Part shown: positions 1-64,000 of the stretch, in pieces
Layout: the number at the start of each line of letters is the position of its first letter
How positions within the stretch are numbered: position 1 is the stretch's first letter
Assembly (NCBI GenBank): GCA_028283765.1
Contig: JAPWJY010000008.1
Span: forward strand, 997,001 to 1,061,000
Reading direction: 5' to 3'
Origin: Parvibaculaceae bacterium
GTDB lineage: Bacteria > Pseudomonadota > Alphaproteobacteria > Parvibaculales > Parvibaculaceae
Length of the DNA: 64,000 bases
The notes under the pieces: generated by a model
What the model was told of the DNA's origin: nothing
Seen by the model: only the letters and a program-made list of their open reading frames with translations
The model's database searches: none
Made by a program: the position numbers and the translations under genes

Positions 1-197
1 AGCGGATCGAACGCCTGGAAGAGGAAAAGGCGGCAATCGCCAACGACATCAAGGAAGTCTATGCCGAGGCCAAGGGCAACGGGTATGACACCAAGATTCT
101 CCGGCAGATCGTCCGCATCCGCAAGCAGGACAAGGCTGAACGGCAGGAGCAGGAGGCGATCCTGGAGGTCTATCTGAGCGCGCTCGGCATGGTCTGA
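1..197 (+). CDS. gapR: GapR-family DNA-binding protein (DUF2312), 3' end only
   Basis: The last 64 codons of a gene cut by the window edge, in the frame starting at base 3 and stopping with TGA at 195-197. The peptide is charged and helical, with the pattern [40 protein letters not shown], which matches the DUF2312/GapR family. In Caulobacter GapR is a small nucleoid-associated protein that clamps overtwisted DNA ahead of polymerases and stimulates topoisomerases; that role is transferred from the family. A strong terminator follows 40 bp downstream. The start and any operon partners lie outside the window. Confidence 0.9.
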
Positions 198-237
198 GGG
201 GCTGCCCGGATTTCGATCAAGGCCAGCGTTATCGAGA

Positions 238-263
238 AAAGGGCGGTCCATGGACCGCCCTTT
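238..263 (+). terminator. Rho-independent terminator after gapR
   Basis: A perfect 13-bp inverted repeat, AAAGGGCGGTCCA with TGGACCGCCCTTT, lies directly downstream of gapR and is followed by CTTTG. It is symmetric enough to serve the convergent regulator gene ending at 305 as well. Confidence 0.85.
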
Positions 264-304
264 CTTTGTCTGGCTGCCTCAAAGGCATGGTTCACGCTCC
301 GGGA

Positions 305-1726
305 TCAGGCCCCGGATGCCCGAACCTCCAGCCCCATGTCGCGGACCTTGCGGTAAAGCGTCGAGCGGCCGATGCCGAGGCGGCGGGCGACCTCGCTCAT
401 ATGGCCCCGGTAGCGGGAGATGGCGAGGCGTATGATTTCCGCCTCGATCTCGTCGAGCGGGCGCATGTTGCCGGCATCGTCGATGACCGGGACGTCGGGC
501 GTATTGCGGCGAAACCGGATCATGTTTTCAGCCGGAACCTCGCGAGGCGGCGTGGGATGGCTTTCACCCGTGTCCTCAATCAGGGACGGGAAGTCGGACG
601 AGGAGATACGGCTGCCCCGGCAGTTTTCCACGGCCTGGCTGATCAGCTTGTTCAACTGGCGGACATTGCCCGGCCATTCGCCTTTCTGGAGCAGGCCAAG
701 GGCTTCCGGCGTGATGGACGAGATCGGCTTGCCGGTCCGGGCAGCGTGTTCGCGCAGGAGCTGGGCGGCGATTTCGGCAATGTCCTCCCTGCGCTCGCGC
801 AGCGCCGGAATTTCGATATGCCGGTCCTCGAAAAGGCCGAGCATGTCCGGGCAGAAGCTTTTTTCGTCGGTCATCCGGGTTACGTCATGGCTGGTCGCGC
901 CAATGAGCCACAAATATCCCTCGCCCTCGCCATCGCCATCAGGAAGCGGGCGCGACCTGAGTTCGTTGACCCGGCGGGCCAGCAGGTTCTGGAGATGGAA
1001 CGGCAGTTCGGCAATATCCTCGATAAAGAGCACCACATTCCCGGCGCAAAGAGCATGGTCGCAGCTTTTGGGGTCGTCGGGACGCGCCACCAGCAGATGG
1101 CGCAGCGCCGCGGCCTGGGGCCCCCGGCTCGAAAAGGCCAGGAATTGGCAGCCCGCCTGCTCGCTGGCCTTCTGGATCGTGCGCGCCATCGCATATTTGC
1201 CTGCGCCGGGCTCCCCAAGGAGCAGAATGGGCTCTCTCTGGCGGGCGAGTTCCCGGGCAAGGTGGATGGCATGGCTCATGGCCGGGCTCTGGGCCACGAT
1301 TGAATCGAAGGAATAGTGGCTCTGCAACTTGCGCCGGAGATTTGCCACTTCGCCGCTCAGATTGGAGACCCGCAAGGTGTTGCGGATGGTCACATGCAGA
1401 CGCTCCGCATTGAGCGGCTTCATGATGAAATCGTCGGCGCCTGCGCGCAGTGCCGCGGCAATCTGATCCATGGTGTTGAGTTCGCACAACACCAGAATCG
1501 GCACATCGGCGCGGGCAGCGCGAAGTTTCTGCACGGTTTCGCTGCCATGGGCCGGCAGATCGATGATGATGAGAGATGCCTGCTGGCCCCTGGGCGTACC
1601 CAGATGGCTTTCAGCGATTTCAGGACTCATTGCCGCCGCCGACCCAAAACCGGCCCGGGTCACGATCTCCTTCAGATAGGCTCTTTCGGCAGGATCCTGA
1701 TTAACAACGAAAATGATCTGGCTCAT
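305..1726 (-). CDS. NtrC-family response regulator lacking the GAFTGA loop
   Basis: A 473-residue protein with three domains. The receiver (about 1-120) keeps a phospho-acceptor-like D56 and K103, but the usual acidic pair near the N-terminus is reduced to NQD and the switch Thr/Ser is Cys81. The AAA+ domain (about 140-370) has Walker A GEPGAGK (171-177), a Walker B written FIED instead of FLDE (234-237), and GNVRQL at 353-358. The C-terminal Fis-type HTH (about 430-468) is intact. The GAFTGA segment that contacts sigma-54 is absent between the Walker motifs: the stretch 200-230 is short and unlike it. In the family, such proteins (for example TyrR-like or Rhodobacter NtrC-like) act with the housekeeping sigma factor. 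No histidine kinase gene lies beside it. Targets are unknown. Confidence 0.85.
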   Translation of the reverse strand: MSQIIFVVNQDPAERAYLKEIVTRAGFGSAAAMSPEIAESHLGTPRGQQASLIIIDLPAHGSETVQKLRAARADVPILVLCELNTMDQIAAALRAGADDFIMKPLNAERLHVTIRNTLRVSNLSGEVANLRRKLQSHYSFDSIVAQSPAMSHAIHLARELARQREPILLLGEPGAGKYAMARTIQKASEQAGCQFLAFSSRGPQAAALRHLLVARPDDPKSCDHALCAGNVVLFIEDIAELPFHLQNLLARRVNELRSRPLPDGDGEGEGYLWLIGATSHDVTRMTDEKSFCPDMLGLFEDRHIEIPALRERREDIAEIAAQLLREHAARTGKPISSITPEALGLLQKGEWPGNVRQLNKLISQAVENCRGSRISSSDFPSLIEDTGESHPTPPREVPAENMIRFRRNTPDVPVIDDAGNMRPLDEIEAEIIRLAISRYRGHMSEVARRLGIGRSTLYRKVRDMGLEVRASGA

Positions 1727-2151
1727 ATGTCTTCATCCGGCATGGGCCAATCCGTGGTCAAGCCAGACGCCTTTAAAATGGCTGAAAAAGAGTTGTGATC
1801 ATGCCGGTCGGGTATGAATGAACGGTTAATTTTCGGTTCCTTGCCTCAGATCGATACGAAAAGACCGTGCCGGGGGCATAACTTGCGTATGACGGTGCGT
1901 CATTTTTGCGTAATGGAACCAAACAGGTTTCCGGGTGTTTTAAGATAGTGTCTATTTATGCGAACCTAACGTCTCACTGTTGCATGACGGTAACTATCCA
2001 GTCTTAAACCCACAGGGATAGAGCCATTTCTGGTTGATGAAACAGATGAAGCCATGCGAAGTAAGACGTAGATCTAAAAGGATAACCGGTGGGGTCCGGG
2101 CTACCCGGCGATGCTCGTCGGGGGCCGATCAAAACAGCGACGGAGATTGGG
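1727..2151. other. Divergent intergenic region, no gene seen
   Basis: This 425-bp gap separates the regulator (minus) from the lipoprotein gene (plus) and should hold promoters for both. It is AT-richer than its surroundings around 1790-2060. I found no clear open reading frame, RNA or terminator. A GGAG at 2142-2145 precedes the lipoprotein start. Confidence 0.5.
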
Positions 2152-3021
2152 ATGAAACTTATATCCCGGCTGACTGCTATTGCTTCCTTCCTTGTGCTCG
2201 CAAGCTGCGGCACGTTCACGGCTGAGTCGTATCTGAAGGACACCCTCCCCGAGGGCAACAGCTTCAATACGTGTCTGGCTCGCGAATATCAGGATCGGGC
2301 GAATTCAGAGGCCTATGTGGACTGCAACTGGGTCGATTCGGCCCAGATCATTGAGAAATCAAAGGCTGCGGCGTCTGGTCAGACGGTGCTTCCTTACGAC
2401 CCGGCGCAGGTCGGCGGCATTCTGCCGGCTGACGTTGCTCCGCTCCAGGATGCACGTTCGCAGCTTCTGGCGGCCCTTGATAATGGTGGCCGTTCCGATC
2501 GTGGTTGCGCCTGCGCCAAGGCCCAGCGCTACTATGACGGCTGGGTGGAACAGTCCCGCGACAACAAGCTCGGTGAAAACGGCTACTGGCTTGGCGGCGA
2601 CGGCGGCCCGGTTCAGCCCGATCGCGTTTCTGCCGAAAAGGCAGCCTTCTTTGAAGCTCTGACCCAGTGCCAGGCTCCCAAGATCGCCGCGACTCCCGAG
2701 CCTCAGGTTGGTCCCTGGACCATCTACTTCGGCTTCGACAAGTACAACCTGACGGCGGAAGCCAAGGCTGTGATCTCCGAGATCGTTTCGACGGCCAAGG
2801 CGCCGCTGAACGTGGTCGGCCACACCGACACGGTTGGCTCGTCCGCCTACAACGACGCTCTCGGCCTGCGCCGCGCCAACGCTGTCTCCAGCGATCTGAA
2901 GGCAAACGGCGCTACGGTCTGCGACGCCTCCTCGAAGGGCAAGACCGATCTCGCGGTTCCGACCGCGGACGGTGTGAAGGAGCCGCTCAACAGGCGCGCT
3001 GTCGTCACGCTCTGCAACTAA
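2152..3021 (+). CDS. OmpA-family outer membrane lipoprotein
   Basis: A 289-residue protein beginning MKLISRLTAIASFLVLASCG, a lipoprotein signal with lipobox LASC, so it should be lipid-anchored. Residues of roughly 20-180 form a region I do not recognise, with Cys pairs including a CACAK motif. The C-terminal domain (about 185-289) is OmpA-like: IYFGFDKYNLT, then VVGHTDTVGSSAYND, and a final NRRAVVTL, the elements that bind peptidoglycan meso-diaminopimelate. I chose the ATG at 2152 because it gives the lipoprotein signal; an upstream in-frame start at 2089 would bury it. It stands alone, with a terminator after it. A structural link between outer membrane and cell wall is inferred from the fold. 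Confidence 0.85.
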   Translation: MKLISRLTAIASFLVLASCGTFTAESYLKDTLPEGNSFNTCLAREYQDRANSEAYVDCNWVDSAQIIEKSKAAASGQTVLPYDPAQVGGILPADVAPLQDARSQLLAALDNGGRSDRGCACAKAQRYYDGWVEQSRDNKLGENGYWLGGDGGPVQPDRVSAEKAAFFEALTQCQAPKIAATPEPQVGPWTIYFGFDKYNLTAEAKAVISEIVSTAKAPLNVVGHTDTVGSSAYNDALGLRRANAVSSDLKANGATVCDASSKGKTDLAVPTADGVKEPLNRRAVVTLCN

Positions 3022-3057
3022 GGGTTGGGGCAACTCGCAAGAGTTGGTGAAAACCGG

Positions 3058-3090
3058 AAGGCCTCGGCAGCAATGCCGGGGCCTTTTCTC
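3058..3090 (+). terminator. Rho-independent terminator after OmpA-like lipoprotein
   Basis: AAGGCCTCGGCA pairs with TGCCGGGGCCTT (one G-U) around a GCAA loop, then TTTTCTCGTTTTG. A smaller hairpin, CAACTC-GCAA-GAGTTG, lies just upstream at 3031-3046. Confidence 0.85.
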
Positions 3091-3215
3091 GTTTTGCGGC
3101 CTCGCGTTGGCTAACCGGCTGCCTGCGATGGCCGATCATGCATTGAAGATGGGCGGCCAGGGCGCGATATAATGGATCGTTCCCTGTTTTCGCGCCTTCC
3201 GGAGTGAGTTTCCCC

Positions 3216-5033
3216 ATGTCCTCGACCGCCGCGCCTGTCTCCTCTGCCCGTCCCGAAACCGGTCTTCCCGCCTGGAACCTCGATGATCTTTATGCAGGGC
3301 CCGAGGCGCCTGAAATCGCCCGGGATCTGGCCCGCGCCAGCGAGATGGCGGCCGGGTTCTCGGCGCTCTACAAGGGCAAGGTTGCCACAATAACGGGGGG
3401 CCCCGGTGGTGGGGATGCGCTTGCCGGGGCCATCCAGGCCTATGAGGCGCTGGACGATCTGCTGGGGCGGCTTTCGTCCTATGCGGGCCTGCTTTACGCC
3501 ACGGACAATGCCTCGCCGGTCAACGGCAAGTTCTATGGCGACATGCAGGAAAAGCTGACCGTCATCACCAGCGGCCTGCTGTTTTTCGAGCTGGAACTGA
3601 ACCGTATCGCCGATGACGTGCTGGAGAAGGCGCTGGCCGGGTCGCCCCGTCTCGCCCATTTCGAGCCATGGCTCAGGGATCTGCGCACCTTCCGGCCCTA
3701 TCAGCTTTCAGACGACCTCGAAACGCTGCTGCACGAGAAATACGTGACCGGGGCGGGGGCGTGGAGCCGCCTGTTCGACCAGACCGTGGGCGCGCTTCGT
3801 TTCCCGCTCGGCAACGAGCCCGTGGCGCTGGAAACGGCGCTGTCACAATTGTCCGACCAGAACCCCGATGAGCGGAAACGTGCGGCGGGCGTGCTGGCTG
3901 ACAATTTCAAGCCCGCGCTGCCGACCTTCACCCTCATCCTGAATACGCTGATCAAGGACAAGGAAATCTCCGACCGCTGGCGCGGCTACAAGGACATTGC
4001 CGATTCCCGCCATCTGGCCAACCGGGTCGAGGCCGAGGTCGTCGAGGCGCTGAGCGACTCCGTGCGCCGGGCCTATCCCAGGATTTCGCACCGCTATTAC
4101 CGGATGAAAGCCCGCTGGCTGGGTCTTGAAAAACTTGAATACTGGGACCGCAACGCCCCGCTGCCGACCGCCGACGACAGGCCTATTGAGTGGTCGAAAG
4201 CAAAGGACATCGTGCTGTCGGCCTATCGCGGCTTCACCCCCCGGATGGCCGAGATCGCCGGCACCTTCTTCGAGCGCAACTGGATCGACGCCCAGATCCG
4301 CCCCGGCAAGTCGACCGGCGCCTTCGCCCATCCCACCGTGCCGAGCGCGCATCCCTATGTGCTGCTCAACTATCAGGGCAAGACGCGCGACGTGATGACA
4401 CTGGCCCATGAGCTTGGCCATGGCGTCCATCAGGTGCTGGCGGGAGGGCAGGGCGCGCTGATGGCCAACACGCCGCTGACGCTGGCTGAAACCGCCAGCG
4501 TCTTTGGCGAAATGCTGACCTTCCGCAAGTTGCTGGCGGGGACGGCGGATCTCCGGCTGCGCAAGGCCATGCTTGCCTCAAAGGTGGAGGACATGATCAA
4601 CACGGTGGTGCGCCAGACCGCCTTTTACCAGTTTGAGCGCCGCCTTCACACGGCGCGCCGCGAGGGCGAGCTGACCAGCGATGAGATCGGCCGGATCTGG
4701 CTCGAGGTGCAGGGCGAAAGCCTCGGCGATGGCATCCATCTGGGCGAGGGCTATGAAACCTACTGGTGCTACATATCGCACTTCGTCCATTCGCCTTTCT
4801 ATGTCTATGCCTATGCGTTCGGGGATTGCCTCGTCAATTCGCTCTATGCCGTCTATGAGCAATCCTCGGAAGGGTTTGCCGAGCGCTATCTCGCCATGCT
4901 TTCGGCGGGTGGCACCCTGCGCCACAAGGAACTGCTGGCGCCGTTCGGCCTCGACGCCAGCGATCCCGCCTTCTGGGACAAGGGCCTTTCCATCGTCAGC
5001 TCGCTGATCGACGAGCTGGAGCAGATGGAATGA
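3216..5033 (+). CDS. pepF: M3-family oligoendopeptidase F
   Basis: A cytoplasmic zinc metallopeptidase of about 605 residues. The zinc motif is HELGHGVHQ (about residue 400), and a downstream ETASVFGE supplies the third ligand, both as expected for M3B peptidases. The N-terminal helical part begins WNLDDLY, also typical. Oligoendopeptidase F cleaves short peptides; substrate range here is unknown. I chose ATG 3216 because a GTG at 3204 would overlap the GGAG ribosome-binding site at 3201-3204. The stop overlaps the start of the next gene in an ATGA arrangement, so the two are probably co-translated. Confidence 0.93.
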   Translation: MSSTAAPVSSARPETGLPAWNLDDLYAGPEAPEIARDLARASEMAAGFSALYKGKVATITGGPGGGDALAGAIQAYEALDDLLGRLSSYAGLLYATDNASPVNGKFYGDMQEKLTVITSGLLFFELELNRIADDVLEKALAGSPRLAHFEPWLRDLRTFRPYQLSDDLETLLHEKYVTGAGAWSRLFDQTVGALRFPLGNEPVALETALSQLSDQNPDERKRAAGVLADNFKPALPTFTLILNTLIKDKEISDRWRGYKDIADSRHLANRVEAEVVEALSDSVRRAYPRISHRYYRMKARWLGLEKLEYWDRNAPLPTADDRPIEWSKAKDIVLSAYRGFTPRMAEIAGTFFERNWIDAQIRPGKSTGAFAHPTVPSAHPYVLLNYQGKTRDVMTLAHELGHGVHQVLAGGQGALMANTPLTLAETASVFGEMLTFRKLLAGTADLRLRKAMLASKVEDMINTVVRQTAFYQFERRLHTARREGELTSDEIGRIWLEVQGESLGDGIHLGEGYETYWCYISHFVHSPFYVYAYAFGDCLVNSLYAVYEQSSEGFAERYLAMLSAGGTLRHKELLAPFGLDASDPAFWDKGLSIVSSLIDELEQME

Positions 5034-6415
5034 GCGGTGATGAGGATTCGGAAGCGAGCCGGATCAGCCGCCGCCTGAAACGTTATGCCCAGGTGGGAGC
5101 GGGTCTTGGCGGCATTGCCGCGCGGGCGGGCGCGGGCCGTCTGCTCGGGCTTGAGGCCAACAATGACAAGACCGCCCGCGACCTCAAGGCCGCGCTGGGT
5201 GGCCTCAAGGGGCCTATCATGAAGGTCGCGCAGATGGCGGCGACCATTCCCGATGTGGTACCGCCTGAATTCGCCGCCGAGCTTGCCGAGCTTCAGTCCG
5301 CCGCGCCGCCGATGGGCTGGAACTTCGTGCGACGGCGGATGCGCTCGGAACTGGGCGTGAACTGGGAAAAGCGCTTCGAGCATTTCGAGCATGAGGCGGC
5401 TGCCGCGGCGTCGCTCGGGCAGGTCCACCGGGCCGTGCTGCCCGATGGCGTGCGCGTTGCCGTCAAGCTGCAATATCCCGACATGCAATCCGCCGTCGAG
5501 GCGGACCTGCAACAGCTTTCCCTCGCTTTTTCCCTGTACCGGCGCATGGATTCGGCGGTCGACACCCGCGAAATGTTCGCCGAAATCGGCGACCGGCTGC
5601 GCGAGGAGCTGGATTACGAGCTGGAGGCCGCGCATATGCGGCTTTACGGGGCGATTTTCAGGGACGAGCCGCGCGTCAGCGTGCCGGAGGTCGTCGGCGC
5701 GCTTTCCACGAAACGCCTGCTGACCATGGGCTGGCTCGACGGCAAGCCCTTGCTCTCCTTCAAGGACCATCCTCTGGCCGCGCGCAACCGGATCGCCGAG
5801 GCCATGTTTGCCGCCTGGTGGATGCCGTTCAGCCATTTTGGTGTCATTCACGGAGATCCGCATCTGGGCAACTATCTGGTGCGCGAGGAGGAGGGGGCGG
5901 AAGGCTCCGGAATCGCCGGCATCCATCTGCTCGATTATGGCTGTATCCGCCTTTTCAGTCCGCGTTTCGTTTCGGGCGTGGTCGAGCTTTACCGGGCGCT
6001 GGAAGCTGGTGATCGCGACCGGGCGGCGGAAGCCTACCGGGTCTGGGGCTTTAAAAACCTCTCCAACGAACTGATCGATACGCTGAACCTGTGGGCGCGT
6101 TTCATCTATGCCCCCATGCTCGACGACAGGGTGCGCAGCGTCGCCGACGGGGTGCGTCCGGGCGATTATGGCCGCAAGGAAGCCTTTGCCGTTCACAGCG
6201 CGCTCAAGGCCCATGGGCCGGTGACGCCGCCACGCGAGTTCGTGTTCATGGATCGCGCCGCCATTGGCCTCGGCGGCGTCTTCCTGCATCTTGACGCCCA
6301 GCTCAATTTTTACAGGCTGTTCAACGAGACCATCGAGAATTTCGAGATTGGCGCGCTTGAAGCCCGGCAGAAGGCCGCGCTAAAGAAAGCCAAAATCCTG
6401 ACGCCTGTCGCCTGA
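5030..6415 (+). CDS. ABC1/AarF (UbiB-like) atypical kinase
   Basis: A 461-residue member of the ABC1/ADCK family. The family-specific KxGQ-type helix appears as MKVAQM (about 64-69), followed by PPEFAAELAELQ. The Ala-rich nucleotide loop AAAAASLGQVH is near 122-132, the catalytic loop VIHGDPHLGNYL near 277-288, and DYG (for DFG) near 303. Family members support ubiquinone biosynthesis or lipid handling. Its exact substrate is unclear because alphaproteobacteria often carry several paralogues. It overlaps pepF by four bases. There is no obvious C-terminal membrane anchor of the kind UbiB proper has, so I do not call it ubiB. Confidence 0.88.
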   Translation: MSGDEDSEASRISRRLKRYAQVGAGLGGIAARAGAGRLLGLEANNDKTARDLKAALGGLKGPIMKVAQMAATIPDVVPPEFAAELAELQSAAPPMGWNFVRRRMRSELGVNWEKRFEHFEHEAAAAASLGQVHRAVLPDGVRVAVKLQYPDMQSAVEADLQQLSLAFSLYRRMDSAVDTREMFAEIGDRLREELDYELEAAHMRLYGAIFRDEPRVSVPEVVGALSTKRLLTMGWLDGKPLLSFKDHPLAARNRIAEAMFAAWWMPFSHFGVIHGDPHLGNYLVREEEGAEGSGIAGIHLLDYGCIRLFSPRFVSGVVELYRALEAGDRDRAAEAYRVWGFKNLSNELIDTLNLWARFIYAPMLDDRVRSVADGVRPGDYGRKEAFAVHSALKAHGPVTPPREFVFMDRAAIGLGGVFLHLDAQLNFYRLFNETIENFEIGALEARQKAALKKAKILTPVA

Positions 6416-6453
6416 TCTCCGCTATTTGCCCGACCTCCGTTATTTGAGTGAGC

Positions 6454-6891
6454 ATGACCGACGACCTCGTAGAAGAAAAAGAATCCCCGGTTCCCGCAGG
6501 CTACCAGGTGCTCAACTGGTTCAGCGGCTTTGGCCGCCAGATCGGGCCGATCTATGAGAGCACCGGGGGCGGGCCGGAATCGTCCATGGCTTTCCGGGTG
6601 CAGGAATATCACACCAACGGCATGGGCAATTGCCATGGCGGCATGCTGATGGCCTTTGCCGATGTGGCCTGGGGGCATCCGGTGTCGCTCCTCTATCACC
6701 GGCATTGGGTGACGGTGAGGCTGATGACGGATTTCCTCTCCGGCGGCAAGCTTGGCGACTGGGTCGAGGGCGGCAGCGAGGTCATCGGCATGGAGGATGA
6801 TTTCATCACGGTGAAGGGGCGCATCTGGGCGGGTGAGCGCACGCTTCTGACCGGCACGGGTCTCTTCAAGCTTCTGGGGGCCAGGTCCTGA
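6454..6891 (+). CDS. PaaI-family hotdog thioesterase
   Basis: A 145-residue single hotdog-fold protein. The characteristic segment is [17 protein letters not shown], matching the HGG(M/A) motif of PaaI-type acyl-CoA thioesterases, followed by the central strands [12 protein letters not shown] and [15 protein letters not shown]. It probably hydrolyses an acyl-CoA, but the acyl group cannot be deduced. ATG 6454 is preferred over the GTG at 6448. It sits 38 bp after the ABC1 gene and may share its transcript. Confidence 0.82.
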
Positions 6892-6989
6892 ACCATGGCC
6901 GACGGACGCCGGGGCGCCCGGCCTGCGCGCCGGTGAACACCCGCTTGTTGAAAGGTGAACGATTGGCGCGTGCCTGACGTCCGGGAGCC

Positions 6990-7017
6990 TTGCCGTGTCC
7001 TCTCGCTTTGCTATAGT
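6990..7017 (+). promoter_or_regulatory. Candidate sigma-70 promoter for oxidase subunit IV gene
   Basis: TTGCCG and TATAGT are separated by 16 bp, about 70 bp upstream of the ATG at 7086. The -10 box is close to consensus and the -35 box is fair. This is sequence inspection only. Confidence 0.45.
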
Positions 7018-7085
7018 CCGCGCACGAAATTTTCATCAAATGGCGTCCTCATGACGTCCTGAGAAGCGAAAAGAGAGAGCCGGAT

Positions 7086-7235
7086 ATGAGCGAAGCGAAA
7101 TCAGACGCCGTCTGGAGCGAGGATATGGACAAGGAAGCCCATATCGGCACCTACGATGCGTTCATCAAGGGCGCGACCTACGGCACCATCGCCGTGATCG
7201 CCGTCGTGATTCTTCTCGCGATCATCACGCTTTAA
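7086..7235 (+). CDS. aa3-type cytochrome c oxidase subunit IV
   Basis: A 49-residue protein with one C-terminal transmembrane segment (about 33-49, IAVIAVVILLAIITL). Upstream of it is the family pattern DMDKEAHIGTYDAFIKGATYG, here at about residues 13-33. Small subunits of this kind accompany aa3 oxidases in alphaproteobacteria as a single buried helix; in Paracoccus the subunit is dispensable. The large oxidase subunits are not in this window. A GAGAGAGCC ribosome-binding region precedes the start. The gene stands alone between the PaaI gene and the transhydrogenase operon. Confidence 0.85.
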   Translation: MSEAKSDAVWSEDMDKEAHIGTYDAFIKGATYGTIAVIAVVILLAIITL

Positions 7236-7289
7236 ACAAAACTGCGTTCGGGCAGGGGGCGACGGCCGGGGGGCTCGCAGCTAATAAAC

Positions 7290-7318
7290 TTGCTTCTCCG
7301 GGTTCCTGCGTCTATTTA
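7290..7318 (+). promoter_or_regulatory. Candidate promoter of the pnt operon
   Basis: TTGCTT (7290-7295) and TATTTA (7313-7318) are spaced by 17 bp, about 108 bp upstream of pntAA. The -10 box falls inside the palindrome described next, so the two would be mutually exclusive. Confidence 0.5.
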
Positions 7319-7332
7319 GAATAAGTCTAAAT
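7314..7332. promoter_or_regulatory. Irr-box (ICE)-like operator palindrome
   Basis: ATTTAGA-ATAAG-TCTAAAT is a perfect 7-bp inverted repeat. Read as TTTAGAA-TAA-GTCTAAA it matches the recalled iron-control-element pattern TTTAGAAnnnTTCTAAA at all but one position. It overlaps the -10 box of the presumed pnt promoter, a geometry suited to repression. Irr is the haem-sensing iron regulator of many alphaproteobacteria. No irr gene is in the window, so the assignment is inference. Confidence 0.5.
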
Positions 7333-7426
7333 CGCGGAAATTGGTGTGAGAGCGGGCGGCCTGCTGCCCGGGTCACGCCGAAATCGCGGATGACGGTCGT
7401 GCAGACCCAAGGGAGCAGGCAAGTTC

Positions 7427-8556
<1,130 letters not shown>

Positions 8557-8557
<1 letters not shown>

Positions 8558-8874
8558 TGGAAGCGGTAGCGATTGATCCCACCATCTTCCGGCTCGCGAT
8601 CTTCGTGCTCGCGATCTTCGTCGGCTATTACGTGGTCTGGAGCGTGACGCCCGCGCTGCACACACCTTTGATGGCCGTCACCAACGCCATTTCATCGGTC
8701 ATCATCGTCGGCGCGCTGATCGCCGTCGGCGTCGACACCAATGTCGCGGGCGACGGTGGCCTCTGGTCCAAGGGCTTCGGCTTTCTGGCAACCATTCTGG
8801 CTGGCGTGAACATCTTCGGTGGCTTCCTCGTCACCCAGCGGATGCTCGCCATGTACAAGAAAAAGACGAAGTAG
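8557..8874 (+). CDS. pntAB: NAD(P)+ transhydrogenase subunit alpha 2 (membrane part)
   Basis: A 105-residue hydrophobic protein with about three transmembrane helices, starting near residues 9-27, 37-57 and 72-95. It supplies the first part of membrane domain II, equivalent to the C-terminus of fused PntA. It overlaps pntAA by one base (ATGA-type coupling) and precedes pntB by 11 bp, so the three genes form one translationally coupled operon. Confidence 0.95.
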
Positions 8875-8885
8875 GAGCCGGACCC

Positions 8886-10295
8886 ATGTCAGCCAATATC
8901 GCGGCAATACTCTATCTCGTGTCCGGCGTGCTGTTCATCCTTGCGCTGCGCGGCCTTTCCTCGCCCGCCACATCGCAGGCGGGCAACCGCTACGGCATGA
9001 TCGGCATGGCGATCGCCATCGTCACCACCTTCGCCGCGCTCCAGTCCAATGCGGGACTGACCTGGCCGCTGATCCTCGTCGGCCTCGTCATCGGCGGCGG
9101 CATCGGCGCCATCACGGCGCGGCGCATCGCCATGACGGACATGCCCCAGCTCGTGGCGGCCTTCCATTCGCTCGTCGGCCTTGCCGCCGTGTTCGTCGCC
9201 TGGGCTGCGTTCTTCTCGCCCGCCGCCTATGGCATCGGCGATTTTCACGCGATCCACCCCGGCAACCTCATCGAGATGTCGCTCGGCGTGGCCATCGGCG
9301 CGATCACCTTCTCCGGTTCGGTCATCGCCTTCGCCAAGCTCAACGGCAACATGTCGGGCGCGCCGATCATGCTGCCCGCCCGGCACCTCATCAACATCGT
9401 GCTTGCGGTGCTGATCGTCGCCGGCGTGGTCTGGAACGTGATCGACCAGAGCCACCAGACGACGGAGCTTTTCCTCGCCATCACGTTGCTGTCCTTCGTG
9501 CTCGGCTTCCTGCTCATCATTCCCATCGGCGGCGCGGACATGCCGGTGGTGGTCTCGATGCTGAATTCCTATTCGGGCTGGGCGGCGGCGGGCATCGGCT
9601 TCACCCTCGGCAACCTCGCGCTCATCATCACGGGCTCGCTCGTGGGCTCGTCGGGCGCGATCCTGAGCTACATCATGTGCAAGGGCATGAACCGCTCCTT
9701 CATCAGCGTCATCCTCGGCGGCTTCGGCGGGGACACATCCGGCGCGGCGGCGGGGGCGGCGAAGGAAACCCGTCCGATCAGGCAGGGTTCGGCCGAGGAC
9801 GCGGCCTTCATCATGAAGAACGCAGGCTCCGTCATCATCGTGCCGGGCTACGGCATGGCGGTGGCGCAGGCCCAGCACACGCTGCGCGAGATGGCCGACA
9901 TTCTGAAGAAGGAGGGCGTGAAGGTCTCCTACGCCATCCATCCGGTCGCGGGCCGCATGCCGGGGCACATGAACGTGCTGCTGGCGGAGGCCAATGTTCC
10001 CTATGATGAAGTCTTCGAGCTTGAGGACATCAACAACCAGTTCGCACAGACCGACGTGGCTTTCGTCATCGGCGCGAACGACGTGACCAACCCTTCGGCC
10101 AAGACCGACCCCAAGAGCCCGATCTTCGGGATGCCGATCCTTGAGGTGGAGAAGGCCAAGACCGTGCTCTTCATCAAGCGCGGCATGGGGTCTGGCTATG
10201 CCGGCGTCGAGAACGAGCTGTTCTTCAAGGACAACACCATGATGCTCTTCGGCGACGCGAAGAAGATGGTGGAAGAAATCGTGAAATCGCTCTGA
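8886..10295 (+). CDS. pntB: NAD(P)+ transhydrogenase subunit beta
   Basis: A 469-residue protein. The first roughly 260 residues are eight or nine transmembrane helices of domain II, and the C-terminal ~180 form the NADP(H)-binding domain III. Key dIII elements are visible: IIVPGYGMAVAQAQH near 317-331 (NADP pyrophosphate loop), YAIHPVAGRMPGHMNVLLAEA near 352-372, and IGANDVTNP near 393-401. It completes the proton channel and hydride-acceptor half of the enzyme. A strong terminator follows 22 bp after the stop. Confidence 0.97.
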   Translation: MSANIAAILYLVSGVLFILALRGLSSPATSQAGNRYGMIGMAIAIVTTFAALQSNAGLTWPLILVGLVIGGGIGAITARRIAMTDMPQLVAAFHSLVGLAAVFVAWAAFFSPAAYGIGDFHAIHPGNLIEMSLGVAIGAITFSGSVIAFAKLNGNMSGAPIMLPARHLINIVLAVLIVAGVVWNVIDQSHQTTELFLAITLLSFVLGFLLIIPIGGADMPVVVSMLNSYSGWAAAGIGFTLGNLALIITGSLVGSSGAILSYIMCKGMNRSFISVILGGFGGDTSGAAAGAAKETRPIRQGSAEDAAFIMKNAGSVIIVPGYGMAVAQAQHTLREMADILKKEGVKVSYAIHPVAGRMPGHMNVLLAEANVPYDEVFELEDINNQFAQTDVAFVIGANDVTNPSAKTDPKSPIFGMPILEVEKAKTVLFIKRGMGSGYAGVENELFFKDNTMMLFGDAKKMVEEIVKSL

Positions 10296-10317
10296 TCTCT
10301 TGCAGGATGAGCGGACG

Positions 10318-10352
10318 GGGCGGCATCTTCACGGATGCCGCCCTTTTTGTTT
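10318..10352 (+). terminator. Rho-independent terminator of the pnt operon
   Basis: GGGCGGCATC (10318-10327) and GATGCCGCCC (10334-10343) form a perfect 10-bp stem around TTCACG, followed by TTTTTGTTT. Confidence 0.93.
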
Positions 10353-10374
10353 CAGCGGGGCGAAGGGGGCTGGA

Positions 10375-10724
10375 ATGGATATTTATCATGGCTGGTGCGA
10401 CCTCAGGCCCGGCGTCGGGGACAAGGTTTTCGCGGACGCCTTCAATCGCTACATGGCGCTGCTGAAGGATGAGGGAAAGATCGCGGGCTACAGGCTCACG
10501 CGGCGCAAGCTGGGGCTCGGGCCCGCCCATCTGGGCGAATTTCACTTCATGATCGAGGTGAAAATCTGGCCCAGCTCGATGAGGCCTTCAATCTGGCCGC
10601 GGGCAGGGCAGAGCCGGTCGAAGGGGTTCACCATGGCGTCAACGCGCTGGTGCAGAATGTGACCTTCGCGCTCTACCGGGATTTCCCGGATCCCGTCCGC
10701 CAGTATGGGGAAGAAAAATTCTGA
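10375..10724 (+). pseudogene. DUF6614-like small protein with an internal frameshift
   Basis: The reading frame opens MDIYHGWCDLRPG and runs through YRLTRRKLGLGPAHLGEFHFMIEV to about 10560. It then reads nonsense to a stop at 10662. Shifting frame by one base at about 10559-10565 restores a continuation, DLAQLDEAFNLAAGRAEPVEG then HHGVNALVQNVTFALYRDFPDP, ending at TGA 10722-10724. The joined product of about 116 residues looks like the DUF6614 family of short uncharacterised alphaproteobacterial proteins. The break is a single missing base in the A-rich stretch GTGAAAATCTGG. It could be a genuine mutation, a programmed event or a sequencing error; I cannot tell which. It sits between the pnt terminator and the rpsU terminator. 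Confidence 0.7.
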
Positions 10725-10754
10725 TCCGCCCTGAACCGGACCGGCCACAAAAGC

Positions 10755-10779
10755 AAACGCCCCCGAAACGGGGGCGTTT
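10755..10779 (-). terminator. Bidirectional terminator serving rpsU
   Basis: AAACGCCCCC pairs perfectly with GGGGGCGTTT around a 5-nt loop. On the minus strand the stem is followed by GCTTTTG after TTT, suiting rpsU. On the plus strand the TTT run also suits the frameshifted gene ending at 10724. Confidence 0.85.
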
Positions 10780-10828
10780 ATGAATTCGGTCTATGACAGC
10801 AGCCTTGAAAGGCCCCTGCCGCCGCTTG

Positions 10829-11062
10829 TCAGCGGGTCGGGGCCGGACGGGCGGTGACCACGCCGCTTTCGCGCTGGGCGCGCTTGCGGGCCAGCTTGCG
10901 GGCGCGGCGGATGGCTTCCGCCTTTTCGCGGGCGCGCTTCTCAGAAGGCTTCTCGTAGAAGTTACGCAGCTTCATCTCGCGGAACACGCCCTCGCGCTGC
11001 AACTTCTTCTTAAGCGCCTTCATGGCCTGGTCGACGTTATTATCGCGGACGATTACCTGCAC
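10829..11062 (-). CDS. rpsU: 30S ribosomal protein S21
   Basis: A 77-residue basic protein. It starts [20 protein letters not shown] and continues [24 protein letters not shown], the signature of bS21. The start is a GTG at 11060-11062, preceded by AGGAAG about 4 bp upstream; a much longer frame exists upstream but has no S21 homology. It sits on the platform of the 30S subunit near the anti-Shine-Dalgarno sequence. The C-terminal tail, rich in Arg and Ala, is a little longer than in E. coli, as is common in alphaproteobacteria. Confidence 0.95.
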
Positions 11063-11236
11063 GAGACTTCCTGCCTTCCGGGTTCGTGGTGAATTCTTTC
11101 GGGAGGGAATCCCTTGGGGTTCCTTCCGGTAAGGGCGGTTCAGTAGCAGAAGATTTTTGAATTGTCCACCACGAGGCGTTAGGATTTGCGGCTCCGGCGG
11201 GGTGAATCCGCGCCTTTCCGACAAGATCCGGGTTCC

Positions 11237-11806
11237 ATGGCCATACTGAAAATCGCCCGAATGGGCCACCCCGTGCTGCGAAAGCCTGCCGAACCGGTCG
11301 AAAACCCAACCTCTCCCGAGGTCAGGGCGCTGGTCAAGGACATGATCGCGACCATGATCGACGCCAATGGCGCAGGGCTGGCGGCCCCCCAGATCCATGA
11401 GTCGAAGCGGGTCGTGATCTTTCAGGCCCCGGCATCGCGGATGACGCCGGGAGTCGACGAGGACGAGGCCTATGACCATCAGGCGGAGCTGACCGTGCTG
11501 ATCAATCCCGAAATCGAGGTTCTGGGGCCGGAAACGGAGGAGGGCTGGGAAGGTTGCCTTTCAGTGCCCGGCATGCGGGGGCTGGTGCCGCGCTACACCC
11601 ATATCCGCTACCGGGGCGTCGGACTGGACGGGGAGCCCATCGAGCGGGTCGCGCGCGGCTTCCACGCCCGGGTCGTGCAGCATGAGTGCGATCATCTGGA
11701 CGGTATTCTTTATCCCCAGCGTATGGCAGACCTGAGCAAGCTGATTTTCGAGACGGAAGCCGTCCACTGGGTGGCACCGGCCAGAGGAGAGGACGAGGAA
11801 CGATGA
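11237..11806 (+). CDS. def: Peptide deformylase
   Basis: A 189-residue metallo-hydrolase that removes formyl groups from nascent N-terminal Met. All three family motifs are present: GAGLAAPQI (about 46-54), EGCLSVPG (about 101-108) with the metal-ligand Cys, and QHECDHLDG (about 146-154) with the two His ligands and catalytic Glu. It begins [15 protein letters not shown] at ATG 11237; the open frame extends further upstream without homology. The stop codon overlaps the ATG of the COQ9-like gene. Confidence 0.95.
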
Positions 11807-12459
11807 CGGACGCGCTCATTCATGAATGGCGGCTGGCCCTTCTGCGCAAGGCCCTGCCGAACGTCGCTTTCGATGGCTGGACGGGCAAGGTGCTGGCGGC
11901 GGCGGCCGGGGAGGCCGGGCTCGATGAAGGGCAGGTTGATCTGGCTTTCCCCAATGGCGTCGTGGACCTCATCTGCTTTTTCATGGCCGAGGGCGACCGG
12001 CGGCTGGAGGACAGGCTGAAGAGCGAGGACATCGCCGGCATGAAGGTGCGGGCCCGGATCGCCCACGCCCTGCGCACAAGGATCGAGCTTGATACGCCGC
12101 ATCGTGAGGCGGTGCGCCGCGCGGGCGCGGTGCTCGCCCTGCCGACATCGGGCGCGGCGGGCCTCAGGGCGCTCTATCACAGCGTCGATTCGATCTGGCG
12201 CGCGGCGGGCGACACCTCGACGGACCTCAACTTCTATACCAGGCGCGCCACGCTGGCGGCGGTCTACGCCGCGACGGTGCTCTACTGGCTGGGCGATGAA
12301 TCGGACGATTTCGCCGATACATGGGCCTTCATCGACCGGCGCATCGGCGATGTGATGCAGATCGAAAAGGCGAAGAAGGGGCTGAAGAAGTTCGCGGGCC
12401 GCCTGCCCGATCCGGTTCGCCTGCTTGGCCGCCTGCGCTATGCCGGGCCATGGGGCTGA
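11803..12459 (+). CDS. COQ9-family protein
   Basis: A 218-residue soluble protein with the TetR-like all-helical fold of the COQ9 family. The pattern ALPNVAFDGWTGKVLAAAA near the start and the segment GDTSTDLNFYTRRATLAAVYAATVLYWLGD (in two parts, about 137-166) are typical. COQ9 binds lipids and assists ubiquinone biosynthesis, notably the hydroxylation steps in eukaryotes; the bacterial role is inferred from that. It overlaps def by four bases and converges on purK with only 9 bp between stops. Confidence 0.9.
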   Translation: MTDALIHEWRLALLRKALPNVAFDGWTGKVLAAAAGEAGLDEGQVDLAFPNGVVDLICFFMAEGDRRLEDRLKSEDIAGMKVRARIAHALRTRIELDTPHREAVRRAGAVLALPTSGAAGLRALYHSVDSIWRAAGDTSTDLNFYTRRATLAAVYAATVLYWLGDESDDFADTWAFIDRRIGDVMQIEKAKKGLKKFAGRLPDPVRLLGRLRYAGPWG

Positions 12460-12468
12460 AAAATTAGA

Positions 12469-13575
12469 TCAGGGCCGCGTGCCCCGGGGATAAATCCGCG
12501 TGACATGGCCCATCTTGCGGCCGGGGCGGGCTTCGCTCTTGCCATAGAGATGGACGCCCGTGGCGGGCTCGGCGGCAAGCGCCTGCCAGTCCTTGACGTC
12601 ATCGCCGATCAGATTGGTCATGATGGCGTCGGAATGACGCGCGGGATCGCCCAGCGGCCAGCCGCAGATGGCGCGGATATGCTGCTCGAACTGGCTGACG
12701 GTGCAGGCGTTCTGGGTCCAGTGGCCGGAATTGTGGACGCGCGGGGCCATTTCATTGACGAGCAGGCGCGGGCCTGACGATCCCTCCGGCATCAGGAACA
12801 TTTCGACGCCGATCACCCCGGCATAATCGAGCCGCGTCAGGATCGTTTCGGCGATGGCGCGCGCCTGATCCGCCACTGCCTTGTCGAGGGTGGCAGGCGC
12901 GAAGGTCTGGTGCAGGATGTGGTGGCGATGGACGTTCTCGACCGGATCGTAGGCGGCCACCGCGCCATCGAGGCCCCGGGCGGCGACGACCGAGATTTCA
13001 CGCTCGAACGGCACGAACCCCTCAAGGATCGCAGGCGCGCCCTTCATGGCGGCGAAAGCCTCGCCAGCCCCGGCCAGATTGTCGATCTTCACCTGCCCTT
13101 TGCCGTCATAGCCCATGCGCCGGGTCTTGAGGATCGCGGGCACGCCGAACCGGGCCAGCGCCTCTTCCAGATCATTGAGCGTGTCCACGGCGGCAAAAGG
13201 CGCTGTCGCGATGCCCTGGGCGGCGAGGAAGCTCTTTTCGGCCAGCCGGTCCTGCGAGGTCGCAAGCGCGAGGGCTCCCGGACGTACCGGCGCGTGCCGG
13301 GCCAGAATCCGGGCGGTTTCGGCGGGCACGTTCTCGAATTCATAGGTGACGACATCGACGGTGGCGGCGAAGGCGGCAAGCGCTTCGGCGTCGTCATAGG
13401 CCGCGCGCGTGACAGCGGCTGAAACCTGCCCGGCGGGCAGGTCGGCGTCCGGGCAGTAAATGTGGCAGGTCAGGCCCAGATTGGCGGCGGCGAGCGCCAG
13501 CATCCGCCCGAGCTGGCCGCCGCCGAGAATACCGATGCGCCCGCCGGGCGGGATCGCGGACACGCGCTCGTTCAC
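12469..13575 (-). CDS. purK: N5-carboxyaminoimidazole ribonucleotide synthase
   Basis: A 368-residue ATP-grasp enzyme that makes N5-CAIR from AIR, ATP and bicarbonate in purine synthesis. The N-terminus has the nucleotide-fold motif GILGGGQLGRMLALAA, followed later by KTRRMGYDGKGQ (ATP-binding lysine loop) and the metal-ligand stretch EMAPRVHNSGHWT. The predicted start is GTG at 13573-13575. It lies immediately downstream of purE (4 bp), forming the standard purEK pair. Confidence 0.96.
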   Translation of the reverse strand: MNERVSAIPPGGRIGILGGGQLGRMLALAAANLGLTCHIYCPDADLPAGQVSAAVTRAAYDDAEALAAFAATVDVVTYEFENVPAETARILARHAPVRPGALALATSQDRLAEKSFLAAQGIATAPFAAVDTLNDLEEALARFGVPAILKTRRMGYDGKGQVKIDNLAGAGEAFAAMKGAPAILEGFVPFEREISVVAARGLDGAVAAYDPVENVHRHHILHQTFAPATLDKAVADQARAIAETILTRLDYAGVIGVEMFLMPEGSSGPRLLVNEMAPRVHNSGHWTQNACTVSQFEQHIRAICGWPLGDPARHSDAIMTNLIGDDVKDWQALAAEPATGVHLYGKSEARPGRKMGHVTRIYPRGTRP

Positions 13576-13579
13576 CGGG

Positions 13580-14092
13580 TCAATCCTTTGGAAATTCCGC
13601 GACGCTCTCCGTCTGGGCTGCGCGCAGGGCGTCCAGCCGTCCGGCGAGCGCCTTGTCGGTGAGGGCGAGCACGGCGGCGGCCAGCAGGCCCGCGTTCCTG
13701 GCGCCCGCCTCGCCGATGGCGAGCGTGCCGACGGGGACGCCGGCGGGCATCTGCACGATGGAGAGCAGGCTGTCGCGCCCCGAGAGCGCCTTAGATTGCA
13801 CGGGCACGCCGAAAACGGGGAGGGGCGTCAGGGAGGCTGCCATGCCGGGCAGGTGGGCCGCGCCGCCCGCGCCGGCAATGATGATCTTGAGTCCGCGGTC
13901 GCGCGCGGTTTTCGCATAGGTGAACAGGCGTTCAGGGGTGCGGTGGGCCGAGACGATGCGCGCCTCGAACGGCACGCCCAGCTTTTCCAGCACATCGGCG
14001 GCATGCTTCATGGTCGGCCAGTCCGACTGGCTGCCCATGATGATGCCGACGAGCGGCCGGGGTTCTGCTTTCGACTTGGCCATGCGTACCAT
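13580..14092 (-). CDS. purE: N5-carboxyaminoimidazole ribonucleotide mutase
   Basis: A class I PurE of about 167-170 residues that converts N5-CAIR to CAIR. The motifs [16 protein letters not shown] and [13 protein letters not shown] include the catalytic His, and [11 protein letters not shown] follows. Two ATGs are possible (14092 and 14083); the second gives better spacing from AAGGG. It precedes purK and is read as one operon with it. Confidence 0.95.
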
Positions 14093-14189
14093 GCCCTTGC
14101 TTGGCCGGCGGGTTGAGCCGGGTGGCCGGAAAGCGCGCCAGTATATTCAGGCGCGACCTGTTGGCAAGTTGGGATAAATAAAGGTGGGA

Positions 14190-14396
14190 TCAGGCGATGA
14201 TGTCGGGGCAGAGAATGTCTTCCAGCCCCTGAATGCGGTCGCGCAGGGCGAGCTTGCGCTTTTTCAGCCGCTTGATCTGGAGTTCGTCGTTCATGGCAAG
14301 CGCTTGCAGCGCCTTGATGGCGCTGTCGAGATCACGATGCTCTTCCTTGAGCTGGGCAAGCATGTTTCCCAGCTCCTTTTCTTCGTGCTCAGTCAT
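14190..14396 (-). CDS. DUF465 (YdcH-like) small coiled-coil protein
   Basis: A 68-residue charged helical protein starting MTEHEEKELGNMLAQLKEEH. It ends with LKKRKLALRDRIQGLEDIL, the typical DUF465 hairpin of two helices. The biochemical role of the family is unknown. I set the start at ATG 14394-14396; the open frame continues upstream into unrelated sequence. A second DUF465 gene lies about 1.3 kb away on the other strand. Confidence 0.82.
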   Translation of the reverse strand: MTEHEEKELGNMLAQLKEEHRDLDSAIKALQALAMNDELQIKRLKKRKLALRDRIQGLEDILCPDIIA

Positions 14397-14474
14397 TAAC
14401 CACGTCATCTCCATGGTCGGACGCAACGCGGTTCTAGCTTGCCTGCCGTCCCGGAGCAAGGGCAAGCTCGGACC

Positions 14475-14972
14475 ATGATGGATGCTGACACATTTGCCGG
14501 CGGCCTGTGGGAATTCTCGCTGGATTTTTATGCCCGCCCGGGCATTTCCCAAAGGCTGATCGGGCTTCAGGACGAGCATGGCGTGGAGGTCAACCTCGTG
14601 CTGCTGTGCCTTTATGCCGGACGGCGGGGATATGCCCTTTCGCAGGCCGACATGAGCGCGCTCCGGGCCATGGCGGCGCTGTGGAGCCATGAGGTCGTGG
14701 GGCCGCTCCGCAGTGCGCGCCGCGCCCTGAAGCGGATGATGACCGTGGATTCCCGGCTTGTGGCCCTGCGGCAAAAGACGCTGGCGCTGGAACTGGAGGC
14801 GGAACGCGAAATGCAGCGTGCGCTGGCGGGCGTCATTCCGTTTGAGCCGGGCGCGGGCGGCGAAGCTCTGGCGCGCGGCAATCTGGCGATCTATCTGACA
14901 GATCTGGGCCTTGCCGACGCCATTCCCCTTGCCGGTGAGTTTGCCGCGAAAACGGCTGTGGCAGGCGGCTAG
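14475..14972 (+). CDS. TIGR02444-family hypothetical protein
   Basis: A 165-residue protein matching the TIGR02444 family: LWEFSLDFYARPGI near the start, then LQDEHGVEVNLVLLCLYAGRRG and WSHEVVGPLRSARRALK. The family is found in alpha- and gammaproteobacteria and has no assigned function. The start could be ATG 14475 or 14478. Its stop overlaps the ubiX stop on the other strand, so the two genes converge with no room for a separate terminator. Confidence 0.8.
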   Translation: MMDADTFAGGLWEFSLDFYARPGISQRLIGLQDEHGVEVNLVLLCLYAGRRGYALSQADMSALRAMAALWSHEVVGPLRSARRALKRMMTVDSRLVALRQKTLALELEAEREMQRALAGVIPFEPGAGGEALARGNLAIYLTDLGLADAIPLAGEFAAKTAVAGG

Positions 14973-15571
14973 GTTCTGGGTTTGCCGCGGCGGCCCTTGG
15001 CCAGATCCTCGCCCCACCGCTTCGCATCGGGCGCATCGAGCCCGAAAAGATCGAGAACGCGGGCGACCGACTGGGTCACGATCTCGTCCACGCTCTTGGG
15101 CTCGGCATAGAAGGCGGGCATGGGTGGGGCGATGATCGCGCCCATTTCGCTCAGCGCCGTCATGGTGCGCAGATGGCCCAGATGCAGCGGCGTTTCCCGC
15201 ACCATCAGCACCAGCCGCCGCCGCTCCTTCAAGACCACGTCGGCGGCGCGCGTCAGCAGGGTCGAGGTCATGCCGGTCGCGACTTCCGACATGGTGCGCA
15301 CCGAGCAGGGGGCGATGAGCATCCCCATGGTCCTGAACGAGCCGCTGGATATGGCGGCCCCGACATCGGGAAGCTGATAGCGGGTGTGGACAAATTTATC
15401 CATGTCCGGGAGCGACAGGCCCATCTCGTAGGCCAGCGTCATTTCCGCGGCCTTGGTGACGACCAGATGGGTCTCGATCTGGAGCGCATGCAGCATTTCC
15501 AGCGCCCGCACGCCATAGGCGACGCCTGAAGCCCCCGATATGCCGACGATTATCCGCTTTGTTTCGCTCAT
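14969..15571 (-). CDS. ubiX: Flavin prenyltransferase UbiX
   Basis: A 200-residue enzyme that makes prenylated FMN, the cofactor of the UbiD decarboxylase in ubiquinone synthesis. The FMN-binding N-terminus is IIVGISGASGVAYGVRALE. The middle segment LIAPCSVRTMSEVATGM and the C-terminal RETPLHLGHLRTM are diagnostic. I chose the ATG at 15571 (MSETKR); an ATG at 15580 is the alternative, and a longer upstream frame is spurious. UbiD is not in the window. Confidence 0.95.
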   Translation of the reverse strand: MSETKRIIVGISGASGVAYGVRALEMLHALQIETHLVVTKAAEMTLAYEMGLSLPDMDKFVHTRYQLPDVGAAISSGSFRTMGMLIAPCSVRTMSEVATGMTSTLLTRAADVVLKERRRLVLMVRETPLHLGHLRTMTALSEMGAIIAPPMPAFYAEPKSVDEIVTQSVARVLDLFGLDAPDAKRWGEDLAKGRRGKPRT

Positions 15572-15701
15572 GGTCCCCATATCTAGTCCGATATTGCCGC
15601 GCGGTACAATTTTCTTCGGCTGCCTGCCCGGACAGGTTCGACAAGCCGTTATGAAAGAGTCACACTTGATTGGCTGCTCACGTAACAGAAGGAGGATGCT
15701 T

Positions 15702-15872
15702 ATGACTGTAGAGTCCCGTATCGCCGAACTGAGACAGAGACACCGCACTCTCGATGCCACGATTGAACGCGAACGGCATCGCGCCTGGACCGACAATGTC
15801 CAGATTACCCATCTCAAGCTCGAAAAACTGCGCCTGAAGGAAGAAATAACGAGGCTTTCCACTTCTCATTAA
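15702..15872 (+). CDS. DUF465 (YdcH-like) small protein
   Basis: A 56-residue helical protein starting MTVESRIAELRQRHRTLDATI and containing WTDNVQITHLKLEKLRLKEEI. This is the shorter DUF465 type common in alphaproteobacteria. A strong GAAGGAGG ribosome-binding site (15688-15695) decides the start at 15702, because the ATG at 15696 would touch it. It is divergently oriented from ubiX, with a 130-bp shared upstream region. Function is unknown. Confidence 0.85.
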   Translation: MTVESRIAELRQRHRTLDATIERERHRAWTDNVQITHLKLEKLRLKEEITRLSTSH

Positions 15873-16003
15873 GGGGATGTCTCTATCAGGGAGGCCGCCG
15901 TTTGCGCCGGGCACAAGCCCGGCGCTTTGCATTTCAACCCGGCATTTTCCCGGTGTAATGTGCGGTAAAGTTAAAAATGACTGAATGACAGGACGGAAGC
16001 GGG

Positions 16004-17920
16004 ATGGGGCGATACCGGGAAACATATGAACGCTGGCAACGGGATCCGGAAGGTTTCTGGGCCGAAGCGGCAAACGCCATCGACTGGGTGAAGCCCTGGG
16101 ACAAGGTTCTGGCCGGGGAGAACGGGCTCTTTCGCTGGTTCGAGGGCGCGCAATGCAACACCTGCTACAATGCGCTCGACCGGCATGTGGAGCAGGGCCA
16201 TGGCGAGCGCCTTGCGCTGATCTACGACAGCCCCGTCACCGGCACGATCCGGCACTTCACCTATGCCGGATTGCTCGACGAGGTCGCGACTTTTGCCGCC
16301 GTGCTGGAAAGTCATGGCGTGAAGAAAGGCGACACGGTGGTGATCTACATGCCGATGGTGCCGGAAGCCGCCATCGCCATGCTCGCCTGCGCCCGGATCG
16401 GGGCGATCCATTCCGTGGTCTTCGGCGGTTTCGCCGCAAAGGAGCTGGCGACGCGCATTGATGACGCAAAGCCGGTGCTGATCGTTTCGGCGTCCTGCGG
16501 CATCGAGCCCGGCCGGACCGTCGCCTACAAGCCGCTGCTCGACCAGGCGATGGACATGGCCGCGCACAAGCCGCGCGCCGCAATCATTCTGGCAAGGCCC
16601 CAGCTTGAGGCCGGACTTGTCGCAGGACGCGATTTCGACTGGGCGGCGGAGATGGCGCAGGCCCGGGCCGAGGGTCGCAAGGCTGCCTGCGTCCCGGTCG
16701 ACGCCACCGATCCGCTCTATGTTCTGTATACGTCAGGCACCACCGGCAAGCCCAAGGGCGTGGTCCGCGACAATGGCGGCTACATGGTGGCGCTCGCCTG
16801 GTCGATGAGGAATATATACGACATCGGCCCCGGCGACGTGTTCTGGTGCGCCTCCGACGTCGGCTGGGTCGTCGGCCACAGCTATATCGTCTATGGGCCG
16901 TTGCTGTGCGGGAGCACGTCGGTTCTGTTCGAGGGCAAGCCGGTCGGCACACCCGATGCGGGCACGTTCTGGCGGGTGATCGCGGAGCATGGCGCGCGCG
17001 CGCTCTTTACCGCGCCGACGGCGCTCAGGGCCATCAAGCGCGAGGACCCGCAGGCGTCCCTTGCCGGGAACTACGATCTTTCATCCTTCAAGACCCTGTT
17101 TCTGGCCGGAGAACGGGCGGACCCCGATACGGTGCAGTGGGCGGAGCGTTCGCTTCCCGGCCGCCCGGTCATCGATCACTGGTGGCAGACCGAGACGGGC
17201 TGGGCGATTGCCGCCGATCCGGTGGGGCTTGAGGCGCTGCCGGTCAAATATGGCTCTCCGACCGTGCCCATGCCGGGTTATGACGTCAGGGTGGTCGATG
17301 AGGCCGGGCATGCCGTGCCGGCCGGCACCACGGGCTCTATCGTCATCAAGCTGCCGCTGCCGCCGGGTTGCCTGCCGACCCTCTGGCACAATGACGCGGG
17401 CTTCCGCGATTCCTATCTCATGGATTTCCCCGGTTTCTATAAAACCGGGGACGCGGGCTATATCGATGAAGATGGCTATCTCTACATCATGGCCCGCACC
17501 GACGACATCATCAACGTCGCCGGGCACCGGCTTTCGACCGGGGGCATGGAGGAGGTGCTGGCGGGTCACCCCGATGTCGCCGAATGCGCCGTGATCGGCG
17601 TCGCCGACAGCCTGAAGGGGCAGATGCCGGTGGGCTTCATCGTGCTCAACAAGGGGGTGACGCGGCCCGCGGCCGAGATCGAGCGCGAGGCCGTGGCGCT
17701 GGTGCGAGAGAAGATCGGGCCGGTCGCCGCCTTCAAGGTGGCGCTCTGCGTCCAGCGCCTGCCCAAGACCCGTTCCGGCAAGATCCTGCGCGGCACCATG
17801 CGCAAGATCGCCGATGGCGAAGCATGGAACATGCCCGCGACCGTCGATGATCCGGCCATTCTCGACGAGATCGAGGCGCTGTTGCAGAACGCGGGCCTTG
17901 CCCCCCAGCGGGCGGAGTAA
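16004..17920 (+). CDS. prpE: Propionyl-CoA synthetase-like acyl-CoA synthetase
   Basis: A 638-residue AMP-forming acyl-CoA synthetase. It starts MGRYRETYERWQRDPEGFW and has the adenylate loop YTSGTTGKPKGVVRDNGG (about 244-261). WWQTETGW (about 396-403), YKTGD (about 480-484) and the C-terminal acetylation-site motif PKTRSGKILR (about 588-597) follow. The PKGVVRDNGGY segment and overall length fit propionyl-CoA synthetase (PrpE) better than acetyl-CoA synthetase. The gene is followed after 5 bp by an SDR dehydrogenase, suggesting short-chain acid or ketone catabolism, but the pairing does not define a pathway. Confidence 0.85.
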   Translation: MGRYRETYERWQRDPEGFWAEAANAIDWVKPWDKVLAGENGLFRWFEGAQCNTCYNALDRHVEQGHGERLALIYDSPVTGTIRHFTYAGLLDEVATFAAVLESHGVKKGDTVVIYMPMVPEAAIAMLACARIGAIHSVVFGGFAAKELATRIDDAKPVLIVSASCGIEPGRTVAYKPLLDQAMDMAAHKPRAAIILARPQLEAGLVAGRDFDWAAEMAQARAEGRKAACVPVDATDPLYVLYTSGTTGKPKGVVRDNGGYMVALAWSMRNIYDIGPGDVFWCASDVGWVVGHSYIVYGPLLCGSTSVLFEGKPVGTPDAGTFWRVIAEHGARALFTAPTALRAIKREDPQASLAGNYDLSSFKTLFLAGERADPDTVQWAERSLPGRPVIDHWWQTETGWAIAADPVGLEALPVKYGSPTVPMPGYDVRVVDEAGHAVPAGTTGSIVIKLPLPPGCLPTLWHNDAGFRDSYLMDFPGFYKTGDAGYIDEDGYLYIMARTDDIINVAGHRLSTGGMEEVLAGHPDVAECAVIGVADSLKGQMPVGFIVLNKGVTRPAAEIEREAVALVREKIGPVAAFKVALCVQRLPKTRSGKILRGTMRKIADGEAWNMPATVDDPAILDEIEALLQNAGLAPQRAE

Positions 17921-17925
17921 CGCAC

Positions 17926-18726
17926 ATGCCGGATTTGCTTCAGGACAGGACCGCCATCGTCACCGGGGCCGCGCGCGGCATCGGCAAGGCCATCGCCACC
18001 AGCTTTGCCCTTGAGGGGGCAAAAGTCATGCTGTGCGACGTGGATGAAGAGGAGGGACAGGCGGTCGCCGATGAACTGGTCAGGCAGGGCTTGACGGCGG
18101 CGTTCCGCTATTGCGACGTCGCCGAGCGGCTGGACGTGCGCAATCTCGTGCGCGCGACATGCGATCAGTTCGAGGCGCTTGATATTGTCGTCAACAATGC
18201 GGGGATAGCGGCGGGCGGGGATTTCCTGACGCTCAGCGAAGAGAGCTTCGACGAGGTCATCCGCACCAATCTCAAGGGCACCTTCCTCGTGGCGCAGGCG
18301 GCGGCCCAGGAGATGGTCCGTCAGGTCGAGGCGGGCGGCAGGCCGGGCACCATCATCAACATGTCCTCGGTCAACGGCGTCGTCGCCCTGCCGGGGCAGA
18401 CCGCCTATTGCGCCTCCAAGGGGGGCATCCAGCAGCTCACGAAATCGATCGCGGTGGCCCTTGCGCCTCATGGCATCCGGGTCAACGCCATCGGTCCCGG
18501 CAGCATCGAAACCGACATGCTGGCGGGGGTGAACTCGACGCCCGGCGCGATGGAGACGATCCTTGCCCGCACGCCGCTCGGCCGCATCGCCTCGCCCGGC
18601 GAGGTGGCCTCCATCGCCCTGTTCCTCGCGTCCGATCTGGCAAGCTATGTGACCGGAGAAACCATCTATGTCGATGGTGGACGCCTCGCGCTCAACTACA
18701 CCATGCCGGTGAAGGGACAGGACTGA
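17926..18726 (+). CDS. Short-chain dehydrogenase/reductase
   Basis: A 266-residue classical SDR. It shows the cofactor motif TGAARGIGKAIA (about 13-24), NNAG (about 89-92), the catalytic Ser region NMSSVNGVVALPGQ and YCASK (about 163-167), and a C-terminal VTGETIYVDGGRLALNY. These features match 3-oxoacyl-ACP reductase or glucose-1-dehydrogenase-like enzymes; substrate is not deducible. It is 5 bp downstream of prpE and ends near an inverted repeat. Confidence 0.87.
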   Translation: MPDLLQDRTAIVTGAARGIGKAIATSFALEGAKVMLCDVDEEEGQAVADELVRQGLTAAFRYCDVAERLDVRNLVRATCDQFEALDIVVNNAGIAAGGDFLTLSEESFDEVIRTNLKGTFLVAQAAAQEMVRQVEAGGRPGTIINMSSVNGVVALPGQTAYCASKGGIQQLTKSIAVALAPHGIRVNAIGPGSIETDMLAGVNSTPGAMETILARTPLGRIASPGEVASIALFLASDLASYVTGETIYVDGGRLALNYTMPVKGQD

Positions 18727-18736
18727 AAGAAGAGCA

Positions 18737-18768
18737 GGCCATATCATCTTTTCACTGATGATATGGCC
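18737..18768. terminator. Inverted repeat between convergent SDR and clc genes
   Basis: GGCCATATCATC and GATGATATGGCC form a perfect 12-bp stem with an 8-nt loop, TTTTCACT. There is no T-run on either side, so termination strength is uncertain. Its position between converging stops supports a terminator role. Confidence 0.55.
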
Positions 18769-18830
18769 GGCGCTGATGGCGGGACTGTAACGCCCTAGTC
18801 CTCGCGAGTCCGCTTTGTCGGCATGCGCCT

Positions 18831-20087
18831 TCATGATTCTTCGGGAACGGCGCTCCGGTGTTTGCCGTGCTTGCGGTGGCCTACGCGCTGGGCGCGGTAA
18901 ATGCCGGTGTGACCCGAGAACAGATAGGCCGTAATGCAGCCGATCGCGGCCAGCGGGCCGATTTCCGTCCCGAACAGTTCCATGGCCATGAGGGTCGTGG
19001 CGATGGGGGTGTTGGCGGCCCCGGAGAACACGGCGACGAAGCCGATCCCGGCCAGCATGGGGAACGGCAGATGCAGAAGGGGGGCCAGAGCGTTGCCCAG
19101 CGTTGCGCCGATGTAGAACAGTGGCGTGACTTCCCCGCCCTTGAACCCGGTGCCGAGCGAAAGGACCGTGAACACCAGTTTGCCGAGGAAGTCCCAGGGC
19201 TGCATCGGCTCCTGGAAGGAGCGCACGATGTCGGGAATGCCAAGGCCAATATAGTGGTAGCCGTCAAGCGCCCACACGGCCGTTGCCACGGCAATGCCGC
19301 CTGCGGCGGGGCGCAGAGGCGCGTAGGTAATGAAACGCCTGACCAGCGCGCTGAGCCTGTGGGTAGCCGTGGCAAACAACATGCCGACGAGGCCGAACAC
19401 GATCCCGGCGGCGACCACGGCCATCACGCTCCACAAGCCGGTGGGCACGATTTCGCCGGTCACGTAATGCGTGTGGTGAATGCCCCAGGCCAGACATACC
19501 TGATCGGCGACGATGCCGGCCACGATGCACGGGAACAGCGCGTCATAGCGCATGCGTCCGATGGCGAGGACTTCAAGGCCGAACACGGCGCCCGCCAGCG
19601 GCGTACCGAACACGGATGCGAAACCGGCGCTGATGCCGGCCATTAACAGGATGCGCCGATCCTCATGTTTCAGGCGAAACACATGGGTAAGCTGGTCGGC
19701 CAGCGCACCGCCCATCTGTACAGCGGTTCCTTCGCGGCCGACCGATGCGCCGAACAGGTGAGAAACGATGGTGCCGCCCAGCACCAGCGGCACCATGCGC
19801 AAGGGCACGATTTTCCTGGGATCATGGATCTCGTCAATGATGAGATTGTTGCCGCCATCGACGGTCTTGCCGAAGAAATGGTAGACCCACCCGACGCTGA
19901 ACCCGGCAACTGGCAGCAGCCAGATGATCCAGCGGTGCGCTTCACGCCAGGCCGTGGCCTGATCGAGGGAAACGAGGAAGAAGGCGGAGGCGGTGCCTGC
20001 CAGGAAAGCGGCAACGCTGGCGATGACGAGCCATTTGCCGATGTAGGGCAACAGCTCAAATTGTTCTGGTCGGTTGAATCGGCGCAT
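18831..20087 (-). CDS. CLC-family fluoride/proton antiporter (CLC-F type)
   Basis: A 418-residue polytopic membrane protein of the CLC family. Features that point to the fluoride-specific subclade are GGNNLIIDEIH where chloride CLCs have GSGIP, GREGTAVQMGGALADQ containing the gating Glu, and GFKGGEVTPLFYIGATLGN. CLC-F proteins export F- against H+ and protect against fluoride toxicity. The decisive support is a fluoride riboswitch in its leader. I chose ATG 20087 (MRRFNRPEQF), preceded by AGCAGGT; an in-frame ATG at 20162 falls inside the leader hairpin and is unlikely. It is sometimes annotated simply as voltage-gated chloride channel. Confidence 0.85.
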   Translation of the reverse strand: MRRFNRPEQFELLPYIGKWLVIASVAAFLAGTASAFFLVSLDQATAWREAHRWIIWLLPVAGFSVGWVYHFFGKTVDGGNNLIIDEIHDPRKIVPLRMVPLVLGGTIVSHLFGASVGREGTAVQMGGALADQLTHVFRLKHEDRRILLMAGISAGFASVFGTPLAGAVFGLEVLAIGRMRYDALFPCIVAGIVADQVCLAWGIHHTHYVTGEIVPTGLWSVMAVVAAGIVFGLVGMLFATATHRLSALVRRFITYAPLRPAAGGIAVATAVWALDGYHYIGLGIPDIVRSFQEPMQPWDFLGKLVFTVLSLGTGFKGGEVTPLFYIGATLGNALAPLLHLPFPMLAGIGFVAVFSGAANTPIATTLMAMELFGTEIGPLAAIGCITAYLFSGHTGIYRAQRVGHRKHGKHRSAVPEES

Positions 20088-20144
20088 CGGTCTACCTGCT
20101 CGAATGAAACGGGCTGACCAGTGGCAAGGGATGTGAACGCGAAC

Positions 20145-20180
20145 GCCTACAGCCCCGACCATGGTCAGGTGTCTGTAGGC
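20145..20180 (-). promoter_or_regulatory. Expression-platform hairpin of the fluoride riboswitch
   Basis: GCCTACAG (20180-20173) and CTGTAGGC (20152-20145) can form a perfect 8-bp stem, with an inner palindrome GACCATGGTC. The 5' arm shares its GCC with the aptamer pseudoknot, so the two folds compete. There is only a weak T-rich tail, so whether control is by termination or by translation is not clear. Confidence 0.6.
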
Positions 20181-20230
20181 GTCATCAGCAGCAATGAGTT
20201 CGCTGCGGTTAAAGGAGGAACGCCATCTCC
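20172..20230 (-). ncRNA. Fluoride riboswitch (crcB motif)
   Basis: The minus-strand leader of the CLC gene contains GGAGATGGCGTTCCTCC, then an AAC-containing linker, a GCAGC/GCTGC hairpin, and CTGATGACGCCTACAGA. This follows the layout of the Pseudomonas eriC fluoride riboswitch as I recall it. The P1 stem is GGAG/CTCC, and the loop GGCGT pairs with the 3' ACGCC as a pseudoknot. Position directly upstream of a CLC-F gene fits. Fluoride binding would stabilise the pseudoknot and permit expression. Confidence 0.88.
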
Positions 20231-20281
20231 TGCCGGACGCTTACCGGATACTCGCCAGTTCGTCCAGATTGATTTCGGCAA

Positions 20282-20315
20282 AAACAAAAATGACGCCCGC
20301 GAGGGGGGCGTCATT
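20282..20315 (-). terminator. Rho-independent terminator after trcR
   Basis: On the minus strand AATGACGCCC pairs with GGGCGTCATT, followed by TTTGTTTT. It separates trcR from the riboswitch-controlled CLC gene, so the latter is transcribed on its own. Confidence 0.88.
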
Positions 20316-20348
20316 TCAGATTTTCTTCGGACAGAGAGAAAGCCGGAT

Positions 20349-21065
20349 CTAGTTCTCGTCTTCATCCTCGACGGAAGTCTTTTCCGAGCCGCCCAGCTTG
20401 GCGAACACATGGTCGGCGCTGTAGCCCTGATCGCCTTCCTTTTCTTCCTTTTCAGGCTCGGAATAGATCCGGCTGACGGTTTCCGAGGCGGGCAGAAGGG
20501 TCTGGCCTTCTTCGAGCGGCGGACGGTTCTTGTCGGCGCGCTTGGAAGCCTTCTGCACGGCGGCGTCGAGTTCGATCTGCGAGCACAGGCCCAGCGTCAC
20601 CGGATCGACCGGCTTGATGTTGGGCGAATTCCAGTGGCTGCGGTCCTTCACGCTCTGGATCGTCGGCTTGGTCGTGCCGACGAGCTTGGAAATCTGTGCA
20701 TCGGTCAGTTCGGGATGGTTGCGGACCAGCCAAGCGATGGCGTCCGGCCGGTCCTGACGGCGCGACACGGGCGTGTAGCGGGGGCCCTTGCGCGGCTTGA
20801 TCACCGGCAGCTTGTGCTTGCTCTCGGCAAACATCAGCCGGGCGTTGGCGCTCTTCTGGCAGCGCTCGATTTCCGAGCGGCTGAGCTGGCCTGATGCGAC
20901 CGGGTCCATGCCCTTGATGCCCTGGGCCACGTCGCCATCGGCGATCCCTTTCACTTCCAGCGGGTGGAGGCCGCAGAATTCGGCAACCTGCTCGAAAGTG
21001 AGGGAGGTGTTCTCGACAAGCCAGACGGCGGTTGCCTTGGGCATGAGCGGTGGACGTTGAGTCAT
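20349..21065 (-). CDS. trcR: TrcR-like RNA polymerase-associated cell-cycle regulator (DUF1013)
   Basis: A 238-residue protein of the DUF1013 family, nearly confined to alphaproteobacteria. It starts MTQRPPLMPKATAVWLVENT and contains two helix-turn-helix-like parts, SLTFEQVAEFCGLHPLEV (about 20-37) and LTDAQISKLVGTTKPTIQSV (about 116-135). The C-terminal tail is acidic. In Caulobacter the DUF1013 protein TrcR was reported to travel with RNA polymerase and affect cell-cycle genes; the role here is by homology. ATG 21065 is used, with the upstream frame extension to 21164 judged spurious. A GGAGAG ribosome-binding site precedes it. Confidence 0.88.
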   Translation of the reverse strand: MTQRPPLMPKATAVWLVENTSLTFEQVAEFCGLHPLEVKGIADGDVAQGIKGMDPVASGQLSRSEIERCQKSANARLMFAESKHKLPVIKPRKGPRYTPVSRRQDRPDAIAWLVRNHPELTDAQISKLVGTTKPTIQSVKDRSHWNSPNIKPVDPVTLGLCSQIELDAAVQKASKRADKNRPPLEEGQTLLPASETVSRIYSEPEKEEKEGDQGYSADHVFAKLGGSEKTSVEDEDEN

Positions 21066-21190
21066 GTTCTCTCCTTTGGTCCAGCCGGATTTCAACCGGT
21101 TGAACGGGACCTCAGTCCAAACAATAAGGGAATTGGCCCCTATATAGGCTGAAAGCCCCGCCATGAAAAGGGGGAGGCTCCGGGGACGGC

Positions 21191-22192
21191 TCAGACTGTC
21201 AGCACGATCTTCCCGATATGGCTGCTGGTTTCCATCAGCTCATGGGCGCGGGCCGCCTCGGCCAGCGGAAAGGTCTTTTCAATCAGGGGCTTGACCCGTC
21301 CGGCCTCGATCAGGGGCCAGATATTCCGCCTGAGCGCTGCTGTCAGCCGGGCCTTTTCCTCAAGGCTGCGGGCGCGCAGCGTCGAGCCAGTCAGGGTCAG
21401 GCTCTTGAGCATCATGAGCATGAAATCCACCTCGGCCTTCGAGCCGTTGAGGAAGGCGATGGAAACGATCCGGCCGCCTTGCGCGGCGGAATTGATGTTT
21501 CGCTGCACATAGTCGCCACCGACCATGTCCAGAATCACGTCGACGCCCCGGCCACCGGTCAGGCCCTTGATTTCCTTGACGAAATCCTGCTCGCGATAAT
21601 TGATGGCCTTCTCGGCCCCGAGCCGCTCGCAGGCGGCGCATTTTTCAGGATTGCCGGCTGTTGCGAACACGCGCGCGCCCATGGCTTTGGCGATCTGGAT
21701 GGCGGTGGTGCCGATGCCGCTCGATCCACCGTGGATGAGCAGGCTTTCCCCGGCCTTCAGGCTGCCGCCTTCGAACACGTTGGCCCAGACTGTGAAGAAT
21801 GTTTCAGGGATGCCTCCGGCCTCGATGTCCGTGATGCCCCTGGGAATGGGGAGCACATGGGATTCATGGACGAGGCAATATTCGGCATAACCGCCGCCGC
21901 CGACCAGAGCGCAGACCCGTTCGCCGGTTGTCCAGCGGGTGACGCCCGGGCCGACACCCGCCACTTCGCCCGCAACCTCAAGGCCCGGGGTCGTCGGCGC
22001 GCCTGGCGGCGGATTGTAGAAGCCCTGCCGCTGGAACACGTCGGGGCGGTTGATGCCCGCCGCCTTCACCCGGATCAGGATCTCGCCCTCGCCCGGCACC
22101 GGCACGGCGATGGTTTCGGGCACCAGCACCTCGGGTCCTCCCGGTTCGCGAATGGCGATGGCGGTCATGGTGGCGGGGAGGGAAGCGGACAT
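21191..22192 (-). CDS. NAD(P)H-quinone oxidoreductase (PIG3/QOR type)
   Basis: A 333-residue zinc-free medium-chain dehydrogenase. It contains the segment VKAAGINRPDVFQRQGFYNPPPG near the start (in two parts), PGLEVAGEV, CALVGGGGYAEYC, and the NADPH-binding turn HGGSSGIGTTAIQIAKAMGA. These match the PIG3-like quinone oxidoreductases (TIGR02824). The enzyme reduces quinones or enones with NADPH. ATG 22192 (MSAS) and ATG 22198 are both possible. It is divergent from the DUF1192 gene. Confidence 0.88.
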   Translation of the reverse strand: MSASLPATMTAIAIREPGGPEVLVPETIAVPVPGEGEILIRVKAAGINRPDVFQRQGFYNPPPGAPTTPGLEVAGEVAGVGPGVTRWTTGERVCALVGGGGYAEYCLVHESHVLPIPRGITDIEAGGIPETFFTVWANVFEGGSLKAGESLLIHGGSSGIGTTAIQIAKAMGARVFATAGNPEKCAACERLGAEKAINYREQDFVKEIKGLTGGRGVDVILDMVGGDYVQRNINSAAQGGRIVSIAFLNGSKAEVDFMLMMLKSLTLTGSTLRARSLEEKARLTAALRRNIWPLIEAGRVKPLIEKTFPLAEAARAHELMETSSHIGKIVLTV

Positions 22193-22294
22193 GGGCACCT
22201 CGGTTGATATGGCGGGGCAGGACGGCCAGAGTGATTATTCCCGGGCGTGAACTCAAGGTGCAAACTGCGGGAAGACAGGAATGGAGGGCTGGCG

Positions 22295-22495
22295 ATGAGC
22301 TTTGACGATCTGGAACCGCGCCGCCGCCGGGGCGACGCCCTTGGCGTGCTGCTGAAGGAAGATCTGAGCCTGTTCGGTCTTGAGGAGCTGGAAGAGAGAA
22401 TCGAGGCGCTGGAAGGCGAGATCGGGCGGGTGAAGGCGCAGATGGAGAAAAAACGGGGTTCGCGCAGCGATGCTGAATCCCTGTTCAGGAAATAG
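22295..22495 (+). CDS. DUF1192 family protein
   Basis: A 66-residue acidic then basic helical protein, MSFDDLEPRRRRGDALG, then LSLFGLEELEERIEALEGEIGRV and a Lys/Arg-rich end. It matches DUF1192, a small alphaproteobacterial family without known function. A GGAGGG-type ribosome-binding site lies 8-10 bp upstream of the ATG. Confidence 0.82.
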   Translation: MSFDDLEPRRRRGDALGVLLKEDLSLFGLEELEERIEALEGEIGRVKAQMEKKRGSRSDAESLFRK

Positions 22496-22502
22496 CCCCT
22501 TC

Positions 22503-22519
22503 GTTTACATCCGGTAAAC
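22503..22519. repeat. Operator-like palindrome downstream of DUF1192
   Basis: GTTTAC-ATCCG-GTAAAC is a perfect 6-bp inverted repeat 8 bp after the DUF1192 stop, followed by a TATCAT hexamer at 22530-22535. It could mark a promoter for a short transcript ending at the next terminator, or be incidental. Confidence 0.35.
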
Positions 22520-22603
22520 CTGTCCAGCCTATCATGATTGGGCGTATCCAGCGATGGATCAGAGCGGATCCGGCTCTGGTGGACGCCTCCCTATACCAAC
22601 TCG

Positions 22604-22633
22604 GCCGCGGGCATCCCCCGCGGCTTCTTTTGT
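22604..22633 (+). terminator. Rho-independent terminator, plus strand
   Basis: GCCGCGGG (22604-22611) pairs with CCCGCGGC (22617-22624) and is followed by TTCTTTTGTT. It lies 108 bp after the DUF1192 stop, leaving an intervening stretch with no coding sequence. Confidence 0.85.
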
Positions 22634-22648
22634 TCCAGCCCAATGCGA

Positions 22649-22676
22649 AAGGCCCTGCATGTTCATGCAGGGCCTT
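22649..22676 (-). terminator. Rho-independent terminator after rpmE
   Basis: AAGGCCCTGCATG and CATGCAGGGCCTT form a perfect 13-bp stem with a 2-nt centre. On the minus strand it is followed by TCGC rather than a long T-run, but its position 36 bp after rpmE supports termination. Confidence 0.8.
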
Positions 22677-22711
22677 GAGAAATTCAGAAATTCTTGTGGA
22701 ACAGGAAAGGC

Positions 22712-22951
22712 TTAGCCCTTCTTGCGGCTCGCGAAGATGTCCGCACCGTACTTCTTGTTGAAGCGGCTGACGCGGCCACCGCGGTCGAGCAGGGTCTGGT
22801 TGCCGCCGGTCCAGGCCGGATGGGTGTTCGGGTCGATGTCCAGCGAAAGGACAGCGCCTTCCGTCCGGTAGGTCGACTTGGTCTCAAAAGTGGTCCCGTC
22901 CGTCATCGTAACGGTGATGAGGTGATAGTCGGGATGACCTTCCTTTTTCAT
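22712..22951 (-). CDS. rpmE: 50S ribosomal protein L31
   Basis: A 79-residue bL31 starting [20 protein letters not shown]. The core segment contains [16 protein letters not shown] and the ending [16 protein letters not shown]. The CxxC zinc-ribbon Cys residues are absent, so this is the zinc-independent form usual in alphaproteobacteria. It bridges the ribosomal subunits. The gene is monocistronic and divergent from the ABC transporter gene. Confidence 0.95.
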
Positions 22952-23294
22952 GACGCGCGCCTTCCTTGGAGAATCTCACAAATGAATGAAGGGCGTGCGC
23001 GCAGAAAGCCACCGGCTTTGCGCTGCGAAACGCCCAGGTTGCGGGCTTATAGCCAAGCCCCGGCCTCCGCGCAAGCAAATTGAGGGGCTTTCTCCATCCG
23101 CCAGTCCATGCGCCGGTTTGCGCGGACATGACGCATCCGGGGGGATCAACGCGGCATTGTCCCCACACGCAAGGGGGCTTATATCGGAACCTGTAGAGGT
23201 TATAAGAGAGGCTGCCCCCGCAGGCGGGGCGCATCGTCCTTCACGCTCCCGGCACACACTCCCGGCGCTTTCACGAACCCGAGGCCTTGGAACC
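22952..23294. promoter_or_regulatory. Divergent upstream region with a candidate promoter
   Basis: This 343-bp gap between rpmE and the ABC transporter gene contains no convincing gene, although the ABC reading frame stays open through it. A plus-strand promoter candidate is TTGTCC (23157-23162) and TATATC (23180-23185) with 17-bp spacing. A small hairpin AACCT-GTAG-AGGTT follows at about 23188-23201. Confidence 0.45.
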
Positions 23295-25139
23295 ATGAGT
23301 ACGTCGACGAATTCGGCTGTCGAGGCCATCGAGGAAGAAGCCGCCCGCCGCCGCAAGGCGAAGACGGTGAAGCCGCTGAAGGGGCTCCAGCCTTTCCTCG
23401 CGCGCTACAAGGGGTCGATCTTCCTCGCCATGGTGGCGCTCATCGTCGCCACGGTTGCGACGCTGAGCTTCCCCGTCGCCGTCCGCCGCCTGATGGATCA
23501 GGGCTTCTCCCATTCCAATGCCGAATTTATCGACACCTATTTCCTCGCGCTGATCGGGGTGGCGCTGGTGCTGGGGATTTCCAGCGCCTCGCGCTTCTAT
23601 CTGGTGAGCTGGATCGGCGAGCGCGTGGTCGCCGACCTGCGCTCGGCCGTATACAGCCATGTCCTGCGGCTCTCGCCCGCCTTCTTCGAGGTGACGCGCA
23701 CCGGCGAGGTGCTGTCACGTCTGACTGCCGACACCACGCTGATCAAGACCGTGGTGGGCTCGTCGGCCTCCGTGGCGCTGCGCAATCTTTTCCTGTTTCT
23801 CGGCGCGGCCACCATGATGGCGATTTCCAGCCCGCGCCTGTCGGGCTTTGTGCTGCTGGCGCTGCCTGTCATCGTGCTGCCGCTTGTCATCTTCGGCCGC
23901 TGGGTGCGCCGCCTGTCGCGCGCAAGCCAGGACCGGCTGGCGGACACCAGCGCCTTCGGCACGGAAAGCCTCGGCGCGATCCAGACCGTGCAGGCCTTCA
24001 CCCATGAAGAGGTTGACGACGCCCGTTTCCACGCCATCGTCGAGCAGGCTTTTGCCGCCTCGAAAAACCGGATCACGGCGCGCTCGGTCCTGACCGCGCT
24101 GGTGTTTTTCCTCGGGCTCTCCAGCATCGTCGTCGTGCTCTGGATCGGCGCCAAGGATGTGCTGGCCGGCACCATGACCGGCGGCGGCCTGCTCCAGTTC
24201 ATTCTCTATGCGGTCTTTGCCTCCAGCGCGCTTGCGGCTCTCTCCGAGGTCTGGGGCGACATGCAGATGGCGGCGGGTGCGACCGAGCGGCTGATCGAAC
24301 TTCTGCATACGGAGTCCGAGATCAGGGCTCCCGCCGCGGCGGTGGTGCTGCCAAGCCCGGCCCGGGGCGAGATCCGCTTCGAGCATGTGCGCTTCGCCTA
24401 TCCGACGCGGCCCGAGCATGCAGCGCTGAATGATTATTCCCTTGCCGTGGAGCCCGGTGAAACGGTCGCGATCGTCGGCCCGTCCGGCGCGGGCAAAAGC
24501 ACGGTGCTCCAGCTTCTGCTGCGGTTCTACGATCCGCAGTCGGGCCGCATCCTGCTCGATGGCGTCGATCTGAAGGCGGCGGCACCCGAGGATGTGCGCG
24601 CCCGCCTCGCCGTGGTGCCGCAGGAGACCGCCATATTCGGCATGACCATCCGCGAAAACATTCGCTATGGCAGGCCCGACGCGACCGACGAGGAAGTGCG
24701 CGCCGCCGCGCGCGCCGCGAATATCTCAAGCTTCATCGAAAGCCTGCCCGGCGATTATGGCACGCCGGTGGGCGAGCGCGGCATCACGCTCTCGGGCGGC
24801 CAGCGCCAGCGCATCGCCATTGCCCGCGCCGTGCTGCGTGATGCGCCCGTGCTGCTGCTTGACGAGGCGACGAGCGCGCTCGACGCCGAGAGCGAGCGCC
24901 TTGTGCAGGATGCGCTTGAAAAGCTCATGGTCGGCCGCACCACCATCGTCATCGCCCATCGTCTGGCGACCGTGCTCAAGGCCGACCGGATCGTGGTGAT
25001 GGAGGAGGGCGGCATCGTCGCCACCGGCACCCACGACGATCTGGTGCGTCAGGGCGGCCTTTACGCCCGCCTCGCCCGGTTGCAGTTCGCGGGCAGCTTC
25101 GACGATCTGCCCGGCCGCGGCGCGGCCGTGGTGGGATAG
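23295..25139 (+). CDS. ABC exporter, fused permease and ATPase (MsbA-like)
   Basis: A 614-residue type IV ABC half-transporter. About six transmembrane helices occupy residues 35-330 and the nucleotide-binding domain the rest. The NBD has Walker [10 protein letters not shown] (about 395-403), Q-loop VPQET, signature [14 protein letters not shown], Walker [13 protein letters not shown] and H-loop IAHR, all intact. The resemblance is to lipid or drug exporters of the MsbA/LmrA class; substrate is unknown. ATG 23295 ([15 protein letters not shown]) is taken; in-frame sequence upstream to 22986 is non-coding in character. It acts as a homodimer in the inner membrane by family analogy. Confidence 0.9.
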
Positions 25140-25199
25140 GGCAAAAGTTCCATCCCCATCCGCCCCTCCGGGGAAGAGGGCCGGGGTGGGGCGCGCCCC

Positions 25200-26222
25200 T
25201 CACTTCTCTGTCAGCTTGAACTCGATCCGGCGGTTCTTCTTCGCTGCATCGGGGCTGTTGCCCTGCACAAGCGGCTGATATTCGCCAAAGCCCGCCGCCA
25301 CGAGATGCTCCGGGGGCACGCCCCTGGCTTGCAGGTCGTTGACGACGGCGATGGCGCGGGCGGTCGAGAGATACCAGTTGGAGGGATATTGCGCCGTCTT
25401 GATCGGATGGGCGTCGGTGTGGCCGTCCACGCGCAGCACCCAGGGAATATCCCTGGGAATTTCCGAGGCGATCTTGCTGACGGCGTCGGCGATCCGCGCC
25501 AGTTGCTGGCGGCCGCCGGGGCTGATGTCGGCCGAACCTGAGGCGAAGAAAATCTCCGACTGGATGACGAAGCGGTCACCAACGATGGTGATGTCGGGCC
25601 GGTCGCCCAGAATCTCGCGCAGGCGGCCGAAGAATTCGGAGCGGTATTTCGCCAGTTCCTGCACCTTCTGGGCAAGGGCCGCATTGAGCCGCTTGCCGAG
25701 ATCGACGATCTGGGCTTGGCTTTCCTTGTCCTTCTGCTCGGAAGCATTGAGGGCGTCTTCCAGCGCGGCAAGCTGGCGGCGCATGGCCGAAATCTGCTGG
25801 TTCAGCAGTTCCACCTGACTGAGCGCATCGCTGGAAATCTTCTTCTGCTTGTCGATCTCCGTCTGCAGGGCAGGGATCTGATTTGCCTCTCCCTGCGACC
25901 GGGAGACAAGGCCGTTCAGCCGGTCGCGCTCCGCGGTGCTGCTGGCGAGCGATTCCTGAAGCGAATAGATGGTGGCGCGCAAATCGGCGTTTTCCCGCTT
26001 GCCGATGGAAAGCTGGCTGGTCAGCGCGGCGATCTGGTCTTTCAGCGCCTCAAGCGCCGTGTCCTTGCTGGTCACGGTCTGGGTCAGGATGAACTGGGTC
26101 AGCATGAAGATCGTGATCAGGAAGATCAGCACGAGCAGCAGGCTCGACATGGCGTCGACAAAGCCGGGCCAGTAATCCGCGCTGGGGGCGCGGCCCCTGA
26201 TGCGTCTGCCGCCGCGGGCCAT
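25200..26222 (-). CDS. MotB/OmpA-like peptidoglycan-binding membrane protein
   Basis: A 340-residue protein with one N-terminal transmembrane helix (about 18-45, FVDAMSSLLLVLIFLITIFMLTQ). A long periplasmic coiled coil (about 50-200) and a C-terminal OmpA domain follow (FVIQSEIFFASGSADISPGG to NRRIEFKLTEK). The FVDAMSSLLLVL helix has the single Asp seen in MotB/TolR/ExbD-type proton channels. It lies 8 bp downstream of a MotA/ExbB-like gene, so the pair probably forms a proton-driven motor coupled to the cell wall. This is a conserved alphaproteobacterial pair distinct from flagellar MotAB and TolQR, and its function is not established. Confidence 0.8.
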   Translation of the reverse strand: MARGGRRIRGRAPSADYWPGFVDAMSSLLLVLIFLITIFMLTQFILTQTVTSKDTALEALKDQIAALTSQLSIGKRENADLRATIYSLQESLASSTAERDRLNGLVSRSQGEANQIPALQTEIDKQKKISSDALSQVELLNQQISAMRRQLAALEDALNASEQKDKESQAQIVDLGKRLNAALAQKVQELAKYRSEFFGRLREILGDRPDITIVGDRFVIQSEIFFASGSADISPGGRQQLARIADAVSKIASEIPRDIPWVLRVDGHTDAHPIKTAQYPSNWYLSTARAIAVVNDLQARGVPPEHLVAAGFGEYQPLVQGNSPDAAKKNRRIEFKLTEK

Positions 26223-26230
26223 CTAGCGCC

Positions 26231-27250
26231 TCACGACTTGTCGGAGGTCTTGCTGGCCTCCGCGATGCGCGCCGCGCTGATTTCCCCCGATAGCTGTTCC
26301 AGCCGGGGCGCCAGTTCCTTCTGGGTGTCGGCCACCCGGCGGATCAGCTCATGTTCGTCGCGCAGCGTGGTGGCGAGGGTGTTCAGCTCATCCGCCAGCA
26401 CCCGGAGCGAGCCGGGCGTGCCTGACGCGACCTCGCGCGTCAATTGCTCCTCGATGCGCTCCAGACGGCGCAGGGCGTCGTTCAGCAGCTTGCCGTTGGT
26501 GATGGCCTGTCCGCTGTCGGCGCTTCCCTCGGCGAGGCTGGTGACAGTGGAGAGCCATTCCTCAAGGTCGTTATAGAAGCGGTTCTGCGCCTGACCGGCC
26601 TGAAGATCGAGAAAACCGAGGATAAGGGAGCTTGAAAGGCCGAACAGCGAGGAGGAGAACGAGGTTCCCATGCCTTGCAAGGGGCCTTCGAGGCCGGATT
26701 TGAGGTTCTGGAACACCGCGCCGGGATCGGTCGCCCCGACATTGAGATTGTGGATCGTGGAACTGACGGCCGTCACCGTATTGAGCAGGCCCCAGAAGGT
26801 GCCGAGCAGGCCAAGGAAGATCAGCAGCCCGATCATGTAGCGCGAAACCTCCCGGTCCTCGTCCAGCCGGGAACCGATCGAGTCGAGGATCGAGCGCATG
26901 GAATCGGTATGGAGCTGCACCCGGCCCTTGCGCTCGCCCAGCATCACGGCCATGGGCGCGAGCAGCTTGGGAGACGTGCTCACGGCAAGACCGGGATCGT
27001 TCCGGCGGAACTCGTTGACCCAGCGGATTTCCGGCTGGAGCCGCAGAACCTGCCGGAAGGCGAAGAGAACGCCCAGCACCAGTACGGCGATGATCACGGT
27101 ATTGAGGCCCGGGCTGGTCATGAAGGCCGTGGCGAGGTGCGGCGCAAGGAGGATCAGCAGAAAGGCGATCAGCCCGAGAAACAGGCCCATGCGCAAGATA
27201 AAGGCGCGCGGATTCGACAATTCGATTCCGATTCCATCACTTCTGGCCAT
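26231..27250 (-). CDS. MotA/TolQ/ExbB-like motor protein
   Basis: A 339-residue membrane protein with helices at about 22-45, 52-70, 140-162 and 190-215. The segment YMIGLLIFLGLLGTFWGLLNTV and the later MGTSFSSSLFGLSSSLILGFLDL are the conserved proton-channel helices of the MotA/TolQ/ExbB superfamily. The C-terminal ~120 residues form a cytoplasmic helical region. ATG 27250 (MARSDG) is used. The MotB/OmpA-like partner follows after 8 bp. It is longer than TolQ, and the true tolQ is elsewhere in the window (44.7 kb). Confidence 0.78.
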   Translation of the reverse strand: MARSDGIGIELSNPRAFILRMGLFLGLIAFLLILLAPHLATAFMTSPGLNTVIIAVLVLGVLFAFRQVLRLQPEIRWVNEFRRNDPGLAVSTSPKLLAPMAVMLGERKGRVQLHTDSMRSILDSIGSRLDEDREVSRYMIGLLIFLGLLGTFWGLLNTVTAVSSTIHNLNVGATDPGAVFQNLKSGLEGPLQGMGTSFSSSLFGLSSSLILGFLDLQAGQAQNRFYNDLEEWLSTVTSLAEGSADSGQAITNGKLLNDALRRLERIEEQLTREVASGTPGSLRVLADELNTLATTLRDEHELIRRVADTQKELAPRLEQLSGEISAARIAEASKTSDKS

Positions 27251-27367
27251 GCAGCGTACCCGATCCCCGGCTGTTTCCCGTGCGCAGTCTAGGGCCTGAT
27301 CTGGAAAAGTGCCATTTCCTTGACGGCGATAGGGTCGCATTTCGGGAAAAGATGATCCGTTTTTACA

Positions 27368-27853
27368 TTATTTCGGGTCGAGAATATCCACCCGGTTTTC
27401 GGGCCCGGAATCGCGTACCCCGCCGAGCGCGCGCACGATCATGTTCGAATCGGAAAGACCCGCCGTGATCAGATAGTCATGGACGGCAAGCGCGCGCTTG
27501 AGCGCGAGGCGGCGGGAATTGGAGGAAATGTCCTGGGCAGGTCCGCCATAGGCGACAATCTGGAAACGCTTGTTCTGCGCCTTCATGCCCGCGGCGAAGC
27601 TCTGGAGTTGCGTCTGCTCCTGTGGGTTCAGGTTCGTGTCGTCGGCATCGAACAGGAGGCGCAGCGCGGCGGGATGGGGCGCGGGCAATGGCACCTCCGG
27701 CGCGGCCACGGGCGCAGTCGCATCGGTAAGGTCGAGCGGCTGCGTGACCGGAATGGTTTCCGCCTGCAGCAGGGGCATGGCGTAGAGCACGCCCAGAAGC
27801 GTGAATCCGGCTGCGAAAATTGCTGGAAAGACGGGTATTCCGGGCAGACGCAT
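27368..27853 (-). CDS. OmpA-domain periplasmic or membrane-anchored protein
   Basis: A 161-residue protein with an N-terminal hydrophobic segment (about 8-29, VFPAIFAAGFTLLGVLYAMPLL) that may be a signal anchor. A Pro/Ala-rich linker leads to a compact OmpA-like domain, LRLLFDADDTNLNPQE to ENRVDILDP. It precedes the MotA-like gene with a 117-bp gap on the same strand, giving a three-gene cluster with two OmpA domains. The peptidoglycan-binding residues look only partly conserved (the canonical NRRV is ENRVDI). Function is not known. Confidence 0.72.
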   Translation of the reverse strand: MRLPGIPVFPAIFAAGFTLLGVLYAMPLLQAETIPVTQPLDLTDATAPVAAPEVPLPAPHPAALRLLFDADDTNLNPQEQTQLQSFAAGMKAQNKRFQIVAYGGPAQDISSNSRRLALKRALAVHDYLITAGLSDSNMIVRALGGVRDSGPENRVDILDPK

Positions 27854-27973
27854 GGCATTTCTCGCACGTCAGAAATGGTGGCCCCCGCCTTGATAACGGC
27901 ATATAGGAACCAAATCCGTCGAAAACAGGGCGGAAAAACGTGAAAGCGGCAATAAACAGGGAAGGGGCGGCGG

Positions 27974-28789
27974 TCAGGCCCTGGGCTGGTGTGCCTTTTT
28001 GAGCAGGGCGCCCATGGGCTTCTGGAGCGGGTCGTTGGTGGCGATGACCGATCCCTTGAAGAAATCCTCGCCGCCATTCATGTCGGACACGAAACCGCCG
28101 GCCTCGCGCACGAGCACCACGCCTGCGGCGATGTCCCAGGGCTTGATGCCCGATTCCCAGTAGGCGTCGTAGCGGCCCGCCGCGACGTAGGCCATGTCGA
28201 GCGCGGCCGAACCTGAGCGGCGCACGCCCGCCACCTCATCCATGACGGTCGCAAGCTCGCGCAGGAAAGGTTCCTGCCCCGGGCGGCCCATGTGCGGAAT
28301 GCCGGTCACGACCACGGCCTGCGACAAGTCGCGCCGGGCGGAAACGCGCAGGCGGCGGCTGTTCAGAAAGGCGCCGTTGCCCTTCTCCGCCACGAACATT
28401 TCGTCCGTGATCGGGTTGTAGACGACGCCCGCGACCATCTGGGGGCCCGTGGCGGTGGTGCGCTCAAGCCCGATGGAAATCGCGAACATGGGGATCGAAT
28501 GCAGGAAGTTCGTGGTGCCGTCGAGTGGATCGACGATCCAGCGATGGGTCTTGTCGCTGCCGGCAGTCTCGCCCGATTCCTCCATCAGGAAACCGTAACC
28601 GGGCCGCGCCTTCTCCAGTTCCTCGCGGATGATGGCTTCGGCCCGCAGATCGGCGGCCGAAACGAAATCGCCGGGGCCCTTGATGGAGACCTGAAGATTT
28701 TCGACCTCGCCGAAGTCGCGCTGAAGGGTGCGCGCCGCCTTGCGGGCGGCGGCGATCATGACCGTGAGGAGAGGAGAGTGACGTGTCAT
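27974..28789 (-). CDS. suhB: Inositol monophosphatase family protein
   Basis: A 271-residue Mg-dependent phosphatase. The two metal-binding signatures are WIVDPLDGTTNFLHSIP (about 83-99) and KPWDIAAGVVLVREAGG (about 214-230). The N-terminal MEESGE supplies another ligand. SuhB hydrolyses inositol-1-phosphate and, in E. coli, also acts in rRNA antitermination. It is 44 bp downstream of efp, consistent with a shared transcript. Confidence 0.9.
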   Translation of the reverse strand: MTRHSPLLTVMIAAARKAARTLQRDFGEVENLQVSIKGPGDFVSAADLRAEAIIREELEKARPGYGFLMEESGETAGSDKTHRWIVDPLDGTTNFLHSIPMFAISIGLERTTATGPQMVAGVVYNPITDEMFVAEKGNGAFLNSRRLRVSARRDLSQAVVVTGIPHMGRPGQEPFLRELATVMDEVAGVRRSGSAALDMAYVAAGRYDAYWESGIKPWDIAAGVVLVREAGGFVSDMNGGEDFFKGSVIATNDPLQKPMGALLKKAHQPRA

Positions 28790-28833
28790 CGGTTCGTTTC
28801 TGTCGAAGGCTGGCTGAGGGCGCGGAGGTGGGT

Positions 28834-29400
28834 TCAGTCCGCGCGGCGCAGGTAGGTCACTTCCGTGGTGTCGACGACGATCCGCTCACCCACGCCCACG
28901 AACGGCGGCACCATCACGCGCACGCCATTGCTCAGGATCGCGGGCTTGTAGGAGGAGGTTGCCGTCTGTCCCTTGATGGAGGGCTCGGTTTCGGTGATCT
29001 CCAGCGTTACCTGCGCGGGGATGGTGATGCCCAGCGGCTTTTCCTCGTAGCTTTCGACCACGACCTTCATGCCCTCCTGAAGGAAGGCGGCGCGCTCGCC
29101 GACGAATTCCTTGGAGATTTCGATCTGCTCGTAGGTGCTCTCGTCCATGAACACGAGCGCGTCGCCGTTCTCATAGAGATACTGGTAGTCGCGCTGTTCG
29201 AGGCGGACGCGCTCGACAGACTCGGCGGAGCGGAAGCGCTCGTTGAGCTTGGTGCCGTTGATCAGATTTTTCAGCTCGACCTGGGCATAGGCGCCGCCCT
29301 TGCCGGGCTTCACATGCTCGACCTTGACCGCCAGCCAGAGCCCGCCATCATGTTCGATGGTGTAGCCGGGGCGAATTTCATTACCGTTTATTTTGGGCAT
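28834..29400 (-). CDS. efp: Elongation factor P
   Basis: A 188-residue three-domain OB-fold protein, starting [20 protein letters not shown]. Residue K34 lies in the loop [10 protein letters not shown] that is the site of beta-lysylation by EpmA/EpmB in other bacteria. The C-terminal signature [20 protein letters not shown] is present. EF-P relieves ribosome stalling on polyproline; proline-rich targets in this window include TolA. ATG 29400 is the start. Confidence 0.95.
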
Positions 29401-29556
29401 CTCGATACCGATCGCTCGCGAAGAAACCGCGTCGAGGCCCGGTCCGAAGAGACCGGCTGACCGGCACCGCGGGCCGTACCTCACGCATCATGAATGGCCG
29501 CTCTGATAGCAGAGCATGGCGGCGAGGACAAAGGAATTCGGCCCGGATGGGGGCTT

Positions 29557-30654
29557 CTACTGGCCGTGGGCGGCCCTTTCGGCAGCCGCCTCGTTCCATT
29601 TCTTGACCGCCGCGTCGGCCTTTTCGAGGACGTCCGGGGTCATGTCCGGCTTGAGGATGGTTTCCAGATCGGGATCTTTCATGCCGCCCTGCTGGGCAAT
29701 GGTGAGCCAGGTCCGCGCCGCAATGAAGTCCTTTTTCACGCCCTTGCCGAAGGCATAAAGCCGGGCAAGCCGGTCCTGTGCCACCGGATCGCCGTTCATC
29801 GCGCCCTGCTGGAACCAGGCGGCGGCGTTGGTGTCGTCCTGCGCCACGCCCTTGCCCGCGAAATACATGGTGCCGAGCGCCGTCTGGGCGGCGGGAATGC
29901 CCGCATTGGCGGCGTGCTGCATCCGGTTGGCGGCTTCGCTGGTGTTTTTCTGAACGCCCTGACCCTCAAGCAGCATCATGGCGTAATTGTAGCTCGCGCC
30001 CGGGTGGCCCTGATCGGAAGCCGCCTTGAACAGCGTCGCGGCCTGGGCCGGGTCGTTGGGACGGCCCTCGCCGGTCATGTAGAGGATGCCGAGATTGTAC
30101 TGGCCGTCCGCGTTGCCGGCGTCGGCCGCCTTCTGGAAGTGCCCGGCGGCGGCGTCGATATCCTTGGCGCCGCCTGCGCCCGCCGCTTCCATGAGGCCGA
30201 GTTCGATGGTCGCGGGAAGGGAGCCCTTGCCGGCGGCCCTGGTGAAGAGGCCGCGCGCCTTCGTGAGGTCGGCTTTTACACCCATGCCCTTTTCATAGAT
30301 CTGGCCGAGCGCATAGGTGGAGTTGGGATCGCCCTTGGCCATTCCCTTCTCGAACCAGCTACGGGCCTGTGCCGGATCAGCCTTCACCCCGTCGCCGTTC
30401 ATGTAGAGGGTGCCGAGCAGCATGTAGGCGTTGGGCTGCCCCTTGGCGGCGGCGGCCCGGGCATTGGTCAGCGCGGTGGCGAAATCGCGCTTCTCGTAGG
30501 CCAGGGCGGCGGCCTGCATCGGGTTGCTGGCGGGGCTCGCGGTTGGCGGCGTCACGTCGGACGCCTGCACGTCGGCGCGCGCCACACCGGCGGCGGCGTT
30601 GGCGGCAAGGAGGAGGGAGGCGGCGAGAACGGTCTTGAAAAGGGGGCGGATCAT
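29557..30654 (-). CDS. Secreted Sel1-repeat (SLR) protein
   Basis: A 365-residue protein with a cleavable signal peptide ([20 protein letters not shown], then AAGVARA). About eight Sel1-like repeats follow, with the A-AYALGQIYEKG--V--D--KA--WF-KAA-KG periodicity visible as LGTLYMNGDG, LGQIYEKGMG, NLGILYMTGEG, LGTMYFAGKG. Such solenoids act as periplasmic adaptors or scaffolds; no specific partner can be named. The start overlaps the thiE stop, so the two are translationally coupled. Confidence 0.85.
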   Translation of the reverse strand: MIRPLFKTVLAASLLLAANAAAGVARADVQASDVTPPTASPASNPMQAAALAYEKRDFATALTNARAAAAKGQPNAYMLLGTLYMNGDGVKADPAQARSWFEKGMAKGDPNSTYALGQIYEKGMGVKADLTKARGLFTRAAGKGSLPATIELGLMEAAGAGGAKDIDAAAGHFQKAADAGNADGQYNLGILYMTGEGRPNDPAQAATLFKAASDQGHPGASYNYAMMLLEGQGVQKNTSEAANRMQHAANAGIPAAQTALGTMYFAGKGVAQDDTNAAAWFQQGAMNGDPVAQDRLARLYAFGKGVKKDFIAARTWLTIAQQGGMKDPDLETILKPDMTPDVLEKADAAVKKWNEAAAERAAHGQ

Positions 30655-31313
30655 CAGGCTTTACGCTCCGGCGCCATCAGGCGGTTGAATTCGGTAACGG
30701 CGGCGGCAGGCCCCTGCGGATGGGCCCAGACGCCGCTGGATACGGCAAGGAAGTCCGCGCCCGCCTCGATCAGCGGGGCGGCGTTCTGCGTCGTGATGCC
30801 GCCGATGGCGACGCAGGGCACCTCGAAAACCTCGGCCCACCATTTCAGAAGCTCGATGTCGGCCTGTGTTTTGGGCTCTTTGGTCGTGGTCGGGTAGAAG
30901 GCACCGAAGGCGACATAGTCCGCCCCGGCTTCGCCCGCCGCCATCGCCATATGGCGCGAGTTGTGGCAGGTGACGCCGACGATGGCGTCGTCGCCGACAA
31001 TCCGGCGGGCCTCGGCATAGGACATGTCTTCCTGCCCGACATGGACGCCGTCCGCGCCGATGGCGGCGGCCACTTCCGGCAGGTCGTTGACGAGAAAGGC
31101 GACGCCGCGCTCCTGCGCGATCGGCATCAGCACCTCGGCGGCCTTGTAGATGGTTGTATTGTCCGCCGTCTTTTCATCTTCCGTCTTGAGGCGGAGCTGA
31201 AGGCAGGCGACGGGCCCCGCATCGAGCGCGCGCCGGAGCACGTCGGCAAAGGCGGCAGGCTCCAGACGGGGCGGGGTGATAAGGTAAAGCTGGCAATGGT
31301 TCCGGTCTGACAT
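30654..31313 (-). CDS. thiE: Thiamine phosphate synthase
   Basis: A 219-residue TIM-barrel enzyme that joins HMP-PP and thiazole phosphate. It has LQLRLK (pyrophosphate-binding Arg/Lys), [24 protein letters not shown] (in two parts, about 74-97), and [12 protein letters not shown]. The C-terminal [26 protein letters not shown] is typical. Some alphaproteobacteria carry a ThiE-like paralogue, so true activity is likely but not certain. The companion thiD is 30 kb away at 60.5 kb. Confidence 0.9.
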
Positions 31314-31443
31314 GGGACCGCACTATAGCGCCAACAGTGACAATTTCATGAAGCTTTAGCAAAAAAGAGCGGGCGCGCGTGTCGCAGGCGCGGTCATCCC
31401 CGCCATGGTACAATGGGTTTCCAGAAACTCTGAGGAGGCCATC

Positions 31444-32010
31444 ATGAGATTTTCAGCTTTTCCCGCCTGTGTCGTGTGCGCCCTGCTTTTGTCCGCCACG
31501 CCGCTTCTGGCGGATGGCGGCGGGCATGGGCATGATCTTGACGCCGCCGTTGTCGGTGCGCCCGGTGACGCGGCGAAAGCCGACCGGACCATCGAGATCG
31601 TTCTCGGGGATAATTTCTTCAAGCCGGATATTCTCGATGTGAAACCGGGCGAAACTGTCCGTTTCGTGCTGGTCAACAAGGGCGATTTCCTGCACGAGTT
31701 CAATATCGGCACCCCGGCCATGCACGAGGAGCATCGTGCCGAGATGCTGGCGATGATGCAGAGCGGCATGCTGACGCCGACCGGCATGAACCATGACATG
31801 TCTCATGACGACATGCCGGGCATGGCCATGCCCGCGACGGCTATGAAGCATGACGACCCCAACGCGGTGCTGGTCGAGCCGGGCCAGACGAAGGAACTGG
31901 TCTGGACCTTTCCCGCCGGCAGCAAGAAAAGCGCCGGGCTTGAATTTTCCTGCAACATGCCGGGCCATGCCGAATCCGGTATGGTCGGTCCGATTCATAT
32001 TGGCGCATAA
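31444..32010 (+). CDS. Cupredoxin with Met/His-rich insertion
   Basis: A 188-residue periplasmic protein with a signal peptide ending around LLADG. The type-1 copper ligands are visible as H84 (FLHEFN) and C170, H175 and M180 in CNMPGHAESGM. Between the ligand loops, residues 93-140 form a Met- and His-rich stretch (MHEEHRAEMLAMMQSGML, then GMNHDMSHDDMPGMAM) that could bind extra Cu(I)/Ag(I). A GAGGAGG ribosome-binding site precedes ATG 31444. The combination suggests a copper-handling or electron-transfer role; partner genes are absent. Confidence 0.82.
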   Translation: MRFSAFPACVVCALLLSATPLLADGGGHGHDLDAAVVGAPGDAAKADRTIEIVLGDNFFKPDILDVKPGETVRFVLVNKGDFLHEFNIGTPAMHEEHRAEMLAMMQSGMLTPTGMNHDMSHDDMPGMAMPATAMKHDDPNAVLVEPGQTKELVWTFPAGSKKSAGLEFSCNMPGHAESGMVGPIHIGA

Positions 32011-32026
32011 GGCTTTTTCACAGCAA

Positions 32027-32054
32027 AACGCCGCGTGAGGGATCACGCGGCGTT
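32027..32054 (-). terminator. Terminator between cupredoxin and fba (convergent)
   Basis: AACGCCGCGTGA and TCACGCGGCGTT form a perfect 12-bp stem with a GGGA loop. The minus strand continues TTGCTGTG after TT, serving fba. The plus strand can also end the cupredoxin transcript. Confidence 0.85.
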
Positions 32055-32076
32055 CGATATTGGTCAGCCTGGAAAA

Positions 32077-33090
32077 TTACTTTTCGAGATCGCGCGTCCA
32101 TGTGCCCAGAGCGGCAAGGCCGTTCATTTTGGCGCGATGGGCGAAGGCGGCCTGACCGGCCTTCACGTTTTCCGGCTTGCCGCTCCATGCCTTGAGCGGG
32201 GCCGCCTGAAGCGCGCGGCCGTAGGAGAACGACATCTTCCACGGGAAGCCGCCGATCTTGTTCATGGCGTCGAGATGCGCGGTGGCGTCGAGGTCGGACT
32301 GGCCGCCCGAGAGATAGACGATGCCGGGAATGGCGGCGGGCACGGTACGCAGGAAGCAGCGGATGGTTTTTTCGGCCACTTCCTCGACGCTTGCCTGCTT
32401 TGCGCTCTTTTTGCCGGCGATGACCATGTTCGGCTTGAGGATCGCGCCTTCCAGCTTCACGCGGTGGGCATAGAGCCGGTCGAACAGCGTCTTCAGCGTC
32501 ACTTCCGTCACGTCGTAGCAGCGGTCGATGCCGTGATCGCCATCCATCAGCACTTCCGGCTCGACGATGGGCACGATGCCGTTCTTCTGGCAGAGCGCGG
32601 CATAGCGGGCCAGCGCCTCGGCATTGGCCTCGATGGCGCCCCGGGTCGGGATGCCGGATGCGATGTCGATCACGGCGCGCCATTTCGCGAAGCGGGCGCC
32701 CAGCGTGTAATATTCCGCCAGCCGCTCATCCAGCCCGTCGAGGCCTTCGGTGATCGTCTCGCCGGGAAAGCCCGCCATGGGCTTCGCGCCGGTATCGACC
32801 TTGATGCCGGGGATGGAGCCCGCCGCCTTGATGAGGCTGACCAGCGTGGAGCCGTCCTGCGCCTTCTGGCGGATCGTCTCGTCATAAAGGATCACGCCGG
32901 AAATATGCTCGCGCATCGCCTCATCGGTGCGGAACAGCATTTCGCGGTAATCGCGGCGGCTGTCTTCCGTCGAGGCAAGGGAAATCGAGTCGAACCGCTT
33001 CTTGATCGTGCCCGAGCTTTCATCCGCGGCAAGAATCCCCTTGCCCGGCGCTACCATCGCTTCTGCAATCGATTCAAGCGTTTCGCTCAT
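32077..33090 (-). CDS. fda: Class I fructose-bisphosphate aldolase
   Basis: A 337-residue Schiff-base aldolase of the eukaryote-like class I family, starting MSETLESIAEAMVAPGKGILAADES (in two parts). The Lys that forms the imine is in ILKPNMV (about residue 216), and KWRAV (about 134-138) and LSGGQSD (about 258-264) are the other active-site landmarks. It splits fructose-1,6-bisphosphate to the triose phosphates. It is the last gene of the tkt-gap-pgk-fba run, 54 bp after pgk. The symbol fda is one of several in use for class I enzymes. Confidence 0.93.
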   Translation of the reverse strand: MSETLESIAEAMVAPGKGILAADESSGTIKKRFDSISLASTEDSRRDYREMLFRTDEAMREHISGVILYDETIRQKAQDGSTLVSLIKAAGSIPGIKVDTGAKPMAGFPGETITEGLDGLDERLAEYYTLGARFAKWRAVIDIASGIPTRGAIEANAEALARYAALCQKNGIVPIVEPEVLMDGDHGIDRCYDVTEVTLKTLFDRLYAHRVKLEGAILKPNMVIAGKKSAKQASVEEVAEKTIRCFLRTVPAAIPGIVYLSGGQSDLDATAHLDAMNKIGGFPWKMSFSYGRALQAAPLKAWSGKPENVKAGQAAFAHRAKMNGLAALGTWTRDLEK

Positions 33091-33144
33091 AGTCTGTGTG
33101 ACCCCCTGATGTGAGTGAATGTTAGGTGTGGTTAAGTGTACGGA

Positions 33145-34359
33145 TCAGCGCGCACCGGTTTCAAGGGCTGCGACGCCTGGAAGCACCTTGCCCTCAAGCC
33201 ATTCGAGGAAAGCGCCGCCCGCCGTCGAGACATAGCTGAAATCCTCGGACGCGCCCGCATTGTTGAGCGCGGAAACCGTGTCGCCGCCCCCGGCGACGGA
33301 GGTGAGCTGGCCCATGCGGGTCAGCATGGCGACGAGCTGTGCGGCGGCATTGGTGCCCTCGTCGAACGGCGGAAACTCGAAAGCGCCCAGCGGGCCATTC
33401 CAGACCACGGTTTTCGCGGTCTCAAACCAGCCGGACAGATGGGCGATGGTGTCGGTGCCGACATCGAGGATCATCCGGTCGCCGGGCACGGCGTCGATGG
33501 AGACGGTCTGGGTGGCCGCGCCCGCCTTCAGTTCGGAGGCGACGACCACATCGGTCGGCAGCAGGATCTTGCAGTTGGCGGCGGTGGCCTTTGCGATGAT
33601 GTCGCGGGCGGTGTCGAGCAGATCATGCTCGCACAGCGACTTGCCCACGGATTTGCCCTGGGCGGCCAGAAAAGTGTTGGCCATGCCGCCGCCGATGACG
33701 AGCGCATCGACCTTCGTGACCAGATTGCCCAGCAGGTCCAGCTTGCTCGACACCTTGGAGCCGCCGACGATGGCGACGACGGGGCGCTGGGGCGTCGCAA
33801 GCGCCAGTTGAAGGGCGTTCAGTTCCGCTTCCATGCAGCGCCCGGCATAGGCGGGCAGCAGCCGGGCGATGCCCTCGGTCGAGGCGTGCGCGCGGTGGGC
33901 GCAGGAAAAGGCGTCATTGATATAGACATCGCCCAGCGAGGCGAGGGCCTTGGCGAAGGTCGGGTCGTTCTCTTCTTCTTCCGGGTAGAAGCGGGTGTTT
34001 TCCAGCACCAGAACCTCGCCGTCCGGCAGGGCGCTGACCGCGTGGGCCGCGGTCGGCCCGATGCAGTCGCCCGCGAAATTAACGTCCTCGCCCAGCACGC
34101 CCGCCAGCGCGGCGGCGACCGGCGACAGGCTCAGTTCCGGGTCGGGGCCCTTCTTGGGCCTGCCGAAATGCGACAGCACCACCACTTTCGCGCCCTTGCG
34201 GGCCAGTTCGTCCAGCGTCGGGGCGATGCGGGTCAGCCTCGTCACGTCGCTGACCCGGCCATCGGTGATCGGCACATTGAGGTCGCAGCGCACCAGAACG
34301 CGCAACCCCTTCAGATCACGGGCGGCGAAAAGGTCATCGAGGGACTTGTAGGCGGACAT
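33145..34359 (-). CDS. pgk: Phosphoglycerate kinase
   Basis: A 404-residue enzyme that transfers phosphate between 1,3-bisphosphoglycerate and ADP. It contains [11 protein letters not shown] near residue 17, [17 protein letters not shown] near 57, the hinge region and the C-terminal [16 protein letters not shown] 34359 ([11 protein letters not shown]) is the likely start; an ATG at 34401 lies in the terminator region. It follows gap, but an intrinsic terminator separates them. Confidence 0.96.
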
Positions 34360-34410
34360 GGGAGGTTCCGTGAGGCGGCTGGGAGGAGGATTATGCAACA
34401 TTCAGACATG

Positions 34411-34443
34411 AAAATCCCCCTCATGGGCAATGAGGGGGATTTT
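34411..34443 (-). terminator. Terminator between gap and pgk
   Basis: AAAATCCCCCTCA (34411-34423) pairs perfectly with TGAGGGGGATTTT (34431-34443). On the minus strand the stem ends in TTTTC, giving an intrinsic terminator between gap and pgk in what otherwise looks like one operon. Confidence 0.88.
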
Positions 34444-34446
34444 GTC

Positions 34447-35454
34447 TCAGAGCAGCTTGCCCATGGCGACGGCGGTGTCGCCCATGCGGTTGGAGAAGCC
34501 CCATTCATTGTCGTACCAGGAAAGGATACGCACCAGCTTGCCCTCGATCACCTGCGTCTGCGTCAGATCGAAGGTCGAGGAATTGGGGTTGTGGTTGAAG
34601 TCGATCGAGACCAGCGCCTCGTCGGTGTAGCCGAGAATGCCCTTGAGCGGACCGTCGGCGGCCTTGCGGATCGCGTCGTTGACTTCGTCGACCGTCACGT
34701 CGCGGCCCGGCGTGAACACCAGATCGACGGCGGAGACGTTCGGGGTCGGCACGCGGATCGAGGTGCCGTCGAGCTTGCCCTTGAGTTCCGGCAGCACGAG
34801 GCCGACGGCCTTGGCGGCGCCGGTCGAGGTCGGGATCATCGAAAGCGCGGCGGCGCGGGCGCGGCGCGGGTCCTTGTGCAGCGTATCGACCGTGTTCTGG
34901 TCGCCGGTATAGGCGTGGATCGTGGTCATGTAGCCGCGCTCGATGCCGCAGAGCTTGTTCAGCACGTCGGCGACGGGGGCAAGGCAGTTGGTCGTGCACG
35001 AGGCGTTCGAGACGATCTTGTGCTCCGCCGTCAGCTTCTGATGGTTGACGCCGAAGACGACGGTCAGGTCCACATCCTCGCCGGGCGCGGAGATCAGCAC
35101 GCGCTTGGCGCCTGCGGTCAGGTGCGCGCCGGCCTTGGCCATCGAGGTGAAGATGCCCGTGCATTCGAGCGCGATGTCGATGCCGAGTTCAGCCCATGGC
35201 AGCTTGGCCGGATCGCGCTCGGCGGTGATGCGGATCTCGCCCGCGCCGTAATCGATGCCGTTTTCGGTGACCTTGATGTCGAACGGGAAGCGGCCGTGCA
35301 CACTGTCATATTTCAGAAGATGGGCATTGTCCTTGATGGAGCCCAGATCGTTGATCGCCACAACCTTGATGTCCTTGCGACCCGACTCCGCGATGGCCCG
35401 CAGAACCAGACGCCCGATGCGGCCAAAGCCATTGATCGCTACGCGAACGGTCAT
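34447..35454 (-). CDS. gap: Glyceraldehyde-3-phosphate dehydrogenase, type I
   Basis: A 335-residue enzyme starting [20 protein letters not shown]. The active-site motif [12 protein letters not shown] contains the catalytic Cys. The C-terminal half shows [12 protein letters not shown]-specific NAD chemistry is suggested by AINDLGS at the end of the second strand. It is 21 bp downstream of tkt and 3 bp upstream of the terminator stem. Confidence 0.97.
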
Positions 35455-35475
35455 ATTCCTTGTCTCCTGTAACGC

Positions 35476-37491
35476 TTAATTGTTCTTGCCGAGGCCGTTT
35501 TTCGCCGCCTGGGCGACCGCCTCGGCCGTTATGCCGAAATGTTTGTAAAGCTCGGGGGCCGGGCCACTCGCGCCAAATCCCGTCATGCCGACGAAACTGC
35601 CGCGCGCGCCCAGATAGCGGTCCCAGCCGAAACGGACTGCCGCCTCGACCACGACGCGGACCGTGTCGCCACCCAGCACTTCCTGCTTGAACGCCTCGGA
35701 CTGTTTTTCGAAGAGTTCCATGCCCGGCATCGAGACGACACGCGCCGCGATCCCTTCTTGCGCCAGCAGCTTTTGGGCCGCCAGAGCCACTTGGACCTCG
35801 GAACCCGTGCCAATCAGCGTCACGGCGGCAGTGCCGTTCGCGGGCGACAGCTCGTAAGCGCCCCGGGCGCAGAGGTTCTTGCCGCTGTCCTGCGTGCGGA
35901 CGGCGGCCAGATTCTGGCGCGAGAGGGCGAGCACGGTCGGAGTCTTTTCCGACTTGAGCGCGATTTCCCAGCATTCCAGCGTTTCCACCGCATCGGCGGG
36001 GCGCAGCACCTGAAGGTTGGGGATGAGGCGGAGCGCGGCCAGATGCTCGACCGGCTGATGGGTCGGGCCGTCCTCGCCGAGGCCGATGGAGTCATGGGTC
36101 AGCACATAGATCACGCGCTGTTCCATCAGCGCCGACAGGCGGATCGCCGGGCGGCAATAGTCGGAGAAGACGAGGAAGGTGCCCGAATAGGGGATAAAGC
36201 CCCGGTGGAGCGCGATGCCGTTCATCGCCGCCGCCATGCCATGTTCGCGGATGCCGTAATGGATGAAATCGCCGGAATAGTCGTCCGGCGTCACGGCCTT
36301 CTGGCTTTTGGCGCGGGTATTGTTGGAGCCCGTCAGATCGGCCGAGCCGCCGAGCAGTTCCGGGGCCACGGGCGCCAGCACGTTCAGCACTTCCTCGGAG
36401 GATTTGCGCGTCGCCCAGTTCGGCTTGTCGGCCACCAGCTTCTTCTTGAAGGCGGCGATGGTTTCGTCGAGCGCAGCCGGGAGCGCGCCGGAGAGGCGGC
36501 GCTCGAACTCGGTCCGGATGTCGGCGTCAAGCTGGCCCAGACGCTCCTCCCACGCCTTGCGGGCGTTGGAGCTGCGAAGCCCCGCCAGACGCCAGGCGTC
36601 CAGCGTGTCCGACGGCACCACGAAAGGCTCGTGCGGCCAGTTGAGCGTTTCGCGGACCTTGGCGATTTCTTCACCGCCGAGCGGCGAGCCGTGCACGCCG
36701 GAGGTTCCCTGCTTGGAAGGCGAGCCATAACCGATGATCGTCTTGCAGGCGATGAAGGTCGGCTTGTCGCTGTGCCGGGCGGTTTCGATGGCGGCGGCGA
36801 TGGCCTGGGCGTCATGCCCGTCGACCTGAAGCGTGTTCCAGCCCGCCGATTCAAACCGGCGCGGCTGATCGACGGAATCCGACAGGCTGACCGGCCCGTC
36901 GATGGAAATGCCGTTGTTGTCCCACAGCACGATGAGCTTCTTCAGCTTCAGATGCCCCGCGAAGGCGATGGCTTCCTGGCTGATGCCTTCCATCAGGCAG
37001 CCGTCGCCGACGATGGCATAGGTATAATGATCCACGACATCCTTGCCGAAACGGGCTGCCAGCATCGCTTCCGCGAGCGCCATGCCCGTTGCGTTGGCAA
37101 GACCCTGCCCGAGGGGGCCGGTCGTTGTCTCCACGCCCAGCGTATGGCCGAATTCCGGATGGCCGGGGGTCTTGCTGCCAAGCTGGCGGAAGTTCTTCAC
37201 TTCCTCGATCGGCATGTCTTTATAGCCGAGCAGGTAATTGAGCGCGTAGATGAGCATGGAGCCATGGCCCGCCGAGAGCACGAAGCGGTCGCGGTCCGGC
37301 CAGCTGGGGCTTCCGGGGCAGAATTTCAGGAATTTTGAAAAAAGCACGGTCGCCACGTCGGCCATGCCCATGGGCATGCCGGGATGGCCCGAATTGGCCT
37401 TCTGCACGGCATCCATGGCAAGGGCGCGGATCGCGTTCGCCATGGCGTCATGGGAAGCGTTGACGGCTGGATTCTCGGTTTTCGTCATCAT
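35476..37491 (-). CDS. tkt: Transketolase
   Basis: A 671-residue thiamine-diphosphate enzyme of the pentose phosphate pathway. Landmarks are [20 protein letters not shown] near the N-terminus, [13 protein letters not shown] with the Mg/ThDP motif, the central [21 protein letters not shown], and the C-terminal domain. Two adjacent ATGs (37491 and 37488) are possible starts. It leads the tkt-gap-pgk-fba cluster, an arrangement seen in many alphaproteobacteria. No phosphoribulokinase or RuBisCO genes are present, so this is not evidence for a Calvin cycle. Confidence 0.96.
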
Positions 37492-37515
37492 GTACTCACA
37501 GAGGCTGGCCCATCG

Positions 37516-37541
37516 GACCGTCACCCCTCTATAGGACGGTC
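37516..37541 (-). promoter_or_regulatory. Inverted repeat around the presumed tkt -10 box
   Basis: On the minus strand GACCGTC and GACGGTC form a perfect 7-bp inverted repeat with a 12-bp centre that contains TATAGA, a plausible -10 box, 25 bp upstream of tkt. It has the geometry of an operator for the central-carbon cluster. The regulator is not identified. Confidence 0.4.
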
Positions 37542-37752
37542 AGGCCTGCTGTGCCAGTGGCCGGAAGCGGCACGGGGAACCCCGTCCGGCGGCCCATTAT
37601 TTTCCAGATCGCCACCCCTGGAGCAAGCGGCGCCACAATGACGAGGCCCTCAAGGTGAGTCAATGGCGATATCCGGGGCGATATCATGGGCGGAACGGTG
37701 GTGAATTTACGGTCTCGCCAGGGCCAAAAAACCAACTATCTCCTTCTGCTTG

Positions 37753-37782
37753 TTGACCTGTTTTCCCCCGCCTGCCTATCTT
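37753..37782 (+). promoter_or_regulatory. Candidate promoter for the coiled-coil/zapA genes
   Basis: TTGACC and TATCTT are spaced by 18 bp. The -35 box is close to consensus. It lies about 95 bp upstream of the ATG at 37878. Confidence 0.5.
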
Positions 37783-37877
37783 CACAGGCAGGATGAATAT
37801 TGCGATGTCACGGGGCCTCGGGGGGTCTTGTCCGCCGGGGCCATGCCGGCGATCAACTAGAGGAGGGGCCGACGCCC

Positions 37878-38435
37878 ATGTCGGCGGTACTCGAGCAAGC
37901 AAAAACGGGTCTGGACGAGGCTTTGGCCTCCCTTGAGGGAGCCATTATCCGCAGCGAACTGCGCGGTCCTTCGTCCGATAAATATGAGGCGGAGCTTGAT
38001 GCGCTCCGTCATGACAGGGCCCGGCTGGCCGAGCGGATCGATTCGGCCAAGGCGGAAATCCGCCAGCTTTCCGAACTGAACGAGATCGCCACGGCCGAAG
38101 CCGCGCAGGCGGCGGTGCTGGGAGCGGAACTTGCAGCGCTGAAGGATGAAAAGGCCGCGCTTGAGGCTGAAATCGAATCGGCACGGACGGCGCTTTCTGC
38201 CGCAAATGGCGAAATCGAGCGTTTGACCCGGCTCAGCCGGGAGACGTCGGCGCAGGCTGACCGGGCGAAAGCGCTGGAGGCCGAGCTTGCCGCCGCCGGG
38301 GCCGAGCAGGCGTCGCTGGCCGAGCAGCTCGATGCCGCCCGTTCGGAAATCCGTCATCTCGCGGCTTTGAACGAACGGGCCTCCGCCACCATCGGCGGGG
38401 CCATCGAGGGTCTTCGCAAGGCGCTGTCCGAGTAG
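37878..38435 (+). CDS. Coiled-coil protein upstream of zapA
   Basis: A 185-residue protein predicted by eye to be almost entirely coiled coil, with a repeated A-L-AE-AALKDE pattern and a repeated IRQLSELNE / IRHLAALNE motif (about 57-65 and 157-165). It lies 28 bp upstream of zapA and looks like the DUF4164-type genes that precede zapA in other alphaproteobacteria. That link suggests a division-related role, but it is only contextual. The preceding GAGGAGGGG is a strong ribosome-binding site. Confidence 0.7.
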   Translation: MSAVLEQAKTGLDEALASLEGAIIRSELRGPSSDKYEAELDALRHDRARLAERIDSAKAEIRQLSELNEIATAEAAQAAVLGAELAALKDEKAALEAEIESARTALSAANGEIERLTRLSRETSAQADRAKALEAELAAAGAEQASLAEQLDAARSEIRHLAALNERASATIGGAIEGLRKALSE

Positions 38436-38463
38436 ACAGGCAGACGAGACGGAAAGGATCAGG

Positions 38464-38829
38464 ATGGGGCAGGTATCGGTATCCGTACATGGCCGGGTTT
38501 ATCAGGTCGCCTGCGGCGATGGCGAGGAAGAGCGGGTCAGGGGACTTGCGGGCTATGTGGATCGCAAGGCCAACGAGCTTGCCAGCGAACTCGGCAATGT
38601 CACCGATGCGCTTCTTTTCCTGATGACCGGCCTTCTGATCGTGGACGAACTCTCTGAGAGCAAGAGCCGGATCGAGCAGCTTGAGCGCGATGTCGCCGCC
38701 CTCAAGGCGGAGCAGGAACTGGCGTCGCACCGGGCCGAGCAGGGCGAACGCAACGTCGCGGAGATGCTGGAGGCGACTGCCACCCGTATCCAGACGCTGG
38801 TCAAGCGGATCGACGACCCCGTCGGCTGA
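38464..38829 (+). CDS. zapA: Cell division protein ZapA
   Basis: A 121-residue protein starting MGQVSVSVHGRVYQVACGDGEEERVRGLAGYVDRKANELA (in parts), the ZapA N-terminal fold. A helical C-terminus follows (LIVDELSESKSRIEQLERDVAALKAEQ). ZapA binds FtsZ and bundles its filaments at the septum. The synteny zapA, 6S RNA locus, 5-formyl-THF cyclo-ligase is the classic one in proteobacteria. Confidence 0.92.
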   Translation: MGQVSVSVHGRVYQVACGDGEEERVRGLAGYVDRKANELASELGNVTDALLFLMTGLLIVDELSESKSRIEQLERDVAALKAEQELASHRAEQGERNVAEMLEATATRIQTLVKRIDDPVG

Positions 38830-38851
38830 ACAACTAAAACACCCCCGGCCC

Positions 38852-38881
38852 TTGACGATGGCCCCCCTCAGGTCCGATATG
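38852..38881 (+). promoter_or_regulatory. Promoter of the 6S RNA locus
   Basis: TTGACG (38852-38857) and GATATG (38876-38881) have 18-bp spacing. They sit just after zapA and point to a transcript starting near 38888, where the closing stem of the candidate 6S RNA begins. Confidence 0.5.
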
Positions 38882-38887
38882 GATGAA

Positions 38888-39046
38888 GGGTACTGCCTGG
38901 TTCGTCAGGACAACCATATATCTCGGGGCCTTACGGTCCTTTAGGGAACTGTCACTGGTGGAGATCCTGGTCTCCTGCACACGGTGCCCACCTACATTAG
39001 TAGGTCTCCGAGGATCACCGTTCCAACGGCCAGGTGGGCCCGCTTC
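38888..39046 (+). ncRNA. ssrS: 6S RNA (SsrS) candidate
   Basis: The segment lies between zapA and the 5-formyl-THF cyclo-ligase gene, the standard position of 6S RNA. Its ends can pair: GGTACTGCCTGG (38889-38900) with CCAGGTGGGCCC (39030-39041), ten of twelve positions including wobbles. The length of about 155-160 nt fits. A hairpin CCTAC-ATTA-GTAGG sits inside the 3' half. 6S RNA mimics an open promoter and sequesters sigma-70 RNA polymerase in stationary phase. I have not matched a covariance model. Confidence 0.7.
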
Positions 39047-39060
39047 ATGTATCTTCCGTC

Positions 39061-39660
39061 ATGCCGTCCATAGAGGCCGAAAAGCAGGCGGCACGCGCCA
39101 TTGCAAGGCAGGCCCGGCAGCAGGCCTTCGAGACCATGGCCGCCGGGGCGCCCGGTCTGGTTGCACGGCATTTTCTCGATCATTTCCGCCTTGAGCAGGG
39201 GGCGGTTGTCGCCGCCTATCTGCCCATCGGCACCGAAGTCAGCCCTTTGCCCCTGATCGAGCGGCTGGGCCTGTCGGGCGTGGTGACGGCGCTTCCGGTC
39301 ATCATCGAGCCCGCTGCACCGCTCGTCTTTGCCCGCTGGCGCCTTGGCGATGGTCTGAAGCCCGCATCCCACGGCACGCAGCAACCGCTCCATGACAAGG
39401 ATCGGGTGGAAGCGAATATCCTGCTGGTGCCGCTTCTGGCCTTCGATGGGCAGGGGCGAAGGCTCGGCTATGGCGGGGGCTTTTATGATCGCACGATCGC
39501 CGGTCTGCGCGAGGCGGGACGCCCGGTCCTGGCCATAGGCCTCGCTTTTTCCGCCCAGGAGGTGGAAGAACTGCCGCAGGATCCCTACGATCAGAAGCTT
39601 GATGGCGTGGTCACCGAACTCGGTGTCCGCCATTTCGACAGGACCGGTCTGAATATATGA
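39061..39660 (+). CDS. 5-formyltetrahydrofolate cyclo-ligase
   Basis: A 199-residue enzyme starting MPSIEAEKQAARAIARQARQ, which returns 5-formyl-THF to the folate pool as 5,10-methenyl-THF using ATP. The family signature LLVPLLAFDGQGRRLGYGGGFYDRTI (in two parts, about 121-146) carries the catalytic and ATP-binding residues. It is co-located with 6S RNA in the ssrS-ygfA arrangement. Its stop overlaps the next gene by four bases. Confidence 0.93.
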   Translation: MPSIEAEKQAARAIARQARQQAFETMAAGAPGLVARHFLDHFRLEQGAVVAAYLPIGTEVSPLPLIERLGLSGVVTALPVIIEPAAPLVFARWRLGDGLKPASHGTQQPLHDKDRVEANILLVPLLAFDGQGRRLGYGGGFYDRTIAGLREAGRPVLAIGLAFSAQEVEELPQDPYDQKLDGVVTELGVRHFDRTGLNI

Positions 39661-40469
39661 GAATTCTGTTTTTTGGCGATGTGGTCGGACGTTCGGCCCG
39701 CGACGCCCTTGTCGATGAAGTGCCCGGACTGCGCCGCAAGCTCGGCATCGACGTCGTCGTGGTCAATGGCGAGAACGCCGCCGCCGGTTTCGGCATCACC
39801 CAGACCATCTGCGATGAGATGTTCGGCGCGGGCGTCGATGCCATCACGCTTGGCAATCATGCCTGGGACCAGCGCGAGGCGCTGGTTCATATCGAGCGCG
39901 AGCCGCGCCTGATCCGCCCTGTGAACTTTCCCAAGGGGACACCGGGCCGGGGCGCGAGCCTGCTCGAAATCGCCAGCGGCGAGCGCATTCTGGTCATCAA
40001 CGCCATGGGCCGCGTCTTCATGGATGCGCTGGATGACCCGTTCCATGCGGTCGAGCGCGAGATCGAGGCCTGCCCGCTTGGCGTGGCCGCTGACGCCATT
40101 CTGGTGGATTTCCACGGCGAGGCGACCTCGGAAAAGATGGCGATGGGCCATTTCTGCGACGGGCGGGCGAGCTTTGTAGTGGGCACCCACAGCCATGTGC
40201 CAACCGCCGACGCCCAGATCCTGCCCGGCGGCACCGCTTACCAGACGGACGCGGGGATGTGCGGCGACTATGATTCCGTGATCGGTATGCAGAAGGAGGA
40301 GCCGGTCAACCGGTTCCTGACCAAGATCGCGTCCGGGCGCTTCCAGCCCGCGCTTGGGCCCGCGACGCTCTGCGGCGTTTTTGTGGAAACGGACCGCAAG
40401 ACGGGCCTTGCCACCCGGATCGAGCCCCTGCGGCTCGGCGGCCGGCTGAAGTCCGCCATGCCGGAATAG
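39657..40469 (+). CDS. YmdB-type metallophosphoesterase (TIGR00282)
   Basis: A 270-residue calcineurin-like phosphoesterase. Metal-binding residues are visible in LFFGDVVGRSARDAL (near 4-18), NGENAAAGFG (near 39-48), TLGNHAWDQ (near 64-72), VDFHGEATSEK (near 148-158) and GTHSHVPTADAQ (near 174-185). In Bacillus and Mycoplasma this family hydrolyses cyclic nucleotides. It overlaps the preceding folate gene by four bases. Confidence 0.9.
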   Translation: MRILFFGDVVGRSARDALVDEVPGLRRKLGIDVVVVNGENAAAGFGITQTICDEMFGAGVDAITLGNHAWDQREALVHIEREPRLIRPVNFPKGTPGRGASLLEIASGERILVINAMGRVFMDALDDPFHAVEREIEACPLGVAADAILVDFHGEATSEKMAMGHFCDGRASFVVGTHSHVPTADAQILPGGTAYQTDAGMCGDYDSVIGMQKEEPVNRFLTKIASGRFQPALGPATLCGVFVETDRKTGLATRIEPLRLGGRLKSAMPE

Positions 40470-41065
40470 CGGATATCGTTCCTTCCATCCAAAACATAGA
40501 CGAAAGTTTTATATGTCTGGCCTCATTGTATTCGAGGAAGGGTTACGCCCCGTCTCCGGCAACCGAGGTGGGGTAGCCACCGGAGACGAGGCGTAGCTGC
40601 CACCGCGATGAAGCGGCGCACAAGGTCTGGGGACGCGAGAGTTTGGCGGGACCGCGGGCCAGACCTTTCATGGCCGTCCCTGAGAGGGGTAAACCCAGGA
40701 GCGGCATACGCTGGTAGTATATTTGATCTATCATTTGGGGTAAGGCGTTAATAGGACTAAAGGATTATAAATGAGAGCGATTGGCCGGATTGTCCCAATA
40801 CGGTGCTTTTCCTGCCCCGGACTGGGTGGGCGGTCCGTTCAGGCAGGGTGGGTGCGGCAATAGCCGGGTTGAAGGCCTGAATGCCCGGGCTCTGGATTTC
40901 ACCGGCCCGGCCACTTATAACTGCGCGAGAAATCAGACAGGCGTGGCGTCCCGGGGTGACGGGCATGCCTGTGCGCGGTTTACGCTCGCCTGTTGCGGGC
41001 CGTTCAACCCAGTCATCCGCATTCGAACCCCGATATTCGACCTGAAGCATCCGACCGGAGTCCCT
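40470..41065. other. 596-bp intergenic region with strong secondary structure
   Basis: No convincing gene lies here. The 5' half has a long GC-rich stem-loop run (separate entry). The 40700-40790 part is AT-richer (AGTATATTTGATCTATCATTT, then ATTATAAATGAGAG), and from 40800 to 41060 the sequence is ordinary GC-rich upstream DNA of yebC. A minus-strand frame across the stems (40543-40734) encodes 63 residues with no recognisable family. Confidence 0.6.
40544..40667. ncRNA. Unassigned structured RNA or repeat element
   Basis: Three stems are readable. Stem 1: TACGCC plus CGTCTCCGG (40544-40559) pairs with CCGGAGACG plus GGCGTA (40580-40595), interrupted by one mismatch. Stem 2: CCGC-GATGAA-GCGG (about 40603-40616). 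Stem 3: AAGGTCTGG (40622-40630) with CCAGACCTT (40659-40667), perfect 9 bp. The strand is not settled; a minus-strand TATACT box lies just upstream on that strand at about 40716-40721. I could not match it to tmRNA, RNase P, SRP RNA or a riboswitch class I know. Confidence 0.5.
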
Positions 41066-41812
41066 ATGGCAGGCCATTCACAATTCAAGAACATCATGTA
41101 CCGCAAGGGTGCGCAGGATAAGAAGCGCTCCAAGATGTTCTCAAAGCTCGGCAAGGAAATCACTGTCGCGGCGAAAATGGGCATGGCCGACCCGGAATAT
41201 AATCCCCGCCTGCGTGCCGCCATCATCGCGGCCCGCGCCCAGAACATGCCGAAAGACAATATCGAGCGGGCGATCAAGAAGAGTCTGGAAGCTGGCGGCG
41301 ACAATTATGACGAGGTGCGCTACGAGGGCTTCGGTCCCGGCGGCGTCGGCGTCATCATCGAGGCGCTGACCGACAACCGCAACCGCACCGCGAGCGACGT
41401 GCGCGCCATCTTCACCAAGAATGGCGGCAATCTGGGTGAGACGGGCTCGGTTTCGTTCGGCTTCGACCATGTCGGCTCCATCGAGTTCGCCCCTGAGGTC
41501 GCCGATGCCGACGCCATGCTGGAAGCCGCCATCGACGCAGGCGCCGAGGATTGCCAGTCCGACGAGAACGGCCACACGCTGACCACCAGCATGGAAGACG
41601 TTCACGGCATCGCCCGGGCGCTTGAGGCGAAGTTCGGCGAGCCGCGCTCGGTCACCATCATCTGGAAGCCGCAGGTCAGCATTGCGCTCGATGACGAGAA
41701 GGCGCAGACCATGCTCAAGATGCTCGACGCGCTGGACGACAACGACGACGTGCAGCAAGTTTATGCGAACTTCGAGATGTCTGATTCGTTCATGGAGAAG
41801 ATGTCGGCCTGA
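41066..41812 (+). CDS. yebC: YebC/PmpR-family protein (TACO1 type)
   Basis: A 248-residue protein starting [37 protein letters not shown] (in parts), the conserved YebC N-terminus. The middle has [40 protein letters not shown] (in parts). YebC relatives were long annotated as transcriptional regulators; recent work on the family connects them to translation of proline-rich stretches. ATG 41066 is chosen; the frame remains open upstream to 40781 without homology. It precedes ruvC by 24 bp, a conserved arrangement. Confidence 0.95.
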
Positions 41813-41836
41813 TCTCTTGCGAAAGTCTGGCTGCCC

Positions 41837-42364
41837 ATGCCCCACGTCCGGCGATTCCTCGGCCTTGATCCCGGTCTGCGCTCGACCGGCTGGGGAGTCA
41901 TCGAGATGGAGGGCACGCGCCTGCGCCATCTGGGCAACGGCACCCTCAAGACCCATGACAGGCTTTCCCTCGCCGAGCGTCTGGTCCAGCTTGAGCGCGC
42001 GCTCGTCCTGATCGTCGATGAATGGCGGCCCGATACGGCGGCGGTGGAAAACGCCTTCATGGCGAAGGATGCGCCTGCCGCTCTCAAGCTCGGTCAGGCG
42101 CGCGCGATCTGCCTGCTGGTGCCCGCCCGCGCCGGGCTTGGTGTCGCCGAATATGCCTCGACCCAGGTGAAGAAGGCGGTCGTCGGTGCGGGCCATGCAG
42201 CCAAGGATCAGGTCGGCCTGATGGTCTCGATGCTGCTGCCGGGGGTCACCCTTCATTCCGAACATTCAGCCGACGCGCTCGCGATCGCCATCACGCACGC
42301 TCATCTGGAAGCCAGCACCTTGCGCGTCGAGGCTGCGCTGGCGAAAGCGGGGGCGGGGCGATGA
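41837..42364 (+). CDS. ruvC: Holliday junction endonuclease RuvC
   Basis: A 175-residue nuclease that resolves Holliday junctions with RuvAB. The N-terminal acidic motif is [17 protein letters not shown], with further acidic residues in [10 protein letters not shown] and [14 protein letters not shown]. Its last bases overlap the ruvA start (ATGA). Confidence 0.96.
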
Positions 42365-42981
42365 TCGGCAAGCTGAGGGGCATCGTCGATTCCACCGGCG
42401 AGGACTGGGCCATCGTCGATGTGGCGGGGGTCGGCTATCTCGTTCACTGTTCCATGCGCACGCTGGGCGATCTCCATGCGGGCGATCCGGTGACCCTGTT
42501 CATCGAAACGCAGGTGCGCGAGGACGCGATCACGCTGGTCGGCTTTGCCAGCGAGGCGGAGCGAGACTGGTTCAGGCTGGTTTTCACCGTGCAGGGCGTC
42601 GGCACCCGGGTGGCGCTGTCGCTGCTCTCCGCGCTTTCGCCTTCGGAACTCGCTTCCGCATTGGCGCGCGAGGACAAGAAATCCATCGAGCGGGCGAATG
42701 GCGTCGGGCCTCGCCTTGCCTCGCGCATCGTCACGGAATTGAAGGACAAGGTGCCCGCCCGGCTGGGCCTTGCCTCCGCGCTCACGGCCGCGCCCGCGGA
42801 AAAATCCGTCAACGGATCGGGGAGCGGCGCGATGAAGGATGCGATCTCCGCGCTCGCCAATCTGGGCTATCCCTCCGCGCAGGCGGCCGGGGCCATCGCG
42901 GCGGCGGCCGACAAGCTGGGGGCCGAAGCCGGGCCTGAAATGCTGATCCGTCAGGGCCTGAAGGAGCTGGCGAAATCATGA
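42361..42981 (+). CDS. ruvA: Holliday junction helicase subunit RuvA
   Basis: A 206-residue protein starting [16 protein letters not shown]. It binds four-way junctions as a tetramer and positions RuvB. The OB-fold N-domain is followed by helix-hairpin-helix motifs ([39 protein letters not shown], in parts) and a C-terminal domain [19 protein letters not shown]. It overlaps both ruvC and ruvB by four bases. Confidence 0.96.
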
Positions 42982-44015
42982 GCGAACGGCTGGTGACGGC
43001 GCTTCAGCGCGATGAGGATGTGACCGACAAGGCGTTGCGGCCCCGCGACCTCGACAGTTTCGTCGGGCAGGCGCAGGCGCGGGCCAATCTCTCCGTATTC
43101 ATCGAGGCGGCCCGGACGAGGGGCGAGGCGCTCGACCATGTGCTGTTCGCAGGTCCCCCGGGCCTTGGCAAGACCACGCTCGCCCAGATCGTCGCCCGCG
43201 AGCTTGGCGTCAATTTCAAGGCAACGTCCGGGCCCGTCATATCGAAGGCCGGGGATCTTGCCGCGCTGCTGACCAATCTTGAGCCGCGCGACGTCCTGTT
43301 CATCGATGAGATTCACCGCCTCAATCCGGCAGTCGAGGAAATTCTCTATCCGGCGATGGAGGATTTCCAGCTTGACCTGATGATCGGCGAGGGGCCGGGC
43401 GCGCGCTCGGTCAAGATCGATCTCGCCCCCTTCACGCTGGTCGGGGCGACCACGCGCACGGGGCTTCTCACCACGCCGCTGCGCGATCGCTTCGGCATTC
43501 CCGTCCGGCTCAATTTCTACGAGATCGCCGAGCTTGAGCAGATCGTGCGCCGGGGCGCGGACCTGCTCGACATTGGCATGACCGGCGAGGGCGCCCACGA
43601 GATCGCGCGCCGGGCGCGCGGCACGCCGCGCGTTGCCGGGCGTCTGCTGCGCCGGGTTCGCGACTTCGCCATTGTCGATGGCGTGCCCGCCATCGACGCG
43701 AAGGTGGCCGACCATGCATTGCGCCGCCTTGAAGTCGACGAGCGCGGTCTCGATGCCCTCGACCACCGCTATCTGCGCGCCATCGCCGTTACCTTCGCGG
43801 GCGGTCCTGTCGGCATCGAGACCATCGCGGCGGCCATGAGCGAGCCGCGCGACGCCATCGAGGAGATTATCGAGCCCTATCTGATCCAGCAGGGCTTCGT
43901 GAACCGCACCCCGCGCGGGCGCACGTTGACGCCTGCCGCCTTCGCCCATCTGGGCTTCGATGTGCCGGCGGGGCCGGCCGGGCAGGGCGCGCTTTTCAAC
44001 GGGGATGATCTGTGA
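42978..44015 (+). CDS. ruvB: Holliday junction branch migration ATPase RuvB
   Basis: A 345-residue AAA+ motor. Walker A is [12 protein letters not shown] (about 57-68), Walker B FIDEIHRL (about 109-116), with the sensor region [18 protein letters not shown] and the winged-helix C-domain ([22 protein letters not shown]). It acts as hexamers flanking RuvA. The stop is overlapped by the GTG of ybgC. Confidence 0.97.
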
Positions 44016-44506
44016 GCGGCATAGTGCCACAGGCGTGGCCTGATCTGGCGGGCCGTCTTGCCGGCAAGGTGCACGTACTGCCGGTCCGCGTTTATTATGA
44101 GGACACGGATTTTTCCGGCATCGTCTATCACGCCAACTATCTGCGCTTTGCCGAGCGTGGCCGGTCGGATTTCCTGCGTCTCATGGGCATCAACCATAAC
44201 GAGCTTTTCGCCGGGGCGGAGCCGCTGGCCTTCGCCGTGCACCGGATGGAGATCGAGTTCCTGAAGCCCGCCCGGATTGATGACCGGCTGGAGGTACATA
44301 CCCGTTATGTCAGGGGGGCCGGCGCGCGCATCGAGGCGGTGCAGAAGATATATCGCCTCGACGCGGAAAAACCGCCGGAGGAAATCTGGCGGGCCCATGT
44401 CTTTGCCGCCTGCATCGACGGAAACGGCCGGGCCAGACGTTTGCCTCAAGCCGTCGTCGAGGCGCTCGCCCTTCACCTCGATGAAGGCGCGAATCACAAA
44501 AGGTAA
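44012..44506 (+). CDS. ybgC: Tol-Pal-associated acyl-CoA thioesterase YbgC
   Basis: A 164-residue hotdog thioesterase with the signature [29 protein letters not shown] (in parts, about 28-56), including the catalytic Asp of the YbgC family. It starts with GTG inside the end of ruvB. In the family it hydrolyses acyl-CoA or acyl-ACP at the membrane and is encoded with tol-pal. Here tolQ follows after 236 bp, so it is transcriptionally closer to ruvCAB. Confidence 0.93.
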
Positions 44507-44560
44507 AAAATGTTTATCATTGTTGTGACGCAGGCCTGTGGATCAACTAACCTGTAAAAG

Positions 44561-44590
44561 GGGTGGCGAATCGCGCAGAACGCCACTCTT
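44561..44590 (+). terminator. Possible terminator between ybgC and tolQ
   Basis: GTGGCG and CGCCAC pair around a 12-nt loop and are followed by TCTTTC. The stem can extend by weaker pairs to about nine. It may end the ruvCAB-ybgC transcript. The rest of the 236-bp gap shows no gene. Confidence 0.4.
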
Positions 44591-44742
44591 TCGTCATATT
44601 TAGGCAACTATCTACCGACCAAATCCCGTCAAGACTCTGCGTGGTATGGGCGAATCAGGGTGGGGGCTATGCTCTGGCGTGCCAATAGCATATTCATGCC
44701 CCGGACGGAGCCGCGTGTCGGCGAACTTGGAGACTGAGTTTT

Positions 44743-45477
<735 letters not shown>

Positions 45478-45480
45478 CTC

Positions 45481-45954
45481 ATGGCGATGGGTCTCAACGG
45501 GTCGGGCAGGGGAGGCAGGCGCAGCCGCTTCGCCCGCGCGCCGATGGCCGAAATCAACGTGACGCCGATGGTCGACGTCATGCTGGTGCTGCTCATCATC
45601 TTCATGGTGGCCGCGCCGATGCTGACGGTCGGCGTGCCGGTCGATCTGCCCAAGACTCAGGCGTCCGCCCTTCAGGGCGACAATGAGCCGCTGTCGATCT
45701 CGATCAGCGGCAACGGGCAGATTTATTTGCAGGATACGGCGGTGACGCCGGAGGAAATCGTGCCGCGCCTTCAGGCCATATCCAAGAACGGGTATGACCA
45801 GCGCATTTTCGTGCGTGCGGACAAGCAGATCGATTACGGCAAGGTGATGGATGTGATGGGGCGCATCAATGCCGCCGGTTTCACAAAGGTTGGTCTGGTA
45901 ACCGATACGGGCGGGTCGGATGCCGGGGCATCTGGTGCAAACAGCACCAAATAG
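45481..45954 (+). CDS. tolR: Tol-Pal system protein TolR
   Basis: A 157-residue protein with one transmembrane helix containing the critical Asp: EINVTPMVDVMLVLLIIFMV (about 22-41). A periplasmic ExbD-like domain follows. It is the stator-like partner of TolQ. An unusually long start MAMGLNGSGRGGRRSR is Gly/Arg-rich and cytosolic. Confidence 0.96.
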   Translation: MAMGLNGSGRGGRRSRFARAPMAEINVTPMVDVMLVLLIIFMVAAPMLTVGVPVDLPKTQASALQGDNEPLSISISGNGQIYLQDTAVTPEEIVPRLQAISKNGYDQRIFVRADKQIDYGKVMDVMGRINAAGFTKVGLVTDTGGSDAGASGANSTK

Positions 45955-45963
45955 TAAGAGCCC

Positions 45964-46881
45964 ATGCGCAACGGTTTGTATTTTTCGGTGGCGTTGCACG
46001 TCACGGTCATCCTTCTCGCGCTGGTAACGCTGCCCGCGCCGAAGGTTTTGCCGTCGATCCCTTCCGCTGTCGCCGTCGAGCTGGTCGACATCGGCGACGT
46101 CACCAATTTCAAGAAATCCGACAAGCCGACCGACAAGGTGAAAGCGCCCCAGAAGCGGATCGTCAAGGAGACGCCGCTGCCGGTCGCGCCTCAGCAGGAC
46201 CAGCCCAAGCCCGTCGAGCAAAAGCCCGAGGAAAAGCCGGAGCCGGCGCCCGAACCCAAGCCTGAGCCCAAGCCCGTTGAAAAGGCCGAGGAAAAGCCCG
46301 AGCCCACGCCTGACAAGGTGGTGGATGCGGAAGCTGAGAAGGTGAAGAAGGTCGAGCCCAAGAAGGCCGAGGAGCCCAAGCCGAAAAAGGCCGAGGCCAA
46401 GCCCGCCAAGCCCAAGCCGACCAAGGACAAGGCCAAGAAGAAGGACGATTTCGACCCGACCCAGATTGCCGCCCTGCTCAACAAGGTGCCGGACAAGAAG
46501 GAGAAGACCCAGGCGGAGGAATCGACCCAGGCCGTCTCCGATGACCAGACGGAAAGCGCCTTCGCCTCGAAGCTCTCCATGACCGAGATCGACGCCTTCC
46601 GCGCGCAGATGGTCAAATGCTGGACCGTGCCCGCAGGTGCTGCCAATGCGGCGGATCTGGTCGTCCAGATCGAGGTCAACCTCAACAAGGACGGCACGCT
46701 CGCGAGCCCGCCGCAGCTTGTGAACAGCGGGCGGCTTTCCGATCCCTATTTCAGGGCGGCGGCGGACAGCGCCATGCGCGCCATCCGCATGTGCCAGCCC
46801 TACAAGATGCCTGCCGACAAGTATGACGGCTGGAAAGAGCTGGAACTGGACTTCAACCCGCGCGATATGCTGGGAGGCTGA
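45964..46881 (+). CDS. tolA: Tol-Pal system protein TolA
   Basis: A 305-residue protein with an N-terminal membrane helix (about 4-24). A long Pro/Glu/Lys-rich linker follows (about 55-165, repeats such as EKPEPTP and PKPEPKP), then a C-terminal domain starting near [20 protein letters not shown]. TolA transduces TolQR energy to Pal and TolB. The polyproline-rich linker is a plausible EF-P substrate. The last two residues before the stop are Gly-Gly. Confidence 0.92.
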
Positions 46882-47036
46882 GGCTTGCTGGTGGCCTTTT
46901 TCGCCGGGAGAGCCGGTTTTTGTGGAAAACAGGTCGAAAGGCCGCATTTGAGCCCTGTTCTGACACAATTGTCCCGGATAAAGGCGGCCCGGATATGCGC
47001 AATGACGGCAAGAGGCGAATGGCAGGAGACATGTCG

Positions 47037-48392
47037 ATGAATCAGGCGGTTCAAAATCGGAAGCCGGGCCGGAGAGTGGTCCGTTTCGCGGGGCTGCTGG
47101 CTGTGGCGGTCATGATGCTGGCGAACCTGGCGGTTCCGGCAAAGGCCGCGCTCAAGATCGAGATCACCCAGGGCAACATGAACCCGCTGCCCATCGCCAT
47201 CACCGACTTTTCCGGCCAGCAGGCCAAGGATGCGGCGGTTGGCTCCGACATCGCAGGGGTCATTTCCAACGACCTCGACCGCTCGGGCCTGTTCAAGCCG
47301 CTGGCCAAGGCCTCCTTCATCGACAAGCCGACCGACATCAACGTGCAGCCGCGATTCGCCGACTGGCGCGTCATCAACGCCCAGGCGCTGGTGACGGGGC
47401 AGGTGCAGGTGCAACCCGATGGCCGACTCAAGGTGGAGTTCCGGCTGTGGGACGTCTATGGCGAACAGCAGCTTGTCGGGCTCCAGTTCTTCACCACGCC
47501 CCAGAACTGGCGCCGCGTCGCCCATCTGGTGGCGGACGCGATCTACCAGCGCCTGACCGGCGAAAGCGGCTATTTCGACACGCGCATCGTCTATGTGTCG
47601 GAGGCGGGGCCCAAGGGCAAGCGCGTCAAGCGCCTCGCGATCATGGATCAGGATGGATATAATCCCCGGGTTCTGACCGACGGCCGCGATCTGGTGCTGA
47701 CGCCGCGCTTCAGCCCGAATTCGCAGGAAATCACCTATCTTTCCTATCACAACAACCGTCCCCGCGTTTACCTCCTCGATCTGGAGACGGGCCAGCAGGA
47801 AGTGGTCGGCGATTTCCCCGGCATGACCTTCGCGCCACGTTTCTCGCCGGATGGCCAGCGCGTGGTGATGAGCCTCCAGAAGGGCGGCAACGCCGACATC
47901 TATACGATGGACCTGCGGACCCGCCGGGTGACCCGCATCACCAATACGGCGGCCATCGACACCGCGCCGTCCTATTCGCCCGACGGCAAGTTCATCACCT
48001 TCGAGTCCGACCGCGGCGGCACGCAGCAGGTCTATGTCATGAACGCCGACGGCTCGAACCAGCATCGCATCAGCTTCGGCAAGGGCAGCTATGCCACCCC
48101 GGTCTGGTCGCCGCGCGGTGATCTGATCGCCTTCACCAAGCTCACGGGCGGCCAGTTCCAGATCGGCGTGATCAGCCCCGACGGGAGCGGCGAGCGCATC
48201 CTGACCAGCGGCTATCACAATGAGGGTCCGACCTGGGCGCCCAATGGCCGCGTGCTGATGCTGTTCCGCGAGACGCCGGGGGCCAGCGGCGGGCCGAATC
48301 TGTGGTCGGTGGACCTCACCGGCTACAATGAGCGCAAGGTGCAGACGCCGACCTTCGCCTCGGACCCGGCCTGGTCGCCTTTGCTGGAATAG
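47037..48392 (+). CDS. tolB: Tol-Pal system beta-propeller protein TolB
   Basis: A 451-residue periplasmic protein with a signal peptide ([22 protein letters not shown]). An N-terminal domain ([20 protein letters not shown]) precedes repeated propeller blades, seen as [53 protein letters not shown] and [16 protein letters not shown]. It binds Pal and TolA. Several in-frame ATGs exist (46995, 47019, 47031, 47037); AGGAG at 47024-47028 best fits 47037. Confidence 0.95.
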
Positions 48393-48730
48393 GCGACTTG
48401 CCATGGGATGGCGGGGAGGCCATTCGCATGGGCGGATCGTCCCCATTCCGGAATGGTGCAAAAAGGCCACATCGACTTCACCGGGAAGTCGCATTTCTGC
48501 CAACTCCCCTTGATCCGGCTAGGGACAATGTCTAGGATCAGTGTTGCGGTACAGCAACCCCAGCGTCGGCCAATTTCGGACGACGTGCCTAGGTCAGTGA
48601 ACATAGGCCGCTTTTGGTTTGAGCAACGTGAGACGTACAGTAAAATGTATGGCAAGCGTGGCTCTTGGTGTGCAAAGGCTATGATGTGCGCTGAGGCTCA
48701 AAGCCGCCAAAATTATAGGAGAGCACCCGA
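48393..48730 (+). promoter_or_regulatory. tolB-pal intergenic region with two promoter candidates
   Basis: No gene is seen in these 338 bp. Two sigma-70-like pairs read toward pal: TTGATC/TAGGAT (48510-48515, 48533-48538; 17-bp spacing) and the stronger TTGAGC/TAAAAT (48619-48624, 48641-48646; 16-bp spacing), the second 85 bp from the pal start. A small hairpin, GTTGC-GGTACA-GCAAC, is at about 48543-48558. Pal therefore probably has its own promoter besides read-through from tolB. Confidence 0.5.
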
Positions 48731-49249
48731 ATGAAGTCCCTCAATTCCGGCCTGCGGTTCGCTGTTGTGGCCGCCGCTGTCATGATGCTGGCCGCCTGCA
48801 GCTCCACCTCCGATGATACCGGAGCGAGCACGTCGGCAGCCCCTGCCACGACCTCCGAGCCCACCAGCTCGATCGTCCCCGGTTCGGCTGAAGATTTCGA
48901 GCAGAACGTCGGTAATCGCGTCTATTTCGACCTCAACCAGTCGACCCTGACGGACGAAGCCCGCGCGACCCTGCAGAAGCAGGCCGCCTGGCTCAAGACC
49001 TACCCGAGCGTTGCGCTCACGGTTGAAGGCAACTGCGACGAACGCGGCACCCGCGAGTACAACCTTGCCCTGGGTGCCCGCCGCGCCAACGCCGCCAAGT
49101 CCTACCTTGTCGGCCTCGGTGTCGAAGCCTCGCGCCTGACCACGATCTCCTACGGCAAAGAGCGTCCGATCGACCCGGCTTCGAACGAAGAAGCCTGGGC
49201 CAAGAATCGTAACGCCACGTCGGTCATCTCCGGCGGCGCCAGCAGCTAA
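48731..49249 (+). CDS. pal: Peptidoglycan-associated lipoprotein Pal
   Basis: A 172-residue lipoprotein with signal and lipobox MLAAC (Cys near residue 23). A Ser/Thr-rich linker leads to an OmpA domain: RVYFDLNQSTLTDEARATL, VEGNCDERGTREYNLALGARRA. It is anchored in the outer membrane and binds peptidoglycan and TolB, completing Tol-Pal. AGGAGAG precedes the ATG. A strong terminator follows. Confidence 0.96.
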   Translation: MKSLNSGLRFAVVAAAVMMLAACSSTSDDTGASTSAAPATTSEPTSSIVPGSAEDFEQNVGNRVYFDLNQSTLTDEARATLQKQAAWLKTYPSVALTVEGNCDERGTREYNLALGARRANAAKSYLVGLGVEASRLTTISYGKERPIDPASNEEAWAKNRNATSVISGGASS

Positions 49250-49281
49250 TTCGGCTTCATCGCTTTGATGCGGTGAGTTGG

Positions 49282-49320
49282 AAGCGCCTTTCCGTTAACG
49301 CGGAAGGGCGCTTTTCTTTT
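49282..49320 (+). terminator. Rho-independent terminator after pal
   Basis: GCGCCTTTCCG and CGGAAGGGCGC form a stem with one unpaired base, followed by TTTTCTTTT. Confidence 0.88.
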
Positions 49321-49448
49321 ATAAGGCCCGCGACTCTTCTATAAGGCTCGCGACGGCGCATTCCGGCCCGATGCCGGGCCATCCGCCGCAATTTGGTCGA
49401 ACTTTTGCAATTTTCTGATGCCGCCGCCGTTGGCAAGGGGAAGTGGTC

Positions 49449-50432
49449 GTGAAGAAAAGCCCGTTCCGGACGTTCCGTGTGCTGTTCGCTGCTGCCTTGA
49501 TGGCGTCGGCGGCAATGCCCCTTGCGGGCCTTGCCGCGCCGTTCGACGCCCAGTCTCTTTCCGGCCAGAGGCTTTCAGGCCAGGCCCAGCTTCTTTCCGG
49601 CGAGGCCGCCGTGATCAACCGGCAGGTGGCGGAACTCCAGCGCGTCGCCGACGACGATTCGGATTCGGACGCTTCCGGGAGTGGCGGCACCGCCGGCACG
49701 GCGGATCTCCAGGCCCGCATGGATGCGATCGAGGAGAACATGCGGACCCTCAACGGCCGGGTCGACGAGGTGCAGCATCAGGTCGACCAGACCAACACCC
49801 GTCTGGACAAGTTGCAGGCCGACATCGATTTGCGCTTCCAGGATCTTCAGGGCGGAGCCGCCGCAGGCGGAACAGGTGCGGCGGCTGGCGCTGCCGCTGC
49901 TGCGCCGTCCAGCGCTGACAGCGGCAATCTCGCGCCCCAGGATACCGGCGGCACGAACGGCGGCGGCGTTGAAGGAAACGGCGTCCTTGGCACCATGCCG
50001 GCCAGTACGCCCCCCGCTGCCGACGCGACCGGCGGGGCGCTGCCATCGGGCACGCCCAAGGAGCAATATGACGCCGCCATCGCGCTCATGAAGCGTGGCC
50101 AGTATCCCGAGGCCCGCAACGCCTTCGACCAGTTTCTGGCCCAGCACGCCGATGACCCGCTGGCGGGCAACGCCCAATACTGGCTGGGCGAGACCTATTA
50201 TGTGCAGGGTGACTACAAGTCGGCGGCGGATGCCTTCCTCAAGGGCTACACCACCTATTCCAAGAGCACCAAGGCGCCGGACAGCCTGCTGAAGCTCGGC
50301 ATGACGCTCGGCGTGCTGAAGCAGACCAAGGCGGCCTGCGCCACCTTCGGCGAACTCGGCAAGCGCTTTCCCAAGGCGTCGCAGGCCATCGTCCAGCGGG
50401 CGAAGGTCGAGCGCCAGAAGGCGGGCTGCTAG
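49449..50432 (+). CDS. cpoB: Tol-Pal-associated periplasmic protein CpoB/YbgF
   Basis: A 327-residue periplasmic protein: signal peptide (FRVLFAAALMASAAMPLAGLAA), a coiled-coil trimerisation region (LQARMDAIEENMRTLNGRVDEVQHQVDQTNTRLDKLQADI, in parts), a low-complexity Gly/Ala linker, and C-terminal TPRs (KEQYDAAIALMKRGQYPEARNAFDQFLAQHADDP, in parts). It coordinates peptidoglycan synthesis with Tol-Pal. GTG 49449 is preferred over GTG 49443 because of the AGGGGAA site at 49436-49442. Confidence 0.92.
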   Translation: MKKSPFRTFRVLFAAALMASAAMPLAGLAAPFDAQSLSGQRLSGQAQLLSGEAAVINRQVAELQRVADDDSDSDASGSGGTAGTADLQARMDAIEENMRTLNGRVDEVQHQVDQTNTRLDKLQADIDLRFQDLQGGAAAGGTGAAAGAAAAAPSSADSGNLAPQDTGGTNGGGVEGNGVLGTMPASTPPAADATGGALPSGTPKEQYDAAIALMKRGQYPEARNAFDQFLAQHADDPLAGNAQYWLGETYYVQGDYKSAADAFLKGYTTYSKSTKAPDSLLKLGMTLGVLKQTKAACATFGELGKRFPKASQAIVQRAKVERQKAGC

Positions 50433-50440
50433 GGCCTGCC

Positions 50441-51766
50441 GTGACGCAGGCGGGAGCATTCCCCGGCGCGATCACTCCGTTCGAGTTCGCCCGCGCGATC
50501 GTCCGGCTCGATCCGGGGCCGCGCCTTGCCGCCGCCGTTTCGGGCGGTCCCGATTCCCTGGCTCTGCTGTTGCTGACGGCTGAATGGGCCAAGGCGGCCG
50601 GACGGGATGTGGCCGTTCTGACCGTCGATCACCAGCTTCGTCCGGAAGCCGCCGCCGAGGCGCGCTACGTCGGGGACATTGCCGCCCGGCTGGGCATGCC
50701 CCACCAGATCCTCGTCTGGACCGGGGACAAGTCCGTATCCGGCATTTCGGCCGCCGCCCGCGAGGCCCGCTACGGGCTCCTGCTCGGCTGGTGCCGTACC
50801 CACGGCTATGGCGACCTGCTTGTCGCCCATCATCAGGACGATCAGGCGGAAACCTTTCTCATGCGGCTGGCGCGCGGCAGCGGCGTCGACGGGCTTGCCG
50901 CCATGGCCCCGGTGCACGAGCGCGAAGGCGTCCGAATCCTGCGGCCATTGCTGGATTTTCCCCGGGCGCGGCTTGCCCGGACCGTTGAGGAGGCCGGGAT
51001 CGAGCCGGTGGATGATCCGAGCAACCGCGACGCGCATTATGAGCGGGTCCGGGTCAGGGGCCTGTTCGGCCAGCTTGGCATCGAGGCTTCGGACCTTGCC
51101 GCGACCGCAAGCCGCATGGCGCGCGCCCGCGCGGCGCTGGAGCGCCAGACGGAAGAATTTCTGGATCGTCACAGCACCCTGCGGGCGGAGGGGGTGGCTT
51201 TCCTTGAGGTTCCTGCCCTTGCCGGGATGCCTGAGGAAATCGGCCTGCGCGCGCTCTCAAGTCTGCTGAGGACGATTTCGGGCGCGCGCTATCCCGGCCG
51301 CCTCGATTCGCTTGAACGGCTCTATGACATGGTGATTCGCGGCGATCCGGGGCAGGGCGTCACGCTCGGGGGCTGCCAGATCGCGCGGCGCGGCGCAGAC
51401 GCGATTGCGCTCTGGCGCGAACCGGCGGCGGCGCTGGCGGCGGCGGAACTGACGCTCCGGCCCGGGGCGAGCGGTCTCTGGGATGGCCGGTTCGAGCTGG
51501 TTCTGCGGGAAACCGGCGCGGACGCGGGCGAGGGGCCGGTCGTGGTTTCGGCGCTGGGCGAGGAAGGGCTAGCCGACATGCGGGCGCTGGGCGTCGTCAT
51601 TCCCGAGAACGGGTTGCCGCGCATGGCGCTGCGCTCATTGCCCGCCTTGCGCCGGGGGAAACTTATCCTCGCTGTGCCATCGCTGGGTTATGCTGCGCCC
51701 GGGATCGAAGCCGATGCGCGTTTTATCGGACTAAAAGACCCCGCGGTGAGGCCTGACGTCCCGTAG
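50441..51766 (+). CDS. tilS: tRNA(Ile)-lysidine synthetase
   Basis: A 441-residue N-type ATP pyrophosphatase that modifies C34 of the isoleucine CAU anticodon, changing it to read AUA. The P-loop AVSGGPDSLALLLL is near residues 27-40; HHQDDQAETFLMRLARGSG and RPLLDFPRARL are further landmarks. The start is GTG 50441, 8 bp after cpoB. It precedes ftsH, as in many alphaproteobacteria. Confidence 0.94.
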   Translation: MTQAGAFPGAITPFEFARAIVRLDPGPRLAAAVSGGPDSLALLLLTAEWAKAAGRDVAVLTVDHQLRPEAAAEARYVGDIAARLGMPHQILVWTGDKSVSGISAAAREARYGLLLGWCRTHGYGDLLVAHHQDDQAETFLMRLARGSGVDGLAAMAPVHEREGVRILRPLLDFPRARLARTVEEAGIEPVDDPSNRDAHYERVRVRGLFGQLGIEASDLAATASRMARARAALERQTEEFLDRHSTLRAEGVAFLEVPALAGMPEEIGLRALSSLLRTISGARYPGRLDSLERLYDMVIRGDPGQGVTLGGCQIARRGADAIALWREPAAALAAAELTLRPGASGLWDGRFELVLRETGADAGEGPVVVSALGEEGLADMRALGVVIPENGLPRMALRSLPALRRGKLILAVPSLGYAAPGIEADARFIGLKDPAVRPDVP

Positions 51767-51866
51767 CCACTGGTAATCCTTTGTTCGGGCACTATCTTTC
51801 CTCTAATATCGCAAGCAGATGAGGCGCGCGCCTTGATGTCGCGCCCGTTTCTGGAAGGTTCGTACT

Positions 51867-53786
<1,920 letters not shown>

Positions 53787-53880
53787 GTTTCCGGGCCGGG
53801 GTTATATCCCGGGATGGCGGAAACAGAATTTCCTGCGGGATCCGGAAGGGTTCCGCAGTTTTCGTTTGAGCGTCAGCGAT

Positions 53881-54747
53881 TCAACGGCTGTTCCGCTGGG
53901 CGAGCCACTGATCAAACCCCGTCAGCTTCGGTTGCCCGTTGCGAAGCGCCGGCATATCCGCGCGATAGCCGTCTGTCCCGAACCATCCGAACATCTTGCG
54001 CACGTCCGCAGGCAGGGACCGGAGGATCCATCCCGGAAGCGGGAACGGCAATCCCGGCGACCAGCCGTGGCGTTTGAATGCGGCGGCGATTTCAGATCGC
54101 GTCAACTCATCGCCGGCGATTTCATCGGCCCGGCCGATAAAGGCCCCGGGGTTTGCAAAGGCATGCGCCACCCATTTCCCGATATCCTCGACGGCGATCA
54201 TCTGGAGGGGTTTGTTTCCCGGCACATGGCTGCGCAGGAGCGCCATCAATACGAGCCGCATCGTGGGGCGGGTGAAATTATCCATGAAAAAAACCGGCCG
54301 CACGATTGTCGCGGGCAGACCGATCCTGCGGACATGCGTCTCGATCCGCCATTTGCTCTCAAAATGCGGTACGCCGGACTGGCGCTCGGCGCCGCCCACC
54401 GACGCATAAATGAAATGCGCCACATTGGCGGCGTGTGCCGCATCGGCAACGGCAATTCCACGCCGGGTTTCAACATCGGTCCCCTGATCCGTTCCCTGTA
54501 CGGAGAAGACGCCATGAGCGCCCTCGAAGGCCGCCCGGAGCGAAGCGGCATCGTCCATGTCGGCCGTGATGACCTCGACCCCGTTTCCAGCAAGGCGGCG
54601 GGCCGCATCGGCGTTCGGATTCCGCGAGATCGTGCGGATGTTCCATCGGCCGTCGGCCGCAAGGGCACGGGCCACAGCGCCACCCTGCTGGCCGGTCGCG
54701 CCGAGCACGATAATTGTTCTGGTAATGCTTTGGCTTTCTATCATCAT
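53881..54747 (-). CDS. NmrA-like NAD(P)-binding protein
   Basis: A 288-residue Rossmann protein with the start TIIVLGATGQQGGAVARALAADG (in two parts), the GxxGxxG motif of the NmrA/atypical SDR family. The catalytic Tyr-x-x-x-Lys is missing, which favours a NADP-sensing or quinone-reductase-like role over a classical dehydrogenase. It is divergent from an HxlR regulator (40-bp gap), a very common pair in which the regulator represses the oxidoreductase gene. Confidence 0.82.
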   Translation of the reverse strand: MMIESQSITRTIIVLGATGQQGGAVARALAADGRWNIRTISRNPNADAARRLAGNGVEVITADMDDAASLRAAFEGAHGVFSVQGTDQGTDVETRRGIAVADAAHAANVAHFIYASVGGAERQSGVPHFESKWRIETHVRRIGLPATIVRPVFFMDNFTRPTMRLVLMALLRSHVPGNKPLQMIAVEDIGKWVAHAFANPGAFIGRADEIAGDELTRSEIAAAFKRHGWSPGLPFPLPGWILRSLPADVRKMFGWFGTDGYRADMPALRNGQPKLTGFDQWLAQRNSR

Positions 54748-54787
54748 GGTATGAAAATCAGCTACAACAGCACAAAATCCAAGCAGG

Positions 54788-55168
54788 ATGGTTTTTCAGA
54801 CTGGTATGGAAATTCGTACGGATACAGACGGCCCTGGTGAGGATGCGTGCCCGCCAACGCCAGTCGAGTTGAACCAGTTCCGGCGGGCGGTGAACACTGT
54901 CATCGGCAAATGGAAGATCGACATCCTCTGGGTGTTGCTTCCCGGTCCCATGCGGTTCGGCGAGTTGCGGCGCGCCTTGCCGGGCATCACACAACATATG
55001 CTGACGGCGCAGTTGCGGGCGCTTGAAGCGGATGGCCTGATCGGCAGAACCGCATATGCGGAAATCCCTCCACGCGTGGAATATGCCCTCACCGGCCGCG
55101 CTTATGCGCTCAAGCCGATCTTTCTCGCCCTTCTCGACTGGTCGCTGGCGGCACGGACTGAGGGATAA
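54788..55168 (+). CDS. HxlR-family transcriptional regulator
   Basis: A 126-residue winged-helix protein. The HxlR pattern is clear: VIGKWKIDILWVLLPGPMRFGELRRALPGITQHMLTAQLRALEADGLI (in parts), then PPRVEYALT. The usual redox Cys near the N-terminus is present as DACPPTP (about residue 20). It probably regulates the divergent NmrA-like gene in response to electrophiles or aldehydes. ATG 54806 is an alternative start. Confidence 0.88.
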   Translation: MVFQTGMEIRTDTDGPGEDACPPTPVELNQFRRAVNTVIGKWKIDILWVLLPGPMRFGELRRALPGITQHMLTAQLRALEADGLIGRTAYAEIPPRVEYALTGRAYALKPIFLALLDWSLAARTEG

Positions 55169-55208
55169 GGCCGTAAACAAAAAGTCCGAGCGGCCGTCGG
55201 ACGCTTCT

Positions 55209-56186
55209 TCAATGCACCATCGAAGCGAGAATTTGAGGCATGAGGGCGGGATCCACGTCCTCTACATCATGCCCGGCTTCCGGGAGGGCGACGAAGCGCG
55301 CGCCCGGTATCCGCGCCGCCGCGCGCCGGCCCTGTTCGGGGGCGATGCAGATGTCGTGCTGGCCGTGGATCACGGTGGTGGGAACATCAATGTCCGCGAG
55401 AAGGGACTGGCGCGCGCCGGTGGCCGCCATGGCAAGTGCCTGACGCAGAATGCCGCCCGGATTGTAGGCCCGCGCCATGGAGCCCGATATGGCCCGCGCC
55501 AGCACGGTACCGCTCAGCCGGGCGGCCTTGACCCCATATAGCCGGGCGGCGGCGACGCCATCCTCGACGGCCTTTTCGCGCTCCGTGAAGCCCGCCATCG
55601 AGCGCAGCATGGCCTCGCGGGCCATCGCCGAACAGTCGATCCATGCGCTGCCGTCGGACGACATGAGCGAGGTCAGCGACAGGGCGCGTTCTGGATGGGT
55701 GGCGGCGACAATCTGCGCGATCATGCCGCCCATCGAGAAGCCGATGAGATGGCAGGCTTTCAGGCCGAGCCGGTCCATCAGATGGACCGCGTCGTCCGCC
55801 ATGTCGAAAAGCGTATAGGGAGCGGGCGGGGTATCGGAAGCCGGTTCGCCCTGCCCCGCGAACAGGCGCCGGCCGCGCGCCATGGCGTCGGGCTCGAAAG
55901 CGGGGCCGAAGCTCGTGGAAAGGCCACAGTCGCGATTGTCGAACGTGATGACACGATAGCGTTGGGCGAGGGCCTCGATAAAGGGCTGCGGCCAGTCCAC
56001 AAGCTGCATCCCCAGCCCCTGGATCAGCAGAACCGGCTCTCCGTCGCCCGGACCTGCCGTCCGGCAGGCCAGCCGCAGGGCCGTCCGTCCGGATGGCCCG
56101 GGAATGCCCGGGATCTCTTCCATCCGTTCAGTTTCCATGACAGGCACGCCACTCGCCGGGACCGTATCCGTGATGGCTGCGCTCAC
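55209..56186 (-). CDS. Alpha/beta hydrolase
   Basis: A 325-residue hydrolase with the nucleophile elbow GFSMGG (about 148-153), the acid near HGQHD (about 281-285) and the catalytic His in PEAGHDVED (about 308-316). It resembles esterases or haloalkane-dehalogenase-like enzymes; the substrate is unknown. Its start overlaps the end of the choline-binding protein gene, so they share a transcript. Confidence 0.85.
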   Translation of the reverse strand: MSAAITDTVPASGVPVMETERMEEIPGIPGPSGRTALRLACRTAGPGDGEPVLLIQGLGMQLVDWPQPFIEALAQRYRVITFDNRDCGLSTSFGPAFEPDAMARGRRLFAGQGEPASDTPPAPYTLFDMADDAVHLMDRLGLKACHLIGFSMGGMIAQIVAATHPERALSLTSLMSSDGSAWIDCSAMAREAMLRSMAGFTEREKAVEDGVAAARLYGVKAARLSGTVLARAISGSMARAYNPGGILRQALAMAATGARQSLLADIDVPTTVIHGQHDICIAPEQGRRAAARIPGARFVALPEAGHDVEDVDPALMPQILASMVH

Positions 56187-57133
56187 AGGCCGAGCTTCGC
56201 CTTGACGGCCGCAAGACCATCCTTGCCGTCGCTGGTGGTCACGCCCTTGAGCCAGGCGTCGAGATGCGCGGGCTGTTCCTTGATCGTCCTTGCCGCGGCC
56301 TTCGTGGGCGTCATGCCGCCCATCAGATAGCCCATGCCCTTGTTTTCATAGGGAATGTCGAAGGTGAGGTTGTTCAGCAGCGCCGCCACATTGGGACAGG
56401 CCTGCATATAGCCCTTGCGCACCTGGGTGCTGACGGTCGCGGCGCCCAGATTGGGCCCGTAATATTTGTCGCCGCCGGTCAGGTAGCTCATCTTGAACTT
56501 GTCGTTCATCGGATGGGGCGCCCAGCCCTGGAAGACGATCCATTCCTGCTTGCGGGTCTTGCGGTCGACTTCGGCCAGCATGCCCTGTTCGCTCGATTCC
56601 ACCACCTTCCAGCCCTCCAGATGGAAGGCCGGGTCCTTGATGATGTTGAGGGCCAGCTCGTTCGAGCCGGGTTCGATGCCGTACATCTTCTTGCCGAACT
56701 TGTCGGAGAACCGGTTCAGGTCGGCGATGTCGTGGACGCCCGCGTCATACACATAGGTCGGCACGGCGAAAGTGTATTTGGCCCCGGTCAGGTTGAGATG
56801 CACCGTCTCGACGCTGCCGTTGGCCTTGTAGGGGGCATAATACTGGACCATGGCCGGGTCCCAGTAGCCGAGGAAGACGTCGAGGTCGCCCTGCTTGAGA
56901 CCGGCATAGATGACGTTGATCGCCAGCACGTTCGAGGAGGGCTTGTAGCCGAGCGCATCAAGGATGACGCTCGCCGTGCCCGTGGTCAGGGCGAGATCGT
57001 TCCATCCGGGCTCGGCCATGCGCACCGGCAGGCAGGAAGCGGGGTCCGCCGCATGGGCCGGGCCCGCCGCGGCCAGAGGGCCGAGAACACTTATTGAAAG
57101 AGCCGCCGCCAGACCATATCGCCGAAACGCCAT
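56183..57133 (-). CDS. choX: Choline (quaternary-amine) ABC transporter substrate-binding protein
   Basis: A 316-residue periplasmic binding protein of the ChoX/ProX type with a signal peptide ending PAHAADPA. It contains LKQGDLDVFLGYWDPAMVQYY and KMYGIEPGSNELALNII, close to choline-binding proteins of alphaproteobacteria. No permease (choW) or ATPase (choV) genes accompany it here, so it is an orphan component. A TetR/BetI gene lies divergently upstream, and an operator palindrome is in between. ATG 57133 (MAFRRYG) is used; the longer frame to 57181 would read through the operator. Confidence 0.85.
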   Translation of the reverse strand: MAFRRYGLAAALSISVLGPLAAAGPAHAADPASCLPVRMAEPGWNDLALTTGTASVILDALGYKPSSNVLAINVIYAGLKQGDLDVFLGYWDPAMVQYYAPYKANGSVETVHLNLTGAKYTFAVPTYVYDAGVHDIADLNRFSDKFGKKMYGIEPGSNELALNIIKDPAFHLEGWKVVESSEQGMLAEVDRKTRKQEWIVFQGWAPHPMNDKFKMSYLTGGDKYYGPNLGAATVSTQVRKGYMQACPNVAALLNNLTFDIPYENKGMGYLMGGMTPTKAAARTIKEQPAHLDAWLKGVTTSDGKDGLAAVKAKLGL

Positions 57134-57164
57134 CGAACCCTCCTTTTGCCCAACAGGACAGTTT

Positions 57165-57182
57165 ATTGACCAACTGGTCAAT
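57165..57182. promoter_or_regulatory. BetI-type operator palindrome
   Basis: ATTGACCA-AC-TGGTCAAT is a perfect 8-bp inverted repeat with a 2-bp centre, placed in the 122 bp between choX and betI. TetR-family regulators bind symmetrical sites of this size, and its position would let BetI control both genes. Confidence 0.75.
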
Positions 57183-57255
57183 TCTTGATACCCGGGGGCA
57201 ATCTTGTCAAGCTCCGCCCGGCAGACTTCTGTCGAGGGGGCAAGCGGAGAAAAGA

Positions 57256-57903
57256 ATGGCGCTGCGGTCCATCAGTGAAATCAGGCGGCTGGAACTGAAG
57301 CAGGCCGCCTTCGAGGTCATGCAGACGGAAGGCGTTCAGGGCACGACGCTGGAAAAGGTGGCGCAGCACGCGGGGGCCGCCAAAGGCATCGTGCTGCACT
57401 ACTTCAAGAGCAAGAAGCAGCTCTTCGAGCACGCCATGCGCCACGCCAACAGCCTGCTGCGAGACGAGGTCGCGGCCCGGCTGAGGCGGGCGGGTTCGCC
57501 CTCGGAAAGGCTCTGGGCGATCATAGAGGGCAATTTCGCGCCGGCATTTTATTGTCCCCCGGTCTGCCATGCCTGGTTGTCGCTGTGCGCCGAGGTGCCG
57601 CGCGACCGCCAGCTCGAACGCATCCAGCATGTCATCCACCGGCGGATGCGCTCGAATCTGCGTTCGGCGCTGGCGGGGCTTGCCCCGGCGGATGAAATCG
57701 ACGCCATTGCCCTCGGCATCACCACGCTGATCGACGGGCTCTGGCTCAGGGCCGGATTGCAGAGCGGCGGTTTTGGGCAGAGGGAGGCGCTGGCTCAGAT
57801 GAACGACTATGTGCGCCATCGCCTCGGGGAAGAGGCCATGACGGGGCGGAGCGCGGAACTGCGGGCCCTGCTGGCGGATGGAAAGGCGGTCGGGGGAGGG
57901 TAG
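57256..57903 (+). CDS. betI: TetR-family regulator BetI
   Basis: A 215-residue repressor with an N-terminal HTH (SEIRRLELKQAAFEVMQTEGVQGTTLEKVAQHAG, in parts) and the BetI-like core GIVLHYFKSKKQLFEHAMR and CPPVCHAWLSLCAEVPRDRQL. BetI represses choline-to-betaine genes and is induced by choline. The betA/betB genes are not in the window. ATG 57256 is chosen; the frame is open upstream through the operator and choX start. Confidence 0.87.
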   Translation: MALRSISEIRRLELKQAAFEVMQTEGVQGTTLEKVAQHAGAAKGIVLHYFKSKKQLFEHAMRHANSLLRDEVAARLRRAGSPSERLWAIIEGNFAPAFYCPPVCHAWLSLCAEVPRDRQLERIQHVIHRRMRSNLRSALAGLAPADEIDAIALGITTLIDGLWLRAGLQSGGFGQREALAQMNDYVRHRLGEEAMTGRSAELRALLADGKAVGGG

Positions 57904-57940
57904 GGAGTGAACGGGATGGGAGGCGTCCCGTTATTACGGA

Positions 57941-58093
57941 TCAGGGCTCCGCAACGATGGAGCAATGGGTGACCAGCACGCCGAAAAAGAAGATCAGCAG
58001 CAGGATCATGACGATGCCGACGCCATACTGGGTGAAGAACCCGGCAGGCCTTGAGTCGACACTTGACCGCCATTGTTCGTTGTCTTTGGTCAT
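57941..58093 (-). CDS. Small single-span membrane protein (50 aa)
   Basis: A 50-residue frame, MTKDNEQWRSSVDSRPAG then FFTQYGVGIVMILLLIFFFGVLV, ending THCSIVAEP. A polar N-terminus is followed by one strong transmembrane helix (about 24-41). It is not a member of a family I recognise. It is convergent with betI (37-bp gap) and divergent from folP. A minus-strand GGGGAAGC is just upstream of the ATG. Small size makes this tentative. Confidence 0.5.
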   Translation of the reverse strand: MTKDNEQWRSSVDSRPAGFFTQYGVGIVMILLLIFFFGVLVTHCSIVAEP

Positions 58094-58254
58094 GCTTCCC
58101 CGGAATGGCCGACAAGGCCGTTACTTATCTTGTGGCAGAATAGACCGGACCGGAAAGACTGTCGATGGCGCAGCATGTTGTGTTGGCGGCGACCGTTAGC
58201 CTTGCCATGCTGGCTTGTCTGTTCAGCCCGATGCCGCCTGTGTTATGACGCCCC

Positions 58255-59088
58255 ATGCCTATGATTTTTCCCCGGTCGGCGCCGACGCTCCTCGGCATCG
58301 TGAACATCACCGAAGACAGCTTTTCGGATGGCGGCCGCTATCTTGCGGCCGACAAGGCCATCGAACATGCGCGCCGGTTGTTCGCCGAAGGGGCCGACGT
58401 GATCGATCTGGGACCTGCGCCCAGCAACCCCGATGCGAAGCCGGTGGGCGCGGCGGAGGAGATGCGGCGGATCGGTCCCGTGATCGAGGCGCTGCATGGG
58501 GACGGCATCCCCGTATCGCTCGACAGCTTCGAGCGCGAGACCCAGCTTTTCGCATTGTCGCGCGGCGTGACCTGGCTCAACGACATCTGGGGCTTTCCAG
58601 ACGAGAGCCTCTATCCCGCCCTGGCCGGGGCCGCCTGCAAGCTGATCGTGATGCATTCAATTCAGGGGCAGGCCCTTGCCGACCGCCGCGACGCGCCGGA
58701 AGGGGACATGGTGGCGCGGATCTGCCGGTTCTTCGAGGCAAGGCTCGCCGCGCTGGAGCAGGCGGGGGTGGCGCGCGAGCGCGTCATTCTCGATCCCGGC
58801 ATGGGCTTCTTTCTGGGAAGGGATCCGGCGGTCTCGTTCGGAGTGCTGGCGCGGACACAGGAAATTAGGGACCGTTTCGGCCTGCCGGTGCTCATTTCTG
58901 TGTCGCGGAAATCGTTCCTGCGCGCCATTACGGGACGCGCGCCCGCCGAAACCGGCCCGGCGACCCTTGCCGCCGAGCTTCTGGCCGTGGTTCATGGCGC
59001 GGAGCTGATCCGCACCCATGAGCCAGGGCAGCTAAGGGACGCTCTGGCCGTGCTGGCGGCGGTGAAAGAATCGGCAATAAAAATTTAG
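58255..59088 (+). CDS. folP: Dihydropteroate synthase of the Sul (Sul2-like) type
   Basis: A 277-residue DHPS that joins 4-aminobenzoate to 6-hydroxymethyl-dihydropterin pyrophosphate. Motifs: [15 protein letters not shown] (13-27), [14 protein letters not shown] (51-64), [10 protein letters not shown] (88-97), NDIWGFPD (109-116), DPGMGFFLG (180-188) and [10 protein letters not shown] (215-224). Ordinary DHPS has GGESTRPGA where this has GPAPSNPDA, and GFGFGK where this has GMGFFLG. The present forms are those of the mobile resistance enzymes: Sul2 has [25 protein letters not shown] and DPGMGFFLG. The extra-Phe loop is the feature linked to sulfonamide discrimination in Sul enzymes. Here it is chromosomal, followed by intact glmM, with no transposase nearby. 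Resistance itself is inferred, not shown. Confidence 0.93.
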
Positions 59089-59179
59089 ACGCTGGCGAAG
59101 GCACGCCGCACTATGTTTTTCCCTGATATGGCGAGTCGGGGATGGGGCGGCAGGCTTTATCCGGACGAATGAGGATTGG

Positions 59180-60526
59180 ATGACGCGTAAATATTTCGGC
59201 ACCGACGGCATTCGCGGCGTCGCCAACAAGGCCCCGATGGATGCGGAAACGGCGCTTCGGGTCGGCATGGCGGCGGGCCGGGTATTCACCCGGGGCGAAC
59301 ACCGCCACCGGGTCGTCATCGGCAAGGACACCCGGCTTTCCGGCTATATGATCGAACCCGCGCTGGTGGCGGGCTTTACCTCCATGGGCATGGACGTGTT
59401 CCTGTTCGGCCCCCTGCCCACGCCCGCGGTGGCGCTGCTGACCCGCTCGCTGCGCGCCGATCTCGGCGTGATGGTCTCGGCCTCGCACAATGGTTTTGAG
59501 GACAATGGCATCAAGCTGTTCGGTCCCGACGGCTACAAGCTTTCCGACGAGGTGGAACTCGACATCGAGCACCACATGGACAACGGCCTCAGGGACGGGC
59601 TGGTCGAGCCGCGCGCGCTGGGCCGGGCCAAGCGCATCGACGATGCGCAGGCGCGCTATATCGAGCATGTGAAGCACAGCTTTCCCCGCCAGCTCAACCT
59701 TGAGGGATTGCGCATCGTCATCGATTGCGCCAACGGCGCGGCCTACAAGGTTGCGCCCGCCGTGCTGTGGGAACTGGGCGCGGATGTCGTGACCGTTGGC
59801 ACCGATCCCGATGGCTACAACATCAATGACGAAGTGGGCTCGACCGCGCCGCAGCGCATGTGCGCGACGGTGCGCGAGCGCCGCGCCGACATCGGCATCG
59901 CGCTCGATGGCGATGCGGACCGCCTCGTCATCGCCGATGAAAACGGCAGGATCGTCGATGGCGACCAGATCATGGGGCTGATCGCCGGGCGCTGGGCGGC
60001 GGAGGGGAAGCTTGCAGGCGGCGGCGTCGTCGCCACGGTCATGTCGAACCTCGGGCTGGAGCGCTATCTGGGCGGGAAGGGGCTTTCGCTCGCGCGCACC
60101 AGGGTGGGCGACCGCTATGTGGTGGAGCATATGCGCGAGCATGGCTTCAACGTGGGGGGGGAGCCTTCCGGGCATATCGTCCTGTCGGATTTTTCCACCA
60201 CCGGCGACGGCCTGCTTGCTGCCTTGCAGGTGCTGGCCGCGATGAAGCTGACCGGCAAGCCGGTGAGCGAGCTTTGCCATGTGTTCGATCCCTTGCCGCA
60301 GCTTTTGAAGAATGTGCGCTTCGCCGGTGGCGAGCCGCTTGGCGACGCCCATGTGGTGGACGCGATCCGCGAAGGCGAGGCGCGGCTGGGCCGCACGGGC
60401 CGTCTCGTCATCCGCAAATCCGGCACCGAACCGCTCATTCGCGTGATGGGCGAGGGCGACGATGCGGCGCTGGTCCGGGCCGTGGTCAATGACATCTGTT
60501 CGGCCATCCAGCATGTTGCTGCCTGA
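59180..60526 (+). CDS. glmM: Phosphoglucosamine mutase
   Basis: A 448-residue phosphohexomutase that makes glucosamine-1-phosphate for UDP-GlcNAc. Active-site Ser is in [17 protein letters not shown] (about 98-114), metal loop GDADR near 244-248, [12 protein letters not shown] near 326-337 and the phosphate-binding [15 protein letters not shown] near 413-427. It is intact, starting [19 protein letters not shown]. It follows folP by 91 bp. Remnants of glmM are known beside mobile sul2, so the pairing here is informative. Confidence 0.96.
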
Positions 60527-60536
60527 GGAATAAAGC

Positions 60537-61394
60537 GTGTTGCCTATAGAAGACGAGACCGCGAACGACAATGGCCCGGCATCGAACCGTGGTCGTGTAC
60601 TGATCATATCGGGGTCCGACTCCGGTGGCGGCGCGGGGATGCAGGCCGACATCAAGACCGTGACGCTGCTGGGCGGTTATGCCATGAGCGCGCTGACTGC
60701 GATCACCATCCAGAACACGCTGGGTGTTCAGGGCATTTTCGACGTGCCCGCCGATATTGTCCGCCAGCAGATGGAAGCGGTGCTGGACGATATTGGCGCC
60801 GATGCGCTCAAGACCGGCATGCTGCACCGGGCCGACATCGTGGAGGCGGTGGCGGAGGTTTTGTCCGACAAGGCCACCGACGCCGCGCTCGTCGTCGATC
60901 CGGTGATGATCGCCAAGGGGGGCGCTGCGCTGCTGGAGCAGAGCGCTACCGACGCGCTGAAGCAGATATTGATTCCGCTGGCGACCCTGATCACACCCAA
61001 TGCGCCCGAAGCCGCCGCCCTGACCGGGCGCGAGATCCATGATCTCGACGGGCAGAAGCGCGCCGCCGACGCCCTGCTGGGGCTGGGCGCGGATGCCGTG
61101 CTGATCAAGGGCGGCCACATCGAGGGCGAGACGATTTTCGATGTGCTGGCGACAGCGGAAACGCTGGAGGTTTTTTCCTCGCCGCGCATCGACACGCGCC
61201 ACACCCACGGCACGGGCTGCACATTGGCGTCCGCCATCGCCACCGGCCTTTCCTTCGGTCTCGACATCAGCGAGGCGGTGGCGCTGGCGCGCGAATATGT
61301 GCATGAGGCGATCCGCACCGCGCCGGGCTTCGGCAAGGGCCATGGCCCGGTCAACCATGGCCATGTGCTGGGGCCGCGCGACGAGACGGACTGA
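60537..61394 (+). CDS. thiD: Hydroxymethylpyrimidine/phosphomethylpyrimidine kinase
   Basis: A 285-residue ribokinase-fold enzyme that phosphorylates HMP twice for thiamine synthesis. Motifs are ISGSDSGGGAGMQADIKT (about 24-41), the central VVDPVMIAKGG and the anion-hole TRHTHGTGCTLASAIATGL (about 221-239). It starts with GTG, with GAGGAA 7 bp upstream; the first ~20 residues are an extra N-terminal stretch. It is 10 bp after glmM, so the three genes folP-glmM-thiD may be one operon. Confidence 0.92.
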   Translation: MLPIEDETANDNGPASNRGRVLIISGSDSGGGAGMQADIKTVTLLGGYAMSALTAITIQNTLGVQGIFDVPADIVRQQMEAVLDDIGADALKTGMLHRADIVEAVAEVLSDKATDAALVVDPVMIAKGGAALLEQSATDALKQILIPLATLITPNAPEAAALTGREIHDLDGQKRAADALLGLGADAVLIKGGHIEGETIFDVLATAETLEVFSSPRIDTRHTHGTGCTLASAIATGLSFGLDISEAVALAREYVHEAIRTAPGFGKGHGPVNHGHVLGPRDETD

Positions 61395-61395
61395 A

Positions 61396-61427
61396 CCGGC
61401 GATGGGCTCAGCCCCGCGCCGGATTTG
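61396..61427 (+). terminator. Hairpin after thiD
   Basis: CCGGCG pairs with CGCCGG, with an inner stem GGGC/GCCC, and ATTTG follows. It lies 2 bp after the thiD stop. The T-run is weak, so termination is plausible but not strong. Confidence 0.5.
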
Positions 61428-61463
61428 AACGTTCGCGCCCCTCAGGCAGCATAAAATCGTCAT

Positions 61464-61492
61464 TTGACAGTCACAGGGCGGAGGCATATATC
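61464..61492 (+). promoter_or_regulatory. Strong sigma-70 promoter of serC
   Basis: TTGACA (61464-61469) and TATATC (61487-61492) with 17-bp spacing, the best promoter in the window. Transcription should start near 61498-61500, giving a leader of about 50 nt. Confidence 0.82.
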
Positions 61493-61496
61493 GGTC

Positions 61497-61550
61497 GGCG
61501 GGCTACCCCTCCCCACCGAGGGGCATCTATCTGGAAGGGATAGTTGCAAC
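61497..61550 (+). promoter_or_regulatory. serC-type leader RNA with RBS-sequestering hairpin
   Basis: The short leader has two hairpins: CCCCTC/GAGGGG (61506-61511 with 61518-61523) and CTATC/GATAG (61527-61531 with 61539-61543), the second enclosing the GGAAGGG ribosome-binding site. This matches my recollection of the serC motif, a candidate regulatory RNA upstream of serC in alphaproteobacteria. The ligand, if any, is unknown. Confidence 0.65.
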
Positions 61551-62741
61551 ATGAATCCGACCAACACCACCGAATCCGGCCGTCCGGCCGTTCGCCCGGC
61601 GAACCCCCAGTTTTCTTCCGGCCCCTGCGCCAAGCGCCCCGGCTGGTCCCCCCAAAGTCTCAAGGACGCGCTCGTCGGGCGCAGCCACCGCTCCAAGCCC
61701 GGCAAGGCGAAACTTGTCGAGGCCATCGAGAAGACGCGCGCCATTCTGGGCGTGCCCGCCGACTACCGGATCGGCATCGTTGCCGCCTCCGACACCGGCG
61801 CCGTCGAAATGGCGCTGTGGTCGATGCTGGGCGCGCGCGGCGTCGACATGCTCGCCTGGGAGAGCTTCGGCGAGGGCTGGATCACCGATGTGGTGAAGCA
61901 GCTCAAGCTCAAGGATGCGCGCACCCTGACCGCGCCTTATGGCAAGCTGCCGGACCTTTCCACCGTCGATTTCAGGAACGATGTCGTCTTCACCTGGAAC
62001 GGCACCACCTCGGGCGTGCGCGTACCCAACGCGAGCTGGATTCCCGATGACCGCGAAGGGCTGACGATCTGCGATGCGACGTCGGCGGCCTTCGCGCAGG
62101 AACTGGCCTGGCCCAAGCTCGACGTCACGACCTTCTCCTGGCAGAAGGTGCTGGGCGGCGAGGCGGCTCACGGCATGCTGATCCTGAGCCCGCGCGCCGT
62201 CGAGCGGCTCGAAACCTACAAGCCGGACTGGCCGCTGCCCAAGATTTTCCGTATGACCAAGGGCGGCAAGCTGATCGAGGGCATCTTCCAGGGCGAGACG
62301 ATCAACACGCCGTCCATGCTCTGCGTCGAGGATTATATCGATGCGCTCAACTGGGCCGAATCCATCGGCGGCCTTTCGTCCCTGATCGGGCGCGCCGACG
62401 CGAACCTCGATGTCATCGGCGAGTGGGTGCAGCGTTCCTCCTGGGCTGAATTCCTGTGCGAGGATGTGGAGAACCGCTCCAACACCTCCGTGTGCCTCAA
62501 GATCAAGGATCCGCGCGTGACCGCGCTTTCCGCCGACGAACAGGCCGCCATCCCCAAGGCGATCGCGAACCTGCTCGACAAGGAAGGCATCGCCTACGAC
62601 ATCGCGGGCTATCGCGATGCGCCTGCGGGTCTTCGTATCTGGGCAGGCGCAACCGTCGAGATCGACGATCTGCTGGGCCTGCTGCCCTGGCTCGACTGGG
62701 CCTACGGGCAGGCGACTGCAAAGATCGCAGCCGCCGCCTGA
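61551..62741 (+). CDS. serC: Phosphoserine aminotransferase
   Basis: A 396-residue PLP-dependent transaminase that converts 3-phosphohydroxypyruvate to phosphoserine. It is of the alphaproteobacterial/Methanosarcina-like class: [17 protein letters not shown] near the start, [15 protein letters not shown], and the PLP-lysine region [17 protein letters not shown] (Lys near residue 198). ATG 61551 is chosen on the GGAAGGG site. It leads the serC-serA pair. Confidence 0.95.
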
Positions 62742-62875
62742 TTCAGAGTCCGTTTTCCTGTTTCCTGTCTTTAAGCTCATTCCCTCTTTCCGTTCAGGCC
62801 CGTCCGCCTGCGGAGAGAGGTGAATGAAAGGCAGGGACCGTTTCCGATATTCCAGATTCCCCAGGGAGGCATTCA

Positions 62876-64000
62876 ATGCCCAAGGTTCTGATTTCCGACA
62901 AGCTTTCCCCCGCCGCCGTCCAGATCTTCAAGGACCGTGGCATCGAGGTCGATGTGAAGACCGGCCTTGACCGCGATGAGCTGATCAAGATCATCGGCGA
63001 TTATGATGGCCTCGCCATCCGCTCGGCGACCAAGGTGTCACCGCCGGTCATCGAGGCGGCGAAAAATCTAAAGGTTATCGGCCGCGCCGGCATCGGCGTC
63101 GACAACGTCGATCTGCCCGCCGCGACGGCCAAGGGCATCATCGTGATGAATACGCCCTTCGGCAATTCGATCACGACGGCGGAACACGCCATCGCCATGA
63201 TGTTCGCGCTCGCCCGCCAGATCCCCGAGGCCAACGCCTCCACCCATGCGGGCAAGTGGGAAAAGTCGAAGTTCATGGGCGTCGAGCTGACCGCCAAGAC
63301 GCTCGGCATCATCGGCTGCGGCAATATCGGCTCCATCGTCGCCGAGCGCGGCATCGGCCTTAAAATGAAGGTGATCGCGTTCGATCCGTTCCTGACGCCG
63401 GAGCGCGCCGCCTCGATCGGTGTTGAAAAGGTGGAACTGGACGAGCTGCTCAAGCGCGCCGATTTCATTACCCTGCACACGCCGCTGACGGACAAGACGC
63501 GGAACATTCTCAATGCGGATGCTTTCGCCAAATGCAAGAAGGGCGTGATGATCATCAATTGCGCCCGTGGCGGGCTGGTGGTCGAAGCCGATCTCAAGGT
63601 TGCGCTCGAAAGCGGCCAGGTGGGCGGCGCGGCGCTCGACGTGTTCGAGGAGGAGCCCGCCAAGACCAATCCGCTGTTCGGCATGGAGAATGTGGTGTGC
63701 ACGCCGCATCTGGGCGCATCGACCAACGAGGCGCAGGAGAATGTGGCCTTGCAGGTGGCCGAACAGATGTCGGACTATCTGCTTTCGGGCGCCATCACCA
63801 ACGCTGTCAATGTGCCTTCGATCTCGGCGGAGGAAGCGCCCAAGCTGACGCCGTTCGTGGAACTTGCCACGCTGCTTGGCTCCTTCGCGGGCCAGCTCAC
63901 GGAATCCGGCATCCACGAGGTCGTGCTCGAATATGAAGGGCCGGTCGCCTCCATGAATACGCGGGTGCTGACCAATGCGGCGCTTTCGGGCCTGCTCAAG
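62876..64000 (+). CDS. serA: D-3-phosphoglycerate dehydrogenase, 5' part (cut by window end)
   Basis: At least 375 residues, running off the window without a stop. It starts MPKVLISDKLSPAAVQIFKDRG. NAD-binding GCGNIGSIVAERG is near 150-162, with catalytic CARGGLVVE (Arg near 233), the Glu/His relay LDVFEEEPA and TPHLGASTNEAQENVALQVAEQ (in parts, His near 281). The sequence beyond 300 matches the intervening domain of long-form PGDH, so the missing part should include that domain and an ACT domain. It catalyses the first serine-pathway step and lies 134 bp after serC; AGGGAGG precedes the ATG. Confidence 0.96.
   Translation, partial: MPKVLISDKLSPAAVQIFKDRGIEVDVKTGLDRDELIKIIGDYDGLAIRSATKVSPPVIEAAKNLKVIGRAGIGVDNVDLPAATAKGIIVMNTPFGNSITTAEHAIAMMFALARQIPEANASTHAGKWEKSKFMGVELTAKTLGIIGCGNIGSIVAERGIGLKMKVIAFDPFLTPERAASIGVEKVELDELLKRADFITLHTPLTDKTRNILNADAFAKCKKGVMIINCARGGLVVEADLKVALESGQVGGAALDVFEEEPAKTNPLFGMENVVCTPHLGASTNEAQENVALQVAEQMSDYLLSGAITNAVNVPSISAEEAPKLTPFVELATLLGSFAGQLTESGIHEVVLEYEGPVASMNTRVLTNAALSGLLK

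Follow-up and report, generated by a model that had tools for sequence, protein, structure and literature searches.

The question raised by this locus is what is encoded in the gap between a ymdB-type metallophosphoesterase gene and yebC in the window, the whole 64,000-nt stretch of Parvibaculaceae DNA that was analysed. A preliminary description of the window had reported a highly structured intergenic element there, offering a novel RNA, a yebC leader and a palindromic repeat family as possible readings, and had proposed that copies be counted in the host genome and covarying stems be sought in related ones. As judged from sequence comparison, the gap beside yebC holds a putative gene for a small RNA (sRNA) of ~175 bases with four hairpins, encoded on the minus strand and kept in the Parvibaculaceae. 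Among the readings offered, it is the novel RNA that gains support, the element being conserved, covarying and without an Rfam match. The sRNA gene is oriented divergently from yebC and convergently with the ymdB-type gene, and the locus comprises the following features:

39657..40469, plus strand: ymdB-type metallophosphoesterase gene, convergent with the sRNA gene
40536..40709, minus strand: sRNA gene, ~175 nt, supported by fold z-score and covariance-model match, with both ends predicted
40544..40595, minus strand: hairpin IV, terminator-like, with loop UACCCCACCU inside the conserved CCCACCUCGG
40598..40620, minus strand: hairpin III, small
40622..40667, minus strand: hairpin II, with loop UCCCGCCAAACUC
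40673..40707, minus strand: hairpin I, the 5' hairpin, with C-rich loop UUUACCCCU
40716..40721, minus strand: TATACT, candidate -10 box of the sRNA in the window's genus (GATAGATCAAATATACT, identical in the sister species G001)
41066..41812, plus strand: yebC, the divergent neighbour to which the sRNA gene stays linked

The three stems described earlier, along with the minus-strand TATACT (40721-40716), were confirmed in position. This inventory was sound as far as it went, but it gave no strand and missed the fourth, 5'-proximal hairpin (40673-40707). In hairpin IV, TACGCC-C-CGTCTCCGG at 40544-40559 pairs with CCGGAGACG-A-GGCGTA at 40580-40595, giving 15 pairs over 16 positions, and the sole mismatch, C/A on the plus strand, reads as G-U on the minus strand. 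Hairpin III is formed by CCGC (40603-40606) with GCGG (40613-40616), and hairpin II by a 9-bp stem of AAGGTCTGG (40622-40630) with CCAGACCTT (40659-40667), closing 28 nt. The element is indeed highly structured: the minus strand of 40536-40700 folds with a z-score of -3.8, and the predicted full minus transcript, 40709-40536, with one of -4.7, in both cases with 0 of 200 shuffles as good. The 5' end of this transcript was placed ~7 nt past TATACT, and its 3' end past hairpin IV.

The proposed copy count yielded a single copy. In the host genome (3.24 Mb in 9 contigs), one copy was found by blastn and one, on the minus strand, by the covariance model (E 9e-17, with the next best match at E 1.9), and each relative likewise carries one strong copy, so that a palindromic repeat family is rejected. 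A separate pattern scan of genome contigs gave mostly chance matches among the matches listed. Rfam 15, which includes the alphaproteobacterial sRNA families, returned nothing above any family's gathering cut-off for the window element or for six homologue loci, and at gathering and permissive thresholds the matches were chance ones to eukaryotic families only. A literature search for a yebC-linked or Parvibaculum sRNA found nothing relevant. Elsewhere in the window lie a fluoride riboswitch (RF01734, 55.7 bits; 20169-20239, minus strand), a serC leader (RF00517, 57.6 bits; 61496-61548, plus strand) and, 1.5 kb from the sRNA, a 6S RNA (RF00013, 58.8 bits; 38887-39044, plus strand) between zapA and a 5-formyltetrahydrofolate cyclo-ligase-type gene.

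Among 60 genomes, the only close DNA relative of the locus is found in G001, another species of the window's genus, where 577 nt of the gap are 84% identical; the element itself is nearly identical, and the flanking stretches diverge more than it does. Covariance model R1 extends this range considerably, with one strong match each in at least 21 of 40 Parvibaculaceae genomes, plus one genus identified by position. These matches are single-copy, lie upstream of yebC and are encoded on the other strand, a place occupied by homologues in three genera, of which the other two are Parvibaculum (L013 and others) and genus g3 (L032, L033). The model scores 119.5 bits in both L111 (Parvibaculum sp.) and G025. 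Because ymdB adjoins the sRNA in some genera only, the linkage of the sRNA is to yebC and not to ymdB. No convincing match to model R1 was obtained in genera g2 and g4 or in several Parvibaculum genomes; the sRNA locus looks degraded in L028 and empty in L024. Beyond the family, the covariance model with strict filters gave no further match in 289 sampled genomes of the class, and the yebC upstream regions of 28 other alphaproteobacteria held nothing convincing (best E 0.16); homologues of low similarity may exist more widely.

When 20 homologues were folded singly, most gave a common minus-strand plan of hairpins I and II, a small hairpin III and a terminator-like hairpin IV. The stems of this plan covary, as the proposed search of related genomes revealed. 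In A3, an alignment built on sequence only, two-sided changes occur in 14 of 26 pairs versus 7.9 in shuffles, and the covariation score is 0.266 versus 0.155, a value reached by 0 of 500 shuffles, all of these being shuffles that ignore kinship. Sliding the pairing partners on A3 lowers the paired fraction from 92% to 35-49%. Two-sided changes affect four of five pairs in the inner stem of hairpin II and seven of twelve outer pairs in hairpin IV. Hairpin I aligns poorly by sequence, and its arms were therefore written out by hand; its outer stem alters in relatives with pairing kept (GUCGCCGG/CCGGCGAC, GUUCCCGC/GCGGGAAC). With arms anchored by hand, a somewhat lenient choice, cognate arms were also better paired than arms swapped between species in helix I (0.89 versus 0.72), the inner helix II (0.91 versus 0.77) and helix IV (0.94 versus 0.88), and 0 of 2000 swaps were as good for each. 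The unpaired parts rank among the most conserved letters of the sRNA. Conserved loops comprise GCCCA in hairpin I (Parvibaculum), a CCCGCCMAA-like sequence in hairpin II and CCCACCUCGG in hairpin IV; GCCCA recurs in both hairpins I and II of most Parvibaculum members, and the related CCCACC is present in hairpin IV.

It is very improbable that the element is instead a plus-strand 5' leader or attenuator of yebC. The linkage to yebC is constant and the plus strand folds too (z -2.6, 3 of 200 shuffles as good), but in 20 of 20 sequences the minus strand has the lower fold z-score. The pairs themselves point the same way, since G-U pairs of the minus strand stand to A-C pairs (G-U on the plus strand) as 13:0 in helix I and 8:1 in helix II, with helix IV neutral at 13:11. 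Both the fold z-scores and the G-U asymmetry thus point to the minus strand, divergent from yebC, as the putative sRNA strand. Hairpin IV is followed on this strand by U-rich sequence in L032/L033 (GGGGUUUUUCUG), L013/L041 (CAUUAUUUUCAG) and several other relatives; the window tail is weak and U-poor (UAACCCUUCC), and that of G001 is poor also. Further evidence against a leader is provided by one relative (L019/L051; G015) in which ~1.2 kb separates the element from yebC, and by a conserved promoter-like block that lies near yebC, between it and the element. This block (~40890-40930, plus strand, and the matching position in L013-L040) is strongly conserved throughout the family and consists of TATGGATTTTG, ~12 nt and then TATAAAG. 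It is probably the yebC promoter, and the conservation of its first half is unusual for a promoter. Less probable again is that the element is a palindromic repeat of the REP kind or acts at the DNA level, for instance as a bidirectional ymdB terminator: GC-rich palindromes do occur in the gap at the ymdB 3' end, but they belong to a single-copy element whose four hairpins come in a set order, covary and have conserved loops, and which is kept where ymdB is no neighbour. The least credible reading is a short minus-strand protein-coding gene. A window frame is open for 54 codons, from an ATG near 40707 to a TAA past hairpin IV, yet the same frame in L056, from the same genus, stops after 14 codons, the 20 homologues have no frame or length in common, and the changes among them preserve stems, not codons.

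In Parvibaculum, CtrA, a regulator of the cell cycle, appears to activate the sRNA gene. In 17 Parvibaculum-type members, the known CtrA consensus, TTAA-N7-TTAA, lies upstream of hairpin I and starts at a distance of 38-39 nt from it, with an exact sequence in 14 members and one mismatch in three; the family encodes both CtrA and GcrA. CtrA boxes at the promoters of non-coding RNAs have been described (PMC8959179, PMC5988900). A Parvibaculum -10 box at TATACT/TATGCT, directly preceding the CtrA box, was considered; the fixed spacing between box and hairpin better suits a start at hairpin I. Many Parvibaculum members (L041-L059) also carry an inverted repeat, ACACG-NNNNN-CGTGT, ~20-30 nt before the CtrA-type box, which may be the site of another regulator.

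The window and its sister species have no CtrA-type box before the sRNA, and GATAGATCAAATATACT is conserved there instead. The box would thus have been lost from the sRNA promoter of this genus, and expression there would be driven otherwise. The TATACT of this genus would also put the start at hairpin I; however, a strict sigma-70 scan at the window sRNA promoter found nothing, and TATACT is a weak -10 box because no good -35 accompanies it. In the same genus, the ctrA gene (L278, L279) has a promoter without the tandem TTAACC boxes that the other family members possess, and CtrA itself is more divergent, with 75-77% versus mostly 82-85% identity to the Caulobacter query.

By analogy with characterized RNAs, the sRNA probably regulates other genes, with its C-rich loops as the pairing sites. 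The reading we favour, with moderate confidence, is that of a single-copy, trans-acting minus-strand sRNA of ~175 nt whose C-rich loops pair with mRNAs and whose expression follows CtrA in most of the family. The loops would pair in trans with G-rich ribosome-binding regions of mRNAs, this pairing would change the translation or stability of the bound mRNAs, and synthesis would follow CtrA, and hence the cell cycle and motility, in most of the family. As a target, ctrA may be regarded only as a candidate. GGGGG is found near its start codon in many Parvibaculum genomes and also in some genomes with a degraded or undetected sRNA, and the window's genus has no G-rich stretch near the ctrA start codon. 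The AAGGGG of the gcrA leader is also present where the sRNA is missing, and inspection of the ctrA and gcrA leaders by eye gave no consistent co-occurrence with the sRNA. It is a tentative and rather doubtful proposal that the sRNA is a Parvibaculaceae-specific, CtrA-controlled cell-cycle riboregulator of an origin separate from that of Caulobacter CcnA and at a different locus, pairing with ctrA and other G-rich leaders and later freed from CtrA in the window's genus. With low probability, the sRNA could be real but act as a protein-binding sponge with repeated GCCCA-type loops, and not by pairing with mRNA. The recurrent GCCCA of hairpins I and II and the CCCACC of hairpin IV do resemble protein-titrating RNAs, but we know of no protein of the family that binds GCCCA loops, which counts against a sponge. 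The published alphaproteobacterial RNAs with C-rich loops also act on mRNAs (PMC8959179, PMC6234868).

The pairing sRNA is best read as working like CcnA or the Agrobacterium RNA PmaR, a comparison based on their described features. CcnA of Caulobacter crescentus is 182 nt long, has a CtrA box at -23 and is encoded in the replication origin by hemE, and its CCCC loop is reported to pair with GGGG in the leaders of ctrA and gcrA (PMC8959179). The present sRNA resembles it in length (~180 nt), in its C-rich loop and in an alphaproteobacterial host with CtrA and GcrA. A CcnA-like CtrA box next to the predicted start occurs in the 17 Parvibaculum-type members but not in the window's genus. Whereas CcnA adjoins hemE, the yebC-linked sRNA does not: in two Parvibaculum genomes where it shares a contig with hemE, the two are 0.8-0.9 Mb apart (G011, hemE at 1.389 Mb and sRNA at 2.296 Mb; G024, hemE at 2.016 Mb and sRNA at 1.220 Mb), and they are on different contigs in G000. 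PmaR is a lineage-restricted sRNA in which a CCCA stretch in an accessible loop is needed for target regulation (PMC6234868). It is built of one long stem with one loop, in contrast to the four hairpins found here, although both RNAs possess a C-rich loop and are lineage-restricted. The 6S RNA (RF00013) is of similar size and consists of one long bulged duplex, whereas the yebC-linked sRNA has separate hairpins and no Rfam match. The sRNA adds to a little-studied alphaproteobacterial order an RNA family with a structure, a strand, a promoter logic and a taxonomic range. The differing promoters of two genera would make a clean case of rewiring, and the CtrA-type box, which ties the sRNA to the cell-cycle regulon, renders the question of whether CtrA commonly drives RNAs with C-rich loops, as it does CcnA, testable in a second lineage.
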